A DNA stretch of 64,000 nucleotides from Clostridia bacterium (lineage in GTDB: Bacteria > Bacillota > Clostridia > Christensenellales > CAG-314): the NCBI GenBank assembly GCA_036654455.1, contig JAVVRZ010000001.1:257345-321344 (forward strand), given 5' to 3'. Positions 1-64,000 of the stretch are shown here, piece by piece. Positions within the stretch are counted from its first letter, which is position 1. Each line of letters opens with the position of its first letter. Position numbers and translations under genes: made by a program. Under the pieces are notes generated by a model that made no database searches, was not told where the DNA came from, and was given only the letters and a program-made list of their open reading frames with translations.

Positions 1-302
1 ATTATTTCTACGCAGTCAAAACGACAAAATGTATTGACTATATCGTGTTCGACTATATAATATTTTGCAACTTGAATAATTTTACCTTGCTTATGTTTAT
101 TTACGGCTTGCGAAGGTCTGCCATAGTCTAAATTTTTACGATACTTAACTTCTACAAAAACTAACACTCCCTTATCTAAACAAATTATATCTATTTCGCC
201 TATTGGGCAACGATAATTGCGTTTAAGAATTTTGTAGCCCAACTTTTTTAAATAGTTGGTAGCTTTAATTTCTCCAAAAGCGCCTAAAATCTTGTTAAAC
301 AT
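1..302 (-). CDS. yraN: YraN/UPF0102 family nuclease-like protein (partial, C-terminus off window)
   Basis: This is the N-terminal 100 residues of a UPF0102 (YraN) protein; the gene runs off the left edge. Translating the minus strand from the ATG at 302 gives the family hallmarks GEIDII and LVFVEVKYR, which are the restriction-endonuclease-like core acidic and lysine residues. The start overlaps the stop of rnhB by 8 bp, so it is the downstream partner in that transcription unit, and rnhB-yraN is a common bacterial pairing. The biochemical role of the family is poorly defined; a nuclease fold is established, the substrate is not. Confidence 0.85.
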   Translation of the reverse strand, partial: MFNKILGAFGEIKATNYLKKLGYKILKRNYRCPIGEIDIICLDKGVLVFVEVKYRKNLDYGRPSQAVNKHKQGKIIQVAKYYIVEHDIVNTFCRFDCVEI

Positions 303-909
303 TTGTAAAGTGAGTTATAAAAGTCTTACGGTGTATCTCACAAAAACCGTATCGTTTAAGGGCTGTTATATGTTTTGCAGTACCATAGCCTTTGTTTGAA
401 GCAAAGTCATAAAAAGGATATTTGGCTGACAGCTCTTGCATTAGCCTATCCCTAGTAACTTTCGCAACTATGCTTGCGGAGGCGATTAAATAACTTAGCA
501 GGTCGCCTTTTACTAAGGAAAAAGTAGGAAACTTTGTAGCTTTTAGACAAACCGCATCAATTAAAACACAGTCAATATCTTGCATTTGTTCAATACAAGA
601 AGTCATTGCGAGTTTGGTAGCGTTTAAAATATTAATTTTGTCAATTTGTTGAGGAGAAACAATGCCTATATGATATTGAGTAGCTTTACTGATAATTTGC
701 TCGTATAGCTTTTCTCTTTTTGCAGGACTAAGCAGTTTGCTGTCGGTTACGCCCTCAATAATATCATTTAAAGGTAATTCTACGCAAGCGGTCAGCACGG
801 GACCTGCAAGACAGCCTCTACCGACTTCGTCAACTCCGGCAAGGCGAATTAGCCCTTTTGCATTAAGTTGTCGTTCATAAATTAAGTTGTCGATAGTTTG
901 ACTTTTCAC
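295..909 (-). CDS. rnhB: Ribonuclease HII
   Basis: RNase HII cleaves the RNA strand of RNA-DNA hybrids and excises single ribonucleotides from DNA. The 204-residue length is normal. The N-terminal signature GVDEVGRGCLAGP places the catalytic Asp27-Glu28 pair at the usual position, and further conserved acidic residues lie in VLIDA (about Asp118) and KGD (about Asp136). It overlaps rbgA by 4 bp upstream and the yraN-like gene by 8 bp downstream, so it is translated as part of the ribosome/RNA-processing operon. Nothing unusual in composition. Confidence 0.96.
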   Translation of the reverse strand: MKSQTIDNLIYERQLNAKGLIRLAGVDEVGRGCLAGPVLTACVELPLNDIIEGVTDSKLLSPAKREKLYEQIISKATQYHIGIVSPQQIDKINILNATKLAMTSCIEQMQDIDCVLIDAVCLKATKFPTFSLVKGDLLSYLIASASIVAKVTRDRLMQELSAKYPFYDFASNKGYGTAKHITALKRYGFCEIHRKTFITHFTNV

Positions 910-1751
910 AACTTTTGTTTGGGTTGTTCAAGACAAATACGACCTATTTTGGCTTTGCGAAAGTCGTCGATTATTGCCTTTGCGCCACGTTCGAGGTCGG
1001 GAATATTACCGCTAAGTAGATATCCTCGTTTGATACAAATTTGTTTAAGCGTTTCTTCGGGCGAAAGCAATTCGGTAAGTTTATAGCGTTCGATTAAGAG
1101 CGAAGAATAAAGCTGAGCAAGCTCGGCAAGCAAATCTTGCGCAAGAGTTACTATGTCAACTATTTCTTCTTTAATACTACCTATAAAAAACAAGTGTTTA
1201 CCGGTTAGCTCGTCGTCAAATTTAGGCCAAAGAGTGCCTGGCGTATCAAGAAGTTCAAGACCGTTATCAAGTCTTACCCACTGTTTTCCCTTAGTTACTC
1301 CGGGTTTATCGCCTGTTACGGTAGCTTTTCTAGCCGAAAGACAGTTGATAAGCGTTGACTTTCCCGAGTTGGGAACGCCGAGAATCATAACTCTTACCGG
1401 GCGAATTATTCCACGAGCTTTGCAAGTGTTAGTAAATTCTTGGCAAGCGTTGAGAAAAGTTGCTTGGAGTTTATTTTTTTCTGCGCTGTTAATGCTAGAA
1501 AGAGCTATGCAAGGGTGACCCCTTTCTTTAAAAAAAGATAACCATTTGTCAACAATTTGCTTGTCGGCAAGGTCGCATTTGTTAAGAATAAATACCGTAG
1601 GTTTGTTGGCAAATAACTTGTTAAATTGCGGATTAAGGCAAGAATACGGAGCGCGAGCGTCAAGCACATACCCTACGCATTGGCATAAAGAGATGTTTTC
1701 GCCCATAACTCGCAGAGCTTTGTTCATGTGACCGGGAAACCATTGTATCAT
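906..1751 (-). CDS. rbgA: Ribosome biogenesis GTPase (YlqF/RbgA)
   Basis: RbgA is a GTPase needed for late assembly of the 50S subunit. It is circularly permuted, and the order here shows this: G4 NKCD at residues 57-60 comes before the P-loop GVPNSGKST at 125-133 and DTPG at 169-172. The start MIQWFPGHM is the family's typical N-terminus. The gene follows trmD by only 2 bp and overlaps rnhB by 4 bp. In most Firmicutes rplS lies between trmD and rbgA; it is absent here. Confidence 0.96.
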   Translation of the reverse strand: MIQWFPGHMNKALRVMGENISLCQCVGYVLDARAPYSCLNPQFNKLFANKPTVFILNKCDLADKQIVDKWLSFFKERGHPCIALSSINSAEKNKLQATFLNACQEFTNTCKARGIIRPVRVMILGVPNSGKSTLINCLSARKATVTGDKPGVTKGKQWVRLDNGLELLDTPGTLWPKFDDELTGKHLFFIGSIKEEIVDIVTLAQDLLAELAQLYSSLLIERYKLTELLSPEETLKQICIKRGYLLSGNIPDLERGAKAIIDDFRKAKIGRICLEQPKQKL

Positions 1752-1753
1752 AA

Positions 1754-2428
1754 TTAATCCTTATTGAGTAAATCGGGACGAAACCGTTTTGTCATTAGTT
1801 GAGATTGTTCTTCTCGCCATTTGTCAACTTCTTGGTGATTACCGCTAATAAGTACGGGCGGAACGGAAAGACCGCAAAAAACTTGCGGGCGGGTATATTG
1901 AGGATATTCCAAAGAGTTGTTGCTAAAACTTTCATCGACTACCGATTGACTACTGCCTAGCACGCCGTCTACATAACGTGACACAGCGTCGACAACTACC
2001 ATTGAAGCTAGTTCGCCTCCGGTTAAAACATAATCGCCTATTGAAAGTTCGTAATCTATGTCAAGGTCAATAATTCGTTGGTCAATGCCTTCGTAGTGAC
2101 CGCATAACAACAGTATGTGTTCTTCTTCGGCAAGACTCTTTACGACTTGCTGAGTAAGCGTCACGCCCTTAGGCGACATATAAATGCGCTTAGCTTTATG
2201 CTCGCTGTCTACGAAATTAATACAGTCGTGAATGGGTTGAGGAGTAAGTAGCATACCTGCCCCTCCGCCAAAAGTATAGTCGTCGCATTTGCTATGTTTG
2301 TCTTGCGAAAACTTACGAATATCATAAACGTTGATTGTAAGAAGTTGTTTTTCCCGAGCTTTACCTAGTAGCGATGCCGATAAAGGCGTAAACATTTCGG
2401 GAAAAAGCGTTAAAATATCAATTTTCAT
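1754..2428 (-). CDS. trmD: tRNA (guanine37-N1)-methyltransferase
   Basis: TrmD transfers methyl from SAM to G37 of tRNAs, preventing frameshifting. The trefoil-knot SPOUT motifs are visible: GHYEGIDQR and SIGDYVLTGGE. I place the start at the internal ATG (2428), giving MKIDILTLFPEMF, which matches the family N-terminus; a longer frame up to 2461 would add 11 residues inside rimM. Length is then 224 residues. It overlaps the end of rimM by 11 bp, indicating translational coupling. Confidence 0.95.
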   Translation of the reverse strand: MKIDILTLFPEMFTPLSASLLGKAREKQLLTINVYDIRKFSQDKHSKCDDYTFGGGAGMLLTPQPIHDCINFVDSEHKAKRIYMSPKGVTLTQQVVKSLAEEEHILLLCGHYEGIDQRIIDLDIDYELSIGDYVLTGGELASMVVVDAVSRYVDGVLGSSQSVVDESFSNNSLEYPQYTRPQVFCGLSVPPVLISGNHQEVDKWREEQSQLMTKRFRPDLLNKD

Positions 2429-2921
2429 AAACGCTAACCTCATTAAAACGTTGTTCTTCAAGAGTAATTTGTTTTTTAGTTAAATCTACATTTTTAAGCA
2501 AGCCGACAATAAAAGGAAACATAATTGTCTTGCCATTAGAACACTCTACGGTGAAGACATCTGCGCCTTTACCTTGCAAGACCGAAGCGAGTTTGCCTAC
2601 TACTTCGCCTGAACTAAGTATTACTTGACAATCAATTAAGTCGTCGATAAAAAATCTATTGTCGGGTAAAGTTAAATTTTGACTTTCGACATAGACTTTT
2701 GCGTTAGCAAGTTCTTCGGCGTCGTTGCGTGTGTTTACGCCATCAAATTTGACTATAAATAAAGTATCAGTAAGCGCTCTAACGCTAGAAATATGCGTTA
2801 GAGCGTCATTGATATAGCAATTCTTTAATTTGGTAAATTGAGCTAAATTGTCAAGTAAACACGACAATTTAACTTCGCCTTTAATGCCGTGCGCTTTGAC
2901 AATAACGCCGATTAATTTCAT
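2418..2921 (-). CDS. rimM: 16S rRNA processing protein RimM
   Basis: RimM is a maturation factor for the 30S head that binds ribosomal protein S19. The N-terminal RimM beta-barrel begins MKLIGVIVKAHGIKGEVK, the family pattern, and a C-terminal PRC-barrel-like half follows (FFIDDLIDCQV, then a segment with KTIMFPFI). Length 167 is normal. It sits between khpA and trmD in the usual order, 5 bp after khpA. Confidence 0.93.
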   Translation of the reverse strand: MKLIGVIVKAHGIKGEVKLSCLLDNLAQFTKLKNCYINDALTHISSVRALTDTLFIVKFDGVNTRNDAEELANAKVYVESQNLTLPDNRFFIDDLIDCQVILSSGEVVGKLASVLQGKGADVFTVECSNGKTIMFPFIVGLLKNVDLTKKQITLEEQRFNEVSVYEN

Positions 2922-2926
2922 ATTAG

Positions 2927-3157
2927 TTAATCTGCAATTTCGATTGCGTATCTTTGCCCGTTCTTAATGCCTGCCGCCTTAAAGATTGTGCGAATTGCCG
3001 TTACTATTTTGCCTTTTTTGCCGATAACTTTACCGACATCGCCGGGCGCAACTTTAACGGTGATTGTTTCTACGCCGTTTTCAAGCGAAGAAGTAATCGA
3101 GATATCTTGTTTATTGTCGACAAGATGTTCGATAATAAACCTTACTGCTTCAATCAT
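2927..3157 (-). CDS. khpA: KH-domain RNA-binding protein KhpA (YlqC)
   Basis: A 76-residue single type-II KH domain. The RNA-binding GxxG loop is IGKKGK around residues 45-50, followed by the helix IVTAIRTIFKAAG. KhpA usually pairs with KhpB/EloR to bind RNA and tune cell elongation; KhpB is not in this window. The gene is in its classic slot between rpsP (4 bp away) and rimM. Confidence 0.94.
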   Translation of the reverse strand: MIEAVRFIIEHLVDNKQDISITSSLENGVETITVKVAPGDVGKVIGKKGKIVTAIRTIFKAAGIKNGQRYAIEIAD

Positions 3158-3161
3158 TATA

Positions 3162-3428
3162 TTAGTCCTTCGTAACTTTCTTAGAAGCTAATAAGCCTTG
3201 CTTTACAAGTAAATCTCTTACTGTGTCCGAAGGCGTAACGCCCTTAGCAAGCCAAAGTTTAACTTTTTCTTCGTCAAGCTTAATTTCGGCTGGATTTTTA
3301 AGAGGATCATAAGTACCGAGTAAATCGATATATGCGCCATCTCTTGCTGTGCGTGAGTCTGTCACTACCACACGGTAAAAGGGTGTCTTGTTGCTTCCTA
3401 GTCTTGTCATTCTCATTTTAACTGCCAT
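3162..3428 (-). CDS. rpsP: 30S ribosomal protein S16
   Basis: bS16, a small-subunit protein needed for 30S assembly. The N-terminal MAVKMRMTRLG and the motif FYRVVVTDSRTARDGAYI are diagnostic. At 88 residues the length is standard. It lies between ffh and khpA in the conserved order; the 67-bp gap to ffh has room for a separate promoter, but I do not see a clear one. Confidence 0.97.
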   Translation of the reverse strand: MAVKMRMTRLGSNKTPFYRVVVTDSRTARDGAYIDLLGTYDPLKNPAEIKLDEEKVKLWLAKGVTPSDTVRDLLVKQGLLASKKVTKD

Positions 3429-3495
3429 TGTAATTTTTCCTCCGAGTAAATTTAATATATTTTGTTTGTATTATTTATGTTTGTAATTTTGTAAT

Positions 3496-4809
3496 TTAGA
3501 AAGGTAACTTTGCGCCTTTTTTGCCAAACCTACGCATCATTTCTTTGGTTTGCTCAAATTGTTTAACTAATTTATTTACCTCGGCGACTGTAACTCCACT
3601 ACCGCTAGCTATGCGTTTGCGACGAGAATAATTGAGTATCTTGGTATCTTGTCTTTCTTTTGGCGTCATTGAAAGAATAATCGCCTTAGTGTGAGAAACG
3701 TCTTTGGGGTCAATTTGCGCATCTTTAAGCCCGAGTTTGCCCGCATTTGGAATCATACCCATTAAGTCGTTAAGATTGCCCATCTTAGCCATACTGTCCA
3801 TCTGCGTTAAGTAGTCGTCAAGAGTAAAGGTCGAATCTTTAAGTTTCTTTGCCATTGCCCTAGCGTCTTGCTCGCTTACCGACATTTGAGCTTTTTCAAT
3901 CAATGTTAGAACGTCGCCCATACCCAGTATACGATTAGCTATTCTATCGGGATAGAAAGGTTCTAAGTCAGTGAGTTTTTCGCCTGTTCCAGTCAATTTA
4001 ATTGGCTTATTGCAAACCGCTCTAATTGAAAGAATTGCGCCTCCCCTAGTATCGCCGTCAAGCTTAGTTACAATTACGCCAGTTAGACCGATTGAATCTT
4101 CAAAAGTCTTAGCTACCGTTACTGCATCTTGTCCGGTCATTGCGTCAACGACAAGTAAGGTCTCGGTTATGGATATATTCTTCTTGATGTCGGTGAGTTC
4201 CTTCATCAAGTCGGTGTTAATGTGAAGTCTGCCTGCGGTATCGGCAATAACTGTGTCAAAATTATTAGCTAGCGCATATTCGATAGCCTTAGAGAGTATT
4301 TTTGTAGGGTTTGCCGTACCCATTTGGAAAAAGCCAACGTCAGCCTTCTTGCTTACAATTTCTAACTGAGTAATAGCGGCGGGACGATAGATATCGCAAG
4401 CTACTAACAAGGGACGCTTATTCTGCTTTTTAAGGTAGACGCCAAGTTTACCGCACATTGTTGTCTTGCCTGCGCCTTGTAGACCGCACATCATTATTAC
4501 GGTTGGTAGTTTGCTAGAAACTAATAGTTTACTTTGCTCGCTACCAAGTAGAGCTATAAGCTCTTGATTTACAATTTTAATTACCTGTTGACCGGGCGAG
4601 AGCGATTTAAGGATATGCTCGCCTAATGCCTTTTCGGTTACTCGGGCAATAAAGTCTTTGGCGACTAAGATATTAACGTCGGCTTCAAGCAAGGCTATTC
4701 TAATCTCTCTCATTGCTTGCTTAATTTCTAGCTCGGTCAAAGCGCCTCTATTTGTAAGTTTAGAAAATACGTGATTAATCTTGTCCGCAAGAGTAGTAAA
4801 AAATGCCAT
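3496..4809 (-). CDS. ffh: Signal recognition particle protein (Ffh/SRP54)
   Basis: Ffh binds signal sequences at the ribosome and, with 4.5S/SRP RNA, delivers nascent chains to FtsY at the membrane. An N-terminal helical domain is followed by the GTPase P-loop GLQGAGKTT near residue 110, DTAGR and TKLDGD. A methionine-containing M domain occupies about residues 300-437, ending MMRRFGKKGAKLPF. Adjacent to ylxM (its regulator) with no gap, and in the same operon region as ftsY. The SRP RNA gene was not found in the window. Confidence 0.97.
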   Translation of the reverse strand: MAFFTTLADKINHVFSKLTNRGALTELEIKQAMREIRIALLEADVNILVAKDFIARVTEKALGEHILKSLSPGQQVIKIVNQELIALLGSEQSKLLVSSKLPTVIMMCGLQGAGKTTMCGKLGVYLKKQNKRPLLVACDIYRPAAITQLEIVSKKADVGFFQMGTANPTKILSKAIEYALANNFDTVIADTAGRLHINTDLMKELTDIKKNISITETLLVVDAMTGQDAVTVAKTFEDSIGLTGVIVTKLDGDTRGGAILSIRAVCNKPIKLTGTGEKLTDLEPFYPDRIANRILGMGDVLTLIEKAQMSVSEQDARAMAKKLKDSTFTLDDYLTQMDSMAKMGNLNDLMGMIPNAGKLGLKDAQIDPKDVSHTKAIILSMTPKERQDTKILNYSRRKRIASGSGVTVAEVNKLVKQFEQTKEMMRRFGKKGAKLPF

Positions 4810-5160
4810 TTATTCACCGCCTACTATATTAGTTAAGATTTGTAGTTGCTGTAAAATTTGCTGTTGAAGATAAACTTCTTCCCCGCTTAAATTATCTTTA
4901 ATATTTGTAACCGTTTGCTTAATTAAATCGTATTTTTCCAGTAAGCCAAGTTTATGCTCATAATTGAGTAGCTGTTGCTCGGCAGTTGTAACAAAATCAT
5001 AAGCGCCTTGCCTAGAAATATTGTATTGCTCGGCAAGTTCGGCAAGCGAATTGTCATAATTGTAGAACAAGTTAAGCATATTAGCTTGTTTTTCGGTTAG
5101 CAATTTGCCATAGATATCAAAAAGCATAATTGTTTGAAGTTTGTCTTGTGTTTTGTTCAT
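4810..5160 (-). CDS. ylxM: YlxM/p13 family SRP-associated protein
   Basis: YlxM is a sigma-70-region-4-like helix-turn-helix protein that stimulates the SRP GTPase in Firmicutes. The core LTEKQANMLNLFYNYDNSLAELAEQYNISRQGAYDFV matches the family. The start is uncertain: an ATG at residue 12 (MLFDIYGKL) is also plausible. No convincing Shine-Dalgarno precedes the first ATG; instead the 3' arm of a hairpin (5167-5194) ends a few bases upstream. Stop and ffh start are immediately adjacent. Confidence 0.88.
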   Translation of the reverse strand: MNKTQDKLQTIMLFDIYGKLLTEKQANMLNLFYNYDNSLAELAEQYNISRQGAYDFVTTAEQQLLNYEHKLGLLEKYDLIKQTVTNIKDNLSGEEVYLQQQILQQLQILTNIVGGE

Positions 5161-5166
5161 AAATTA

Positions 5167-5194
5167 AGGTGTAAAGCAAATTTACTTTACACCT
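5167..5194 (-). terminator. Hairpin between ftsY and ylxM
   Basis: Perfect 10-bp inverted repeat AGGTGTAAAG/CTTTACACCT with an 8-nt loop, directly downstream of ftsY and 6 bp before the ylxM start. The following bases (TAATTT) are only weakly T-rich, so it may be an attenuator or processing site rather than a full terminator. Confidence 0.45.
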
Positions 5195-5242
5195 AGATTA
5201 TATCATAAATATTAAAGTTGTCAAACAAATTTAATTAAATTT

Positions 5243-6136
5243 TTAAATAATACTTTCAACAAAAGCTTGTTCGTCAAACGGAATTAAATCGTCAATCCCC
5301 TCGCCTAGACCTACAAAATATACCGGCAATTCTTTTTCGGCGGCGATAGCAAATATAACTCCGCCTTTTGCCGTACCATCAAGTTTAGTAAGCACAATAC
5401 CGTCTAAGTCTATGGTTTGATTAAATATTTCTACTTGGGAAAGGGCATTTTGCCCCGTTGTAGCGTCAAGAACAAGTAAATTTTTTTGCGTTGCGTTAGG
5501 ATATTCTCTTGCGACAACTCGATTTATCTTTTTAAGTTCTTCCATCAAGTTAACTTTATTGTGAAGTCTGCCTGCCGTATCTATTATTACAATGTCAGTG
5601 TTATGAGCCTTAGCCGAACTTAAACAGTCAAAAACTACGGCTGCGGGGTCTGAACCTTGACTATGTTTGACTAAGCGTACGTTTGCTCGTTTGCACCAAA
5701 CTTCAAGTTGCTCGGCTGCGGCGGCTCTAAACGTATCTGCGGCGGCCACAAGCACGCTTTTGCCCTGCGTAGTATAGTAATTTGCAAGTTTACCAATAGT
5801 AGTAGTTTTGCCAACGCCGTTTACGCCTACAACCATAATGACAACGGGAAAAGTAAGCTCAAAGGTAGAGTCGTAAAGGTTTTCAATCAAGGTTTCTTTA
5901 AGATATTGTCTAGCTTTTGCAGTATCGGTTACTTTATCTTTTACCATCTTTTCTTTAAGTTGGTCGATAATGCCTTCGGTTGCGTAAGCGCCAACGTCAG
6001 CCGACAAAAGAAGTTCTTCAAGCTCTTGATAAAATTCTTCGCCAAAAATGCCCTTTTTAAAGAGTTGAGCAATGGTAAAGCTTATCGCTTGTTTAGTTTT
6101 TTTAAGTCCTTGCGCTATACGTGAGAATATATTCAT
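5243..6136 (-). CDS. ftsY: Signal recognition particle receptor FtsY
   Basis: FtsY is the membrane-associated receptor GTPase for SRP. The NG domain is complete: helical N domain, P-loop GVNGVGKTTT near residue 104, DTFRAAA, DTAGR, TKLDGTAKGG and a C-terminal IPFD. At 297 residues it has essentially no acidic A domain, as is common in Firmicutes. It lies downstream of smc, separated by 255 bp that contain a tandem repeat array. Start supported by an upstream AGTAGG. Confidence 0.96.
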   Translation of the reverse strand: MNIFSRIAQGLKKTKQAISFTIAQLFKKGIFGEEFYQELEELLLSADVGAYATEGIIDQLKEKMVKDKVTDTAKARQYLKETLIENLYDSTFELTFPVVIMVVGVNGVGKTTTIGKLANYYTTQGKSVLVAAADTFRAAAAEQLEVWCKRANVRLVKHSQGSDPAAVVFDCLSSAKAHNTDIVIIDTAGRLHNKVNLMEELKKINRVVAREYPNATQKNLLVLDATTGQNALSQVEIFNQTIDLDGIVLTKLDGTAKGGVIFAIAAEKELPVYFVGLGEGIDDLIPFDEQAFVESII

Positions 6137-6159
6137 ATCGAATACCTACTTAATTATTT

Positions 6160-6307
6160 AGTTTTTCTAGTTAATTATTTAGACGCTGTATTGCTTAGTT
6201 TTTCTAGTTAATTATTTAGACGCTGTATTGCCTAGTTTTTCTAGTTAATTATTTAGACGCTGTATTGCTTAGTTTTTCTAGTTAATTATTTAGACGCTGT
6301 ATTGCTT
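6160..6307. repeat. Four tandem copies of a 37-bp unit
   Basis: Four head-to-tail units of exactly 37 bp (6160-6196, 6197-6233, 6234-6270, 6271-6307). Each begins AGTTTTTCTAG and ends GACGCTGTATTGCTT; copy 2 differs by one base near its end (CC for CT). Partial copies flank both sides. There are no spacers, so this is not a CRISPR array. It fills the gap between smc and ftsY, both transcribed on the minus strand. Confidence 0.95.
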
Positions 6308-6391
6308 AGTTTGTTCTAGGCAAACATTATATTGCTGTATTGTTAGTTTGCTTTAATTAATAATCACTGCAATTTGCATAAAAGCGTCGCC

Positions 6392-9325
6392 TTAGTTTGC
6401 AATAGTTGACAGAGCGTCGGTCAACTGTACCGATACAATCTTGCTTACGCCCTTTTCTTCCATTGTAACGCCATAAAGAACGTCGCAACTCTCCATGGTT
6501 GGCTTTTTGTGGGTAATTATTATAAATTGCGTATCTTCTACAAACTTTTTAATGTAGCTAGATATGCGCTGAGCGTTTGCGTCGTCTAGGGCGGCTTCAA
6601 TTTCGTCTAGTACGCAAAAAGGCATTGGTCTAAGTTTAAGTATGGCAAACAGTATTGCAACTGCGGTTAAAGTGCGTTCTCCGCCCGATAGTAAGGTAAT
6701 ATTTTGAAGTTTTTTGCCCGGAGGCTGAGCCTCTATTTCGATACCATAATCCATTTCTTCTTTGTTTTCTTGTCGGTCGATAGTCATGTGGGCGTGTCCG
6801 CCGGCAAATAGCTCTTTGAACACCATACCAAAATTAGCGTTAATAATCTCAAAACCATCGTTAAATCTTACGGTAATTTCCCTTGTGATGTCTTTCAAAA
6901 ACTTTGTTAGGTCGGCTTCGGCTTTTTTAAGGTCTTCTATTTGAGTATTTATTTCGTCATAACGCTTTTGTGTGCTGTTGTAATCTTCAATAGCGTTTTG
7001 GTTAATATAACCTAAGCGAGATATGGAATTGCGAAGTTTGCCAATTTGCGGTTTGCTTGCCTCAAAATTGTAATTTATGTCTTTGTAACGCATAGCCGAA
7101 CTATATGTTAAATCATATTCGTCTTCCATACGCTGTTGGGCTAATTTCATATCGTCGTCAAGCCTTACAAGATTAAATTCTTCTTTATTTTTGCTCTCGG
7201 TATGTTGTTGAACTTCGGCTAGATAAAATTGTCGGTCGTGGTCAGCCTCGCTAAATTTGCTTTGTATATCTTTTTTAAGTTTATCGGCGCTTTCTAATTT
7301 TTGGGTAATTCCGTTAAGTTCTGCAACTTCTTCGGCGTTACCTCCGCTACTATTTATTTGGTTATACAAATCTTTAATTTGTATTTCGTTCATAGCAATT
7401 TGACGCTTTTTTTGATTAATATCAATGTTTGAACGAGAAAGCGTTTGATTATAAGAACTAATTCTACTTTCGTACGAACGAATATTTGAAGTAATACCTG
7501 CAAGCTTTAATTTATTGTTGTTAATTTCTTCTTGAATACGGTCTTTTTTATCTTTTACTATGGTAAATTCTTTTTGAATTTGATTAGCCGACTCGGCAGA
7601 AGTATCTTTTTCTTGTTGAATTATTTCTTCTTGCGATAAAGAGTCTTGCAAAGATAGTTTTAAAAAATCGCATTTTCCGCTAATTTCTTGTTTTTCTTTA
7701 AGTAATTTATTTCTATTCTCAATTTTTGCCTCTTGTAAGGCTGAAAATTTTGCCAGTCTTTCGGCTAAAACCGACATAAGAATTAAATTTTGTTGCCAGT
7801 TTTCGGCTTTGACATTATCTGCTTTTAATTCGGTTTTACATTTTAAGCTAATATTCTCAACCAAAGAATTAATATATTGAGTTAAGCCTTGATCAAGCGT
7901 CATTTTTGATAACGCAGTAGAAACATTTAGCACGTAACCGTCAATTTGACCTGCCATTTCTTGCGTTGTTTGGTAGGCAAAATTGCTATCGATTAAATCT
8001 TTAATTTCTTTGCTTTGCGACTGACTCATTTGATTTAACCTATTTGTAATTTCGTCGCAGTCGTTGTCAATACGAGAAATGCGTGAAAGCAAGCTGTTTA
8101 GCTCGCCTTTAACTACTGAGGTCTTTGAACGTTGAACGCTAAGCCTATCAATGATAACCATTAATTCTTTTCGTTTTTTGTCTAACTTTTCTTGCGCTAT
8201 CGTAATAGCGTCAAGATAACTAAAATGTTCCTGTTTAAGTGTTTCCAAGTGGGCGGTGATTAACCCTTCTTGTTCCTTCATCTCGATTGTAGATTTTTTA
8301 GTAAGTTCTATATTGTGTTCGGTGTTAGAAATAAGAGTTTTTAGGTCGTCTATTTCAACGTTTAATTTTTTATTATTTTCACCGTTATGTTTAATTCTTT
8401 CATTAAGAAGTTTCAATTCTCCCGAATAACGCTCGATTAAAACCGATAAATTTAATTGCGTGCGTCTTAAATCGGTAATTACAGCGTCAATATCGGTAAT
8501 TTCGGCAAATAATTTTTCGTATAGAGCAAACGCTTGTTTATATTTGTCTTGCGAAATGGCAAGCTGTTCGTCTATGGCAACAATTTTTTGTTTAATAGCA
8601 TTTTTATTTGCGCTAGAATTGTCATAATTATATATGTAACTGTTTATTTCGTGATATTTAAGTTCCTCGACTAAGGCTAGATATTTTTGGGTGTCGTTAG
8701 CTTGTTTTTTAAGCGGAGTTAGCTGACGATTAAGTTCGTTTATAATGTCGTAAAGTCGAACTATATTATCACGAGTTTTTTCAAGTTTCTTCTCGGTTTC
8801 GGCTTTGCGAACACGAAATTTTGATATTCCTAACGCTTCTTCAAAAATTGCTCGACGGTCTTCGGGACGAGCGTTTAAAATAGCGTCCATTCTACCTTGT
8901 CCTACTATTGAATAACCTTCTCGACCTAGTCCGGCTTCACGCAATAAGTCGCTTATGTCTTTAAGCCTAGTCAAATTTTTATTAAGATAATATTCGCTTT
9001 CGTTACTGCGATAAAGTTTACGAGAAATGGTAATTTCGTCCAAGTCTATTGGAAAAATACGTGGCTTATTGTCAAGAATTAAGGTAACTTCGCAATAACT
9101 CATAGATTTTCTTTGTTCTGTGCCTGAAAAAATTAAGTCAAGCATAGTTTTGCCTCTTAACGCTTTTGCCGACTGTTCGCCTAAAACCCAGCGAATAGCG
9201 TCAACGACGTTAGATTTTCCGCAACCGTTAGGTCCAACAACGCCAGTTATTGGATAGTCAAATTTAAGAGATAATTTGTCGCTAAACGACTTAAAACCAT
9301 ATATTTGTATTTCTTTAAGATTCAC
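6392..9325 (-). CDS. smc: Chromosome segregation protein SMC (short, hinge not recognisable)
   Basis: SMC with ScpA/ScpB organises and segregates the chromosome. The head halves are intact: Walker A GPNGCGKSN at residues 31-39, signature LLSGGERTLTA near 879, and Walker B FCVLDEIEAALDD near 904. Coiled-coil arms run about 167-440 and 545-835. The protein is 977 residues, about 200 fewer than typical bacterial SMC. The central 445-545 stretch is helical-looking, has few glycines, and lacks the usual hinge pattern (DLI/VVV/ALG/VV elements). The gene starts inside the stop of rnc (4-bp overlap). Assignment is sure; the hinge question is raised as a finding. Confidence 0.93.
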   Translation of the reverse strand: MNLKEIQIYGFKSFSDKLSLKFDYPITGVVGPNGCGKSNVVDAIRWVLGEQSAKALRGKTMLDLIFSGTEQRKSMSYCEVTLILDNKPRIFPIDLDEITISRKLYRSNESEYYLNKNLTRLKDISDLLREAGLGREGYSIVGQGRMDAILNARPEDRRAIFEEALGISKFRVRKAETEKKLEKTRDNIVRLYDIINELNRQLTPLKKQANDTQKYLALVEELKYHEINSYIYNYDNSSANKNAIKQKIVAIDEQLAISQDKYKQAFALYEKLFAEITDIDAVITDLRRTQLNLSVLIERYSGELKLLNERIKHNGENNKKLNVEIDDLKTLISNTEHNIELTKKSTIEMKEQEGLITAHLETLKQEHFSYLDAITIAQEKLDKKRKELMVIIDRLSVQRSKTSVVKGELNSLLSRISRIDNDCDEITNRLNQMSQSQSKEIKDLIDSNFAYQTTQEMAGQIDGYVLNVSTALSKMTLDQGLTQYINSLVENISLKCKTELKADNVKAENWQQNLILMSVLAERLAKFSALQEAKIENRNKLLKEKQEISGKCDFLKLSLQDSLSQEEIIQQEKDTSAESANQIQKEFTIVKDKKDRIQEEINNNKLKLAGITSNIRSYESRISSYNQTLSRSNIDINQKKRQIAMNEIQIKDLYNQINSSGGNAEEVAELNGITQKLESADKLKKDIQSKFSEADHDRQFYLAEVQQHTESKNKEEFNLVRLDDDMKLAQQRMEDEYDLTYSSAMRYKDINYNFEASKPQIGKLRNSISRLGYINQNAIEDYNSTQKRYDEINTQIEDLKKAEADLTKFLKDITREITVRFNDGFEIINANFGMVFKELFAGGHAHMTIDRQENKEEMDYGIEIEAQPPGKKLQNITLLSGGERTLTAVAILFAILKLRPMPFCVLDEIEAALDDANAQRISSYIKKFVEDTQFIIITHKKPTMESCDVLYGVTMEEKGVSKIVSVQLTDALSTIAN

Positions 9326-10011
9326 TTTTGCTCCTTTTTGCTGATAATTTCTAGGGCATTGCTTGCCGAAACAGTTTGGGCTATTAATTTCGAACCGCCT
9401 AGACCGCTAGAAACTAAAACTCCGTCTAGATAAAGTTCGTAACAAAATTCGGGGTTGTGGTCGGGTCCACGCTTAAACGCTTGTTTATATTTGATTGATA
9501 TTTTATTTTTTTGACAATATTCTTGTAACATTGTCTTGGGGTTGCTATAAAAATTACCGCTTATGCTTTGGTCGAGTTGATTAGACAATGTATTTAATAC
9601 AAATTGTTGAGCGTTAATATAGCCTCCGTCAAGATAAATTCCACAAAGTATTGATTCGTATAAATTTGCGTAAATTTTTAAATGTAACGTATCTCTAAGC
9701 ATAAGTTGGCTGTCGCCTAAATACAAATATTCTTGTAATTTTAGCGACCTTGCAACGGCGGACAAAGTTTCGGCAGAAACAATAGAAGAACGAATTTTTG
9801 ACAACTCGCCTTCGTCTTGCTTAGAATGGTCATAAATATACTTAGATACAATTATTTGAAGCACTGCGTCGCCTAAAAATTCCATACGCTCGTTGCTTGT
9901 TAAATTATGTTGATTTGCGTAGGACGAATGCGTCAACGCCTTGATTAAAAGGTCAACGTTAGAAAAATTGTAACCTAATATTGTTTGTAAAGCCGTTAAA
10001 CTATTGTTCAT
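9322..10011 (-). CDS. rnc: Ribonuclease III
   Basis: RNase III cleaves double-stranded RNA in rRNA and mRNA processing. The catalytic signature NERMEFLGDAVLQ is near residues 39-51, and a C-terminal double-stranded RNA-binding domain spans about 155-229 (PKTMLQEYCQK, then GLGGSKLIAQ). The 229-residue length is standard. It overlaps plsX (11 bp) and smc (4 bp). The acpP gene that usually precedes rnc is absent. Confidence 0.96.
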   Translation of the reverse strand: MNNSLTALQTILGYNFSNVDLLIKALTHSSYANQHNLTSNERMEFLGDAVLQIIVSKYIYDHSKQDEGELSKIRSSIVSAETLSAVARSLKLQEYLYLGDSQLMLRDTLHLKIYANLYESILCGIYLDGGYINAQQFVLNTLSNQLDQSISGNFYSNPKTMLQEYCQKNKISIKYKQAFKRGPDHNPEFCYELYLDGVLVSSGLGGSKLIAQTVSASNALEIISKKEQK

Positions 10012-11002
10012 TGTTACGTGGCAAAGTATCTTTTATCTTGTTGATAAAATTACTTTTGTGCATTTCCTTGACTTGCTCGATAGCGCAACAAATCGAATTA
10101 GCCTTGCTTGCTCCGTGAGCTTTAATTAATATTTTGTTTATGCCTACAAACGGCGCTCCGCCATTTTGGTTGTAATCCATACGAGATTTAACCCTTCTAA
10201 ATGCAGGCTTGGCAAGTAAAGCGCCTAACTTTGTGAAAAACCCCTTAGATATTTCTTGCTTAATCATTTTTAACATAGTAGTTGCCGTACCTTCGCAAGC
10301 CTTTAAAGCTATGTTACCGTACATACCGTCAGCTACTACAATGTCGTAACTGCCCGAAAGAATATCCCTTGCCTCCATATTGCCTACGAAATTAATAGGT
10401 TCTTGTTTGAGTAGTTCAAAGACTTGTTTAGTAAATTCGTTACCTTTCTTGTCTTCTGTTCCATTACTTAAAAGAGCTACTCTTGGCGAACTTATACCCA
10501 GCACGCTATTTGCGTAGCTTATAGCAAGGTAAGCAAATTGAACAAGCATAGCTGGCTTGCAATCGACGTTTGCTCCGCAGTCAATTAGCAATACTTTACC
10601 GCCATTTAATGTTGGAAGTAGCGGAAGTAAGGCAGGACGAGAAACGCCCTCGATACGACCGATTTTTAAGACTGCGCCAGTAAGAACTGCGCCAGTACTG
10701 CCCGAGCTAACCATTCCTACGCACTCGTCGTCATTTTTAACTCTGTCAAGGGCGACAACCAAAGAAGAATCTTTTTTTGTTCTAATAGCCGTAGTGGGTA
10801 CGTCAAGGTTTGTGATTACTTCGCTAGCGTTTAGATATTCGATGCGACCGTCAAATTTACCGCCTACTAGATTAGTAAGTTCGACGGCATTTCCCGTTAG
10901 AACAAGGTTAATATCTTGATTTTGCATAAGCGCTAGAAGACACCCTTTTACCGTTTCTTGCGGGGAATAATCTCCGCCGTAACAATCAACTACAATTTTC
11001 AT
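10001..11002 (-). CDS. plsX: Phosphate acyltransferase PlsX
   Basis: PlsX converts acyl-ACP to acyl-phosphate, the donor for PlsY in phospholipid synthesis. The N-terminus MKIVVDCYGGDYSPQETVKG is the family's, and MVSSGSTGAVLTGA, NGGAPFVGINK and the C-terminal HGAS segment agree. The usual neighbours fapR, fabD, fabG and acpP are not here, so plsX leads directly into rnc-smc. Length 333 is normal. A minus-strand terminator lies about 110 bp upstream, so plsX probably has its own promoter. Confidence 0.95.
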   Translation of the reverse strand: MKIVVDCYGGDYSPQETVKGCLLALMQNQDINLVLTGNAVELTNLVGGKFDGRIEYLNASEVITNLDVPTTAIRTKKDSSLVVALDRVKNDDECVGMVSSGSTGAVLTGAVLKIGRIEGVSRPALLPLLPTLNGGKVLLIDCGANVDCKPAMLVQFAYLAISYANSVLGISSPRVALLSNGTEDKKGNEFTKQVFELLKQEPINFVGNMEARDILSGSYDIVVADGMYGNIALKACEGTATTMLKMIKQEISKGFFTKLGALLAKPAFRRVKSRMDYNQNGGAPFVGINKILIKAHGASKANSICCAIEQVKEMHKSNFINKIKDTLPRNNEQ

Positions 11003-11110
11003 AATACTACTCCCTATTTAATGTTATTAATTATACCTTACTATGACTACTCTTGCAATACTTTTTGATAAATTTATAATATGTTTCACAAAATTGATAA
11101 ATTGTTTCAC

Positions 11111-11145
11111 AAAAAAAGTAGGCTAGACAAAGCTAACCTACTTTT
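11111..11145 (-). terminator. Rho-independent terminator of rpmF
   Basis: Stem AAAAGTAGG/CCTACTTTT with additional inner pairs; read on the minus strand it is followed by a run of seven T. It lies 20 bp after the rpmF stop. Confidence 0.85.
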
Positions 11146-11165
11146 GATTGGTATCAAACTAAAAA

Positions 11166-11354
11166 TTACTTCTTTTTCTCTTTCTCTATTACTATTGCTT
11201 TTCCGTCGTAATAACCGCAGCCTTCGCATACTCTATGAGACAATTTAAGCTCGTGACACTGTGGGCAAGTAGAAAGGCCCGGAGTAGCTGCTTTCCAGTT
11301 AGCCGCTCTGGTATGTTTTCTTTGCTTAGATACTTTACATTTTGGTACTGCCAT
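11166..11354 (-). CDS. rpmF: 50S ribosomal protein L32
   Basis: bL32 of the zinc-binding type. The start MAVPKCKVSKQRKHTRAANWK (ATG at 11354) is the family's; the open frame extends 13 residues further upstream without merit. Four cysteines form a zinc site, CPQC and CEGC. The protein has 62 residues. yceD (DUF177), which commonly precedes rpmF, is missing from the 77-bp gap to ackA. Confidence 0.96.
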   Translation of the reverse strand: MAVPKCKVSKQRKHTRAANWKAATPGLSTCPQCHELKLSHRVCEGCGYYDGKAIVIEKEKKK

Positions 11355-11431
11355 AATTTCGCACCCCCATTTACATATTAGACACAGTCGCAATTATACT
11401 TGCTTTGTCTGCGTTTGTCAAACAATTTTTA

Positions 11432-12631
11432 CTATTTTTTAATAACCCTTTGAGTTTCTTGGGCAATTACTAATTCTTCGTTGGTTGGAATGACCAAAAT
11501 CTTAACTTTTGAGGTTGGGGCTGACAAATCAACAATTTGTCCACGTGGGCAATTATTGTTTTTGTCTAAATCAAGTTTGATGCCTAAATAATCCATATCT
11601 TCGCAAGCCTGTTCTCTTACATAAGGGGTATTCTCGCCGACGCCTGCGGTAAATACTAGACAGTCTAGACCATTCATAACTGCGCTATATTCGCCGATAT
11701 ACTTTTTAACACGATAAGCAAAGATGTCTACTGCACGTTTGTTATATTCTTTTGCAAGATTTTCTTCGCCAGTTAAATCTCTAAAATCACTGCTATTGCC
11801 CGAAAGCCCTAACATACCGCACTCGGCGTTTAAGTGTTTAAGAACTTGCGATATTGTTTTATTGGTTTTTTGCATTAAAAACTCAACAATAGCCGGGTCA
11901 ATCGAACCCGAACGAGTACCCATTGGAAGTCCGTCTAAGGGCGTAAAGCCCATTGATGTTTCTACGCTTATTCCGCCGTTTACTGCTGTGATTGAAGAAC
12001 CGTTGCCTAAGTGACAAGTAATCGTTTTAAGTTCTTTTATAGGTTTATTTAGATATTTTGCAGCTTCTTGCGAAACAAATTGGTGGCTTGTGCCGTGAAA
12101 GCCGTATTTACGTATGCGATATTGCTTGTAATCTTGGTAGGAGATACCATATAGATAAGCTTTTTGAGGCATTGTTGCGTGAAAAGCGGTGTCAAATACG
12201 CCAACCATAGGAGTTTTAGGCATAACGGCTTGACAAGCTACTATTCCCATAATATTTGCAGGGTTATGTAGAGGCGCTAGTTCGCTGTTAAGTTTACAAG
12301 AATCTAACACTTTTTGGTCGATTAAAACCGAGCTAGAATAATCTTCTGCGCCGTGAACAATACGGTGTCCTACTGCGCTTATTTCGTCCATAGACTTAAT
12401 AACGCCACATTCCTTGCTAACTAAACAGTCAAGAACCATTTTGATAGCTACCGTGTGGTTAGGCATATCTTTTTCAAAAACATAGGACTTGCCATTTGCC
12501 TTATGAGTTAATACCGAACCGTCAATAGCTATTCTCTCGCAAAGACCTTTTGCAATAACGCTATTGTCTGCCATATTGATTAATTGATATTTAAGCGAGC
12601 TACTGCCCGCATTGATAACTAAAATTTTCAT
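11432..12631 (-). CDS. ackA: Acetate kinase
   Basis: AckA makes ATP and acetate from acetyl phosphate, the last step of acetate fermentation. Signature segments are visible: the start MKILVINAGSSSLKYQL, GHRIVHGAE, TCHLGNGSS and SGSIDPAIVEFLMQ. Its 399 residues are standard. It follows pta by 12 bp and is co-transcribed with it, so both enzymes of the acetyl-CoA to acetate route are together. Confidence 0.97.
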   Translation of the reverse strand: MKILVINAGSSSLKYQLINMADNSVIAKGLCERIAIDGSVLTHKANGKSYVFEKDMPNHTVAIKMVLDCLVSKECGVIKSMDEISAVGHRIVHGAEDYSSSVLIDQKVLDSCKLNSELAPLHNPANIMGIVACQAVMPKTPMVGVFDTAFHATMPQKAYLYGISYQDYKQYRIRKYGFHGTSHQFVSQEAAKYLNKPIKELKTITCHLGNGSSITAVNGGISVETSMGFTPLDGLPMGTRSGSIDPAIVEFLMQKTNKTISQVLKHLNAECGMLGLSGNSSDFRDLTGEENLAKEYNKRAVDIFAYRVKKYIGEYSAVMNGLDCLVFTAGVGENTPYVREQACEDMDYLGIKLDLDKNNNCPRGQIVDLSAPTSKVKILVIPTNEELVIAQETQRVIKK

Positions 12632-12643
12632 TTAACTTCCCCT

Positions 12644-13621
12644 TTAAATTGATTGTAAAGCTGTCATTGCGACAACGCCTACAATATCTTCGGCTATGCA
12701 ACCACGAGATAAATCGTTGCAAGGCTTTGCCATACCTTGGCAAATAGGACCATAGGCTTGATATCCGCCTAAGCGTTGAAGTATTTTGTAACCGATGTTG
12801 CCTGCGTTTAGGTCAGGGAAAATAAAGACGTTTGCGTGACCTGCGACCTTACTGCCCGGACACTTTAATTGACCAACTTCTTCGACGATAGCTGCGTCAA
12901 ATTGAATTTCGCCTTCTATTTCTATTTCGGGAGCTCGTTCTCTTACAATAGCGGTTGCGTTAGCGACCTTAGTTACGTCGTCGTTTTTAGCGCTTCCCCT
13001 AGTTGAAAATGATAACATTGCAATCTTAGGAGTGTCTGTTACGAATTTTTTAGCCGAAGCGTTTGCGCAAATTGCAAAATCTGCAAGTTCTTCTTCTTTG
13101 GGGAAAGGGGTAACTGCGCAATCTGCAAATAAAAGTTTGCCAAATTTTTCTACGTTGGGGTTATACATAACGAAAAACCCCGAAACCGCCTTGATGTTAG
13201 GAGCTGTCTTGATAATTTGTAGAGCCGGTCTAAGCAAATCGCCGGTTGAGTGGCAAGCTCCGCCTACCATACCGTCAGCGTCGCCTAATTTAACCATCAT
13301 TACGCCGTAATACATAACGTCTTTGACAAGCTCGTAGGCTTGCTCACGTGTAAGACCTTTTGCTTTTCTAAGCTCAAAAAGATAGTCTGCGTAACCGTCG
13401 AGTTTGTCGCTTGTTTTTGGATTGATTATTTGAACATTTGCAAGTTTAGAACTTTTAGCTCTAATCACATCGGCATCGCCAAGTAAAATGACTTTACAAA
13501 AGCCATCTTCAACAATCATCTCGGCAGCCTTAATTACACGTTTGTCCTCGCCTTCGGGGAGAACAATAGTTTTTTGGTATGCCCTTACCAACTCTTTGTA
13601 GCTTTCAATTAATTGGGACAC
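12644..13621 (-). CDS. pta: Phosphate acetyltransferase
   Basis: Pta interconverts acetyl-CoA and acetyl phosphate. The short 325-residue PTA_PTB form is present without the N-terminal regulatory domain of E. coli Pta. Diagnostic segments include IVLPEGEDKRV, DGMVGGACHSTGD, LSFSTRGSA and VFIFPDLNAGNIGYKI. First gene of the pta-ackA operon; a sigma-A-type promoter lies upstream at 13677-13705. Confidence 0.96.
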   Translation of the reverse strand: MSQLIESYKELVRAYQKTIVLPEGEDKRVIKAAEMIVEDGFCKVILLGDADVIRAKSSKLANVQIINPKTSDKLDGYADYLFELRKAKGLTREQAYELVKDVMYYGVMMVKLGDADGMVGGACHSTGDLLRPALQIIKTAPNIKAVSGFFVMYNPNVEKFGKLLFADCAVTPFPKEEELADFAICANASAKKFVTDTPKIAMLSFSTRGSAKNDDVTKVANATAIVRERAPEIEIEGEIQFDAAIVEEVGQLKCPGSKVAGHANVFIFPDLNAGNIGYKILQRLGGYQAYGPICQGMAKPCNDLSRGCIAEDIVGVVAMTALQSI

Positions 13622-13644
13622 TTAAAACCTCCGTTGCAAAAGAA

Positions 13645-13673
13645 TTGCAAATATGTATTTTTTAATGTATAAT
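13645..13673 (+). promoter_or_regulatory. Sigma-A promoter for tmcAL
   Basis: TTGCAA, 17-bp spacer, TATAAT on the plus strand, about 50 bp before the tmcAL start. It is face to face with the pta promoter in the same 100-bp gap. Confidence 0.65.
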
Positions 13674-13676
13674 GAA

Positions 13677-13705
13677 ACTATACTATAAAAAAAGCTAAAA
13701 GTCAA
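13677..13705 (-). promoter_or_regulatory. Sigma-A promoter for pta-ackA
   Basis: TTGACT, 17-bp spacer, TATAGT on the minus strand, about 55 bp upstream of pta. The initial transcribed region covers the opposing tmcAL promoter, so the two could interfere. Confidence 0.6.
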
Positions 13706-13723
13706 AAGACAAAGGACAATATT

Positions 13724-14875
13724 TTGAAAATTTGCGGAATTATTTGCGAATACAATCCTCTACATAGCGGACACTTATATCACCTTGATTTTACCAAACG
13801 ACAAGGCGACGTTGTCGTATGCGTTATGAGCGGAAACTTTACCCAGCGGGGCGAAATAGCTTGTATGGACAAATATGTCAGGGCAAAGCACGCTATATAT
13901 TCCGGAGCTGATATAGTGCTAGAACTTCCAACTATATTTGCAACCTCTTCTGCCGAACATTTTGCTTATGGCGGTATAAAAATTCTTAACGCAATAGGCG
14001 CTGATATTCTTTCTTTTGGAAGCGAATGCGGAGATATCAATTTATTGACCGAATACGCCGAGATGCTTAATCACCCAACCGAAGAATTTAACCTAACCGT
14101 CAAACATTTTCTAAGCAAAGGTATGAGCTACCCTGTTGCAATATCTAATTCGGCAAGTCAACACTTTGCGAAACCGAATATATTAAACAAACCCAATAAT
14201 ATCTTAGCCATAGAATTTATTAGACAAATAAAGATGCAAAATAGTAAAATGACGCCGATTACAATCGAAAGAGAAGACAACTATAACGAAAATAATCTTA
14301 GATTTAATTATCCTAGCGCAACGGCTATACGACATCTATTTGAAACAAATCAATTAGATACAATCGGCAAATTTATTCCCGACTATGTTTATGAAGATTA
14401 CAAAAAACAAATACGAAGCGACTACGAACAACTAATTTACGCCTATTTAAATACTCTTAACGCCGATAGCTTAAAAAGTATTTCTAGAATAGAAGGCGTT
14501 ACCGAAGGACTTGAAAACCGAATTTTAGCAAATTGCGCAAAGGGAAATTATTCTTTAATGGTAGAAGCTATCAAAACAAAAAGGTATACTTTAACAAAAT
14601 TGCAACGTATATTTTTAGCAATTCTACTAGGCAAAACTAAAAATTTGCTTACAAGAGCTAAAAAAATTAGACCTTATACAAGGGTGCTAGCAATTAATAA
14701 AGATAAACTAAATCTGCTTAGTTACCTAGCAAAATGTAAAATAAGTCTTGTACCCGATATTTCAAAAGAACAAAATTGTTTGTACGAATTAGACTTAAAA
14801 GCCTCAAACATCTACGCCTCGCTTGCGCAAGAAGTAGGCAACAAAGACCTTACTATGGGACTGCAAAAAGTGTAA
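13724..14875 (+). CDS. tmcAL: tRNA(Met) cytidine acetate ligase (YlbM)
   Basis: TmcAL uses ATP and acetate to acetylate the wobble cytidine of elongator tRNA-Met. The N-terminal nucleotidyltransferase motif is GIICEYNPLHSGHLYHL, with HSGH as the HxGH ATP-binding signature, followed by VMSGNFTQRGE. The 383-residue length is near normal. The start is TTG (13724) preceded by AAAGGA. The acetate it needs could come from the adjacent, divergently transcribed pta-ackA. Confidence 0.93.
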   Translation: MKICGIICEYNPLHSGHLYHLDFTKRQGDVVVCVMSGNFTQRGEIACMDKYVRAKHAIYSGADIVLELPTIFATSSAEHFAYGGIKILNAIGADILSFGSECGDINLLTEYAEMLNHPTEEFNLTVKHFLSKGMSYPVAISNSASQHFAKPNILNKPNNILAIEFIRQIKMQNSKMTPITIEREDNYNENNLRFNYPSATAIRHLFETNQLDTIGKFIPDYVYEDYKKQIRSDYEQLIYAYLNTLNADSLKSISRIEGVTEGLENRILANCAKGNYSLMVEAIKTKRYTLTKLQRIFLAILLGKTKNLLTRAKKIRPYTRVLAINKDKLNLLSYLAKCKISLVPDISKEQNCLYELDLKASNIYASLAQEVGNKDLTMGLQKV

Positions 14876-14890
14876 ATTTAAAAATCATTT

Positions 14891-15823
14891 TTGCTCGACT
14901 TACCGCATAACTTTAAATATATGGTAAGTCTTTTTTTATTGCTTTTTTTAATAATTTTCGGGCTATATATTACTCAGTCAAACATCTATATTTTGACCTT
15001 TTTAGATGGGCTGACTATTTGGATTAAAGCCGTTGTTCCGGTATTGCTACCCTTTATGATTATTTCAAAAATAGCTCTTAACTATGGAATATTCGACAAG
15101 CTAAAAGGCGAAATAATTTTTAAAAAACTTTTTTCCGCTCCCAAAATAGCCCTAAGCGTATTTCTTCCGTCCTTGCTTTGCGGTTATCCGCTCGGCGCAA
15201 AACTTGTAAGCGAACTCTATTCTACTAGGCAAGCGGATACCGCATTATGCTATAAATTGTTAACTTTTTGCTCGTTGCCTTCGCCAATATTTACTATTGT
15301 CACAGTAGGTTGTGTAATGTTAAATAGCCTTGAAATAGGCATAATAGTCTACATTTCTTGTATTTTATCAAATACTATGTGTGGAATAGTACTTAAAAAA
15401 GCCTTTGTTTGCCAACAATTACCAACTTTACAGTTAAAAAAAGTAACCGCTACAAATATAATGACAGACTCGATTATGTCCACTCTTTCGGTTGGAAGCT
15501 ATATCGCAGTCTTTGCTTTGCTACAAGAATTAATATATCAAATTACAACAACACTGATACCCAACATAAATATTAATATGTTTAACATTTTTTGCGGGCT
15601 AATCGAGATGTCGAGAGGTTGTAGCAAAGTAGCTCAGTTTTCTCCCTTGCTAGCAAGCTGTATATGCGCATTTTACGTAGGTTTTGGTGGGCTATGCGTG
15701 TTTGCTCAAAGCTATTCTTACTATAAAAAATGCCGTCTAAACGGCGGGATAATGCTAGCAATTAAGTTACTACAAGGGGCGTTTGCTTGTATATTTTGCC
15801 TGTTGATTATAGTTATTTTTTAA
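14891..15823 (+). CDS. ylbJ: Sporulation integral membrane protein YlbJ-like
   Basis: YlbJ is a polytopic membrane protein needed for spore cortex formation in Bacillus. About eight hydrophobic segments are visible, with the conserved PSLLCGYPLGAKLV segment and a C-terminal half containing FCGLIEMSRGC. The start is ambiguous: the open frame begins at a TTG (14891), and an ATG at 14921 is more likely on membrane topology, though neither has a clear Shine-Dalgarno. A hairpin with a T-run overlaps the start region. The last 11 bp overlap the convergent DAHP synthase gene. Confidence 0.8.
   Translation: MLDLPHNFKYMVSLFLLLFLIIFGLYITQSNIYILTFLDGLTIWIKAVVPVLLPFMIISKIALNYGIFDKLKGEIIFKKLFSAPKIALSVFLPSLLCGYPLGAKLVSELYSTRQADTALCYKLLTFCSLPSPIFTIVTVGCVMLNSLEIGIIVYISCILSNTMCGIVLKKAFVCQQLPTLQLKKVTATNIMTDSIMSTLSVGSYIAVFALLQELIYQITTTLIPNININMFNIFCGLIEMSRGCSKVAQFSPLLASCICAFYVGFGGLCVFAQSYSYYKKCRLNGGIMLAIKLLQGAFACIFCLLIIVIF
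14898..14937 (+). terminator. Terminator-like hairpin over the ylbJ start
   Basis: GACTTACC/GGTAAGTC, 8 bp with a 17-nt loop, followed by seven T. It is 22 bp after the tmcAL stop, so it probably terminates tmcAL, but it also covers both candidate ylbJ starts and its T-run codes for the first membrane segment. Confidence 0.6.
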
Positions 15824-16820
15824 ACTTTTTTGCCTCGATAATCGAGTCTAATTCTATTAAAAGCTTGCCTGTTTCTTGTATGGAAATACATTCGTCAATT
15901 TTAGAATATCCGTATTTTTGGCTATCTCTACCGCAGTTTAAATAGCTCTCTAACATAATTCCGCCTATTTGGTCAAAGTGATTTGTAACTGCGTCAATGG
16001 CGTTTGCCGATTGATTACTCGCCCTCTTATCGCTGTTTGCGTGCGAGCAATCTATTAAAATAAAGTTATTTTTTATATCTAATTGCTTATATAGACCGTT
16101 TAATTTTTCCAGCGTTAGGTCGTTACAGTTATTATAATTTATGTCTTTAAAAGTGTATCCCCTTAAACAAGCGTGGGCAAGTTTATTGCCCGAAGTCAAA
16201 TAAGTCAAGTTATTATCAATTACTGTTTTTGGGTTAGAAATACAAAATATTGATTGAGCAAGCGCAGTCAAATTGCCCGAAGTATTGTTCTTTACGCCAA
16301 CGGGTATATCTAGTCCGCTGGCAAAATTACGATGCAGGGTTGATTCGCTTGTGCGTGCGCCTAAAAAATAATAAGATATTAAATCTTTGCAATATTTATA
16401 TTGTTCAAAAAAAAGTAACTCGTCCGCTAAGGGCAAATCGGTAATTGATAAGCAATCAAGCAAAAGTTTGCGAGAAGAATAAATACCATAAGCAACGTCG
16501 ACGTTGTCGCTAGAAGAACCAAAAAACATACCAATATAGCCTTGACCTAAGGAACGAGGTTTTGCGGTGATTATTCTAGGCACAAGTAAAATATTTTTAA
16601 GTTGATGCGAATATTCAGCCAACAGATTGCAATATTCCTTAACTGCTTGCGCATCGTCGGCGGCGCAAGGACCACAAACAACTACAAAACGATTTTTTGT
16701 AGTAATAGCGTCAAACAAAAGTTTATCATTTGCTAATTTTTTAGCTCTTAAAGTCGAATTTAAAGGTAAATCTTTATATAGTTGCCTTAACGAAGGTAAT
16801 TTTGATTGAAGTGTGAACAT
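15813..16820 (-). CDS. 3-deoxy-7-phosphoheptulonate (DAHP) synthase, class I AroF/G/H type
   Basis: DAHP synthase condenses PEP and erythrose 4-phosphate, the entry to aromatic amino acid synthesis. Family segments are GPCAADD (GPCS in most), a KPR loop, GARTSESTLHR, NFASGLDIPVGVKNNTSG and DCSHANSDKR. The sequence is divergent: GxMVESHL is GGIMLESYL and the typical WKGL loop is changed. Length 335 is close to the E. coli enzymes and no chorismate mutase domain is fused. No other shikimate gene is in the window. It is convergent with ylbJ (11-bp overlap). Confidence 0.88.
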   Translation of the reverse strand: MFTLQSKLPSLRQLYKDLPLNSTLRAKKLANDKLLFDAITTKNRFVVVCGPCAADDAQAVKEYCNLLAEYSHQLKNILLVPRIITAKPRSLGQGYIGMFFGSSSDNVDVAYGIYSSRKLLLDCLSITDLPLADELLFFEQYKYCKDLISYYFLGARTSESTLHRNFASGLDIPVGVKNNTSGNLTALAQSIFCISNPKTVIDNNLTYLTSGNKLAHACLRGYTFKDINYNNCNDLTLEKLNGLYKQLDIKNNFILIDCSHANSDKRASNQSANAIDAVTNHFDQIGGIMLESYLNCGRDSQKYGYSKIDECISIQETGKLLIELDSIIEAKKFKK

Positions 16821-16902
16821 TATTTATCCTTAATTTATTTAGTTTTCGGTATAGTTTACTTGCTCGCAAGTTAAAAAGGCGTGTGAGCTGATTAATATAA
16901 TA

Positions 16903-17376
16903 TTATTTTGTAAGTAATTTTACTATGTTTTGTTCTAACCCATTCGGGACAAACTTCGAGATATCTTTGCCTAGAATAACAAGCTCCCTAACTAGACTGC
17001 TTGAAACTGCTTGAAACTGCTTATCACAAGCAAGGAAAACTGTTTCAACATTGCTAAATTGCTTGTTGATATCCGCCATATCCATTTCGTATTGAATATC
17101 TTGGGCGTTTCTACCGCTTTTAATAATCAAATTAGCGTTATTTTTAATACAAAAGTCAATTAACGCACCATCAAATTTTGCAACAACTACGTTTGGCAAG
17201 TTTGCCGTAGCTTTACAAACTAGGTTAAATCTATCTTCTAAGGCTATTGAATACTCTTTATTGCAGTTGTTGAGTACGGCAACAAATAATTTGTCACAGA
17301 GCTTGCTAGAACGAACAATTATATCAAGGTGACCAAGCGTAATCGGGCAAAAAGAACCACAAAAAACACCGTTCAT
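16903..17376 (-). CDS. coaD: Pantetheine-phosphate adenylyltransferase
   Basis: CoaD makes dephospho-CoA from 4'-phosphopantetheine and ATP. The N-terminal motif is GSFCPITLGHLDII, where TLGH is the T/HxGH nucleotide-binding signature (Cys replaces the usual Asp in SFDP). GRNAQDIQYEMDMA and SSSLVREL complete the pattern. 157 residues is standard. It follows rsmD by 5 bp, the common Firmicute pair. An internal 10-bp direct repeat at about 16990-17020 encodes part of the loop before SSSLVREL. Confidence 0.95.
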   Translation of the reverse strand: MNGVFCGSFCPITLGHLDIIVRSSKLCDKLFVAVLNNCNKEYSIALEDRFNLVCKATANLPNVVVAKFDGALIDFCIKNNANLIIKSGRNAQDIQYEMDMADINKQFSNVETVFLACDKQFQAVSSSLVRELVILGKDISKFVPNGLEQNIVKLLTK

Positions 17377-17381
17377 AATTT

Positions 17382-17924
17382 TTAAACTCCTAATTTATAA
17401 AAAGTAAAATTAATTGTGCCGACTTTTTTAATTCTATATTGATGCAAAATATCAACCGAAGTTGGTAAAATTGTTTTTAGCGAAGATTCGCATACAATAA
17501 TCGCTTGGGGAGAAAGCAAATTATATTTGCAAAGAAGTTGAAGCGCATTAACATAGTAATCGCACATATAAGGGGGGTCGATAAAAACTATGTCAAATTT
17601 ACCGTCAAGCATAGCAAGAGCGGTTTGATAATCGCTTTTAATCACCGATATTTCGTCAAGGCAAACAAAACGTTGAGCATTTTGCTTGACAGCTTCAATA
17701 CTAATTGAATCTTGGTCGACAAATACCGTTTGAATTGCTCCCCTACTTAACGCTTCGAAGCCTAACGAACCCGAACCTGCAAAAAGGTCTAGTACTCTTA
17801 CGCCTTCTAAGTCAAATTGAAGAATATTAAATAAAGTTTCTTTGGCTCGGTCAAGCGTAGGACGAGCTTGGTTATTGGGAATAATTATGTTTCTTCCCTT
17901 AAATTTTCCACTAATAATTTTCAT
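17382..17924 (-). CDS. rsmD: 16S rRNA (guanine966-N2)-methyltransferase RsmD
   Basis: RsmD methylates G966 of 16S rRNA. The SAM-binding Rossmann motif DLFAGSGSLGFEALSRGA and the catalytic IDPPY box are both present, after the N-terminal RPTLDRAKETLFNIL segment. Length 180 is normal. First gene of the rsmD-coaD pair. Confidence 0.95.
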   Translation of the reverse strand: MKIISGKFKGRNIIIPNNQARPTLDRAKETLFNILQFDLEGVRVLDLFAGSGSLGFEALSRGAIQTVFVDQDSISIEAVKQNAQRFVCLDEISVIKSDYQTALAMLDGKFDIVFIDPPYMCDYYVNALQLLCKYNLLSPQAIIVCESSLKTILPTSVDILHQYRIKKVGTINFTFYKLGV

Positions 17925-17992
17925 AGTTACATATTACCACATAATCAATATTTTTAACAAGTTAAAAATGACACTTGTAAGGTTTTTAATGT

Positions 17993-18952
17993 TTAATATT
18001 TATCTAAAACAAATAATTTTTGTGTTTTGAGTAATTCCGTTAAAGAAATATTTCCAAAAACACATTTTGTGAGTTCTTCGACGGTAAGATTTGTAAAAGT
18101 GGTATTTTTATCTTCTTTATGCGAAAAAGAAATTTTAGTATTAGAATTGCTTACGATTAATTTGTAATAACCATTGTTAAGAGGAAAAAAATTGTCGGTC
18201 AAATAAAAATTGTAACTGCCACAACTATCATATTTAATATGTTTAAGCAAATATTTTACGTTGACGATTCTTACCATTAAGTCCCAGTTATCAGGAGTAT
18301 TTAAACCGCTAGCTAAACTAGGATAAATTGAAGAAACATCGCCGGAATAATCAAGCAAATGCCCTAAGCGGTCAAGACAAACATAGCAATTTGTTAGCCC
18401 TAATTTGTAAGAATTTATTGTAAAATTAGACACTTTCCACTCGCTAAGCAGTTGCGTATAACGAGCTAAATCTCTAATTATGTAGCCATCGAAATTTTTA
18501 CAATATTGTTCGTAACAAGATAGCAAAAACGAGGGTCGCAAGTCGTTAAGAATTGAAAATTGTTGTTGAACTGCCGTTTGAGGCTTTGAATTGACTTGTA
18601 TGCGGGTAAAATCATATTTGGTGTAATATGTAAAGGAAAATGGCGACAGAACTACGAAGGGCGTTCTACGAGCGTAAAGAAGGTTTAAAGCTTTGTAGAT
18701 TACCTTTTCCATAATACGTTTTCCACGCAGGTCAGGCAAGGTCGCAGCTGCGCTAACATAAGAAAAATTAAAAGTCTTACCCCTTAAAAACATTTTTTTA
18801 GTGACAAGGTGCAAGGCGGAAACAATTTTTCGATTTATTTTATGCGTTACAGTGTTGCGAGGCAAAAAATAATTATCAAAAAAGAACTCTACTTCTTGGT
18901 CCAAGTCGTCAAATGATTTTTTATATAATTCTACTAATTCGCTTTTTTTCAT
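17993..18952 (-). CDS. Eis-like GNAT acetyltransferase
   Basis: Predicted acetyltransferase of the Eis-like branch (N-terminal tandem GNAT fold with a sterol-carrier-like C-terminus). The acetyl-CoA loop is in VSAAATLPDLRGKRIMEKV (about residues 68-86), followed by VLSPFSFTYYTKYDF, which matches the Eis pattern PFxxxFYxKxGY. Substrate unknown. I choose the ATG at 18952 (MKKSELVELYKK); a frame extension of six residues runs into the promoter. A TATAAT lies six bases before this ATG, so the mRNA may be leaderless. 319 residues, somewhat shorter than Eis. Confidence 0.75.
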   Translation of the reverse strand: MKKSELVELYKKSFDDLDQEVEFFFDNYFLPRNTVTHKINRKIVSALHLVTKKMFLRGKTFNFSYVSAAATLPDLRGKRIMEKVIYKALNLLYARRTPFVVLSPFSFTYYTKYDFTRIQVNSKPQTAVQQQFSILNDLRPSFLLSCYEQYCKNFDGYIIRDLARYTQLLSEWKVSNFTINSYKLGLTNCYVCLDRLGHLLDYSGDVSSIYPSLASGLNTPDNWDLMVRIVNVKYLLKHIKYDSCGSYNFYLTDNFFPLNNGYYKLIVSNSNTKISFSHKEDKNTTFTNLTVEELTKCVFGNISLTELLKTQKLFVLDKY

Positions 18953-18958
18953 TGAAAT

Positions 18959-18986
18959 ATTATAGCACAAGAAATAACAAAATCAA
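18959..18986 (-). promoter_or_regulatory. Promoter giving a possible leaderless mRNA for the Eis-like gene
   Basis: TTGATT, 16-bp spacer, TATAAT on the minus strand; the -10 ends six bases before the ATG, so transcription should begin at or next to the start codon. Confidence 0.5.
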
Positions 18987-19030
18987 TTGAAATTAATTAA
19001 AAAATATGTTAATATATATAAGAGGTGATT

Positions 19031-19480
19031 ATGAAATTTAAATATAAAACGCCGTTACTGGCTCAAATAGTAATTTATATCTTATTGTGCGTGCAAACAG
19101 CAGTTATTTTTCTTGCAATTAGTAAAATATTTGGTTGGTTTACCTTTAATAACAATAATTTGTGGCTTGATATTCTTGAAATTGTTATAAGCGTAATTGT
19201 CATTGTCGCAAGCATATTTCTACTTACAACAAAATATATAGTAGATAAAGAAAAAATTAAAGTAAAATTCGGTTTCTTTGACCTTACAAGCGGAAGATTT
19301 TACATCAATCGCATCGCTAGCATTGTAACCGATAGCAAAACAAATAAATTATTTATAAATATACAAGAAAAAAACGGCGAGCCGTCGATTATTGAAATTG
19401 CAATTTACGCAAATAGCTTTGATGGTTTTATCACGGCTATAACAGCGGTTAACCCATCTATCGAGACCCTAGTCAATTAA
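19031..19480 (+). CDS. Small membrane protein with a PH-like C-terminal domain
   Basis: Two hydrophobic segments (about residues 11-35 and 45-66) are followed by a soluble domain with the pattern TTKYIVDKEKIKVKFGFFDLTSGRFYINRIASI, typical of bacterial PH-like domains. Function unknown. I start at the ATG at 19031, eight bases after the AGAGGTG Shine-Dalgarno start; the longer GTG start overlaps that ribosome binding site. It ends 1 bp before rdgB and is co-transcribed with it. Confidence 0.65.
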   Translation: MKFKYKTPLLAQIVIYILLCVQTAVIFLAISKIFGWFTFNNNNLWLDILEIVISVIVIVASIFLLTTKYIVDKEKIKVKFGFFDLTSGRFYINRIASIVTDSKTNKLFINIQEKNGEPSIIEIAIYANSFDGFITAITAVNPSIETLVN

Positions 19481-19481
19481 T

Positions 19482-20063
19482 ATGGATTTACTTATCGCTA
19501 GCAACAATTTAGGTAAAATTGCCGAATTTAAAGCAATGTTAAGCGACAAATACAAAAATATCTATGGTCTTAAAGAATACGGCATAGTTTGCGATATAGA
19601 AGAAACCGGACAAAGTTTTGAAGAAAATGCAAAAATTAAAGCTACGTTTATTAAGAATTTACTAGGCATTAAACAAATTGATATTCTAGCCGACGACAGC
19701 GGACTATGCGTAGACGCTTTAAATGGCGCTCCTAGCATATATTCGGCAAGGTTTAGCGGTATTGACGCTACCGATAAACAAAATAGAGATAAATTATTAA
19801 ACTGTTTAAACGGTATTGCCAATCGTAAAGCATATTTTGAAGCATATCTAGTCTTAATTAAAGCAAACGGACAAATTATTACTGCAAACGGCAGGGCTTA
19901 TGGCGAAATTACCACAGAAGAAATAGGCGAATTTGGCTTTGGCTACGACTCTATTTTTTATAGTTACGAGTTAAACGCTACTTTTGCAAGCGCAAATATA
20001 GCTCAAAAAGACAAAATTAGTCATCGTGCAAAAGCTTTAATAAATTTACTCAATATTTTATAA
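19482..20063 (+). CDS. rdgB: XTP/dITP diphosphatase (RdgB/HAM1)
   Basis: Removes non-canonical purine nucleoside triphosphates (ITP, dITP, XTP) from the pool. Motifs: SNNLGKIAEF at the N-terminus, FEENAKIKA, LADDSGLCVDAL, GAPSIYSARFSG, FGFGYDSIF and SHRAKAL. 193 residues, standard. Ends before a strong bidirectional terminator. Confidence 0.95.
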   Translation: MDLLIASNNLGKIAEFKAMLSDKYKNIYGLKEYGIVCDIEETGQSFEENAKIKATFIKNLLGIKQIDILADDSGLCVDALNGAPSIYSARFSGIDATDKQNRDKLLNCLNGIANRKAYFEAYLVLIKANGQIITANGRAYGEITTEEIGEFGFGYDSIFYSYELNATFASANIAQKDKISHRAKALINLLNIL

Positions 20064-20128
20064 AATTTAAGTTAGCCTTAGTTATGCTTAAACAATTAAA
20101 CTAAAACATCTAATTTGTAATTTATTAA

Positions 20129-20164
20129 AAAACAACTCAAAAATATTTTTGAGTTGTTTTATTT
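20129..20164 (+). terminator. Bidirectional terminator between rdgB and the flavoprotein gene
   Basis: AACAACTCAAAAA/TTTTTGAGTTGTT, perfect 13-bp stem, with T-rich tails on both strands. It serves the convergent genes on either side. Confidence 0.85.
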
Positions 20165-20269
20165 ATTTTATAATTACAGATATTCTAGTTTTTAAATATT
20201 GTTAGTCTAAAATGTTATAAAAATAAAATTAATATACTTTTAAAAAAATTTTAAAAAAATACCCAAAAC

Positions 20270-21463
20270 TTAGCGATTGCTTAAAAGCGAATTTATAGAT
20301 TTGGCGCAAATACCGGCGCTACTCCACGCAAATTGAAGATTATATCCCCCACAGTTGCCGTCAATATCAAGAAGCTCGCCGATAAAATATAAATCTTCGA
20401 CTAGGTTTGAGCTCATTGTTTGAGCGTCAACTTGCGATAAATCTACTCCGCCTTTTGTAACTTGCGATTTGTCAAAAGGTAAAACGCTAAGTTGAGTTAG
20501 AGAAACCTTTTTTACAAGATTGCAAATTCTTATAGCGTCGACTTGACTAAGTGGCGTAGAGACGTCATAGCCTAACTTAAACAACAAATTTAAGGCTATT
20601 TTGTTATTGAGTAGCCCTGTAAAAAGATTTTCACACGTTAAATTTGTTTTGCATCTATTTGTAATTATCGTATCTATATCAATATCGGGAAAAAGGTCAA
20701 GTTCAATTTTGCTATTGTTATCAATTTTAAAGCGAGAAAGTTCAAAAATAGCAATACCACTTATGCCATAATCTTTAAACATAACTTCGCCGTTTACGCT
20801 TTGAACTAGCCTACCGCTATTATATAAACTTGCCTTAACATTTGCTTTTATTCCGTTAAGCCCTTTTAAAAAGGCGTCGACGCACTTAATTGGCGCAAGC
20901 GAAGGATAAAGCGCAGTTAAAGTATGCCCTAATTGCGTAACAAGTTTGTAACAAGGGTTACTTGTAACGCTACTGTTACCGCCACCGCAAAGAATAACTA
21001 TATCTTGATAATATGTTTTGCCTTCGTTGTCGGTAAGAAAGAACTTAGCGTTCTTCTTTGTAATGCTAACGATTTCACAATTACATATAATTTTAACGTT
21101 GCTGTTTAAATTTAACCGCAAAACATCAAGAACGGTGCTTGCTTGATAGGTCGCAGGGTAAATAAGGTCGTCTTGATATGTCAAAAGCAAACCCAACTTT
21201 TCAAAAGCTTTTATTGTGTCTTCTACGCTAAAATTAGTAAAAATTTGCTTAGCAAACTCAAAATTGTTGTAATTAAGACAAAATTTATCTAAGTCGTTGC
21301 AACTATGCAAATTACTTAAATTACATCTGCCATTGCCGGTTTGTAGAAGTTTTTTGCCGACACGGTCATTTTTTTCAAATATTGTTACTTTGTAATCGGC
21401 TTTAAGCATATTAGCGACAAATAGTCCGCTTGCTCCACCGCCTACTATGGCTACGTTTTTCAT
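20270..21463 (-). CDS. HI0933/BaiN-like FAD-dependent oxidoreductase
   Basis: Flavoprotein of the HI0933 (YhiN) family; members include the bile-acid dehydrogenase BaiN, but most have unknown substrates. The dinucleotide-binding motif VAIVGGGASGLFVA starts at residue 3, then VGKKLLQTGNGRCNLSN, VILCGGG and the C-terminal GELLDIDGNCGGYNLQFAWSSG-like segment. The start at 21463 is preceded by GGGGAGA, and the open frame extends 13 residues further without support. 397 residues, family length. Confidence 0.88.
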   Translation of the reverse strand: MKNVAIVGGGASGLFVANMLKADYKVTIFEKNDRVGKKLLQTGNGRCNLSNLHSCNDLDKFCLNYNNFEFAKQIFTNFSVEDTIKAFEKLGLLLTYQDDLIYPATYQASTVLDVLRLNLNSNVKIICNCEIVSITKKNAKFFLTDNEGKTYYQDIVILCGGGNSSVTSNPCYKLVTQLGHTLTALYPSLAPIKCVDAFLKGLNGIKANVKASLYNSGRLVQSVNGEVMFKDYGISGIAIFELSRFKIDNNSKIELDLFPDIDIDTIITNRCKTNLTCENLFTGLLNNKIALNLLFKLGYDVSTPLSQVDAIRICNLVKKVSLTQLSVLPFDKSQVTKGGVDLSQVDAQTMSSNLVEDLYFIGELLDIDGNCGGYNLQFAWSSAGICAKSINSLLSNR

Positions 21464-21526
21464 TTTTTCTCCCCTAGCTCTTGCGTATTTTAAGTTTACC
21501 ACATCTTTGTCTTTTTCACAACTTCT

Positions 21527-21638
21527 ACATTAAACTGTTAATTTTAATTTTATTTAAACAATTACATTAAATTGTTAAATTTAAATTTATTTCAACATTT
21601 ATATTAAATTGTTAATTTTAAATTTTATTTCAACAATT
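21527..21638. repeat. Three degenerate tandem copies of a 37-38 bp AT-rich unit
   Basis: Units 21527-21563, 21564-21600 and 21601-21638 align over their length: each begins ACATTAAA/ATATTAAA, then TTGTTAA, AT-rich centre, TTATTT, AACA(A)TT. The period equals that of the 6160-6307 array although the sequence differs. Confidence 0.75.
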
Positions 21639-21757
21639 TAAATAGGTAATATTTACCAAGTAGTTAAAGATTGCCACCAAGTTTGCATTACTATTAGTTT
21701 TCTTGCAAAATATATTGCTACAAATACAAATACACCACAACATAGTGCGGTGTATCT

Positions 21758-21814
<57 letters not shown>

Positions 21815-21833
<19 letters not shown>

Positions 21834-22015
21834 ATAGTTTATTTAATTTTTTTATAATATGCTACTTGACTACCAGCAATCTTTTCTTTGCCGTTGGTAG
21901 AGCAAGCACTTCCGGGTCGCAATTACAAATTGCTCCCCGCTTTGGCTAACAAATTGCCAAAGGGCAATTTGTCTTAACGCGTCGCGCCAACTGAGCTATA
22001 TCCCCATAGTTTATT
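21815..22015. repeat. 29-bp direct duplication of the tRNA-Ala 5' part with a 143-bp structured insert
   Basis: The 29 bp at 21815-21843 (D-arm and acceptor 5' half of tRNA-Ala plus 10 bp upstream) recur exactly at 21987-22015. The segment between holds two hairpins, GCAATT/AATTGC (near 21920-21934) inside a CGGG/CCCG pair, and ACAAATTGCC/GGCAATTTGT (21949-21972). It also contains a plus-strand GTTGGTAGAGC that resembles a tRNA D-arm. No gene is visible. Confidence 0.85.
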
Positions 22016-22265
22016 AAATTTATATCAAAATAATATTTAGCAATTATGCTATAATTAACAAATGTTAAAAAATGGCAAACAAATAATACTAAAAATAATC
22101 TTACAAATTAAAGCAAACTGTTAGTTGAGCTTAATACTAATAGAAGAATAAACAATATATTAGATAAGGTCAATATCAAAGTTTGAAAAACGCTAAGCAG
22201 TATTTCACATAATATTTTATTGCTTATATATTATATAATCTATAATAGTTTTTGTCAATATTTAT

Positions 22266-22294
22266 TTGTCATTTTATAAAGTATATGCTATAAT
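22266..22294 (+). promoter_or_regulatory. Strong sigma-A promoter for an unknown transcript
   Basis: TTGTCA, 17-bp spacer, perfect TATAAT. The predicted start (about 22301) coincides with the base of the hairpin at 22299-22343. Confidence 0.65.
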
Positions 22295-22298
22295 AATT

Positions 22299-22440
22299 AA
22301 GATACTTAGGGGAAAAGCAAATATCAAGCCCGTTAAGTATCTTGCCAATATACCGTTTAGTTTTGAGGCGTCAAACTTTACAAATGTATATTCGCAGGAC
22401 TTATGCTTAAAATATACTTCGTGACAAAATTTAACTGCAT
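22299..22440 (+). ncRNA. Candidate structured non-coding RNA
   Basis: Starts with a 10-bp stem AAGATACTTA/TAAGTATCTT (22299-22308 with 22334-22343) extended by GGG/CCC. It is followed by a GTTTTGA/TCAAAC hairpin with a GGCG loop and a GTATATT/AATATAC hairpin. No ORF, no ribosome binding site and no clear terminator. It does not match 6S RNA, SRP RNA, tmRNA or RNase P signatures known to me. The 3' end is uncertain. Confidence 0.35.
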
Positions 22441-22455
22441 AATTGCATTATTTTG

Positions 22456-22484
22456 TTGACAAACTTATGCCAAAGTGCTAAAAT
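22456..22484 (+). promoter_or_regulatory. Promoter of the seven-tRNA cluster
   Basis: TTGACA, 17-bp spacer, TAAAAT, ending 16 bp before tRNA-Gly. Confidence 0.75.
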
Positions 22485-22500
22485 TTTTAAGCGTGTTTGT

Positions 22501-22574
22501 GCGGGTGTGGTATAGTGGTAATACGGCAGCCTTCCAAGCTGCAGTTGTGGGTCCGATTCCCATCACCCGCTCCA
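22501..22574 (+). tRNA. tRNA-Gly(TCC)
   Basis: Acceptor GCGGGTG/CACCCGC, anticodon stem GCAGC/GCTGC with loop CTTCCAA, anticodon TCC, encoded CCA. First of seven co-oriented tRNA genes. Confidence 0.95.
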
Positions 22575-22583
22575 AGTTGATTT

Positions 22584-22660
22584 GTGCCTGTAGCTCAGCT
22601 GGATAGAGCATCGGCCTTCTAAGCCGGTTGTCGGGGGTTCGAATCCCTTCAGGCACGCCA
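22584..22660 (+). tRNA. tRNA-Arg(TCT)
   Basis: Acceptor GTGCCTG/CAGGCAC, anticodon loop CTTCTAA (TCT), T-arm GGGGGTTCGAATCCC, encoded CCA. Confidence 0.95.
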
Positions 22661-22664
22661 ATAT

Positions 22665-22742
22665 GGTGGGCGTAGCTCAGTTGGTTAGAGTGCCAGACTG
22701 TGACTCTGGATGTCGTGGGTTCGAGTCCCATTGCCCACCCCA
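22665..22742 (+). tRNA. tRNA-His(GTG)
   Basis: Acceptor GTGGGCG with an encoded extra G-1 pairing with C73, anticodon stem CCAGA/TCTGG with loop CTGTGAC (GTG), encoded CCA. Confidence 0.94.
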
Positions 22743-22768
22743 GTACAATTTTTATACTTACTCGTTAT

Positions 22769-22843
22769 AGGGGTGTAGCCAAGCGGTAAGGCATCAGACT
22801 TTGACTCTGACATGCGTAGGTCCAAATCCTGCCACCCCTGCCA
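22769..22843 (+). tRNA. tRNA-Gln(TTG)
   Basis: Acceptor AGGGGTG/CACCCCT, anticodon loop CTTTGAC (TTG), T-arm AGGTCCAAATCCT, encoded CCA. Confidence 0.94.
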
Positions 22844-22850
22844 AAATTTT

Positions 22851-22926
22851 GACCCATTAGCTCAGTTGGTAGAGCACATGACTTTTAATCATGGTGTCCC
22901 GCGTTCGAGTCGCGGATGGGTCACCA
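22851..22926 (+). tRNA. tRNA-Lys(TTT)
   Basis: Acceptor GACCCAT/ATGGGTC, anticodon stem CATGA/TCATG with loop CTTTTAA (TTT), encoded CCA. Confidence 0.95.
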
Positions 22927-22931
22927 AATAG

Positions 22932-23007
22932 GCGCCTTTAGCTCAGTTGGTAGAGCACCTGACTCTTAATCAGGGTGTCCAGGGTTCGAGTCCCTGAAGG
23001 CGCACCA
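22932..23007 (+). tRNA. tRNA-Lys(CTT)
   Basis: Acceptor GCGCCTT/AAGGCGC, anticodon stem CCTGA/TCAGG with loop CTCTTAA (CTT), encoded CCA. Confidence 0.94.
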
Positions 23008-23041
23008 CCAACTGAGGATGAAGATATTCATCCTTTATTTT

Positions 23042-23128
23042 GCGGATATGGCGGAATTGGCAGACGCGCTAGACTTAGGATCTAGTGGATTCACTTTCGT
23101 GCAGGTTCAACTCCTGTTATCCGCACCA
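23042..23128 (+). tRNA. tRNA-Leu(TAG)
   Basis: Class II tRNA of 87 nt with a long variable arm. Acceptor GCGGATA/TATCCGC, anticodon stem CTAGA/TCTAG with loop CTTAGGA (TAG), encoded CCA. Last of the cluster. Confidence 0.95.
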
Positions 23129-23458
23129 AAACTTAGCCGATTAGGCTTAACTAGCTCTACAATCGTTATAATGTGTTTAAGTCGTAGTTTTTCTAAACAT
23201 ATTTGACCGTGTAGGGTTTTTTATTTATTAATTTTTACCGTTTCCCCCTATTTACAAAAAGTTTTATCGCTTCTTCCCCTATTTATTAAAGTTTTATTTT
23301 TCGATAATAAACAAAAACCACTTTTAGAGCTAAATTTCCTAAATACAAAAATTCTCTATCTAAATTAGATAGAGAATTATTTAAGAATATCTTTTTTGTT
23401 AAATAAATACTAAAAGTAAAATGTTAAATTATCTTATGTATATAAAAAGTAACAAATA
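23129..23458. other. Gap between tRNA-Leu and the GGDEF gene
   Basis: No gene. It contains a degenerate 31-bp tandem pair around 23238-23300 (CCCCTATTTA...AGTTTTAT twice) and the terminator of the GGDEF gene at 23350-23378. Confidence 0.6.
23345..23378 (-). terminator. Terminator of the GGDEF gene
   Basis: Perfect 14-bp stem AATTCTCTATCTAA/TTAGATAGAGAATT with a 1-nt centre; minus-strand T-run follows. About 80 bp after the gene's stop. Confidence 0.75.
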
Positions 23459-24574
23459 TTAAATATTTAGTGTGTCTTCATAAGAAGATATGCAGTTTTT
23501 ACCACGAGATTTTGAAAAGTAAAGCGCTTTATCGGCGCAGGTTGCAAGTTCGCCTCTACTCATAGCAAGACCTTTGCTGTTTGCGTAGCCAATACTGACA
23601 GTAACTTTGCCAAAGGAAGAAGATTTGTGCGAAACATTAAGTTTGTCAACTTTTTCCATAATTAAATCACAAATTTTTACAACATTTTCATTATCAAAAT
23701 TTACGCAAACTGCAACAAATTCTTCGCCTCCAATACGAGAAACGAAAAAAGAACACTCCGTCGCAATCTCACGCAAAACTTTGCCAATCTTTTGCAAACA
23801 ATTATCACCGTTTAAATGACCATACACGTCGTTATATGACTTAAATGAATCTATGTCCAACATAATTATAGACACATTATCGGGTTTTTGCGAAAAAACA
23901 TCATTTACAAACGTATTGTAATGACGCCGATTAGATAGTCCGGTAAGCTCGTCGATAAGGGAAAGTTTTTCTAATTGAACTTTATTTTGAAGACTAGTCA
24001 ACTGTAAATTGATAATGGTAACGTCTAGCCCTATTCCAACAATACAACAGCAAACAGCGTTTAGAATATCGTTAGAATATATTAGCGGGTAAGGTTGTTT
24101 GACAATAGAAGTTAAAATACAAAAAAAGGCGCAAGAGGACGCAGATAGCGCAATTGCATAAATCGGCTTGCAAATATGTAGCATAGGAATTATTATTAAA
24201 AAAACATAAAACGTAACCGCATAAACATCGGGGCTCTTAATAGTGCCTATGTCAGCTGCAAGATATAAAATGGCGATTGCGTAAATATAAAAGAATAATT
24301 TTGTTAATTTTTTATGTTTGTTTACTACAAACAACACTAATAACGTTTCCACCAAGAAAAACAATGCGTAAAATAAATAAAACAGTTTAAGATTACTGAT
24401 TAATGCGTTAAAAAATGTAAGCAAAAATAAAAATGCGCACATGCCGGTAGAAAAAATACAAGCTTTTTTTAGCAAAGAATAGTTGGTTTCTTCAAGTAAA
24501 TTCTTATTTTCTATATAAAATTTCGAATCAACATTACCAAACAAATAATCTTTAAATTTCGTAAACAGTTTCAT
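23459..24574 (-). CDS. Membrane-bound GGDEF diguanylate cyclase
   Basis: Probably synthesises cyclic di-GMP from two GTP. About six hydrophobic segments fill residues 35-195, followed by a GGDEF domain (about 210-371) with LSLIDELTGLSNRRHYN, the active loop SRIGGEEF and SRGKNCI. The loop is GGEEF, compatible with activity. The usual RxxD inhibitory site upstream of the loop is absent (TECSFFVSR), so product inhibition at that site is not expected. Start at 24574 is supported by AAAGGA; 15 upstream in-frame residues are unlikely. No c-di-GMP phosphodiesterase or receptor is in the window. Confidence 0.9.
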   Translation of the reverse strand: MKLFTKFKDYLFGNVDSKFYIENKNLLEETNYSLLKKACIFSTGMCAFLFLLTFFNALISNLKLFYLFYALFFLVETLLVLFVVNKHKKLTKLFFYIYAIAILYLAADIGTIKSPDVYAVTFYVFLIIIPMLHICKPIYAIALSASSCAFFCILTSIVKQPYPLIYSNDILNAVCCCIVGIGLDVTIINLQLTSLQNKVQLEKLSLIDELTGLSNRRHYNTFVNDVFSQKPDNVSIIMLDIDSFKSYNDVYGHLNGDNCLQKIGKVLREIATECSFFVSRIGGEEFVAVCVNFDNENVVKICDLIMEKVDKLNVSHKSSSFGKVTVSIGYANSKGLAMSRGELATCADKALYFSKSRGKNCISSYEDTLNI

Positions 24575-24876
24575 TATGTTGCGTCCTTTCGTATATATTA
24601 AAAGTATTGTGGCAAGCAAAAGACATTTAAATATTTTATCTATATGGTCTTGATTAAATATTTATTCCAAAAAGCATCAGCAATTATTCAAGTATTTTAT
24701 CTAACAAGATTATCAATTACAAGATAATTATAATAAGATAAATACTCATTCTTTTTGATTATACCATAAAAAACTTTAAAAGTCAATGTATTAAAAACAA
24801 TGTAAATTTTATAAAAAAAATTAGACTAAATTTTTTTAGTCTAATTGGTAATTTATAAACTTATTGTTAAATTAAA
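24575..24876. other. 302-bp AT-rich gap
   Basis: Between the GGDEF start and the CrtO-like gene. The only structure I see is the terminator at 24813-24846. The part next to the GGDEF gene must hold its promoter, which I could not define. Confidence 0.5.
24813..24846 (-). terminator. Terminator of the GT8/PlsC/CrtO-like gene set
   Basis: AATTAGACTAAA/TTTAGTCTAATT, perfect 12-bp stem with a 4-nt loop; eight T follow on the minus strand. 30 bp after the CrtO-like stop. Confidence 0.88.
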
Positions 24877-25461
24877 TTACTTGTTACATTCCCCCACTGA
24901 GATATTCTCAAACCTTTTTGATTTAATTTCATAGATTCGTAAAAGCTTGGGTCGATTATAACGCTGTATAAATATTGGCGGAATATTTAGTATTGCGTTG
25001 ATTATTACTATCGGCAATGAAATAGTCAAAAAGCTATAATTTAAAAAAATAAGATTTGCTAGTCCGGAAATTAGACAAAAGTAATGTATTATTTCTCCGC
25101 AACAGTTCTCTTGCAAAAATCTAAGCAAATAAGAGGGGTCGGTAGTATCAATTTTATTTTTCTTAAACGAGCCTAGTCCGTCAAGTTCCATAACATAGTC
25201 TTTCCATCTTTTGATGCGAGTAAATTCGTAAAATTTAAGTTCGGCGGAGTTAGTTTTAAAGAATTTTTTGTAAGGCGAAAAAAACCGCATCGGCAAAGAA
25301 TGTATTAAAAAGGCAAACAAGCCATCTACGCCTACCACTAATACAAAGTTAAGCAGAGTTAGTATTAGGCAATACCACACCGAATACGAACCTAGTAACC
25401 AGTTAAGTCCAAAGATTGTAAGTAAACTTGTAGAAATTATAACTATGTAGGGAGTAAACAT
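24877..25461 (-). CDS. CrtO-like (glycosyl-4,4'-diaponeurosporenoate acyltransferase family) membrane protein
   Basis: The C-terminal half resembles Staphylococcus CrtO, which acylates the sugar of staphyloxanthin. Matching segments are IKRWKDYVMEL, ENCCGEIIH (in place of ETKRAELIH, keeping Glu, Glu and His) and NIPPIFIQRYNRPKL, nearly identical to the CrtO NVPIIIVQRYNRPRL. Four to five membrane segments. There are no carotenoid genes nearby; instead a PlsC-like acyltransferase and a GT8 glycosyltransferase lie upstream on the same strand. I infer acylation of some glycolipid; the substrate is unknown. Confidence 0.75.
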   Translation of the reverse strand: MFTPYIVIISTSLLTIFGLNWLLGSYSVWYCLILTLLNFVLVVGVDGLFAFLIHSLPMRFFSPYKKFFKTNSAELKFYEFTRIKRWKDYVMELDGLGSFKKNKIDTTDPSYLLRFLQENCCGEIIHYFCLISGLANLIFLNYSFLTISLPIVIINAILNIPPIFIQRYNRPKLLRIYEIKSKRFENISVGECNK

Positions 25462-25633
25462 TTTTCACCTTTGCGTAATAGTATTAGATGGCAAAACCAT
25501 CGATATTTGTTGTTTTGTAAATGTATCAAGATTAGTTCTTAATTAAACTTTACGGTATTTAAAAAAAATATATAAAATATTATACCCCAAGGCTTACATT
25601 ATTACAAGAATAAAATTTAAATATCTCAAAATT

Positions 25634-26488
25634 TTAAACAATAAAGTTTCCGCCATCATAAGCAAGTGGAATTTTATACACTTCTTCATATTTTGCCTTA
25701 ACCAAAGAGAAGTTTTGTTCTAACATATCTTCAACGTTTTCCCTTTCGGTAAGCTTAGAATTTGGATAAATCGGTGGCATTACGTGAATAGTGTAATTTT
25801 GATTAGGAAAACCAAACTCGTCTACTCCGTCTACGGTTGTAAGGGTAGTAAAACAAGGAATAACCGGAACATTATTCTTAACGGCATACAAAAAAGCTCC
25901 ACGCTTAAATGGCTTAGGCTTGCGATAATTCCACCACATAGATTGTTCGGGATAAACTAAAATATATTGCCCCCGATTAAGTAATTCCGTAAAAGCGGAA
26001 TTAAAATTGCGCATTGTATGGATATTGCTACTCAAAGGCAAAGTGTAGTAATATTTTAACATATAGCCGACTGAACCCGGCATATTATAATTGCCTTCTC
26101 TTATAACAAAATTAAGACGTTTGTTTACTTTTGACTCTAAAACAGCGTTATAGACACAAATATTTTCAAACTGACTGAAATGATTGCTTGTTATAATTGC
26201 ACCGCCGTCAACTTTTTTGAAATTTTCTGCGCCTTCAACTTTAACGTTAAATTTCTTTTTAAAAGTTTTGTTAAAGCGGTTGCCTAAAAAGACTGCTATT
26301 GCAGTCTTAATTTTTGTAGAAAATTTAACCTTTAAATAGTCAACGTCTTCGGGAAGCAAAGTTTTTGTAGGCGGGTCAGCCTCTACGTCAATAAAGAAAT
26401 AATCTCCGCCTAGCCTCTCATATTCTTTTATCTTGTTGACTATGGCTAATCTTTCAAGATATTTATCGTTTTGTTGATTGTCACTCAT
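25634..26488 (-). CDS. PlsC-like lysophospholipid/glycolipid acyltransferase (HX4E variant)
   Basis: Acyltransferase of the PlsC/LPLAT superfamily. A catalytic block TSNHFSQFEN (about residues 101-110) is followed by NFVIREGNY, the FPEG-like block VYPEQSMWW, and KRGAFLYAVKNNVPVIPCF. The canonical motif is HX4D; here it reads H-F-S-Q-F-E, a Glu in place of Asp, and FPEG has become YPEQ. No membrane anchor except a possible amphipathic segment near residue 55. The gene is 12 bp after the GT8 gene, so the two are co-transcribed. Confidence 0.82.
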   Translation of the reverse strand: MSDNQQNDKYLERLAIVNKIKEYERLGGDYFFIDVEADPPTKTLLPEDVDYLKVKFSTKIKTAIAVFLGNRFNKTFKKKFNVKVEGAENFKKVDGGAIITSNHFSQFENICVYNAVLESKVNKRLNFVIREGNYNMPGSVGYMLKYYYTLPLSSNIHTMRNFNSAFTELLNRGQYILVYPEQSMWWNYRKPKPFKRGAFLYAVKNNVPVIPCFTTLTTVDGVDEFGFPNQNYTIHVMPPIYPNSKLTERENVEDMLEQNFSLVKAKYEEVYKIPLAYDGGNFIV

Positions 26489-26500
26489 AATTTAATGCCT

Positions 26501-27496
26501 TTAAGCAAAAACCATATCGCCGATTAAGTCGTCGTTGCTTTCAAGTTTAGGCTCTTGATAATTTTTTACTACTAATTTTTTGTAAAAAGTATGTTCAAGT
26601 TTACAAATACGCTTTGCTCTTAGTTTTAAATTAACGCTACCTAATTTGTCTTTACTGCGTTGTTCGTTGGTATATTTCTCTCTCTTTTGAAATAGTAAAT
26701 CATAAAAAACAGTTTTTACGGCATATTGCCAAAAATATTTGTCATATTTAATGCCATAATACGTCCACGGTTTTTTAAATAACGCATAGTGTATTAAATT
26801 TAATTCGCCCTTGTAGCCGTCTTGAACACATTCTTTATTCCAACTCAATGGAATATATGTAACTTTATCTTTTGCAATAAAATTAAGATAATCTTGGTCT
26901 TGGGCAATCGTTTCAAATTTGTAAGTTTTTATCATTTGTATAAAGCATTGCTCAATGTCATATTCTCTAAACTTTTTTAAATTCATTACTAAAATACCGG
27001 CGTTAAAATATTTGCGATAGTCAAGCCCTAAGACTATTTTGGAATAATCTCTATATTCTTTTACGCTTGCAACGATTTGTTCGGGAATTGCGCCTAAAAA
27101 GTTGTCGCCTATTTCAACATTATAAAGTTTAGAAATGTCGCCTAAAACAACTATGTCGGCGTCAAGATACAATGCCTTGTCGTATTGAGGGAACAATGTT
27201 TGTATAAAAAATCTAAAATATGTTGTCTTTGTGTAATAGTCACGAGTGTCCAAAGCGTCGCAACAGCTAGCAAGCCTTTCGCATACGTTTACAAATTCTA
27301 TCTCAAAATTATCACATTGATAAGAATAAATGATATCTTTGTTGGTTGTGTTCAAGCCATTATTTAGAATATACACGCTATACTTATTTTCTTGGTTTGC
27401 ATTATCTATTAAAGAGCGTAGAGCAACTGTCAAATATGGAACATAGTTATCATCAACGGCAAAAAAGATAGGTATTTTGTTAGTTTTGATAATCAT
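26501..27496 (-). CDS. Family 8 glycosyltransferase
   Basis: GT8 retaining glycosyltransferase, cytosolic or membrane-associated. It starts MIIKTNKIPIFFAVDDNYVPYLTVALRSL, typical of the family, with the metal-binding DxD motif in ALYLDADIVVLGDI (about residue 112), FNAGILVMNLKKF, and DQDYLNF. A C-terminal extension (about 270-331) is basic. GT8 members use UDP-glucose or UDP-galactose; the acceptor is unknown. First gene of the set with the two acyltransferases. Confidence 0.9.
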   Translation of the reverse strand: MIIKTNKIPIFFAVDDNYVPYLTVALRSLIDNANQENKYSVYILNNGLNTTNKDIIYSYQCDNFEIEFVNVCERLASCCDALDTRDYYTKTTYFRFFIQTLFPQYDKALYLDADIVVLGDISKLYNVEIGDNFLGAIPEQIVASVKEYRDYSKIVLGLDYRKYFNAGILVMNLKKFREYDIEQCFIQMIKTYKFETIAQDQDYLNFIAKDKVTYIPLSWNKECVQDGYKGELNLIHYALFKKPWTYYGIKYDKYFWQYAVKTVFYDLLFQKREKYTNEQRSKDKLGSVNLKLRAKRICKLEHTFYKKLVVKNYQEPKLESNDDLIGDMVFA

Positions 27497-27675
27497 AATA
27501 TAATCTCCTAAATAGTATTGTTGTTACATTAATACATTTTTGTGATATTTGCACGAAAATTCTTTTAAAATTGAGATACTCTTGAAAAACTATTATTATA
27601 CTCAACTCTAATAATATTCGACCTGTGTTTTTATATCTACTAATAAGAGAATTTGCTTAAAATACCTCAAATTAG

Positions 27676-27703
27676 TTGCCAAAAACTCTATTTTAGCTAT
27701 AAT
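27676..27703 (+). promoter_or_regulatory. Promoter giving a possible leaderless mRNA for the XRE regulator
   Basis: TTGCCA, 16-bp spacer, perfect TATAAT; only seven bases separate the -10 from the ATG at 27711, and no ribosome binding site is present. Confidence 0.55.
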
Positions 27704-27710
27704 AGTTGTT

Positions 27711-28289
27711 ATGGAAGATTTAAAAATAATAATTGCTGAAAACTTAATAGATTTGCGTAAGCAAAATAAAATGACCCAATCCGAACTTGCCGAACGACTA
27801 AATTATACGGATAAAGCAGTGTCAAAATGGGAGCACGGCGACGCCTGTCCCCCGATTGAGGTGCTTAGTGAAATTGCAAATATGTATAATGTCACTGTCG
27901 ACTATTTAACGCATCGTGGCACTGTAAAAGAAAAGTCTGCATTTGTGCTTAAAAATAAGAAAAATAATAAAATTATTATTGCTTTGCTTGCCGTTTCGCT
28001 TGTATGGATACTGGCTACTATTTTCTTCGTGTATTGTAAAATAATAGGAAACTATGTATTCTGGCAAGTGTTCTTGTGGGCAATTCCGGCGTCTGCGACT
28101 CTACTTATAATTTTTAACGGCATTTGGGGAAGAAGAAAATATGGCGTAATTTACGTTTCTATCCATATTTGGTCGCTACTTGTATGTTTCTATATTCAAT
28201 TTATAGCCTACAACTTATGGCCAATTTTTATACTAGGCGCTCCTGTTCAAATAGCCATTGTGCTTTGGTACAATCTTAAAAAACAATAG
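27711..28289 (+). CDS. XRE-family regulator with C-terminal membrane segments
   Basis: An N-terminal helix-turn-helix (residues 7-62: LIDLRKQNKMTQSELAERLN, YTDKAVSKWEHGDACP) is followed by about four membrane helices (88-190). Such membrane-tethered XRE regulators are common in Firmicutes and often regulate an adjacent membrane system. It is divergent from the GT8 gene, so that gene set is a plausible target. The start is fixed by the HTH; no Shine-Dalgarno is present and the promoter abuts the ATG. Confidence 0.88.
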   Translation: MEDLKIIIAENLIDLRKQNKMTQSELAERLNYTDKAVSKWEHGDACPPIEVLSEIANMYNVTVDYLTHRGTVKEKSAFVLKNKKNNKIIIALLAVSLVWILATIFFVYCKIIGNYVFWQVFLWAIPASATLLIIFNGIWGRRKYGVIYVSIHIWSLLVCFYIQFIAYNLWPIFILGAPVQIAIVLWYNLKKQ

Positions 28290-28662
28290 GCTTACCGTTT
28301 AGTCGATGTTGCGCTATTCGCCCCGTCTAGATGCCCTTTACGCCCTCAAACGAGCAAGTAATGATACTAATTTATGCAAAGGTTATAGATAAAGTAATTT
28401 TATTATATTGTTTTGATTATTTTAATTATAAATTATTATTTAAAAGTATTTTCAATTTGCCTCCCTTACGCTAGGAAAAACAAGTTTGATTATATAACAT
28501 ATTTAAGATTTTTGTTAGAAAAATTTTCGTCATAGTCTATTAGATATTTAATAAATTTTAATTTTTAAAAAATATCTCGGTCAATTTTGACCGAGATAAA
28601 TTTTATAGTTTTTACTTTAATAAAAATTAAATTTCTTTTAAAGTTTAGTAAATTTAAATATT
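28290..28662. other. 373-bp intergenic region
   Basis: No gene recognised. A patch at about 28300-28370 is noticeably richer in G+C than its surroundings (contains TCGCCCCGTCTAGATGCCC) and may be the remnant of something lost. The terminator of the lipoprotein gene is at 28565-28598. Confidence 0.45.
28565..28598 (-). terminator. Terminator of the surface/ABC operon
   Basis: TATCTCGGTCAA/TTGACCGAGATA, perfect 12-bp stem with a 2-nt loop, followed on the minus strand by six T. 65 bp after the lipoprotein stop. Confidence 0.85.
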
Positions 28663-31600
28663 CTATGGCTTTTGAGCTGGAATATATTCGATTACGCCCA
28701 TTAACTGCATTGGACCGGCAGAACCTCTAAATTCGAGCAAATCGCTTGTAGCCGAGCCTAAAAATGACTGTGTCATCATAGTGTTATACATAGTGATATA
28801 AGCGACTGTTTTTTCAGCGTTATTTTGTTGTTGTTGATAAACTCCAACAATAAATTGTTCTTTGGGCGTTAAGGTCAAACCTTGTTGCGCCTTGCCGAGA
28901 GCTGTTCTAACCTCGTTAGTTGCCGTAGCCACTGCACTTGCAAATGCTGTAACTTGCGAATATTCGTTTACAGGCGCCATAAACATTCCACCTTGTTTAC
29001 GAGGGTCGTTATAATTGTAATCGGGAGTTGTGTTATCGCTATCAACTTGATAGTAATATGGTCTAGTAATATTGTAGGTTACTTTACCGTCGGCGCTAAT
29101 AAATTTAATGTCCCAACAAGGGTTAATACCTGAGGCTGCGTTACCTGCTTCCCCCACGCCACATATAATAAAGTTAACCATTTCGGCGTTTGCCGAAGTT
29201 TTTATCGCTTGCATAGAGTTTGCGGTAAACAATTTAACATTATCGTTTAATGGTCCTTTAAGGGTTTGAGCGGCAGCGCTAAATCCACTTGCTACAAACC
29301 AAAGTTCTGTGCCTGATACCCAGTTATCAAAGGTATTGTCGCCTTTAAAAGTATAACGAGGGTCGCAAGAAAAGACTTTACCGTCAACAACCTTGTCGTA
29401 TTGCGTTCCAAAATAGTCTTGTAGATTGATAAGCGGACCGCCAGCTCTTGATAAGTGACAGTTTTCGACCGTTGTATCATAACAGCCCCAAGTGCTTATG
29501 GCAAAAGCGTTTGTGTTATAAATTCGAGTGTTCTTTACAATACCGCTAGAATTTAGCACGGGTTCTCCACCGCCGTGATAACAAACACCGCTAGAACCTT
29601 CGGTTAATATACAGTTATTAACGTCAATGTCGCCATAGCCTTTAATGCAAATAAAACCGCTAGTTTCGTAGTAATGCTCATTTACGGGTTTGCCCCAGGC
29701 ATCTGTGCCGTCGGGGCGTTTGTTGTTGCCGATAATCTTTAAATTATTAAAGACCATTTTATTCCAGTCGCCCGGTGCCGGCGAACGAGTAATGCCGGTA
29801 AGTTTGGCAGGATAAGTGCCGTCAGCCATAACAACCGCATTTTGGAAAATTGCTTGATAACTATTTGCAAGTTTGTTTGTCTTAACATCGCCAACAAATT
29901 CAGTAAATATACCGTGCGAAGCGTTACCGCCAATACCTTTTTCGCATACGCCTAAACGAGCAAGTCCCTTGCCGTCTACCGTAAAGTAATTGCCGTTTAC
30001 AGTTATGGTATTGTCTTTGTTATCGCTAAATCTTACAAAGGGGTTGCAATTTTGCTCTTTTTGACTACCCATAGAGTTACCGTCGTTAGGTCTTGCGTGT
30101 CCTAAGGGTTTGTTTGTTTTAATATCTATAAGAAGATTTGCGGTGACTGTTTCTTCTACGCCGTCATCGGTTCTTGTAAAAGTAATGGTGGTTCCATCGA
30201 TAGAACGAGTAACAACTGCATCGTCGTATGTGACTACGCCGTCTTTTGTAGCTTGATTGTAAACCTTTGTATAGTAATTTCCATTTTTTTCTTCAACAAT
30301 ATAGAAATTCTCTTTGTTGTCAAAATAAGTTCTACCTATGCAATTACATTCGCTTTCCTTATCCAAAAAGTTCTCGCTTGTGTGAGGGGTTGTTAGCAAT
30401 AGCGAACGAAGTAAGTTTACAGTGTGAATTTCAAGGTCAAGGAAGCAAGTCTTCATACCTTCTTGGGTATAAACGTTATGACCGTCGTTGACTACAAAAG
30501 TCATAATAAGCGGAGTCATATTTGTTTGGTAAGTTGGCTTGATTGTAAGTTCAATATTCTTTCCAACAGCTAAGGCGTTAAATTGAATAGAATTGTTTGT
30601 AAGCGTAGCGTATTCGCTCATTGATTTGCTTACGCCGTCAACCTTAATTGTATAAGTTACGGGGAAAGCGTTAAATAAACCGACTGCAACGTTAAAGTCA
30701 GGAACAAATAAGTTAGCAGAACCAATAGTATATGGTACGGCTATCGTATCTAAGAAACCTAATTTGGTACTTTCCTTAACTAGATTATCAACGGTATCTT
30801 GATAATTTGAATAATTAGCGCCTTGTGTGAAAGTGGTAGAATAGTCGACAATTCTTACTTTCCAAATTGCGACTTTTTCGCCTTTTGTAAGTCTAATAAT
30901 AGCGTAACCTACTTTACTTGCAACTAACTTTTCATTATCTTCAATTAAATCAATGCTATCTTGCGCTGTTTGAGCTAAAATTTCAATTTTTGCGCCCGTG
31001 CCAAAAGTATACTGCATTCCTTTAAACAATATAAAAGTGCTAGTTTCAACTACTTTTTGACCGATTAATTCGCCCGAACTAATTGGAGCGTAGGTTGACT
31101 CTTGTACCGTAAAAGTAAACGTTACGGGTTTACTATCTTTTCCGTTGCCTTTTGCTATAATTTCTATGGTATGTTTTTCGCCCAAAGCAAAGTTAGGTAA
31201 AGGAAAAATATTAATGGCGACAGTACGAGGTTCTCCGCCGTCTACTATTATTTGATAAGAAGTTGCCGAAGCAGATTTATCCCAAAATAGACTTCCTTCG
31301 CAATATTGAATATTTGTAACTTCGGCGTTAACAAATACGCTCCATTTTGCGTAAAGAGTAACGTCGCCGGTTGCTTTATCTGTTGCAAAGTTCCATAAGG
31401 TAGTAAATTTGTTGTCTTTATACCAACCATCAAAAGTATAACCATCTTTTGTAGGGTCGGCGGGTCTAATTAAAAGCGAGTCGTAACCAACGGTTGTTTT
31501 TTCTATTACCGTTCCGCCGTCCGTATCAAAGTTTGCGTCATAAATTTCGACTGCCCACTTTGCGTAGAGCGTTGTATCGGCATTTGGCATCGTGGTGAAA

Positions 31601-32040
31601 ACATAAGGCTTTTCAAGTGTAATGTCGCTAAACCAACCTTGAAAAATATAGCCAACCTTGGTAGGGTCTGCCGGTTGAATAATGGTTTCGCTCTCAAAAG
31701 TCGTAAGCGAATCAACTATACTACCGCCGTTTGTTTCAAATTCGATAGTGTATTTGCTTAGCCACTTAGCGTGAATGGTTGTTGTTTTAGTTATGTTGTT
31801 AACATTTTTATCCAAAAAAGGTTGTGTCAAGCCGGTATCCGTAAACCAACCTGCAAACTTTTTGTCTGCTTTTGTGGGGTTAGCAGGCATTTGGAAATCT
31901 TTGGTAATCTCGATATCGTCTATGCTACTTCCACCGTTTGTATCAAACTTAATATAAGCTTTATCGTTACAAGCGCTTAGAACTAACGTAGATAACATTA
32001 CTATTACTAACAATAGCGCAAGATATGATTTTCTTTTCAT
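28663..32040 (-). CDS. Large surface lipoprotein with three InlB B-repeats and a beta-helix-like region
   Basis: A lipoprotein signal (residues 1-24) has the lipobox LSAC, so Cys24 should be lipidated by the Lgt encoded at 58 kb. Three InlB B-repeats (Listeria-Bacteroides type) follow at about 28-93, 95-164 and 166-234, each with F-x-TNGG or TDGG, PTK and GW(F/Y) landmarks and ending AKW. After a beta-rich linker, residues about 690-900 look like a right-handed beta-helix (short repeated VNNC, VKNTRIYNT, VENCHL elements). 1125 residues, exported, function unknown. It is the last gene of the operon with the ABC transporter. Confidence 0.85.
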   Translation of the reverse strand: MKRKSYLALLLVIVMLSTLVLSACNDKAYIKFDTNGGSSIDDIEITKDFQMPANPTKADKKFAGWFTDTGLTQPFLDKNVNNITKTTTIHAKWLSKYTIEFETNGGSIVDSLTTFESETIIQPADPTKVGYIFQGWFSDITLEKPYVFTTMPNADTTLYAKWAVEIYDANFDTDGGTVIEKTTVGYDSLLIRPADPTKDGYTFDGWYKDNKFTTLWNFATDKATGDVTLYAKWSVFVNAEVTNIQYCEGSLFWDKSASATSYQIIVDGGEPRTVAINIFPLPNFALGEKHTIEIIAKGNGKDSKPVTFTFTVQESTYAPISSGELIGQKVVETSTFILFKGMQYTFGTGAKIEILAQTAQDSIDLIEDNEKLVASKVGYAIIRLTKGEKVAIWKVRIVDYSTTFTQGANYSNYQDTVDNLVKESTKLGFLDTIAVPYTIGSANLFVPDFNVAVGLFNAFPVTYTIKVDGVSKSMSEYATLTNNSIQFNALAVGKNIELTIKPTYQTNMTPLIMTFVVNDGHNVYTQEGMKTCFLDLEIHTVNLLRSLLLTTPHTSENFLDKESECNCIGRTYFDNKENFYIVEEKNGNYYTKVYNQATKDGVVTYDDAVVTRSIDGTTITFTRTDDGVEETVTANLLIDIKTNKPLGHARPNDGNSMGSQKEQNCNPFVRFSDNKDNTITVNGNYFTVDGKGLARLGVCEKGIGGNASHGIFTEFVGDVKTNKLANSYQAIFQNAVVMADGTYPAKLTGITRSPAPGDWNKMVFNNLKIIGNNKRPDGTDAWGKPVNEHYYETSGFICIKGYGDIDVNNCILTEGSSGVCYHGGGEPVLNSSGIVKNTRIYNTNAFAISTWGCYDTTVENCHLSRAGGPLINLQDYFGTQYDKVVDGKVFSCDPRYTFKGDNTFDNWVSGTELWFVASGFSAAAQTLKGPLNDNVKLFTANSMQAIKTSANAEMVNFIICGVGEAGNAASGINPCWDIKFISADGKVTYNITRPYYYQVDSDNTTPDYNYNDPRKQGGMFMAPVNEYSQVTAFASAVATATNEVRTALGKAQQGLTLTPKEQFIVGVYQQQQNNAEKTVAYITMYNTMMTQSFLGSATSDLLEFRGSAGPMQLMGVIEYIPAQKP

Positions 32041-32120
32041 ATTATTCTCCTATTAATTATTATTGTTATAAAAACCAAAAGTATTTACAATTGGTGAATT
32101 TTTAATTATATTGATATTAT

Positions 32121-32585
32121 TTAGGCAAATGGGTCTATCGTGCCACCGCCCGGCGTCTTTGGAGCTAGCATAATTGTCGCAGATTTTTCCGAACCGTCGG
32201 CGCATTTAATTGTGATGGGAACACCGCCTTCGGGGACTTTGCCTTTGAGAAATGTTACTATCGCCATACCCTCTCCTGCTTGGGATACTGAAACTATATC
32301 ATTGTAAGATGATGGAATGATGATATTTACATCGTGTGAAGTAACATTTTCTGGGGAAACAATCCAATAAAGCAAATACGTGCTACTTGCGTCTAACTCA
32401 ACTTCAATTACGAGCTTGTCTTCTTCGTTAAGCTCTAATTTTTTACCGTTTATGTCCGTAAAATATATGTCCGTAGCGGTAACATTTTCGGGAAAATAGT
32501 CAGCCATTATACCAAACACCGATACAACGATAATGGATAAACAAAATACTACAAGAACTATTACTATAATTAATTTTCTATTCAT
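32121..32585 (-). CDS. Membrane-anchored extracellular protein with Ig-like fold
   Basis: One N-terminal membrane helix (residues 5-27) is followed by a beta-rich domain of about 110 residues. The pattern YLLYWIVSPENVTSHDV...IVSV resembles bacterial Ig-like (BIG2-type) domains. The C-terminus PKTPGGGTIDPFA is probably unstructured. No catalytic motif. It lies 2 bp after the ABC permease stop, so it is in the same operon; an accessory or substrate-binding role outside the membrane is my inference. Confidence 0.7.
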   Translation of the reverse strand: MNRKLIIVIVLVVFCLSIIVVSVFGIMADYFPENVTATDIYFTDINGKKLELNEEDKLVIEVELDASSTYLLYWIVSPENVTSHDVNIIIPSSYNDIVSVSQAGEGMAIVTFLKGKVPEGGVPITIKCADGSEKSATIMLAPKTPGGGTIDPFA

Positions 32586-32587
32586 AT

Positions 32588-34204
32588 TTACATCTCCACT
32601 TCGTTGAAATACGCTTTAAGTCGATTGACAAAAAGATAAATTCTGGCAAGGAAAAATACTATTGCCAAAGCAAGAACTTTGTAGTAACCCATATTGCCGT
32701 CTTTTAAGCCAAAAAAGGTAAGTAGTCCTGCCGTTAAAAACGCAAGAGCAAGCCCTATCCAAACACTTTTTGTAGCGTTAGAGTTGTCAATTATTGTACC
32801 GGTTGCAATATATTCTTTAATTTTTGGATTGAGTAAGTCCATTTCAAACGACCAAAGAATATGCCCGATATTGATAAACATAAACAAAGCAAATATTAGC
32901 CAAATATAATTTTTGTCAAATGTAACAACAAAAGCTAAGGTTACACAAGTTACGCCTATCGCAACGGTAGAAAAAATCATATTGACTAAAACTTTTGCCC
33001 AAGCAATAACCGAAGTTTGACTAGGGACAGTTTTAAGTAAATAGAATTCTCCGCCTTCTACGCTTAACGCTGTTGCGCTTGCGGTATTGCTTGCTAAAAT
33101 CATAGTAAGACCTAGGCAAACGTTAACTACAAGAATAAGCAAATTGCCAAATTCGCTAGCGCTAATAAGCGAGAATATTTTGTTTACCAAAAATAGTAAA
33201 AATGGCATAAGCAATAAATAGACAAAGTTTCCAATCATAAGATTAGAGTTACGAACGGTCATTTTAAGCTCTTTTTTAAAGAAAGTGCTAAATACTGTTT
33301 TACTAGGCTTAGAAGAAGTATGTCGTTTAGACTTGCTACTTATCTCAGCTGTTGCGCTTGCCAATCTAAAATACGTAGGCATTGTTACAAGGAAAACTAA
33401 ACCGGCTAAAACTGCAATTACAGCTAAAACTATCAGTAGATTGATAAAAATATCTTTTCCAACTAAAAAGAAAGCGATATTGCAGTAAAACAAGCCAAAG
33501 GTATTAAACACAATTAAAAAGTTATTTATCTTCTTCAATACGGCTGAATAGTAAGCAAGAATTCTCAAATCTGGGGGCAGAGAATTTACAAAGGTAATTA
33601 TGCCGTAAAAGACTAGGGAAAATATGCCTATTAAAATTAAACCGACAACTACCGGCTGAGACTTTAAAAAGTTGCCGATATATACTGCGGGCAAGCTCAA
33701 CAAGGCGCCGATTAAACAATTTATTAGCGGAAGAATACCTACTACAACAAACATATTGAAGAAATATATTAGGCTTAGTCCCTTTGCGTTAAATATGCCA
33801 AAGGCAAGTAAAAACGGCAGTATAGACATTAAATTCTTTAATAAATCTAGTATATAATATACGGCTATTTTACTTATAAATACTTCGTTATGCTTTGCAG
33901 GATAACTTAATAGCAAGGCGTTATCTTTACTTAGATACAGCGTGTTCATTAAACCGGTCATACAAGTGATAATGCTTAGAACTTGGGTAAAAATTATGGT
34001 AAAAAGCATTAAACTCTCCGAAACAGGCACATGAATAAAGTTTTGCACTAGAAATAGCACAAGATATATTACCGCAGTAATAAGCATAAAGATAATTAGC
34101 TTAAACAACATTTTAAGCCAAAACTTCTTTTTGTTAGATATCAAAGATACGTCGAGCCTATCGCCTAACTGCATCAGTGTTAGAATTTTTAATCTTCTAA
34201 ACAT
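32588..34204 (-). CDS. ABC exporter permease, large multi-pass type
   Basis: 538 residues with about 12 hydrophobic segments arranged in two halves around a cytosolic linker (about residues 275-310, rich in Ser/Lys: SSKSKRHTSSKPSK). The architecture fits the putative ABC exporter permeases that pair with a single ATPase. It overlaps the upstream ATPase gene by 8 bp, so it is translationally coupled to it. Substrate unknown; candidates include a lipid or the two exported proteins encoded downstream. Confidence 0.82.
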   Translation of the reverse strand: MFRRLKILTLMQLGDRLDVSLISNKKKFWLKMLFKLIIFMLITAVIYLVLFLVQNFIHVPVSESLMLFTIIFTQVLSIITCMTGLMNTLYLSKDNALLLSYPAKHNEVFISKIAVYYILDLLKNLMSILPFLLAFGIFNAKGLSLIYFFNMFVVVGILPLINCLIGALLSLPAVYIGNFLKSQPVVVGLILIGIFSLVFYGIITFVNSLPPDLRILAYYSAVLKKINNFLIVFNTFGLFYCNIAFFLVGKDIFINLLIVLAVIAVLAGLVFLVTMPTYFRLASATAEISSKSKRHTSSKPSKTVFSTFFKKELKMTVRNSNLMIGNFVYLLLMPFLLFLVNKIFSLISASEFGNLLILVVNVCLGLTMILASNTASATALSVEGGEFYLLKTVPSQTSVIAWAKVLVNMIFSTVAIGVTCVTLAFVVTFDKNYIWLIFALFMFINIGHILWSFEMDLLNPKIKEYIATGTIIDNSNATKSVWIGLALAFLTAGLLTFFGLKDGNMGYYKVLALAIVFFLARIYLFVNRLKAYFNEVEM

Positions 34205-36386
34205 TAATATCCTCCGCAGGCTTTTTCATTTCTTCTGCGCCTTCGACATATTGTAGGTACATATCTTCTAGCGAAACATTTTGTTGTTTAAGGTCGGCGA
34301 TTGAATGAACGCATTGTAATTTGCCTTTTTTGATTATGGCGATACGGTTGCAAATCTTCTCAACTACTTCAATAACGTGACTTGAAAAGAATACTATATT
34401 GCCTTCGTCTGCGTGCTGACGCATACATTCTTTTATTTGCCAAGCGCTAGTCGGGTCAAGACCGGTTAAAGGTTCGTCAAGTATCCAAACCTTAGGGTTG
34501 TGTATAAGGGCGGCAATTACGGTAACTTTTTGTTTCATTCCGTGAGAATAACCCTTAATCTGTCGGTCTATATCGTTTGTTAACTTAAACAAATCAAGAT
34601 ATTTAGTTAGTCGGGCTTGTCTATCTTCTCGGCTAACTTGATACAAGTCGGCGACATAATTAATGTATTCTCTACCCGTTAACCTTTCGTATACTGCGTG
34701 ATTATCAGGCACGTAGCCAATTAACATTTTTGCCGGAAGAGGTTGTTTTTGTATATCATAACCGCAAATCTCAATAGCGCCCGATGTTATTGTTTGAATG
34801 CCAACCAAACTCTTAATCAACGTAGACTTGCCCGCTCCGTTATGACCTAAAAAGCCAAAAACTTCGCCGTCGTTTATTTCTAGGCTAAAATCGTCTACGG
34901 ACTTAAAATTATTATTAGAATATATTTTAGTAAAATGACTAATCTTTATCATATTTTTACCTTCCTCGTTTAGCGGTTGACTGTTTTTCAAATTTATTTT
35001 GCTTGCATTTGCTATTCCAAGCAAATCTGCCTTAGCTTTGCGTTTACGTATATACAAATCATACCAAGAGTCAGCAACTCTAAATAGCGAAGTGTAGGCA
35101 AACCAAGTTACAAACATTAAAACGATGTAGCCGACATAAATAATTAGCCAGTATAGCGGAAAAACTGTAAAACTTAGTCCCCAAAACTCAAATGTATAAG
35201 TAAACAACCTTTTAATCGATATTAAAAAGGTAAATTTTTCAGCTAAAAATTCGCTATTTAAAAAGAAATAGTCTACCGATCCATAGTTGCTAAACCAAGG
35301 GTTGATAATGCACATACCTAAAAAATAGGCGGTAAATACAAGTATAGCTCCCCTAACCATTTTAAAAGTCGGTCTGGGAAAAATATGCAAAGCAACGCCC
35401 ATTAATGGCAACATAAAGACATAGAGATGTTCGTACCAAAAGTGCATAGCGCCTAAGGAAAATGCGTCGGTAGTTACGCTAGGCATAGCAAGAGCGCACA
35501 AAGCTCCTAAAACATTGACTAGATAGTTAAAGTAAAACAATTTTTTTACCTTAAATAACATAGCTATAAGCATAAGTATTACGGCAAGATTGCACATGTG
35601 AAGGGGCAAACGCTCAACGCTAAACGCAAAGTCATAAGTAGAAAAATATAGCATAAAATTGCTAACCGCTAAACTTACTACTAAGAAATTTCTTGTTTGA
35701 TAGTCTTTTTTTCTAAATAACATATAGAGCGTTAACGGTGCGAGAAAAGCGAAGTACAAAACTAATCTATGCTCAAAATCAAAACTTTTAAGAACGTACC
35801 CCGCAGGACCTAGTAAATTAAATAGGGTTGACATAGGAGCGACCATAATCGTAAATAAAGCGATAAGAGCCGACATATAACCTAATTGTCTACCAAAAGA
35901 TGCAAAATCTTTGCTAATAATTTTTTGATACAAATAGTAAACGCTAAGCCCAAAAATTAAAGCTGTTTCTAATATAAACTCATAGGTAAGATAATTTGTA
36001 TAGCTAAATTCGCCTGCGATAGCCTGCATATTTGCCGAAAAGAATATAATATTGAAAAGGGCTACAAGGGGCGTGACAAAGGAAACTATGTTTTTAAGAG
36101 GTTTGATGTCAAAAAAAGTGACAAGCAAACACGAAAGTATGCTTATCGAAGTAAGTACTCTCAAAAAGACATAGAAAAGGTTGCCGACAACGCCAAACAT
36201 TCCTTTTAACGCTTCAACATTATCAAACGGTTCGCCATAAGCGAATATTCTAAAAAAATACACGACGGCCAAAGCTATGCTTACGCCACGTAGTATCCAT
36301 TGAATTCTGTTAGGTTTGTATTTAAGCAATACTATTAATACAGTAGCTAAACTACAACCAAAAAAACTCGTAAGTAAATATGCCAT
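34197..36386 (-). CDS. Fusion of a YwaF/TIGR02206-like membrane domain with an ABC ATPase
   Basis: Residues 1 to about 445 hold about a dozen membrane segments, with LPLHMCNLAVILMLI and HFWYEHLYVFMLPL blocks typical of the YwaF (TP0381) family. From Met479 an ABC-2 exporter ATPase follows: Walker A GHNGAGKST, signature YSHGMKQK, Walker B VWILDEPLTGLDP, H-loop SSH. In most genomes these are separate proteins. At the junction, GAGGAAGG sits 8 nt before the ATG of Met479 (34952), an ideal ribosome binding site, so a free 251-residue ATPase may also be made. It overlaps the permease gene by 8 bp. Confidence 0.85.
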   Translation of the reverse strand: MAYLLTSFFGCSLATVLIVLLKYKPNRIQWILRGVSIALAVVYFFRIFAYGEPFDNVEALKGMFGVVGNLFYVFLRVLTSISILSCLLVTFFDIKPLKNIVSFVTPLVALFNIIFFSANMQAIAGEFSYTNYLTYEFILETALIFGLSVYYLYQKIISKDFASFGRQLGYMSALIALFTIMVAPMSTLFNLLGPAGYVLKSFDFEHRLVLYFAFLAPLTLYMLFRKKDYQTRNFLVVSLAVSNFMLYFSTYDFAFSVERLPLHMCNLAVILMLIAMLFKVKKLFYFNYLVNVLGALCALAMPSVTTDAFSLGAMHFWYEHLYVFMLPLMGVALHIFPRPTFKMVRGAILVFTAYFLGMCIINPWFSNYGSVDYFFLNSEFLAEKFTFLISIKRLFTYTFEFWGLSFTVFPLYWLIIYVGYIVLMFVTWFAYTSLFRVADSWYDLYIRKRKAKADLLGIANASKINLKNSQPLNEEGKNMIKISHFTKIYSNNNFKSVDDFSLEINDGEVFGFLGHNGAGKSTLIKSLVGIQTITSGAIEICGYDIQKQPLPAKMLIGYVPDNHAVYERLTGREYINYVADLYQVSREDRQARLTKYLDLFKLTNDIDRQIKGYSHGMKQKVTVIAALIHNPKVWILDEPLTGLDPTSAWQIKECMRQHADEGNIVFFSSHVIEVVEKICNRIAIIKKGKLQCVHSIADLKQQNVSLEDMYLQYVEGAEEMKKPAEDINV
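34952..34967 (-). promoter_or_regulatory. Internal ribosome binding site for the ABC ATPase domain
   Basis: GAGGAAG (34967-34961), 8-nt spacer, ATG at 34952, inside the open fusion gene. It codes for Glu-Glu-Gly-Lys-Asn just before Met479. Confidence 0.6.
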
Positions 36387-36513
36387 ACTTCAATCCCTTA
36401 TTTAATTGTTTGCCAAAGTAGATGAGTTTCAAAACATCAAACTCAATATTTGTAAAAAATATTAAAGTTTTAATGCTTATTGCTAAATAAAAAATATCTG
36501 TAAACTAAGCGGT

Positions 36514-36984
36514 CTAAATTGTAAGAGAACTGTTAATTAAGAAAATTTTTCTTGAAAAATTGTTCTTAGTACTAGCTTTTGTAAAAAATTTAAACGTTGC
36601 AAATTTATTACCAAAATAAATATTCAACTTATATGAAACGATATATATAATATTAAAACAAAATTTTACAGTAATAAAGAATAGAGCTCCCGTTAACACT
36701 ATATTTATAAATAATATAAGTTTATCAAGCCCTATTGTAAGCGCAGTAACTAGAAAATTGTAAAATGCAAGAAATTGAGCGCTGTCAATAATCATATTTG
36801 TATGATTGAAAAAATAGAGTTTTGCGCATTGAGAAACAATATACGTGCTAATTAGCGTAAAATTGCGTATGTGAAACAAGCGTGAAATATTCCATAACGC
36901 TTTAAGCATAAAGGATAGAAGAGCAATTACGGCAAACATAATTAAAAATAGTAGCGTTAATATAAATGAAATATTAGTTTCCAT
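36514..36984 (-). CDS. Hypothetical multi-pass membrane protein
   Basis: 156 residues with about three hydrophobic segments (8-30, 72-90, 96-125). No family recognised. I start at the ATG at 36984 (METNISFIL), preceded by AAAGGAGAG; the open frame extends 19 residues upstream through that ribosome binding site. It lies upstream of the fusion ABC gene on the other side of it, downstream by transcription of nothing obvious. The sequence is very AT-rich and unusually rich in Phe, Ile and Asn, and the C-terminus is basic. Confidence 0.55.
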   Translation of the reverse strand: METNISFILTLLFLIMFAVIALLSFMLKALWNISRLFHIRNFTLISTYIVSQCAKLYFFNHTNMIIDSAQFLAFYNFLVTALTIGLDKLILFINIVLTGALFFITVKFCFNIIYIVSYKLNIYFGNKFATFKFFTKASTKNNFSRKIFLINSSLTI

Positions 36985-37233
36985 ACTCTCTCCTTTAACA
37001 ATAATTGAGTCAAGTATAGCAAAATTAGATGAAAATTGCAATATGTTTATATAAAAATTTTGTCAATAATACAATAATATAATTACCATTGTTAAGATTT
37101 GCTATTAAAAATCACAATTCGACAAACATTTTTACTAACAAAATGCGTATTTTAGCAATATTATAGTGATTAAAAATGACATTGATATCTCTTTTTTAAA
37201 AAAATATGTGATAAAACTATATTTATCTTTAAC

Positions 37234-37268
37234 ACAAAAAAATTGCCCGTAAAAACGGACAATTTTTA
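37234..37268 (-). terminator. Terminator of the ferritin-like gene
   Basis: AAAAATTG/CAATTTTT and CCGT/ACGG arms with one mismatch; seven T follow on the minus strand. 16 bp after the stop. Confidence 0.8.
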
Positions 37269-37283
37269 CATTATTTGTAATGT

Positions 37284-37562
37284 TTAATCGTATTCGCCCT
37301 GCGTAGTCTGCTTGATTATTTCTTTTGCTTCTCGCTCGCCTTCATTTAAAAATTTACATTCCTTAGGACTGATATATGTAAGCAAAGTCAGTAATTCGGC
37401 AAAGTGAACTTTTTCTTCGTCTCTTATGCTTTTCCATATTGCCCTTGCCGCAGGATTGTCAGTAGAGCGATAATGCAAATCATACTGATTAATCGCTTCA
37501 AGCTCCCCTCTCATATCCTCTCTAATTGCGCTCTCTAATTGCGCATTGTCAAACTCTTTCAA
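37284..37562 (-). CDS. Short ferritin-like protein of the encapsulated-ferritin type
   Basis: 92 residues, two helices. MRGELEAINQYDLHY and IRDEEKVHFAELL match the half-ferritin of the EncFtn family (ELEAxxxYD and RDEEKxH), which forms the iron-binding four-helix bundle by dimerisation. The putative ligands Glu20/Glu22, Tyr27, Glu49/Glu50 and His53 are present. No encapsulin gene is next to it, and the C-terminus (KQTTQGEYD) lacks an evident encapsulin-targeting peptide. The start is TTG with GGGAGG at good spacing. Iron storage or peroxide protection is likely; a rubrerythrin-like role is the alternative. Confidence 0.78.
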   Translation of the reverse strand: MKEFDNAQLESAIREDMRGELEAINQYDLHYRSTDNPAARAIWKSIRDEEKVHFAELLTLLTYISPKECKFLNEGEREAKEIIKQTTQGEYD

Positions 37563-37658
37563 ATTTTACCTCCCGTTTATTTTATTATATGGCGTAAAAA
37601 CTAAAAGGGTTTGTTTAAAAGTTGAACTATCGAGTTTGTTTTAAGTAGCGTAAAGCTT

Positions 37659-39017
37659 TTACATTACGGGAAGAACTATGCCTTGAACTATCATAAAGTA
37701 TAGCAATACCGATACAACGTCTACTATTGTGGTAATTATTGGCGACGCCATCAAGGCTGGGTCGAGTTTACATTTTTTGGCAAGTATAGGTAAAGTACAG
37801 CCTAACAATTTTGAAAAGATTGCTACGATAAATAGCGTTATTCCAAAAGCAAGCGTTAGCAACCATACCTGAGCGCTTGTAGCGACTTTGTGAGCGTACA
37901 TAATCCATATAATAGGAACGTTGACAATAGCAAGGGTTAGTCCTACTAATGCGCCTACGCAAAATTCTCTAAACATAATTTTAAATATGTCTTTTGGCTC
38001 TACCTCGTCTAAGGCGAGAGCTCGAATAATTAATGTGCTACTTTGAGCCCCGCAGTTTCCACCGGTATCCATAAGGCGAGGAATAAAGGCTACTACTAAG
38101 GGTAAGGCAACAAAGACATTCTCGTAATGAGTAATAACTAGACCGGTTAAAATACCGCTAACCATAAGTATAAGCAACCAAACTATGCGGTTGGCAAATT
38201 GCTTGATAATTGGAGTCTTCATATAAGACTCTCCGCTAGGAAGTAATGCGCCCATCTTATGGATATCTTCGGTCGCTTCTTGTTCTAGTACGTCCATAGC
38301 GTCGTCGACAGTTACTATGCCTACAAGTCTAAGCTCGTTGTCAACAACCGGCAATGCCACAAAACCATATTTTGCAAGCTTCTTTGCGACTTCTTCTTTA
38401 TCTTCAAAAGTATTCGCATAGACTATTTGAGTATTCATAATCTTGCCAACTAAGTCGTTCATATTTGCTAGCACCATTGAACGAATAGTGCACAGCCCCA
38501 TTAAGTGTCTTTGTTGGTCGGTGACGTAACAAGTATATATGGTTTCTTTGTCAATGCCTGTTATGCGAATACGCTCGAAAGCTTCGGCTACCGTCATTGT
38601 AGATTTAAGGCTGACAAACTCGGTTGTCATTATTGCGCCGGCGCTAGAAGAAGGATATTTCAAAAGTTCGTTGACTTCTTGCCTTGTTTGTTCGTCGGCT
38701 ACGGCGATAATACGTTTTGCTACGTTAGCCGGCATTTCTTCGATAATATCTACTAAGTCGTCTACGAATAATTCGTCAAATACAGCTTTAAGTTCGGGGC
38801 GGGTAAAGCCTTTAATCAACATTTCTTGAATGTGACTATCTAACTCGACAAAAGTTTCTGCGGCAAGCTCCTTAGGCAATATCCTAAAAAGTATAATTTG
38901 ACTGTGGGCATCAACGTCGGTAATAATCTCGGCGATATCTGCCGCTTGCAAACAAATTAGTCTAGGTCGAGCTTGGGCAAATTTCTTCTCTTCGATTAAT
39001 TGTAACAATTCTTCCAT
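37659..39017 (-). CDS. mgtE: Magnesium transporter MgtE
   Basis: Homodimeric Mg2+ channel. It has the superhelical N domain (about 1-130), two CBS domains (about 130-255, with MTTEFVSLKSTMTVAEAF and LVGIVTVDDAMDVL), and a five-helix membrane domain (about 280-452) with PRLMDTGGNCGAQSS. Start at 39017 has a perfect AGGAGGTG; an upstream in-frame start adds eight residues over it. Expression is controlled by the M-box riboswitch and terminator directly upstream. Confidence 0.96.
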   Translation of the reverse strand: MEELLQLIEEKKFAQARPRLICLQAADIAEIITDVDAHSQIILFRILPKELAAETFVELDSHIQEMLIKGFTRPELKAVFDELFVDDLVDIIEEMPANVAKRIIAVADEQTRQEVNELLKYPSSSAGAIMTTEFVSLKSTMTVAEAFERIRITGIDKETIYTCYVTDQQRHLMGLCTIRSMVLANMNDLVGKIMNTQIVYANTFEDKEEVAKKLAKYGFVALPVVDNELRLVGIVTVDDAMDVLEQEATEDIHKMGALLPSGESYMKTPIIKQFANRIVWLLILMVSGILTGLVITHYENVFVALPLVVAFIPRLMDTGGNCGAQSSTLIIRALALDEVEPKDIFKIMFREFCVGALVGLTLAIVNVPIIWIMYAHKVATSAQVWLLTLAFGITLFIVAIFSKLLGCTLPILAKKCKLDPALMASPIITTIVDVVSVLLYFMIVQGIVLPVM

Positions 39018-39040
39018 ATTTTCACCTCCTGAATATAACA

Positions 39041-39062
39041 AAAACCCTGCCGAAAGGCAAGG
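39041..39062 (-). terminator. Riboswitch terminator before mgtE
   Basis: CCTTGCC/GGCAGGG with TTTC loop read on the minus strand, followed by five T. It lies between the M-box aptamer and the mgtE ribosome binding site, the expression platform that stops transcription when Mg2+ is plentiful. Confidence 0.88.
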
Positions 39063-39099
39063 TTAAAAGCAAATTAAAAGGCAAAATACACTTAAAAAC

Positions 39100-39257
39100 G
39101 TATTACCACCATACAAGCTTTAGTATCAAAGGGCGATGAAGTTGCATTAGACTATGCCTTGGTTTCGACATTGTCTGCTAACCTGCGATAAGTGTCTCCA
39201 CTTGTTTGCGGCAGCAACCCGTATCCCTCTGGTAACCTTACCTACCGGAGTATTTAT
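39100..39257 (-). promoter_or_regulatory. M-box (ykoK leader) magnesium riboswitch
   Basis: Minus-strand RNA with the conserved M-box blocks in order: CCGGTAGGTAAGG, GGGTTGCTGCC, AACCAAGGCATAG, TAATGCAACTTCATCGCC and CTAAAGC. It lies immediately after a strong promoter and before a terminator and mgtE, the classic target. The 3' boundary is approximate. Confidence 0.85.
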
Positions 39258-39264
39258 TTCTTTC

Positions 39265-39293
39265 ATTATATATGTACGCTTAAAATTTGTCAA
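39265..39293 (-). promoter_or_regulatory. Promoter of the M-box/mgtE transcript
   Basis: TTGACA, 17-bp spacer, TATAAT on the minus strand; predicted start about 39258, at the 5' end of the M-box. Confidence 0.8.
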
Positions 39294-39448
39294 GTGATAC
39301 AATAACAAAAACCTTTTTAACTTTCTTGTTTACTGTTTACTTTACAAGCTTTGCTTTTACACTATCATTATAACAATTAATTGCGCATTGTATACGTATG
39401 AATTTGTCAACTTAAAAAGAAACTTTGCGAGAGTAATTTAAAAGTATA

Positions 39449-39476
39449 TTGACATTTGACTTTTTAGTGTTATACT
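39449..39476 (+). promoter_or_regulatory. Promoter of the PII-like gene
   Basis: TTGACA, 16-bp spacer, TATACT; followed by AAGGAG and the ATG at 39515. Confidence 0.75.
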
Positions 39477-39514
39477 TCTATTAATAGCTATAACAAATCA
39501 TAAGGAGAGCATAT

Positions 39515-39853
39515 ATGAGAGCAATTTTTTTCGTACTTAAAAATCAACGTTTGCTTACCCCCTTGCTCAATGAGTTAGAAATTAACGGTATAACCGGCGG
39601 TACTCTTATAAATAGCAAAGGTATGGCAAAACAAATGGCAAAGATTAGCGAATTACCTATATTTGGCTCTTTGCATCAACTGCTTAACGACGAGGAATAC
39701 GACGATACCTCGACATTAATTTTTATCGCCGACGAAGTTAAAGAAAAAATAATTCTTTCGGCAATCGAAACTATCGTTGGAAAACTTGACCAACCAAATA
39801 GTGGTATAATATTTGCTATGCCGGTCGATTACACAATAGGACTTAAATTTTAA
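39515..39853 (+). CDS. PII-like regulatory protein
   Basis: 112 residues with the alternating beta-alpha pattern of the PII superfamily: MRAIFFVLKNQRLLTPLLNELEINGITGGTLI, a T-loop-like middle region, then a second half ending GIIFAMPVDYTIGLKF. It lacks the Tyr51-containing T-loop of GlnB. Such stand-alone PII-like proteins in Firmicutes are uncharacterised or act as metabolite sensors. It has its own promoter and terminator and no transporter partner beside it, so no target can be named. Confidence 0.6.
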   Translation: MRAIFFVLKNQRLLTPLLNELEINGITGGTLINSKGMAKQMAKISELPIFGSLHQLLNDEEYDDTSTLIFIADEVKEKIILSAIETIVGKLDQPNSGIIFAMPVDYTIGLKF

Positions 39854-39884
39854 ATTACAAAATATTTAAATTTTTTGCATTTCA

Positions 39885-39956
39885 AATTTTTGAAAAAGAT
39901 AAGACAATAAAATAGAAGTGCTAATTTTTGAAAAAGATAAGACATTATAATAGAAG
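39885..39956. repeat. Two imperfect copies of a 38-bp-period unit
   Basis: AATTTTTGAAAAAGATAAGACA occurs at 39885-39906 and again at 39923-39944, and the following ATAAAATAGAAG/TTATAATAGAAG also repeats. Period 38 bp, two copies, between the PII-like gene and its terminator. Confidence 0.85.
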
Positions 39957-39996
39957 AAGGACGGGAAAATATGAACTTTTCACCGTCCTTCTTTTA
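39954..39996 (+). terminator. Bidirectional terminator between the PII-like gene and spoIVA
   Basis: AAGAAGGACGG/CCGTCCTTCTT, 11-bp stem with an 18-nt loop, T-rich on the plus side. Convergent genes on both sides. Confidence 0.75.
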
Positions 39997-40015
39997 TTTA
40001 TTGGAGGCTATTTGC

Positions 40016-41479
40016 TTATAGCAGAATACATACTAGACTGCCCCTGCCTTCGTTAATAATTCTGCCGACGGTTTTGCGGATTTTTTCTTGCGCTTCGACT
40101 GGCATTGACATCAATTTCGTTTGCAAACCTTCCCTTGCAAGGCTAGACAAACTCTTTCCAAACATATTTGTATCCCATATTCCCTTTGGATTGTTGTCAA
40201 ATTGCGAAAGCAAATACTGACTTTGTTGTTGAGTGCCTACAAGCGGATTTACTTCGGTTGAAACGTCGACTTGCATAATGTGCAAACTTGGCGCAATGGC
40301 TTTGAGTTTGACGCCGTATCTACCATTTGACTTAGATATTTCGGGTTCGGCGCATTCCATTTCTTCAACTTGTGGCATAACTATGCCGTATCCGGTCGCT
40401 TTAACCGAGTCGAGAGCGTCTTTAATATGGTCGTATTGTTGTTTGCCATAGGCGCATTCGGTTACAAATGACATTAAAGAGAATTCGTCGTCAATGCTTC
40501 TTCCGGCTTGTTTGCTTAAACAATCATAAAATAGCTTTGGTTCGGCTTTGACGGCATAATTTACCGTTCCATCGCCCATATTCATATTGTCTACGTCGAT
40601 TTGCGCAAGTTGACTGTCGCTGATAAATTGGCTTGTAAAGCTATTAGCGTCGCTCATTTTACGCATTGAAGCAACACAAGCTTTAAGTTTGTCAATAATG
40701 CTACAAATTAAAGGGTGGCTAGGCGGTAAAGTTTGCATCCACTTAGGAACGCTAATCGCAAGTTTTCTAATTGGAAATTCTTCAAGAACTTTTTCTAAAA
40801 TTTCTTCTATTTGCTTAGTAGTAATATTGATTAAATCTACGCAAAGTACGTTAACATTATACTTTTGTCGAAGTTGATTTGCTAAATTTTGGCACGCTTC
40901 GTCTTGCGGGCGTTTACTGTTTAACAAAACAATAAATGGTTTGCCTAAATTTTTAAGCTCTTTTATAACTTTTTCTTCGCTAGAAACATAATTTTGCCTA
41001 GCTATGTCGGTAATTGTGCCGTCAGTTGTTACAACTACGGCAATATTGCTGTGGTCTTGCACGACTTTTTTAGTTCCTATTTCGGCGGCTTGTTCAAATG
41101 GCATAGCGTCCTTTGACCACGGAGTTTTTACAAGCCTTGAATGTTGGTTTTCTTCGTGTCCCATAGCGCCGTCAATTAAATAGCCGACGCAATCAATTAG
41201 TTTGGCGTTTACCTGCATTTTTTCGCCGATTGTCAGTCGAACAGCCTGCGCCGGCACGAATTTAGGCTCGGTTGTCATAATCGTTCGGCCTTCGGCAGAT
41301 TGTGGCAACTCGTCGGTAGCTCGGGCAAGGTCTGCCTTGTCGCTAATTTTTGGCAAAACGACCTTCTCCATAAATTGCGAAACAAAGGTACTTTTACCCG
41401 TTCTTACCGGACCTACCACGCCTATATAGATATCGCCCTTAGTTCTCTTTGCAATATCTTGGTATATATCATACTGCAT
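40016..41479 (-). CDS. spoIVA: Stage IV sporulation protein A
   Basis: SpoIVA is an ATPase that polymerises around the forespore and forms the basement layer of the spore coat. The Walker A is GPVRTGKST near residue 24. The family start MQYDIYQDIAKRTKGDIYIGVVGPVRTGKSTF and the end RGSLVCILL are clear, and the length of 487 is standard. This is a hallmark of true endospore formers. A sigma-E-like promoter is visible upstream. Confidence 0.97.
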   Translation of the reverse strand: MQYDIYQDIAKRTKGDIYIGVVGPVRTGKSTFVSQFMEKVVLPKISDKADLARATDELPQSAEGRTIMTTEPKFVPAQAVRLTIGEKMQVNAKLIDCVGYLIDGAMGHEENQHSRLVKTPWSKDAMPFEQAAEIGTKKVVQDHSNIAVVVTTDGTITDIARQNYVSSEEKVIKELKNLGKPFIVLLNSKRPQDEACQNLANQLRQKYNVNVLCVDLINITTKQIEEILEKVLEEFPIRKLAISVPKWMQTLPPSHPLICSIIDKLKACVASMRKMSDANSFTSQFISDSQLAQIDVDNMNMGDGTVNYAVKAEPKLFYDCLSKQAGRSIDDEFSLMSFVTECAYGKQQYDHIKDALDSVKATGYGIVMPQVEEMECAEPEISKSNGRYGVKLKAIAPSLHIMQVDVSTEVNPLVGTQQQSQYLLSQFDNNPKGIWDTNMFGKSLSSLAREGLQTKLMSMPVEAQEKIRKTVGRIINEGRGSLVCILL

Positions 41480-41515
41480 TTGTCAACCCTCCCAAAAATA
41501 ACTTATCACTTGTTA

Positions 41516-41541
41516 ATTTTATGTAGGCAAAAGTTAAATAT
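41516..41541 (-). promoter_or_regulatory. Sigma-E-like promoter of spoIVA
   Basis: ATATT, 13-bp spacer, CATAAAAT on the minus strand, close to the mother-cell sigma-E consensus (ATATT, 13-14 bp, CATACANT). It lies 37 bp before the ATG. spoIVA is sigma-E dependent in Bacillus. Confidence 0.5.
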
Positions 41542-41575
41542 AGAACTACATTATAAAAAAATCTAAAACAAATAA

Positions 41576-41606
41576 GAAAAAACAGCCTTAAATAATTAAG
41601 GCTGTT
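41576..41606 (-). terminator. Terminator of the der operon
   Basis: AACAGCCTTAA/TTAAGGCTGTT, perfect 11-bp stem with a 4-nt loop; six T follow on the minus strand. Confidence 0.85.
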
Positions 41607-41706
41607 AAAATATGCCGATAAGTAATAAAACATATTTAAATTGTTAGATATTGTCTGGTAAGTCTTAGAATAATTAAAGTTTAAACAAAATTAGCTAAAA
41701 CAAAAA

Positions 41707-43026
41707 TTATTCGTCCTTTTCGTTACCGCCTCTAATTACTATTCTAAGCGGAGTACCTTGAAGGTCAAAAGTCTTACGCAAATAATTAGTTAAATAACGC
41801 TTGTAAGAAAAGTGCATAAGCGTAGGCGTATTTACAAATATTACAAAGGTAGGCGGACAAACGCTAACTTGGGTAGCGTATTTAATCTTTAACCTCTTAC
41901 CGGCTTTACTTGGAGGTTCTACCGACGACACAGCGTCGCCAATACAATCGTTAAGTAGACCTGTCGTAGCTCTAAAATTAGCCTTAGCAAAGACGTAGTC
42001 AATTTGCTCCCACAGTTTGCTAACTCTTTGTCCGGTAAGCGCCGAAGTAGTGGTTGCGATAAAGTAATCCATAAAAGCAAGGTCGGCTTTAAGCTGATTG
42101 TTAAATTTATTTACGGTGTTAGAATCTTTTTCGATTGTATCCCATTTATTTATAACAACTACGCTAGGCTTGCCTTGTTCGTGACAATATGCGGCTATTT
42201 TAACGTCTTGTTCGGATATTTCGCTAGAAGCGTCAATTACAATTAAGCAAACGTCGGCTCGACGAATTGAGGCAAGCGAACGAACTACGCTATATTGTTC
42301 GATAGTCGAGTCTTCGATAGAACGTTTACGCCTAATACCTGCGGTGTCAATCAAAGTGTAATTTTTGCCGTTTACGGTCACTCTTGTATCGATGCTATCT
42401 CGGGTTGTGCCTGCAATGTCGGTAACTATTGAACGGTCGTAACCTAGCAATTTGTTTACAAGCGAAGATTTGCCCACGTTAGGTTTGCCAACAACGGCTA
42501 CTTTAACATTTTCTACCGTGTCAACAGGCTCGACGCTAGGCAAGTGTTCAAGAACCTTGTCGAGAAGTTCGCCTAGACCTAGCTTTTGTTCGGCAGAAAT
42601 TGGTATAGGCTCGCCCATACCTAAGCCGTAGTAATCGCATAAGTTAAGGGTAGAGAAGTCGTCTATTTTGTTGACTACAAGCAATACCGGCTTTTTTGAA
42701 CGTCTAAGTAAGCTTGCTATGTCAAAGTCGTCGGCTGTTAGTTCGCTTCTGCCGTCGACAAAAAATAAAATACAATCGCAAACTTCAATAGCAAGTTCGG
42801 CTTGTTTAACTATATGCGTGTGCATTGTATCGGTAGATTTTAACTCGATACCGCCCGTATCTACAATAGTAAATTGATGCCCTAGCCAATCTACGTCCGA
42901 ATATATGCGGTCACGAGTAACGCCCGGCGTGTCTAAGACGATTGAAATTCGGCTACCGCTAATTTTATTGAAAAATGTTGACTTGCCTACGTTAGGTTTG
43001 CCAATAATAGCTACTAATGGTTTCAT
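41707..43026 (-). CDS. der: Ribosome-associated GTPase Der (EngA)
   Basis: Essential 50S assembly GTPase with two tandem G domains: GKPNVGKST at about residues 8-16 and GKPNVGKSS at about 183, each with DTPG/DTAG and NKxD. A C-terminal KH-like domain (about 355-439) contains KIKYATQVSVCPPTFVIFVN. Length 439 is standard. It follows the RluA-type gene by 15 bp. Confidence 0.97.
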   Translation of the reverse strand: MKPLVAIIGKPNVGKSTFFNKISGSRISIVLDTPGVTRDRIYSDVDWLGHQFTIVDTGGIELKSTDTMHTHIVKQAELAIEVCDCILFFVDGRSELTADDFDIASLLRRSKKPVLLVVNKIDDFSTLNLCDYYGLGMGEPIPISAEQKLGLGELLDKVLEHLPSVEPVDTVENVKVAVVGKPNVGKSSLVNKLLGYDRSIVTDIAGTTRDSIDTRVTVNGKNYTLIDTAGIRRKRSIEDSTIEQYSVVRSLASIRRADVCLIVIDASSEISEQDVKIAAYCHEQGKPSVVVINKWDTIEKDSNTVNKFNNQLKADLAFMDYFIATTTSALTGQRVSKLWEQIDYVFAKANFRATTGLLNDCIGDAVSSVEPPSKAGKRLKIKYATQVSVCPPTFVIFVNTPTLMHFSYKRYLTNYLRKTFDLQGTPLRIVIRGGNEKDE

Positions 43027-43041
43027 ATAATTTCCTTTAAA

Positions 43042-43890
43042 CTAGAAAGTGACTAGGTCAAACAAGTCAATATCGGTTTTTACGACTGTGGAGTCGAGAT
43101 AATGCAACGGAGAATTTTTCTCAAAGTGAAAAGTAAGTTTGTAACAGTATAAGGCTTGTTGTTTAACTTTGTACTTCTTACTAATGGCATTGACTCCATA
43201 TTTGCCGTCGCCAACTATTGGTAAATTGTGAAAAGCCAGGTGCGCCCTTATTTGGTGTGTACGTCCTGTAACTAGCGTTACGTCAAGCAAAGACAGTTCG
43301 CCTTTGCGTTTAATAAATTTGTAATGTGTTTCTATCGGCGAATATCCAACTTTTTGGGTTGAAGAAACATATACTTGACTCTTTTTGCTATCTTTAAATA
43401 AAAAATCTTTAAGAATTTCGCTCTTTTTGGGTTGTCCGCTAACTAGACAATAGTATTGTTTGTCAAGTTCCCTATCTTTAAACACTTTGAGCAGTTCTTT
43501 TTCGGCAACATCGTTTAAGGCAAACAAAACTAACCCCATAGTGTTGCGGTCAAGCCTGTGAACGGCTTTAACTGTAATTTCGTCAAGTTGAGCGTTAAGA
43601 CGAGTTGTCAAACTGTCCTCGCCTTCAACTTCAATTCCTGCCATTTTGTTTGCGACAAGAATATTTGTGTCTTGAAAAACAATCTCGATATTATCTTTTT
43701 CTCTATCTTTAATGTAGATATTGATAATGTCGCCAGTGTTGACATAAACGTCTTCGCCAATACGCCTACCATTGACTTTTACATTGCGATTGTTAATTAC
43801 TTTAACAATTTGGAAAAAGCCTAACTCGGTATTTTTTGCTATCGCATCAGATAACAAAGTACGATTTAAAATTTTAATTTCTTGTAACAT
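43042..43890 (-). CDS. RluA-family pseudouridine synthase with S4 domain
   Basis: An S4-like RNA-binding domain (about 1-60: LLSDAIAKN, VKVNGRRI) precedes a catalytic domain with VHRLDRNTMGLVLFA (catalytic Asp in HRLDR) and TGRTHQIRAHLAF. It modifies uridine in rRNA or tRNA; which of the RluC/RluD-like specificities it has cannot be read from the sequence. 282 residues. Co-oriented with der and 15 bp upstream of it. Confidence 0.9.
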   Translation of the reverse strand: MLQEIKILNRTLLSDAIAKNTELGFFQIVKVINNRNVKVNGRRIGEDVYVNTGDIINIYIKDREKDNIEIVFQDTNILVANKMAGIEVEGEDSLTTRLNAQLDEITVKAVHRLDRNTMGLVLFALNDVAEKELLKVFKDRELDKQYYCLVSGQPKKSEILKDFLFKDSKKSQVYVSSTQKVGYSPIETHYKFIKRKGELSLLDVTLVTGRTHQIRAHLAFHNLPIVGDGKYGVNAISKKYKVKQQALYCYKLTFHFEKNSPLHYLDSTVVKTDIDLFDLVTF

Positions 43891-44058
43891 AGAAATATTA
43901 TACCAAAAAAAGATAAAAGTAGCAACTACTTATACAAAATAGTGTTTCTTAAATTAAAATTAGCTAGTCAAATATTTAACTAGCTAAAATACTTTTTAAA
44001 AGATTAATTGTTTTAACTTCTTCGCCATTCAACCTTGTTTATAATTTAAGGCGTATAT

Positions 44059-44367
44059 TTAGTCTTCGTCGATAATGTAGTCGCAAAAATGTTTGCCTTT
44101 GGGATTTTTTGGCGGAGTTGAGTTACATTCAAACTGCTTGCTTGTAACATAGACAAGTATACAGTCGTCGCCGATACGTTTAACCTGCGTCCACGGAATA
44201 TACAAATCGTCTTTGCTACGAAAAACCTTGCGTTCTTGTGGCACAACTATGCCTTTTATTACGCAATTTTCGCTACTTATTACTATATCGCATATTCTTC
44301 CTAGCCTTCGCCCGTCGGTAACGTTGATAACTTCTTTACTTCTTAGCTCGTTATAGGTAATATCCAT
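44059..44367 (-). CDS. YlmC/YmxH family PRC-barrel sporulation protein
   Basis: A PRC-barrel protein of 102 residues: the start MDITYNELRSKEVINVTDGRRLG and the block IPWTQVKRIGDDCILV are the YlmC/YmxH pattern. I choose the ATG at 44367 because AGAGG precedes it; the open frame extends 20 residues upstream without support. The gene follows sigG, as in other sporulating Clostridia. Role in sporulation is by association. Confidence 0.85.
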   Translation of the reverse strand: MDITYNELRSKEVINVTDGRRLGRICDIVISSENCVIKGIVVPQERKVFRSKDDLYIPWTQVKRIGDDCILVYVTSKQFECNSTPPKNPKGKHFCDYIIDED

Positions 44368-44428
44368 TAATAACCTCTTAATATTTGTTATTATAAGTTT
44401 AGTTTGAGTTGAGTTTTTATATGACAAA

Positions 44429-44504
44429 AAACAAGCTTTTTCTTTAAAATATTACTTATAAACTGTAAACAAGCTTTTTCTTTAAAATATTACTTATAAA
44501 CTGT
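44429..44504. repeat. Two exact tandem copies of a 38-bp unit
   Basis: Units 44429-44466 and 44467-44504 are identical, starting AAACAAGCTTTTTC and ending TTATAAACTGT. They lie between sigG and the ymxH-like gene. Confidence 0.95.
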
Positions 44505-44541
44505 ATTTATAATTTAAATACATATTTAAGCGATTTATCGA

Positions 44542-45312
44542 CTACATATATTGTTTTAACTCTAAAAATGCGTTTTTTTCTAATCTAGAAACTTGCGCCT
44601 GAGAAATTCCAACTTCTTTTGATACTTCGCATTGAGTTTTTCCTTCATAGTAACGAAGTCGCAAAATATTTTGTTCTCTTTCGCCTAATTTTTTTATAGC
44701 TTGACTAAGCGTAACGTTATCTATCCAAACATCGTCGTTTCCGGACTTGTCGGCAATTTGGTCGACATAAAGTAGGCAATCTTTGTCGTCGCTATAAACG
44801 GGTTCGTAGAGCGAAATTGGTTCGTTTATGGCGTCAAGACAGTAAGTTATTTTTTCAATAGGTAGGTCTAGGGCTTGCGATACATTGTTGAGGTCTATTT
44901 CGTCGCTACTTTGCTGTTCAAGAAGTTCTCTTGCAAACATAACTTGATACGCCGTATCCCTTATGCCCCTTGAAACTCTCATACTATTTGTTTCTCTTAA
45001 ATTGCGTCTAATCTCGCCTATTATCATAGGCACGGCATAAGTGCTAAATTTGACGTTTAAGTCAATGTTGAAGTTGTCGACTGCTTTGACAAGTCCTACG
45101 CAACCAACTTGAAATAAATCGTCTAGATTATTGCTTCTTGCCGTATATCTTTGAACTACCGATAAAACTAACCTTAAATTTGATATTATAAATTGTTTTC
45201 GAACTTCATTATCGCCCGACTTTATTTGTTTTAACATCTCAAAAGACTCTTTATAGGATATTTTTGGCAATTCCGCCGTATTTACACCGCATATAACAAC
45301 TTTTTTAACCAT
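44542..45312 (-). CDS. sigG: Forespore-specific sigma factor SigG
   Basis: Sigma-G drives late forespore transcription. The N-terminus VVICGVNTAELP mirrors VEICGVDTSKLP of Bacillus SigG, a tag absent from SigF and SigE. Regions 2 (LDDLFQVGCVGLVKAVDNF, VKFSTYAVPMIIGEIRRNLR) and 4.2 (EREQNILRLRYYEGKTQCEVSKEVGISQAQVSRLEK) are intact. 256 residues. Start preceded by GGAGGTG. With spoIVA nearby it strongly supports sporulation. Confidence 0.96.
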   Translation of the reverse strand: MVKKVVICGVNTAELPKISYKESFEMLKQIKSGDNEVRKQFIISNLRLVLSVVQRYTARSNNLDDLFQVGCVGLVKAVDNFNIDLNVKFSTYAVPMIIGEIRRNLRETNSMRVSRGIRDTAYQVMFARELLEQQSSDEIDLNNVSQALDLPIEKITYCLDAINEPISLYEPVYSDDKDCLLYVDQIADKSGNDDVWIDNVTLSQAIKKLGEREQNILRLRYYEGKTQCEVSKEVGISQAQVSRLEKNAFLELKQYM

Positions 45313-45393
45313 AAAACACCTCCAAAATATCTTGCTAGACCTATTTTGCGCTAATTAATCTAAAATATACAATAAAAAGTGTCGCAAACTATG

Positions 45394-45422
45394 TTGACAT
45401 TAGAACAAATATACATTAAAAT
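45394..45422 (+). promoter_or_regulatory. Sigma-A promoter of the IlvD-like gene
   Basis: TTGACA, 17-bp spacer, TAAAAT, 33 bp before the ATG. It suggests vegetative expression, unlike the divergent sigG. Confidence 0.75.
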
Positions 45423-45454
45423 TATATAGACAAATAATACAAAAGGTAGAAATT

Positions 45455-47098
45455 ATGAAAAAAGAATATTATGAAGGTATTGACAAACTGCATATTAGGT
45501 CAGCGCTTAATGCGCTTAATATACCGCTTGACAAACCTACGATAGCTATTATTTCAACTCAAAACGAGGCGGACCTATCTAACAATACTCTTGAAATGGT
45601 AACTAAACGAGTGTGCGAAGGCGTGTTGAGCAATGGCGGTATTCCTAAAATTATGCACGTTTCAACCTTTTGCGATTCGACAATTTATGGCACAGAACAA
45701 GCAAAATATGAAATTTTACTTCGCAACTCTATCGCTAATCAAATTGAAATGCTTGCAAGCAACAAATTTTTTGACGCCTTTGTCTTTGTCGCTTCTAACT
45801 CAATAGCCGTTGCTGGTATGCTTATGGGCGCTATACGAATTAACCTTCCGTGTATATTTGTAAGCGGTGGTACGATGGCGCCGATTAAGAGTTTGGTTGA
45901 CGAACACATCGGTTATAACTACTGGTATACCGCTGTTGGCAAAATAAAAAATGGCGAAATAAACATTGACCAAGCCAAGAAAATTGAGCAAACTAAGCCC
46001 CTTTTTACCGGCATAGATTGCGAACTTTACGAACCTAACAGCATCAACTGTATGTTAGAGGTTCTAGGTTTGGCTGTATCGGGCAATAGTACGGTTATGT
46101 CTTATTGCTCAACACGCCTTGACCTTGCCTACAAGAGCGGTCAAATAGTCCTAGAAATGATAAAAAACGACCTTACGCCCAGTAGAATTATCAACGCAAA
46201 TTCTCTTACGGCTTGCCTAGTCTACGACCTTACAGTCGGCGGAAGTTGTTCAAATATTCTGCATTTACTAGCCTTTGCAAATGAGATAAAAAAATATTGG
46301 CGAATAGACACAATTAATTTTAACACAGTAGATTTACTTAGCAAGAAGATACCTGTTCTTTTTGCCAGTAGTGGCAATCGTAGCTTTGTCGAACTTCTCT
46401 GCGACGCAGGCGGAGTTTACGCCGTACTAGCTCAACTTAGTTCGCTTGCGTTAATTAATTGCGACTACCTAACTTATCTTAACAAGCCTATGTCTAAAAT
46501 AGTATTTCAAGCCCCTATCAAAGATAACAAAATTATTAGAACGGCAAAAGAAGCTGTTAACCCAACCTCGTTTATTAGAGTCCTTAGCGGTAATATAGCG
46601 CAGGGCGCTCTACTTAAATTTGACGGAAAAACACCTATCTTTAATGGAACGGCAAAGGTGTACGAAAACGAAGAATCGCTTACTTACGCTATTCTTGACC
46701 GTGAAATAAAAAAAGGCGCCGTAATAGTATTGCGTAACGAAGGTATTCAATCGGGCAATGGTATGCGTCAAATTATTCAACCTATGGCTCTTTTACACGG
46801 ACTTGGATTAGATAAAGACGTGGCAATAATTACCGACGCAAGAATTTGCAGTTTCTATCAAGGTTTTGCAGTTGGTCACATTACGCCCGAAACAATCGCA
46901 AACAGTATTTTAAGTATAATTCAAGACGGCGACAATATTGAGATTAATACAATTAAGTGTAGACTTACCGTAGATATTAAGGCAAAAGAGATTTCCAAAC
47001 GCAAAACTAACGCTATCGGCGAAACACAAGCAAATTCTGCCCTTGTTAAACGCTGTAAAAACATTTCTACTGCGGTTGAAGGTTGCGTAGAAAACTAA
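45455..47098 (+). CDS. Degenerate IlvD/Edd-family protein (predicted inactive as a dehydratase)
   Basis: Full-length 547-residue homologue of dihydroxyacid/phosphogluconate dehydratases. The scaffold is clear: GMLMGAIRINLPCIFVSGGTM, NSINCMLEVLGL, GGSCSNILHLLAFA, KFDGKTPIFNGTAKVYE, AIITDAR. The active-site elements are lost. The NCDK segment that gives an Fe-S cysteine, the metal Asp and the carbamylated Lys reads SNSI. The CGSCSGM segment reads TGIDCEL. The FSGG base serine region reads ICSF. YEGPKGGPGM is NEGIQSGNGM. The ORF is intact with a good promoter and ribosome binding site (AAAAGG), so it is under selection rather than decaying. Function unknown. Confidence 0.85.
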   Translation: MKKEYYEGIDKLHIRSALNALNIPLDKPTIAIISTQNEADLSNNTLEMVTKRVCEGVLSNGGIPKIMHVSTFCDSTIYGTEQAKYEILLRNSIANQIEMLASNKFFDAFVFVASNSIAVAGMLMGAIRINLPCIFVSGGTMAPIKSLVDEHIGYNYWYTAVGKIKNGEINIDQAKKIEQTKPLFTGIDCELYEPNSINCMLEVLGLAVSGNSTVMSYCSTRLDLAYKSGQIVLEMIKNDLTPSRIINANSLTACLVYDLTVGGSCSNILHLLAFANEIKKYWRIDTINFNTVDLLSKKIPVLFASSGNRSFVELLCDAGGVYAVLAQLSSLALINCDYLTYLNKPMSKIVFQAPIKDNKIIRTAKEAVNPTSFIRVLSGNIAQGALLKFDGKTPIFNGTAKVYENEESLTYAILDREIKKGAVIVLRNEGIQSGNGMRQIIQPMALLHGLGLDKDVAIITDARICSFYQGFAVGHITPETIANSILSIIQDGDNIEINTIKCRLTVDIKAKEISKRKTNAIGETQANSALVKRCKNISTAVEGCVEN

Positions 47099-47222
47099 TT
47101 ATCAGTAAAAACTAAATAAATACATAAAACTAAACTGATAAGAAGAATATATTAAGATAAGAATTATAAAAATATTTAGTTAAGAATATTTAAAGTTAAT
47201 AAATATAGAAGATATTTTATTT

Positions 47223-47253
47223 AAAAAGAACGGTAATTTATACCGTTCTTTTT
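47223..47253 (+). terminator. Bidirectional terminator between the IlvD-like gene and tdk
   Basis: AAAAAGAACGGTA/TACCGTTCTTTTT, perfect 13-bp stem with a 5-nt loop, T-rich on both strands. Confidence 0.85.
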
Positions 47254-47334
47254 AAATATTTATGTATATTAAATTTTAATACTTTGTAAAAAGGATTTAT
47301 TGTTTTTAACAAGATTAATTATATATTTTAAAAA

Positions 47335-47940
47335 CTATTTGTCTTGATTTTGTTTTTTAGCTTTGGCAAGTTCCTTTTTCCAACACCAATAACACAAATT
47401 CTCATAGGACTCGTCTCCGCCGATAAATACAATCGGGCCGTCGTCAACTACTTTTCCATCGATAAAACGCGCATTGATTGTACTTTTTGCTCCGCAACGA
47501 CAAACTGACTTAATTTCTTGTATGCTATCGCAAAGTTCGACAATACGCTTGCTACCCTCAAATAATTCGCTCTTAAAATTGCTCATTAAGCCGTAGCAAA
47601 GTACGGGGACACTGCGTGTAACTTGTTTAAACTGTTCTACTTGAACCTTCGAACAAAATTGCGCTTCGTCGACGATAACGCAGTCAAATTTGCCAAGTTG
47701 CTTAGTTAATTCCAAAAATTGTACGTAAACGTCGGTGGTTGGATTAAAAGTATAGCAAGGACTTTCTAGTCCTATTCTAGATTTAACATAGGCTTGCTCG
47801 CCAATATTATCTCTACTGTCAAGAGAGGGTTTGAGTAAAAGCACATTCATACCCTTTTGCTCGTAATTAAATTTACACATTAACGCTTGCGCAGACTTAC
47901 TACTGCCCATAGTGCCATATTTAAAATATAATCTAGGCAT
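47335..47940 (-). CDS. tdk: Thymidine kinase
   Basis: Type II thymidine kinase for dT salvage. P-loop GTMGSSKSAQ at about residues 8-17, VDEAQF (Walker B with catalytic Glu), and a zinc site from CRCGAKS and CYWC. 201 residues, standard. It overlaps the upstream DNPH1-like gene by 8 bp, so the two are co-translated and likely work on the same deoxynucleotides. Confidence 0.95.
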   Translation of the reverse strand: MPRLYFKYGTMGSSKSAQALMCKFNYEQKGMNVLLLKPSLDSRDNIGEQAYVKSRIGLESPCYTFNPTTDVYVQFLELTKQLGKFDCVIVDEAQFCSKVQVEQFKQVTRSVPVLCYGLMSNFKSELFEGSKRIVELCDSIQEIKSVCRCGAKSTINARFIDGKVVDDGPIVFIGGDESYENLCYWCWKKELAKAKKQNQDK

Positions 47941-48343
47941 TGCTTGCTCCTTTTAAAATATCGTTTAGTTGTTGACTTAATTGTTCGTTTGAAACATAAC
48001 TTAAACAAATTAAGTTAGGATTTCCTTTAATCATACAAGAAATATCTAAGCCTTGCTCGTAAAAACAATAAATAGGTTTATGTTTTGCTTGGGCGTAAGC
48101 TATTTCGAACCCAACGCCAAGCGAGGCAACTGTAATTTCGGCAATTACAATATCGCTTTGGTCAAGCCAGGCAACGTCTTGTTCGTATACTTGTTCGGGC
48201 GAACTTTTGCCAGTTACATATTTACAATCTGCAACGTGTTCGGTCAAAACTACGCCGTAACGTTTACAAATTTCTACCATAACCGCATAAGTACTTACTT
48301 TCTGCCTGCCACCCTTAATAGAACCGCAAAAATATATGTTCAC
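47933..48343 (-). CDS. 2'-deoxynucleoside 5'-phosphate N-hydrolase (DNPH1/Rcl)-like
   Basis: Member of the nucleoside 2-deoxyribosyltransferase superfamily, resembling Rcl/DNPH1, which cleaves deoxynucleoside monophosphates to base and deoxyribose 5-phosphate. Landmarks: YFCGSIKGGR at the N-terminus, LTEHV, DVAWLDQSDIVIAEITVASLGVGFEIAYA (with the conserved Asp and catalytic Glu). 136 residues. It overlaps tdk by 8 bp and follows the degV gene with a 1-bp overlap. Ambiguity: a true deoxyribosyltransferase activity cannot be excluded. Confidence 0.85.
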   Translation of the reverse strand: MNIYFCGSIKGGRQKVSTYAVMVEICKRYGVVLTEHVADCKYVTGKSSPEQVYEQDVAWLDQSDIVIAEITVASLGVGFEIAYAQAKHKPIYCFYEQGLDISCMIKGNPNLICLSYVSNEQLSQQLNDILKGASNA

Positions 48344-49227
48344 TATCTTCTTTCCTGCTCGCTTAGAAAAATATAAGCGATTGCGTTAGGCCCTACGTGA
48401 CACCCTATTGTAGGTCCCATAATGCGTATTGAAGGGCGGAATTTGTATTCGAGTTCGAGGGCGCTAGCTAGTTCGTTTGCCCCCAAAACATTGTCGGTGT
48501 GAACAACGACCATACGGTTGTCTTTTGCAAGCGTAAACTTTTTACCTTCGGCAATTATAGCTTTAATCGCATTTTTTCTACCGCCAATAACTTTTTTAAT
48601 AACTTTAAGCTTGCCTTCTTTGTCAAAGGTAAGCACAACTTTGAGTTGGATTGCAGTGCCTATCATTGCGGCTGCGCCCGACACTCTACCGCCACGTTTA
48701 AGATGAAATAAATCATCTACAATTACATAGTGTTGTATATGGTGTTTGATATTTTGAACATAATCAACCGTTTCTTGCATTGTTTTGCCGTTTTGTTGCA
48801 TATCATAAGCAATCTTGACTAGCATACCTTGACCAACCGTTGTTGTGTGGCTCTCAATTACTTTGGCGCAAAAATTAGGGTATTGTTTTTTGACTTCTTC
48901 AATCGCTTGGTTAGCTACGTCCATCGTAGGGGCAAGACCATAAGAAATTGTAAAGTGTATTACATTATTATGTCCTTGCTCGGCTAAGCTGGCAAAATAC
49001 TCTCTATGTTTCTCAAAATTATTCATAGAAGTTTTAACCGGTATAGCTTTTCTAAGAAGGTTATAGAAGTTGACATATTGTTGATACTCGGTAAAATTAT
49101 CGTCTACAAAGTGTATGCCATTTTGTTCTACCGTTAAAGTCAAGGGCAAATAGTCTAGCCCCATTTGCTTGACTTCGTCGACAAACAAGTCGCAAGTACT
49201 ATCTGTTGAAATGTAAAAATTATCCAT
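48343..49227 (-). CDS. DegV family fatty-acid-binding protein
   Basis: DegV proteins bind a fatty acid and act as FakB-type subunits that present it to the kinase FakA. Typical pattern: ISTDSTCDL at residues 6-14, the middle block VIESHTTTVGQGMLV, LFHLKRGGRVSG, and VHTDN. 294 residues. FakA is not in this window. It is first in the transcription unit with the dnph1-like and tdk genes. Confidence 0.92.
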   Translation of the reverse strand: MDNFYISTDSTCDLFVDEVKQMGLDYLPLTLTVEQNGIHFVDDNFTEYQQYVNFYNLLRKAIPVKTSMNNFEKHREYFASLAEQGHNNVIHFTISYGLAPTMDVANQAIEEVKKQYPNFCAKVIESHTTTVGQGMLVKIAYDMQQNGKTMQETVDYVQNIKHHIQHYVIVDDLFHLKRGGRVSGAAAMIGTAIQLKVVLTFDKEGKLKVIKKVIGGRKNAIKAIIAEGKKFTLAKDNRMVVVHTDNVLGANELASALELEYKFRPSIRIMGPTIGCHVGPNAIAYIFLSEQERR

Positions 49228-49563
49228 TTTTCTCCTAATGCAATATCAAAAAAACTAAATTACGACAAATTTGATATTGAAGCGATGGTAAATTTATTTA
49301 TCCTTTAAAAAACAAAAAGTATAATATAGTCATTTTAACATAGACGCTTAAATTTTGCAAATATATTTACCTTTTACCTAGACAAAAAATAATTAAATAT
49401 GCGAGTAGCATATCTTATGATACTCGCATATATTGATAATGCAACACCGTATACGCTGTAATCATTAACGACATAAAATATTAAAAAGAATTTATTAAAA
49501 AATGATAAAAATGCTTGATTTTTACGCAAATATTTGATAAACTATCAAGGCTAATATAGCAAT
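49228..49563. other. 336-bp gap before the second tRNA cluster
   Basis: No gene seen. It holds an 11-bp perfect inverted repeat ATATGCGAGTA/TACTCGCATAT (49398-49408 with 49421-49431) without a proper T-run, and the tRNA promoter at 49515-49543. Confidence 0.55.
49515..49543 (+). promoter_or_regulatory. Promoter of the Gly-Cys-Leu tRNA cluster
   Basis: TTGATT, 17-bp spacer, TAAACT, ending 20 bp before tRNA-Gly. The match is moderate. Confidence 0.5.
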
Positions 49564-49638
49564 GCGGGAGTGGCTCAGTGGTAGAGCGTTGCCTTGCCAA
49601 GGCAAATGTCGCGGGTCCGAGTCCCGTCTCCCGCTCCA
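49564..49638 (+). tRNA. tRNA-Gly(GCC)
   Basis: Acceptor GCGGGAG/CTCCCGC, anticodon stem TTGCC/GGCAA with loop TTGCCAA (GCC), encoded CCA. Confidence 0.95.
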
Positions 49639-49665
49639 CAATTAAATTGTCCCCCACTTATAGTT

Positions 49666-49739
<74 letters not shown>

Positions 49740-49791
49740 AAAGCAAACCTATTGCCCTTACTTATATGGCGATAGGTTAGTTTTTTTAAAT

Positions 49792-49877
49792 GCCGATGTG
49801 GCGAAATGGCAGACGCAAGGGACTTAAAATCCCTCGAAGGCAACTTCATGCCGGTTCGAGTCCGGCCATCGGCACCA
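49792..49877 (+). tRNA. tRNA-Leu(TAA)
   Basis: Class II tRNA with long variable arm. Acceptor GCCGATG/CATCGGC, anticodon stem GGGA/TCCC with loop CTTAAAA (TAA), encoded CCA. Confidence 0.95.
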
Positions 49878-49882
49878 ATAGC

Positions 49883-49910
49883 AAACGACAATATTTATTG
49901 TCGTTTTTTT
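49883..49910 (+). terminator. Terminator of the Gly-Cys-Leu tRNA cluster
   Basis: AACGACAAT/ATTGTCGTT, 9-bp stem with a 4-nt loop, then seven T. Confidence 0.9.
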
Positions 49911-50104
49911 ATATTTAAAGTAATTTTTAGCCTTGCAAATTTAATATAGGTTAAGAAGAATTAGCTTTTTGGTCGTATACAACGCAAGATTTTTTGTCCT
50001 TTGTCCTACCAAAAGTGCGTTCAATGCGGTATATCTTGTCAATTTGACTTTGCTATATTTTTAGCTGTGTCTATTACTATTCTTCTACGTATCTTGCGAG
50101 AAAA
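49911..50104. other. Unassigned intergenic segment
   Basis: About 190 bp between two terminators. No ORF of note. CGCAAGAT near 49983 and ATCTTGCG near 50092 could pair over about 100 nt, enclosing GTCCTTTGTCCTACC and a TTGACTT. I cannot assign it. Confidence 0.4.
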
Positions 50105-50130
50105 AAGCTCGACTAAATTTAGTCGAGCTT
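50101..50130 (-). terminator. Terminator of the cyuA-like/pcp unit
   Basis: AAGCTCGACTAAA/TTTAGTCGAGCTT, perfect 13-bp palindrome, six T on the minus strand. 54 bp after the cyuA-like stop. Confidence 0.88.
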
Positions 50131-50184
50131 AATTTATTATATAAAAATGTTTTAAAAAACAATATACAAATTGCTTAGACAAGT

Positions 50185-51456
50185 TTATTCGGTCATAATC
50201 TTAATTATTTCTTTGTCGGTTTCACGCATTCCGTCTTTTGCAAGACGCCCGATATTTTTAATATTTTGTTCTACACCCTTAGTTACAAGCCCGTCGCCTG
50301 CATAAAATTGTTGACCTTGTTTATACATATTGTATCCTAAAATACCAGAGTAAATTGCTACCGCTATCTTACTTGCGCAAGAGGGTTTAGCTCCGTCGCA
50401 AACAACACCGCTAGATATTGCAAGTCCGTTTACAATAGTATGCGCAATAGTATCGGTGTCGCCGTCAATTAAATAAGCTATGCCTGATGCCGAGCCGATA
50501 CCAGCTGAGATTGCTCCGCAATACGCCGACAATTTGCCTATGCCTGTCTTTTGATGTATTGTAACTAAATTAGAAACTACTAAGGCTCTAAATAATTTGT
50601 CTTGACTTGCATTTAAATGTTTTGCATATTCAATTACAGGTAGACTTGCCGTCATACCTTGATTACCGCTTCCCGAAACAATTATTACGGGTAGTTCGCA
50701 ACCGCTCATACGCGCGTCGCTACCGGCAGACGCCATAGCCATAGCCCTAAATAGAACGTCGTCGCAAGTACTTAATACAATTTTACCTATATTTGCGCCA
50801 TAATTATTATTTATACCCTCATAAGAAATTGCCGTATTATATTCTATTTGCCGGCTAATAGGTTCTTTAATATCTTCAACGTCAAGAGTATTTGCATAAT
50901 CTACTATGTCTTCGATGTTAAGTAGCCCATATTCTTCGCAATAAACTTCTTGCTGTTCTTTTTCGTCAAGCGAGAATACAACTTTATTATCTTTTTCTAC
51001 CCTAATTATATTAGTATGAAGGTCGGCTAAAATTACTTTTGCGCAATGTTCGTCGTCTTGTACAAATAATTCGATATAAAGTTGCTTAGAAGAAGAACTT
51101 GGAGAAATAGAAATATTGTCTTTGAGCAAATATTCATCTATTTTTTGGCGTTGCCCGTCGTTAATATGAGAAAGAACTTCAAGTTTATCGCTGAAATTTC
51201 CTGCGATTAGTCCGGCTACAAGCGAAACTTTAATGCCTTTAAGCCCCTTAGTATTGGGAACAACCACGCTTTTTGCATTTTTAATGATATTACCGCACAC
51301 AGATAAACTACACTTTGTGGGTAGTTTGCCTAGCGTTTCCCTAGCGACAGATGCGCAGTAAGCTAACGCAATAGGTTCGGTACAGCCAAAGGCTGCGACA
51401 AGTTCTTTACTAAGTATATGACAATATGCCTTGTATTTAGCATCGCTCTTTAACAT
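50185..51456 (-). CDS. L-cysteine desulfidase / UPF0597 (CyuA, YhaM) family protein
   Basis: 423-residue homologue of the 4Fe-4S enzymes that degrade L-cysteine to pyruvate, ammonia and sulfide. Conserved parts: AAFGCTEPIALAYCA near residue 20, PNTKGLKGI, SGSGNQGMTASLPV and GVVCDGAKPSCASKIA with the C-terminal cysteines of the cluster site. Some family members act on L-serine instead. It follows pcp by 28 bp; together they may recycle peptide-derived amino acids, which is my inference. Confidence 0.88.
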   Translation of the reverse strand: MLKSDAKYKAYCHILSKELVAAFGCTEPIALAYCASVARETLGKLPTKCSLSVCGNIIKNAKSVVVPNTKGLKGIKVSLVAGLIAGNFSDKLEVLSHINDGQRQKIDEYLLKDNISISPSSSSKQLYIELFVQDDEHCAKVILADLHTNIIRVEKDNKVVFSLDEKEQQEVYCEEYGLLNIEDIVDYANTLDVEDIKEPISRQIEYNTAISYEGINNNYGANIGKIVLSTCDDVLFRAMAMASAGSDARMSGCELPVIIVSGSGNQGMTASLPVIEYAKHLNASQDKLFRALVVSNLVTIHQKTGIGKLSAYCGAISAGIGSASGIAYLIDGDTDTIAHTIVNGLAISSGVVCDGAKPSCASKIAVAIYSGILGYNMYKQGQQFYAGDGLVTKGVEQNIKNIGRLAKDGMRETDKEIIKIMTE

Positions 51457-51484
51457 TTGTAACTCCTTATAGCAACTAATATAT

Positions 51485-52075
51485 TTATTTAAGTGTTGCG
51501 TAGTAAATAATACTTTCTTTTATTGCAATTTCAATCGCATTAGTCATAAGACTAAGTTCCATGTAGGGAGCGCTAGGTTTATCTACGACTTGTTCTTTTA
51601 TATAAGGAACGTGTATAAAACCATTGATATAGCGTTTATTTTGTTGAAGCAATCTATATAAGACGCTATTGCAAACATACGAACCTGCTGAAAGCGACAA
51701 AACAACGGGAATATCAGCTTTTTTAATAGCTTCTACAATATTTTCAACTGGTAAAGTCGCAAAATACGCCGTTTGTCCGCCAAAAATTAAATAGTCGGCA
51801 TCGCCTACATTCTCTTTTATTTTATAGTTTAGTCCAACTTTTTCAATCGCTATTGCCTTGCTATTGCCAGATTGTCCAACATTTATAATTATATCGGGAT
51901 TATATTGAGATATTAAAGCGTTAAGTTCTTCAAAAGAACGTGAAAAGTCGGTAGTAATCTCTCTTACAATAATGTTAGCCCCTTCGATTACACTAGGTAA
52001 ATTCTTTACGGCTAAGTAAGAAGGGTTGACTACTTCTTTGCCAAAAGGCGTAAAACCCGTAACTAAAACAAGCAT
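51485..52075 (-). CDS. pcp: Pyroglutamyl-peptidase I
   Basis: Cysteine peptidase removing N-terminal pyroglutamate. Start MLVLVTGFTPFGKEVVNPS. The catalytic triad is visible: Glu in AIEKVGLN, Cys in AGSYVCNSVLY and His in NGFIHVPYI. 196 residues is slightly shorter than the usual 215. Cytosolic. Confidence 0.92.
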   Translation of the reverse strand: MLVLVTGFTPFGKEVVNPSYLAVKNLPSVIEGANIIVREITTDFSRSFEELNALISQYNPDIIINVGQSGNSKAIAIEKVGLNYKIKENVGDADYLIFGGQTAYFATLPVENIVEAIKKADIPVVLSLSAGSYVCNSVLYRLLQQNKRYINGFIHVPYIKEQVVDKPSAPYMELSLMTNAIEIAIKESIIYYATLK

Positions 52076-52228
52076 TAATTCTCCTTTTATTTGTCAACAG
52101 ACCTTATAAATATTTGCAAATTTGTCCCGACCAACTTTTTTATTATAGCATAATCGAATTAAATTTGCAATATAAGCGTAGCAAATTAAAAGCCTATAAA
52201 TTTTACAGCGATAGATTAATTGAACGTT

Positions 52229-53713
52229 TTATCTATTGTATTTTTGGCTAATATTTCTAATGTATTCGCTTAAATTTGCCGAAAAATCTCTTTTATGCGT
52301 TCGATAACTCCAATTTAAACAAGACAATGTCGAAGGTAAATTCATTCTGCTTGACTTACCTTGACATAAGAAGTCTTGCAAGGGGATAATCACCATATTT
52401 GAACGACTAGCGTAAGCAAGATTAATTAATGTTTGTATAGTATTTTTATAACCGTTAGAGCTATATTTAACGCCTAGCGCCTCGCATTGAAGTTTAAGCT
52501 GTTTGTAAAACTCTTTTTTGTCACTTAGTTCCTTAATAAATTGAGCCAAAGGCGCATTATCGTGCGTGCCGGTGTATACGACACAATTTTTATTGTAATT
52601 TGTAGGCTTATGACAATTTGCAGGGTCTTTATCAAAGGCAAATTCAAGAACTTTCATATTAGGATAATTCGTTTGTTTAACAAGCTCTTTTACATCGTCG
52701 TCAATTTGCCCTAAATCTTCGGCGATAATTTTTTTATCAAGCAAGTCTTTAAATAGGTCAAAACCTACGCCGACAAGCCATTTACCGCATTTGGCGGTAG
52801 TTTCTGCGTATGGAATTGCATAGTAATTTGCAAACCCTCTAAAATGGTCTATTCTTACATAATCGAAAAGTTTTAAAGCGTTATTTATTCGGTCTATCCA
52901 CCACTTATAGTTTGTCTGTTTGATATATTCCCAGTCATAGATAGGATTTCCCCAAAGTTGCCCGGATTGGCTAAAATAGTCGGGCGGACAGCCTGCGACT
53001 ACTGTTGGCTTTCTCTCTTTGTCGAGTAGAAACATTTGAGGATTTTCCCAAACTTCTAAGCTATCGTAAGATACATAAATAGGCATATCGCCGATAATTT
53101 CAACGCCTAAATTATTAGCGTAACTTTTAAGAGCAAACCATTGTTGAAGAAAAATGTATTGCGTCCACTCCCAAAATTCTATGTTTTTACTTTGCGCAAG
53201 ACAAAATTGGCTTAAAGCGACGCTGTCCCTATTGCGGTATTGTAGCCCCCATTTATCCCAACTAATACCCTTATGATGTTGTTTAATGGACATAAATACG
53301 CCATAATTATGATATTTGCCTACTTTTAAAAAGTCGGCGTACTCTTGGCTGGGTTTAAATCTAGTAAACGCTTTAAAAAGCAAATTAAAACGGTTGTGAT
53401 AAAGAAATTCGTAGTCGATAGGTTCAACATTATTTGTCGCAGTTAAAATATCTTCTTTGGTGAGCAAGTTCATATTCTCTAAAATATCAAGGTCGATAAA
53501 ATACTGATTAAAGGCATAACTGCAACAAGATTGGTACGGACTATCGCCATATCCAGTAGGCACAAGGGGCAATATTTGCCACAGTTTAAGCCCGCACGAA
53601 TTTAAAAAATCTACAAAATTATAGGCGGACTTACCTAGGCTACCTATGCCGTAATCGCTAGGCAAAGAGCTTATGTGCATTAAAATTCCGCTTTTACGCA
53701 AGTTGTCAGTCAT
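52229..53713 (-). CDS. malQ: 4-alpha-glucanotransferase (GH77)
   Basis: Amylomaltase transferring alpha-1,4-glucan segments between maltodextrins. The start SGILMHISSLPSDYGIGSLG is typical of the family. Catalytic residues: nucleophile Asp in YVRIDHFRGF, acid/base Glu in IIAEDLG, and the third Asp in YTGTHDNAP. 494 residues, standard. No other glycogen or maltose genes are adjacent. Confidence 0.96.
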   Translation of the reverse strand: MTDNLRKSGILMHISSLPSDYGIGSLGKSAYNFVDFLNSCGLKLWQILPLVPTGYGDSPYQSCCSYAFNQYFIDLDILENMNLLTKEDILTATNNVEPIDYEFLYHNRFNLLFKAFTRFKPSQEYADFLKVGKYHNYGVFMSIKQHHKGISWDKWGLQYRNRDSVALSQFCLAQSKNIEFWEWTQYIFLQQWFALKSYANNLGVEIIGDMPIYVSYDSLEVWENPQMFLLDKERKPTVVAGCPPDYFSQSGQLWGNPIYDWEYIKQTNYKWWIDRINNALKLFDYVRIDHFRGFANYYAIPYAETTAKCGKWLVGVGFDLFKDLLDKKIIAEDLGQIDDDVKELVKQTNYPNMKVLEFAFDKDPANCHKPTNYNKNCVVYTGTHDNAPLAQFIKELSDKKEFYKQLKLQCEALGVKYSSNGYKNTIQTLINLAYASRSNMVIIPLQDFLCQGKSSRMNLPSTLSCLNWSYRTHKRDFSANLSEYIRNISQKYNR

Positions 53714-53862
53714 AATCTTCTCCCCCCGCTTTTATCTAACGTAATAAAATATATTACTAATTTTACCACAACTGCCTAACTATAAGCAAGAAGAAATATC
53801 CCCCGCTTAAATAAATCTTTAATATTCTTTTAATTTAATTACAATTTATTTAACAACAAAAT

Positions 53863-53889
53863 CTACCGCCTAAAATATTTAAGCGGTAG
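53863..53889 (-). terminator. Terminator-like hairpin after the phosphoesterase gene
   Basis: CTACCGC/GCGGTAG with additional A/T pairs inside (CTACCGCCTAAAATATTTAA...); T-run on the minus strand is short (ATTTTG). 35 bp after the stop. Confidence 0.6.
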
Positions 53890-53923
53890 AATATTACCAG
53901 TATTATAAAATTAATTTAACAAA

Positions 53924-55606
53924 TTATTTATTTGGCACTACTATTTGACTGCCGTAAACTTTATCTTTTATCCAAGGCGAAACAATGCTTACAATTTGAT
54001 TGTCTTTTGTAGTAAATCTCATTGTTGTGTTTGTTCCATCGCTAGTTACCGCAAGCCCGATAAAGTATTTCTCAAAGAATTTGTCGCCTACGTCAATTTG
54101 TTGTACGTTGCTCTTTCGTGAAACCATCACAAGCGGAAAAGATGCGTTTGTAGTATAGCCTTCGGGCTTAGTTGAAGTATACCCTGCGTAGGCTTCTTGC
54201 AAATATAAAGGGGTATTTGGTTCGGCATTTGGCTCGACATACATTAGTTGATGTCTATGTCCGGCAAACATCATAGTCAATTTCATTTGATTAAGCCTTT
54301 CAATCCAACTATCTTTGACTTTGCCTGCGTGGTCTTTTGCATATTTGAAAGTAATAGGAATATGACAAATTCCTATGCGATAATCAATACCTTCGGCGTC
54401 AAATTCGTCGTCTTTGTTATCAAGAATAGTGTCTAAAAATTCGGTTTGATCGGCTCGGTATTGGTCAAATCTAGAAGAATCGTAAAACTCCGCCCAGTTA
54501 TCGCCGTGATCCTCGCCTAAGTCAAGCACAACTCCCCAGATATTTTGCATTTTAAAGGTAAAATAGAAGTTTTGATTTACCGAACCTACAAATTTATATA
54601 ATTCGTCGGCAATTAAACCTTTTGTTTCGTGATTTCCCCTTGCGTAAACAGTGGGAATTTCGCCCCTAGTAATTCCGCCCATAACTCTAAGCCCATAGAC
54701 AACGTCGCCGATAGTATCAAGCCAGTTAGCCGTATCTCCGCAACAAATTAGGAAGTCTAACTTATCGCCAAAGAAATTGCCAGCCTTAATAGCTTGCCTA
54801 TATTCGGTATGAGTATCGCTTAAAACATAGTAGTTTAAGCCGTTTTCGGTATCGATACCACGCCAATTATATTCTTGACTTATGGTAACGCCCTGCATTG
54901 CGCTATAAGGTCCTCTTAATATCATTGCCCGAGAAAAAATAGTATATCCGCCTGCATTGTCTAGCTCCTCCATAGGCACGCATACTTTATGAACTCGGTC
55001 TTGACTTGTTCTTGAACCTGCATAGGTAGCGTTATACTCTTTGTCGCCTACTTTAACCCACGCCGTACTCTTTGCGCTAGTTATAAATACAATTTGATAT
55101 TCTTCTTCTACTGCGTATACAACAGGCGTAGTCTCAAATTGATTAGGAATAATGCCAAAATATCCAAAGAAAATGCCAAAAACTAAAACAAAAACTAAAA
55201 CAAATTTAAATATTCTACTATTTGCAAGTTTGGTCTTAGGATAATAGAATAAAAGAAATACAAGCAAAGCAATCAATGCCGTAAAACCAAAGGCTATTGC
55301 AAACTCACGCAAAAAATATTTGTAGCTGTCGTATGCGACGCTTATTATATAGCACTCTACAACAAAAAAGAACAACGTCAACACGCTGAAAATAATAGTA
55401 GGTATTAAGTATCTCTTACCGGAAAGCAAGATTATTAGACTTGCTACTGCAATTAGAAACATTAAAGCAATTATGATATAAGGCGAAGCCTTGCCTAAAA
55501 TTGCAATAATACCTGACCACATTGAGTGTATGGCATAAAAACATAGCACGTTAAACACCGAAATGACAGTAGAAGTTATAGATAGCCATAATTTACTTTG
55601 TTTCAT
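53924..55606 (-). CDS. Membrane-anchored calcineurin-like phosphoesterase
   Basis: Five to six hydrophobic segments in residues 10-150 are followed by a metallophosphoesterase domain facing outside or inside the membrane. All five metal-site blocks are visible: LSDTHTEY, CCGDTANW, RGNHETKG, CHIPI and AGHRHQ. The segment between (about 160-250) resembles the Ig-like N-terminal part of purple-acid-type phosphoesterases. 560 residues. Substrate unknown. Confidence 0.85.
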   Translation of the reverse strand: MKQSKLWLSITSTVISVFNVLCFYAIHSMWSGIIAILGKASPYIIIALMFLIAVASLIILLSGKRYLIPTIIFSVLTLFFFVVECYIISVAYDSYKYFLREFAIAFGFTALIALLVFLLFYYPKTKLANSRIFKFVLVFVLVFGIFFGYFGIIPNQFETTPVVYAVEEEYQIVFITSAKSTAWVKVGDKEYNATYAGSRTSQDRVHKVCVPMEELDNAGGYTIFSRAMILRGPYSAMQGVTISQEYNWRGIDTENGLNYYVLSDTHTEYRQAIKAGNFFGDKLDFLICCGDTANWLDTIGDVVYGLRVMGGITRGEIPTVYARGNHETKGLIADELYKFVGSVNQNFYFTFKMQNIWGVVLDLGEDHGDNWAEFYDSSRFDQYRADQTEFLDTILDNKDDEFDAEGIDYRIGICHIPITFKYAKDHAGKVKDSWIERLNQMKLTMMFAGHRHQLMYVEPNAEPNTPLYLQEAYAGYTSTKPEGYTTNASFPLVMVSRKSNVQQIDVGDKFFEKYFIGLAVTSDGTNTTMRFTTKDNQIVSIVSPWIKDKVYGSQIVVPNK

Positions 55607-55809
55607 ATATATTCTCCTTTATTGATTACCTAATTAATTATATAACGAATATATACAAGTGTCAATGCAAGTTATATAAAATATACTTTGCCATAAGATT
55701 AAAATTAAACCAAAAAATAGGTTACTAGATTTGACAATCAAAGAATATATTATATTAAAGAACTTTATCTGTCTAGGTAAATTTTACATAAACAGATAGG
55801 AGAGAATTT

Positions 55810-56115
55810 ATGGAATACCTTCAAATTGTAGGAGTACCTGCGATAGCAACCATAGTATATTGGGTTATTAACTTAATGAAATATACTTTTAACAGCGATG
55901 TAAAATTTTTAAGGTTTGTACCTTTACTGTCAGCGCTAATAGGCTCGATTATGGGCGTTTTGTGCTACTACCTTGCGCCCGAACTTATTTCGGCAAACAA
56001 TATAGTAGTAGCGATTATCGTAGGCGGAGCAAGCGGTCTTTCGGCTACTGGCACGCATCAAATAATTAAACAACTTGGCGAAAAAGACGGAGTTGAACCG
56101 CCAAAAAAATTATAA
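55810..56115 (+). CDS. Holin-like small membrane protein
   Basis: 101 residues with three hydrophobic segments (5-25, 36-56, 65-85) and a charged C-terminus KKDGVEPPKKL-type tail. The pattern FVPLLSALIGSIMGVL followed by IVGGASGLSATGTHQIIKQL matches Hol44/superfamily-V phage holins. The start has AGGAGAG at good spacing. No endolysin or other phage gene is adjacent. It may be a domesticated holin or the remnant of a prophage. Confidence 0.7.
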   Translation: MEYLQIVGVPAIATIVYWVINLMKYTFNSDVKFLRFVPLLSALIGSIMGVLCYYLAPELISANNIVVAIIVGGASGLSATGTHQIIKQLGEKDGVEPPKKL

Positions 56116-56160
56116 TAAGAAAGGTAATTATTATAGTAAACAAGCTAATTTAGCTACAAA

Positions 56161-56190
56161 TAACCGCTCAAAATATATTTTGAGCGGTTA
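56161..56190. terminator. Perfect 30-bp palindrome after the holin-like gene
   Basis: TAACCGCTCAAAATA followed directly by its reverse complement. There is no T-run on either strand, so intrinsic termination is doubtful. It lies between convergent genes. Confidence 0.5.
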
Positions 56191-56254
56191 ATGGTTAATT
56201 TAATATTTCTCAATTTATTAAAAGATTGATTTGTTAAAGGTAAATTATGTTTGA

Positions 56255-56515
56255 TTAATCGTCAAGAATTTCTTGACAAAGTTCTTCTAGCGTTTGACTG
56301 ACTTGGGTTAATTCGCTAAGTTCTACTAAATGAGTTGTGGTTACGCCTTTTTCAACTTTTGTTATTTTTACTGATTGCTTGTCAATATCGCTTACTACGG
56401 TAAAATCAATATTGGGCGTTGTGGTTACGGTAATTAAATTATTTGGGCTAACGGTTTGGGTCTTAGTCGCAGTTACCCTACTTATTCGTTTATTATTTCG
56501 TGAAGTTATTCTCAA
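56255..56515 (-). CDS. Small conserved-looking protein, translationally coupled to pncB
   Basis: 86 residues, no family recognised. It begins with TTG at 56515 that overlaps the pncB stop (TTGA). GAGAGGAAAA upstream, within the end of pncB, serves as ribosome binding site. The sequence is rich in Thr, Val and Ser, with a likely beta-strand repeat (VTATKTQTVSP, ITVTTTPNIDFTVVSD) and an acidic C-terminal helix (LEELCQEILDD). No membrane segment. It is plausible because of the coupling, but could be spurious. Confidence 0.5.
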   Translation of the reverse strand: MRITSRNNKRISRVTATKTQTVSPNNLITVTTTPNIDFTVVSDIDKQSVKITKVEKGVTTTHLVELSELTQVSQTLEELCQEILDD

Positions 56516-57948
56516 ATGTTTTCCTCTCTACTCTTAGTAATAAATTCTGTCTTAATATTATACAGTTTGTCTGATAGGTCTACCTTGTAAATTTCGCTCT
56601 TAACATTACGGGTATGTTCTTCCCAAAATTGAGCAAGGTTATCTTTGGCTTTTTGCTTAATTTTATATATGTCGGGCAATTTAACAACAAGCTTGCCATT
56701 AGAAATAATCGTATTCATCATTGGTTTTAGATAGAAGTCGCTGACAATTTGTCTTTTCCAACGTTCGGCGGGGTGAGTAATTATTAAAGGTTTGTTTTCG
56801 TCGATTACTTCGTCATATACGCAAATGATATCGGCAAGAGCTTTATTTGTAACCTTGCTGATTAATCTATAAAACGTCTTTCTACAAGGGTTGGTAATTT
56901 TAATAGGATTGTCCGAAATTTTCATTTTTGGTATATATTCGCCGTTAACTTTTAATGCCGCAAGTTTATAAACACCGCCTAGACTTGGTGTTTCGTTGCT
57001 TGTAATTAGTCTTGTGCCAACGCCGTAGACGTCAATTCTTGCGCCCTGATTGTTTAGCGATTGTATTACATATTCGTCAAGGTCACCGCTAACAAATATC
57101 TTTGCGTCGGGGTAACCTGCTTGGTCTAACATTGCGCGAGCTTTTTTGGATAAATAAGCTAAGTCTCCGCTATCCAGTCTTATGCCAACGGGTCGAATAC
57201 CTTTTTGGTTAAGTTCGTCGAATACTTTAATTGCGTTAGGAACGCCACTTTTTAAGGTGTCGTAAGTGTCGACTAGCAACATACAGTTGTTTGGATAAAG
57301 TTCGGCGTAAGCTCTAAACGATTCTAGCTCGTTATCGAAAGACATTACCCAGCTGTGAGCGTGAGTACCTTTTGGAGTAAGGTTAAACATTTGACAAGTA
57401 AGCACATTGCTCGTACTACTGCAACCGCCGATTACGGCAGCTCTTGCGCCATAAATTGCAGCATCTGGGGCTTGCGCTCGTCTTAAACCAAATTCAAGTA
57501 CGCTACCATTTCCTGCCGAACGACAAACTCTTGCCGATTTAGTTGCAATTAAAGTTTGGAAGTTGACAATATTAAGTAAAGCGCTTTCTATAATTTGAGC
57601 TTCGATAATTGGCGCTTCTATTGTAATTACGGGTTCGTAGGGAAAAACAACCGCCCCTTCTTCTACGGCGTAAACATTGCCCGAAAACTTAAAATTACTT
57701 AAATATTCTAAAAATTCCTTCGACATTTCATTAGTACTGCGTAAAAATTCAATATCTTGTTTAGAAAAGTGTAAATTCATAATATATTCTACGGCTTGTT
57801 CGAGTCCGGCGGCTATGCAATAGCTACTCTCGTCATAGGGACGGAAAAAAAGGTCGAATACGGCGACGGTGTTGGACATATTCTTCTTAAAATAGCCGTT
57901 GCTCATAGTCAATTCATAGTAGTCAGTCATCATACTTAGATTTCTCAT
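56512..57948 (-). CDS. pncB: Nicotinate phosphoribosyltransferase
   Basis: Converts nicotinate and PRPP to nicotinate mononucleotide for NAD salvage. Start MRNLSMMTDYYELTMSNGYF, then the FDLFFR, GLEQAVEYI, EFGLRRAQ, GTHAHSW, IRLDSGDLAYLSK and SGDLDEYVI blocks are all present. 478 residues. Followed by a coupled small ORF. Confidence 0.95.
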   Translation of the reverse strand: MRNLSMMTDYYELTMSNGYFKKNMSNTVAVFDLFFRPYDESSYCIAAGLEQAVEYIMNLHFSKQDIEFLRSTNEMSKEFLEYLSNFKFSGNVYAVEEGAVVFPYEPVITIEAPIIEAQIIESALLNIVNFQTLIATKSARVCRSAGNGSVLEFGLRRAQAPDAAIYGARAAVIGGCSSTSNVLTCQMFNLTPKGTHAHSWVMSFDNELESFRAYAELYPNNCMLLVDTYDTLKSGVPNAIKVFDELNQKGIRPVGIRLDSGDLAYLSKKARAMLDQAGYPDAKIFVSGDLDEYVIQSLNNQGARIDVYGVGTRLITSNETPSLGGVYKLAALKVNGEYIPKMKISDNPIKITNPCRKTFYRLISKVTNKALADIICVYDEVIDENKPLIITHPAERWKRQIVSDFYLKPMMNTIISNGKLVVKLPDIYKIKQKAKDNLAQFWEEHTRNVKSEIYKVDLSDKLYNIKTEFITKSREENI

Positions 57949-58024
57949 ATCTAAATAATCTCCTTTGCTAAATATATTTAACTTCTTAATTTGTCTTGTG
58001 TGTTGGTTATATATTTACCTTATG

Positions 58025-58987
58025 TTAATTTTTTGCTTGTTTTTTATGAAAAATTCGCTTTAACAAAACAAGAATTTCTTTGCGATAAATTACGATTATT
58101 TTAATAAAAGCAAGAACTATTACAAGAATAGACACCGCCTGCGATATTCTTATGCCGGTATCCCAAAGTTGTTGTTTCCAAATAAGAGGAACTCGCAAAA
58201 ACAAGCTGTCGGTACGCAGACCTTCTATTACAAGTCTAACCGCTCCATAGAATAAACCGTAAAAGGTCAAACACCAACCGTTGCGGTAATGTTTGTTTTT
58301 AAGCAATAGTAAACAAATAATAAAACCTAATAGAGTACACATCGACTCGTAGAAAAATGTCGCCTGATAAAAACTACCGTTAATTTCTACGGCGTTAGGA
58401 AACCATTGCCAAATAGGGTTGGTAATTATATTGCCGTGAGCTTCGCCGTTGATAAAGTTACCCCACCGCCCCATTGATTGCGCTAAAAATAAGCCCGGAA
58501 TAATGCAGTCGGCAATTTCGAGAAAGTTAAGTTTCTTTACCTTTGTTATAATGTATACGGCGACATATCCTGCGATTACTGCGCCATATATGCCTAGTCC
58601 GCCGTCACGAATTGCAAATATATGCTTAAAACTCCAATAGTAAGCCTGTGTAACCTCGCCCGACCAACCTACTGTAATCAATTCTTGATTAAAATATTGC
58701 GCCGAAGTGATATAGTCGTAAGGAAATATAAGAAAATAAAGCCTTGCGCCGATAATTGCAAGCGGTATTACCAAAACTGCGTAGTCAAGGCAAATGTCGC
58801 TTAAAAGACCTTTGCGTTTGAGCAATCTTGACATTACAATCATAGCGGCGCAAATGCCAGCTACAATAATAATGCCATAGAAATATATTGGATACCCCCA
58901 AAATTCTATGGCTCTGCCGTTAGAAGAAATTTTAATATCTAGCCAATCAAAAGAAATTTTACTTATTAATTGCCAAAATAAATACAT
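58025..58987 (-). CDS. lgt: Prolipoprotein diacylglyceryl transferase
   Basis: Transfers diacylglyceryl to the lipobox cysteine of prelipoproteins at the outer face of the membrane. The signature is QSMGRWGNFINGEAHG, and about seven membrane segments are present. I place the start at the ATG at 58987, preceded by AAAGGAAG; the open frame extends six residues to a GTG. 320 residues. It would process the InlB-repeat lipoprotein in this window. Confidence 0.94.
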   Translation of the reverse strand: MYLFWQLISKISFDWLDIKISSNGRAIEFWGYPIYFYGIIIVAGICAAMIVMSRLLKRKGLLSDICLDYAVLVIPLAIIGARLYFLIFPYDYITSAQYFNQELITVGWSGEVTQAYYWSFKHIFAIRDGGLGIYGAVIAGYVAVYIITKVKKLNFLEIADCIIPGLFLAQSMGRWGNFINGEAHGNIITNPIWQWFPNAVEINGSFYQATFFYESMCTLLGFIICLLLLKNKHYRNGWCLTFYGLFYGAVRLVIEGLRTDSLFLRVPLIWKQQLWDTGIRISQAVSILVIVLAFIKIIVIYRKEILVLLKRIFHKKQAKN

Positions 58988-59064
58988 ATCTTGCTTCCTT
59001 TTCACTCAAATTAGTTAACCCATTATACCCTAGTATACAAGGCTATGTCAAGGTAAAAACAAAT

Positions 59065-59091
59065 AGTCTGCCTCAAAATTAAAGGCAGACT
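59065..59091 (-). terminator. Terminator-like hairpin after the zinc-ribbon membrane gene
   Basis: AGTCTGCCT/AGGCAGACT, 9-bp stem with a 9-nt loop; T-rich but interrupted tail on the minus strand. 15 bp after the stop. Confidence 0.65.
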
Positions 59092-59105
59092 AAATAAAAG
59101 TTAAA

Positions 59106-59819
59106 TTATATATTCCACTTTCTTATATACTCAGATTTTACTTGTTTATAGTAGCAAATTGCCATAACTCCAATATTTAATAGACTAGCAAAAAATATTA
59201 TAGACGAATAGAGAGAGCCGTGCGTCCTAAACGAAGGTATTGCCCAAACAAGAACTTGAAAAATTACCAAAAATACCGTACAAAATAGTAGTGCGCTAAA
59301 ATATCCATAGTAAGATTTGTTGTGATTTTCAATTATTATCATAATGTCGCAAAGAATAATAGACGCTAAATAAATTGAAGGCAACACCCACTTAATAGAT
59401 ATTCTTATGCCTGTAAATTTGTTGATTATAAGCTCTAACATAACCGCCAAAAACGTGCCTATAATTAAGTCAATCATAATTTGATTATACAATTTGCTTT
59501 TACGAGTGATTGGAAAAAGCACGCAAAACAAAGAAAACAAAGTGCCGCACATAGCGTAAGCCGACCAAGTAATAGTATGCGCTATAAATAGGTCTATCGC
59601 AACCGCAACTACCATAATAAGTATAAGAAGTCTGTTAGCCCTGCTACGAAAGAAGTCGACTTTTTCTTCAAGAACTACTTTGGGATATATCTCATATTTT
59701 TCAATTTCTTCATATTTTTCAAAAGGTTTATCGCCCTTTTCTTCAAGAAAACTACCGCATAAAGGACAATTTTCTTCTTCTTTATTTACATTTACTTTGC
59801 AAACTGTACAATATTTCAT
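59106..59819 (-). CDS. Zinc-ribbon membrane protein (DUF6320-like)
   Basis: An N-terminal zinc ribbon (CTVC at 4-7, CPLC at 18-21) is followed by a charged linker and about seven membrane segments (65-230). It overlaps the upstream acyltransferase gene (ATGA), so the two are translationally coupled and probably form a system at the membrane. Function unknown; the zinc ribbon is too short to be catalytic. Confidence 0.75.
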   Translation of the reverse strand: MKYCTVCKVNVNKEEENCPLCGSFLEEKGDKPFEKYEEIEKYEIYPKVVLEEKVDFFRSRANRLLILIMVVAVAIDLFIAHTITWSAYAMCGTLFSLFCVLFPITRKSKLYNQIMIDLIIGTFLAVMLELIINKFTGIRISIKWVLPSIYLASIILCDIMIIIENHNKSYYGYFSALLFCTVFLVIFQVLVWAIPSFRTHGSLYSSIIFFASLLNIGVMAICYYKQVKSEYIRKWNI

Positions 59820-61309
59820 TTTATTTCACCTCCATAAACGGTTTCTATACATAAAGGAATATTATTTTCATCAAGAATTTTTACAAATTCACGCTCGAAC
59901 AAAGTGTCTTTAAGCATAGTAGAAAAAGTTATTGCGGTTAGATTGTTGTAGGTAGAAACGCCTATTCCAAATATTTCGCCTAGACAAAATTCATAGCGAA
60001 CTACAAATTCTTCAAACTCTTTTGGAGCTTTAATCAAGCCTAAATTTGATAAAGTATAGGTGTTTAAGTTGCTACCAAACATACGATAAGCCATTTTAAG
60101 CGCTATGTTTTTAAAAGGCAAGGGGGCAAGTCTCATTAAAAGATGTTTTTGCGCCGAAACGTTGTAATTTATCATACGTTGGAAATATTCTTTGTTTAAT
60201 TGTTTGTCAAAATCGCCTTTAATATGTTCTATTAGCTCTTCAAAAGTTCCGTCGGCATAAGTTGCGTAGATGTACGAGGTAAAATTTCTATAAGTCGTTC
60301 CGCCAAAAATTTGTCTTAGATTGCAAGGAACGCATATTCTAATTGGTTTTTTATCTTTATTTAAGGTTAAATCACAATGTTTTTTAATACTTGCTACGGC
60401 GCACGCTGAAAGAAATTGCGAGATTGTGCAATTATATTCTTTTGAGGCTTCTTTTAATTTACTTGCGTCGCATATTGCTTTACGGTGAATAACGTAATCT
60501 TTTGGCAATCGTTCGCCTATTAAATGTAGGGCTTTGATGTGTTCTACGGCCTTTTCGCCGTCGTTTGAAGCGCCCTGCGTGCTGTCGATAAGTTCTTCGT
60601 GACGGGGTAAGTCCTTAGAATGAGGAGCGTTTGTGCGGTCGGCGATAACGTATCCGCAATGCCTTAAATAAGTTGCGACTAAGGTATTTAAAAAAGATAA
60701 TCCGCCTGTGCCGTCGGTAGTTGCGTGGAAAAATTCGGCGATTATCTCGTATTTACGATACAATACTCTAACGAGGGCGTGTCGCCTATCCATTTTAAAC
60801 GGACGACAAGGTAATTCGGTTTCTTCTTTAACCATAACAGGATAAGACGGACTATCAAGATAATACCAAAAAAGTCCGGCTCTTAGCGTGCTTGTCATAG
60901 TTGGAAAGCGAGGAACAACGTCGTTTAAAGCTCTCTGCAAAGTTTCGGGGTCAACCTCAATATTGAGCGTGACTGATAACCTAAATAAAGCGTTATTTTC
61001 GTAAGAAATAGCCGGATAAATAAGAGCCGAGTTGTCAAGTTTGTGCCAAGCAAAGTCAAGGTAGGTTTGTTCTTTGGCAATTTCGGCTAATTTAAAAGTT
61101 AGCCCCTGCATTTGAGTAAATTTAAACTTAGACTCGGCGTTGCGTTGCTGTTTAGCAAATTTTTTTGCTTCTTTACTCATTTTTTTAGATTGCTGTAACA
61201 TAATCTTTTTTTCGGTCTTATATTTATTTTTTTGGTTAGTAAGGTCAAGTTCTTTTTTGTCGACGTTTGAAACCTTTTTTTCATTTGTAGTATTTAAATT
61301 TTTAGTCAT
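59816..61309 (-). CDS. Condensation/BAHD-like acyltransferase (alcohol acetyltransferase type)
   Basis: 497 residues. Residues 1-60 are a Lys-rich extension; a chloramphenicol-acetyltransferase-like fold follows, with the active-site block FFHATTDGTGGLSFLNTL (HxxxDG with a preceding His replaced by Phe) and later a C-terminal SNLGLIKAP, reminiscent of the DFG-equivalent region of condensation domains. Coupled by a 4-bp overlap to the zinc-ribbon membrane gene. Probably transfers an acyl group to an alcohol or amine; substrate unknown. Confidence 0.78.
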   Translation of the reverse strand: MTKNLNTTNEKKVSNVDKKELDLTNQKNKYKTEKKIMLQQSKKMSKEAKKFAKQQRNAESKFKFTQMQGLTFKLAEIAKEQTYLDFAWHKLDNSALIYPAISYENNALFRLSVTLNIEVDPETLQRALNDVVPRFPTMTSTLRAGLFWYYLDSPSYPVMVKEETELPCRPFKMDRRHALVRVLYRKYEIIAEFFHATTDGTGGLSFLNTLVATYLRHCGYVIADRTNAPHSKDLPRHEELIDSTQGASNDGEKAVEHIKALHLIGERLPKDYVIHRKAICDASKLKEASKEYNCTISQFLSACAVASIKKHCDLTLNKDKKPIRICVPCNLRQIFGGTTYRNFTSYIYATYADGTFEELIEHIKGDFDKQLNKEYFQRMINYNVSAQKHLLMRLAPLPFKNIALKMAYRMFGSNLNTYTLSNLGLIKAPKEFEEFVVRYEFCLGEIFGIGVSTYNNLTAITFSTMLKDTLFEREFVKILDENNIPLCIETVYGGEIK

Positions 61310-61533
61310 TTACTAGCTCCAAAGATAATATGTAACTTTTATATTACCACATTTTAGTTTGTTTGTATATATTATTACCAAGTTTATAAGTATAAATCAA
61401 TTCTGCGTTGTCAATAATCACATTAAGTTAAAATTAAATAAAATAATAATTTATCCTAAAACGCAAATGTATATATTTTTACATACACGACAAAATTTAA
61501 TTGCGAATAGGATAACAATAGGAGAAGGAACAA

Positions 61534-61881
61534 ATGGAGATAAAAAGAGGCGATATTTTCTATGCAGACCTTAGCCCTGTTGTCGGTAGCGAGCAAGGCG
61601 GGCTTCGCCCTGTCCTAGTTTTACAAAACGACGTTGGCAATCGATACAGTCCTACGATAATAGTTTCGGCGACTACAAGCAAATTGACAAAGGCAAAACT
61701 TCCTACGCATATAGAATTGCCCACAAAAAAATACTGTATTCCCAAAGACTCGATAGTGTTGCTCGAACAACTTCGCACGCTTGATAAATCTCGCCTAAAA
61801 GACAAGATAGGCTCGTTACCGCAAGACGTTATGGAGCAAATCGACAAAGCCTTGTTAGTTTCGCTAGGCATACTTAGTTAA
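61534..61881 (+). CDS. MazF/EndoA-type mRNA interferase without visible antitoxin
   Basis: 115 residues of the EndoA/NdoA branch: [49 protein letters not shown], and [18 protein letters not shown]. The Arg and Thr/Ser residues of the active site are conserved. Start ATG with GGAGAAGG. In related Firmicutes a ribbon-helix-helix antitoxin (NdoAI) precedes it, next to alr and acpS; here the upstream 220 bp have no such gene, although acpS is 1 kb away in convergent orientation. Confidence 0.9.
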
Positions 61882-62015
61882 AGAAATACTAATGGTAGCG
61901 TAGTTGTTATACAAAAATAATTAAATATTACTAATCTACCTCTTTAAAGTCAAAGCAATCAAGATAAACCTAAGTAAAAACAATAGCGAATACTTTAAAA
62001 CCATAAAAGAATTGT

Positions 62016-62936
62016 TTATTTTACAGAGTCAAGTTTGGGCTTGCCAAAAGGTATTTGAGCCAAAATAATGGCTACAAACATCATTCCACAGCCTATCAAT
62101 TCTCGGGTGGTCAATATATCGCCGAACACCACATAACCGCCTAGAACCGAAAAGACCGACTCTAAACACATAATTAAAGAGGCGACTGTGGGATTCATAT
62201 TTTTTTGAGCAACAATTTGAAGCGTAAAGCCTATGGCGCTAGAAAGTACTCCGGCGTAAAGCAAAGGGAAATATGCTTGCAAAATTAAGGTGATATCGGG
62301 TTTTTCAAAAATAAACATAGCTATAAAACCAAGTACTGCGCACACTGCATATTGTAACCAAGCAAAGTGTATGGTGTTGACCGAACTTACAAAGTGGTCG
62401 ACAACAAGAATATGTATGGCAAACATTAATGCGCAACCTAGTAGAAGTAGGTCGCCGGTAGACAACTTAAATTCGCCGTCGATACACAGTAAATAGAGTC
62501 CAACGGAAGAAATGGCTACGCTGATAAATACAATCCAGTTGACTTTCTTTTTAATAAAAATTCCAAGTATAGGCACTAACACAATATAAAGCGTAGTTAT
62601 AAATCCGGCTTTTCCAACCGAGTCGGTGTTGAGTATGCCAAACTGTTGTAAAGCGCAACCGGCAAATAAAATTAATCCAACGATAACTCCGGCAAATAAA
62701 GTTATTTTTTTGCCCTTAGGGTCGTTTGTACCCAAAATATTAAATTTTTCGCCTCGTCTTTTTGCCAGAATAAACATAATAGGCAACATTACCACAATAG
62801 CGAGTAAATTTCTAATGGCGATAAAGGCAAAAGAGCCTATCCCCTCGCCTGCTTTTTGAGCGACAAATGCCGTACCCCATATAAATGCGGTTACAAGTAG
62901 AATAATATTAGACCGTAATCTAGGTTTATCAATCAT
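62016..62936 (-). CDS. EamA/DMT-family transporter
   Basis: 306 residues with about ten membrane segments in two EamA repeats (about 5-150 and 155-295). The N-terminal block LVTAFIWGTAFVAQKAG and the C-terminal EPVFSVLGGYVVFGD-like block (LESVFSVLGGYVVFGD) are typical. Substrates of this family vary (amino acids, nucleotide sugars, metabolites). Start overlaps the acpS stop (ATGA). Confidence 0.88.
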   Translation of the reverse strand: MIDKPRLRSNIILLVTAFIWGTAFVAQKAGEGIGSFAFIAIRNLLAIVVMLPIMFILAKRRGEKFNILGTNDPKGKKITLFAGVIVGLILFAGCALQQFGILNTDSVGKAGFITTLYIVLVPILGIFIKKKVNWIVFISVAISSVGLYLLCIDGEFKLSTGDLLLLGCALMFAIHILVVDHFVSSVNTIHFAWLQYAVCAVLGFIAMFIFEKPDITLILQAYFPLLYAGVLSSAIGFTLQIVAQKNMNPTVASLIMCLESVFSVLGGYVVFGDILTTRELIGCGMMFVAIILAQIPFGKPKLDSVK

Positions 62937-63289
62937 ACTTTTATAAGGGCGAATGCAATCGCCGAAGTTTTATTGTGAGAGATAGATATCTCTATTTCTT
63001 TACCGTATTTTGCAAGTTCTTCTTTTGCCTCGCCATAAAGGACAACTATGGGCTTACCCATTATATCGTGGTCAATCTCCATTTCGTTTAATTTAACGCC
63101 GTTGCCTAGTCCAATACCGAGCGCTTTACTTATTGCTTCTTTGGCGGAAAAAAGCCCCGCAACCGTTTGAGCGGAGTTATTTTTGGTTATTATATATTCT
63201 TTTTCCTTGTCGGTAAAGAAAGTATTAAGAAAGTCTTTATTGATAAGTTTGGCTATTCTATCAATCTCAATTATATCAACGCCTATCAT
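62933..63289 (-). CDS. acpS: Holo-[acyl-carrier-protein] synthase
   Basis: AcpS transfers 4'-phosphopantetheine to ACP, using CoA from the CoaD pathway. MIGVDIIEIDRIAKLI (with the metal Asp), FSAKEAISKALG (metal Glu) and ISISHNKTSAIAFAL are all present. 118 residues, standard. It overlaps recX upstream and the DMT transporter downstream by 4 bp each. Confidence 0.95.
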   Translation of the reverse strand: MIGVDIIEIDRIAKLINKDFLNTFFTDKEKEYIITKNNSAQTVAGLFSAKEAISKALGIGLGNGVKLNEMEIDHDIMGKPIVVLYGEAKEELAKYGKEIEISISHNKTSAIAFALIKV

Positions 63290-63900
63290 TCTTCCTCTTT
63301 AAGACTACTTATAGTCGTATTTATTTGCTCGTAGTCAAATCCTCGATAAAGCAAATATCTATAAAGTCCTTGTAATGTTTTGTTATCCAGTTGTTTATTC
63401 TTTAAATATTTATTTGCTTGAACTAAGCAAGATTGTTTGTAGGTTTGCGGGTCAATTTCGCAAAGAAACTGTTCGATTATTGTTTCGTCTACGCCTCGTT
63501 GAGTAAGCTCGGCTTTCATTTTTCGGTCGCCGATTGAGTTTTTAGCCTGTTCGACATAAGTTCTAGCGTAGTCAAAATCGTTAATATACTTGTAATATTT
63601 AAGTTTTGTTATGACGTTATCGACAACGACTTGGGCAAACCCCTTATCTAGCAAATAATCGGTAGCTTGTTTTTGAGTCTTTAAACTTCTTGATATATAG
63701 TCGATTGCCTTAGAAAAGGCGATATCGGTTTCGCTTGTTTGCAAAATATCGTCTAATTCTTCTTGACTAAGTTGGTCGCCGACCTTCAACCGCCTAGAAA
63801 GCACGGTAATTGCCGTAAGACCGCATTTAAACTCATTGTCTAAATATAGGTTGACACGTTGCTTATTTCTTTTTTGAATTTCAAGAGTAGTAATTTCCAT
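63286..63900 (-). CDS. recX: Regulatory protein RecX
   Basis: RecX modulates RecA filaments. The tandem three-helix repeats are visible: AIDYISRSLKTQKQATDYLLDKGF, LKYYKYINDFDYARTYVEQ and RKMKAELTQRGVDETIIEQFL. 204 residues. Its ATG overlaps the stop of the upstream partial gene (TAATG) and its stop overlaps acpS. recA is not in this window. Confidence 0.9.
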   Translation of the reverse strand: MEITTLEIQKRNKQRVNLYLDNEFKCGLTAITVLSRRLKVGDQLSQEELDDILQTSETDIAFSKAIDYISRSLKTQKQATDYLLDKGFAQVVVDNVITKLKYYKYINDFDYARTYVEQAKNSIGDRKMKAELTQRGVDETIIEQFLCEIDPQTYKQSCLVQANKYLKNKQLDNKTLQGLYRYLLYRGFDYEQINTTISSLKEEE

Positions 63901-64000
63901 TAATAATTATATGTAACCTCGCAAACTACTGTCAAACTGCTCTTTCCGCTTGTAAGCTCGGCAAGAACGGCTTCGACTTGACTAACATCTTGTTTTTTGA
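63900..64000 (-). CDS. C-terminal fragment of an unidentified protein
   Basis: The last 32 residues of a minus-strand gene that continues beyond the window. It reads ...QVEAVLAELTSGKSSLTVVC and ends EVTYNY before a TAA that overlaps the recX start (TAATG). No assignment is possible from so little sequence; the coupling to recX makes it real. Confidence 0.6.
   Translation of the reverse strand, partial: KKQDVSQVEAVLAELTSGKSSLTVVCEVTYNY

Follow-up and report, generated by a model that had tools for sequence, protein, structure and literature searches.

An IlvD-fold protein without dehydratase active-site residues in a family of Christensenellales that lacks the branched-chain pathway in most carriers

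The IlvD fold and the protein in the window

The dehydratases of the IlvD/Edd superfamily are the closest described systems. In L-arabinonate dehydratase, a [2Fe-2S] cluster is bound by three cysteines (59, 127 and 200) and magnesium is held by Glu91, Asp128, carboxy-Lys129 and Glu453, with Ser480 acting as the base (PMC9795676, PMC11316719). The protein described here resembles IlvD (EC 4.2.1.9; M. tuberculosis 6OVT, A. thaliana 5ZE4) in its full-length two-domain fold and in most of the fold-defining segments, including the C-terminal EGP-PGMRE, TDxR and GH-TPE segments, and is 26-27% identical to the solved IlvD enzymes. Unlike them, it has no cluster cysteines, aspartate, carbamyl-lysine or catalytic serine, and its genome has neither AHAS nor KARI. 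It also has the superfamily fold in common with the sugar-acid dehydratases and Edd (5J84, 5OYN, 2GP4), but these are more distant (18-25% identity), and the low-scoring relatives of that type sampled in the class retain the two cysteines and the serine, whereas the window protein does not. No report of a site-less IlvD was found in the literature searched. An account of fungal Dis3/RNase II pseudonucleases (PMC8097288) describes a similar course, in which catalysis was lost repeatedly and independently and the protein was retained; that case concerns another fold and another kingdom, whereas here the loss accompanies that of a metabolic pathway.

The window, that is, the whole 64,000-nucleotide stretch of DNA analysed, belongs to a genome of 1.37 Mb in which this protein is the sole IlvD homologue found. 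Its gene is an ORF of 547 aa on the + strand (45455..47098) with an ATG start and zero internal stops. Upstream lie a sigma-A-type promoter, TTGACA-N17-TAAAAT (45394..45422, +; -35 TTGACA at 45394-45399, -10 TAAAAT at 45417-45422, spacer 17 bp), and a ribosome-binding-site-like AAGGTAG (45443..45449, +). When upstream regions were compared, a TTGACA/TANAAT-like pair was found to precede nearly all orthologues, and the sigma-A promoter proposed in the preliminary description is thus borne out by boxes that are both near consensus and conserved. The divergent neighbour, at 44542..45312 on the - strand, is sigG, and it holds this position in most carriers of the family. Between the two genes, towards sigG (45313-45390, minus strand), a GTATA box and a GCTCAAA-like box are conserved family-wide; judged by their sequence, these are a sigma-F-type promoter for sigG.

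Two Pfam domains, ILVD_EDD_N (PF00920, E=3e-62) and ILV_EDD_C (PF24877, E=5e-43), jointly cover nearly the complete protein and place it in the IlvD/Edd fold superfamily. The AlphaFold2 model (input alignment of 46 sequences) is confident, with a pLDDT of 89.7 and a pTM of 0.92, and the solved structure closest to it is M. tuberculosis IlvD (TM 0.93), in agreement with the earlier statement that the fold is kept. The protein scores 357 bits against the TIGR00110 ilvD equivalog, below the curated cut-off of 618, and it departs from IlvD also in its Fe-S cysteines, its metal Asp and carbamyl-Lys, its catalytic Ser and its pathway (AHAS, KARI). It has instead the marks of a pseudoenzyme: catalytic motifs are gone from a retained fold, and selection maintains the protein (omega in g3 and g109, below).

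Residue positions were read from an alignment of the window protein with 182 intact IlvDs, on which the three altered strings given by the preliminary description proved exact. SNSI (residues 114-117; 45794..45805, +) replaces NCDK, which removes a cluster cysteine, the metal aspartate and the carbamyl-lysine (C115 to N, D116 to S, K117 to I); TGIDCEL (residues 185-191; 46007..46027, +) replaces CGSCSGM and with it another cluster cysteine (C188 to D); and ICSF (residues 464-467; 46844..46855, +) replaces FSGG/FSGA, the catalytic serine becoming Cys465 (S465 to C). Further changes are F464 to I, G466 to S, P120 to A and, in the PGH motif, P41/G42 to L/S. The region of the first cysteine is altered, as had been said, but the comparison made there with T-x-CN is weaker, and the point counts for less than the other losses, because the order's intact IlvDs are of the PGHxH type. 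Glu429 (46739..46741, +) is retained and corresponds by alignment to the Mg ligand Glu453 of L-arabinonate dehydratase; the position equivalent to Glu91 is variable also among intact IlvDs. The same alignment rules out catalytic residues at shifted positions, a possibility that had been allowed for, as neither the cysteines nor the serine are conserved in this way. C189 sits one residue past the third-cysteine position, and a partner cysteine near the NCDK position is absent. Since two cluster cysteines, the aspartate, the lysine and the serine are all replaced at equivalent positions, the known dehydratase reaction would not be expected of the window protein.

Distribution in the family and the order

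One IlvD homologue each is present in 29 of the 41 genomes of the window's family, and in 27 of the 41 it is site-less (30-44% identity). The protein is thus not the lone oddity that it had seemed: most of a bacterial family has it as its only IlvD homologue, with an independent parallel case in another family. A local sequencing error, to be suspected had the close homologues been intact, is ruled out by a site loss common to 27 species. Only two of the 29 family carriers, G028 and G029 of a single genus, have an ordinary intact IlvD, which in G029 adjoins ilvC and ilvB homologues. In several family relatives the gene is cleanly absent at the sigG-side locus, so it is not essential everywhere. 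A search for viral copies of site-less IlvD found none.

The absence of branched-chain genes around the window gene, remarked on earlier, extends to its whole genome (no KARI, no AHAS). A KARI search of the 41 family genomes gave clear matches solely in the pair with an intact IlvD, G028 and G029, and weak partial matches in G032 and G038, both without IlvD; KARI was absent from all 27 genomes with a site-less copy. AHAS was not found above the cut-off in any tested carrier of a site-less copy. In an order-wide survey of 396 genomes, motif reading found all 110 IlvDs from KARI-positive genomes to be intact (one is incomplete at a contig end), and all 34 site-less proteins, namely 27 from the window's family, three from genus g109 and one each from G318, G068, G129, G069 and G357, came from genomes without a full KARI match. 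The Fisher value for this link is 3e-31; because the genomes are related, this figure should not be read as a probability for independent events. The genomes are mostly draft assemblies, in which the absence of KARI is weak evidence in one and strong across 34.

Two intact IlvDs stand apart from this pattern. G059 has AHAS and an intact IlvD without KARI, and its genome may simply be incomplete. G350 has an intact IlvD with neither KARI nor AHAS, possibly an intermediate stage between intact and site-less. Several neighbourhoods and copies were also recorded. The G350 gene, with its catalytic residues intact, lies beside a LeuB-like gene (L259, 7406-10233); the site-less IlvD of G318 lies beside a LeuB-like ORF (L229, 8421-11238), and that of G068 beside a citramalate or isopropylmalate synthase-like ORF (L255, 8309-11813). 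In the KARI-positive G111, an intact IlvD (L359) is accompanied by a second copy that is partly changed (L262, with CDS, GSGSEMS and IGG); duplication can be another route toward site change.

IlvD/Edd proteins with low scores elsewhere in the class were considered as further pseudoenzymes and ruled out. All 17 complete relatives of this kind retain the two cysteines and the serine, and for this reason loss of the site seems, within our sample, to be peculiar to this order. A separate IlvD/Edd subfamily (L234, L239, L341, L346 and L351) has CDS for CDK and YxGxKxRFGTTA for EGPKGGPGMRE with Cys and Ser kept; its carbamyl-lysine appears to be replaced.

A second case in genus g109

Three species of genus g109 (family f32) are site-less, with NTDT/NTDC, AGSA/AGSG and IPN/ISS/ISG at the motifs. 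Their genes occupy the locus of the intact IlvD in the sisters G227 and G246; ilvB lies near the intact gene in these two and is missing from the three site-less species, in which neither full KARI nor AHAS was found. In the trees, the g109 site-less clade is nested among the intact f32 enzymes with a support of 100, apart from the clade of the window's family, and the copies of G318, G068, G129, G069 and G357 have long branches. A single clade uniting every site-less protein was not rejected by the AU test (p 0.245), and the claim of independent origins therefore rests on g109, with its nesting and its shared locus. As the g109 proteins share their locus with the intact sister and are 67-68% identical to it, a single origin is very unlikely, and catalysis was lost at least twice in the order.

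The losses in the two families fall at much the same places. At 137 near-invariant IlvD columns, the three g109 proteins are all changed in 13 and not jointly changed in 124; the 13 are concentrated around the active site, and the window's family is altered at 12 of them too (5.6 expected, P 1.7e-4), with P120 to A, F464 to I and P443 to S recurring in both. The jointly lost positions are mostly catalytic residues and their neighbours, which argues that selection was released at the active site and maintained on the scaffold.

What the retained protein may do

In our view the window protein is probably a former IlvD that has outlived its pathway and has been retained for a catalysis-independent role, most plausibly as a ligand-binding protein or a scaffold. 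The carrier genomes are without KARI, and without AHAS wherever tested; the residues for the Fe-S cluster, most of those for the metal and the base have gone, with the fold-holding residues and the ORF under purifying selection; and a second family of the order went through a parallel sequence of events on its own. We infer that the order's IlvD had, or gained, a dehydration-free second job for which the protein was kept, most likely as a vegetatively expressed oligomer that acts, without Fe-S chemistry, as a sensor or scaffold. The retained core and C-terminal loops (EGPxxGPGMRE, TDGR and GHxTPE) may serve to bind either a small carboxylate or another protein.

It is possible, though we think it rather doubtful, that the protein is instead a neofunctionalised enzyme, with a pocket that does other, cluster-free chemistry, perhaps with a metal on oxygen ligands. 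Acids have taken the place of two of the cluster cysteines in g3/g7 (E115 and D188), near the retained E429; among site-less proteins of the family, 93% have D188 and 78% have E115. The pocket motifs of g3/g7 are strongly conserved (0.79 vs 0.63 for the rest of the protein), a contrast that is stronger in true IlvDs (0.82 vs 0.53); this fits a retained binding pocket, and new catalysis would also be possible. That the acids have turned the retired active site into a cluster-free catalytic or metal centre, and the protein into an IlvD-fold enzyme with new chemistry, seems unlikely to us. At NCDK each genus has a stable replacement (SEPN for almost every g3/g7 member), but the replacements vary from genus to genus (SEPN, SNSI, TDNC, NDAA, SDIY), and g109 carries T/A/P instead, so that there is no common new site. 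Because the replacement residues differ among genera, the sequences lead us to favour a retained non-catalytic role over a new cluster-independent activity.

A protein linked to sporulation, and functionally tied to the divergent sigG, is improbable. SigG is adjacent and divergent in most carriers, even in g4 and g10, whose wider surroundings are different, and beside the divergent g10 copy; however, the wider synteny is conserved as well, several relatives with sigG have no site-less gene, and the site-less copies of g109 and of other families are not beside sigG in the stretches read. Sporulation control of the site-less gene is rejected, its promoter being sigma-A.

Selection on the gene was gauged from omega, which is 0.12-0.21 for the closest pairs of g3, the best-sampled genus of the window's family, a rough value with synonymous sites near saturation. 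The dN of the site-less gene in g3 is within the range of neighbouring genes. In g109, omega is 0.10-0.17 for the site-less genes vs 0.12-0.13 for their intact sisters. Together with the retention of site-less homologues in 27 of the 41 family genomes, the g3 values uphold the earlier statement that the gene is intact and not decaying. A decaying remnant of the lost pathway, its removal pending, is largely refuted and highly improbable: the pathway is gone from carriers, the gene has been cleanly lost in some relatives and the omega of g3 exceeds that of distant intact IlvDs, but omega is far under 1 and in g109 equal to that of the intact sisters, the promoter is conserved, and the ORFs are full-length in 27 of 27 family carriers, contig ends aside.

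A Pfam or partial-score match to IlvD in small-genome MAGs is not equivalent to a branched-chain pathway. If IlvD repeatedly outlasts its pathway and its chemistry, it would have a role beyond branched-chain amino acids in these bacteria, masked by annotation, and this second role is testable in genus g109, where intact and site-less orthologues share a locus. The conserved site-less IlvD persists after pathway loss in this small spore-forming bacterium and in dozens of relatives, and since this has come about at least twice, the protein probably has a second job.
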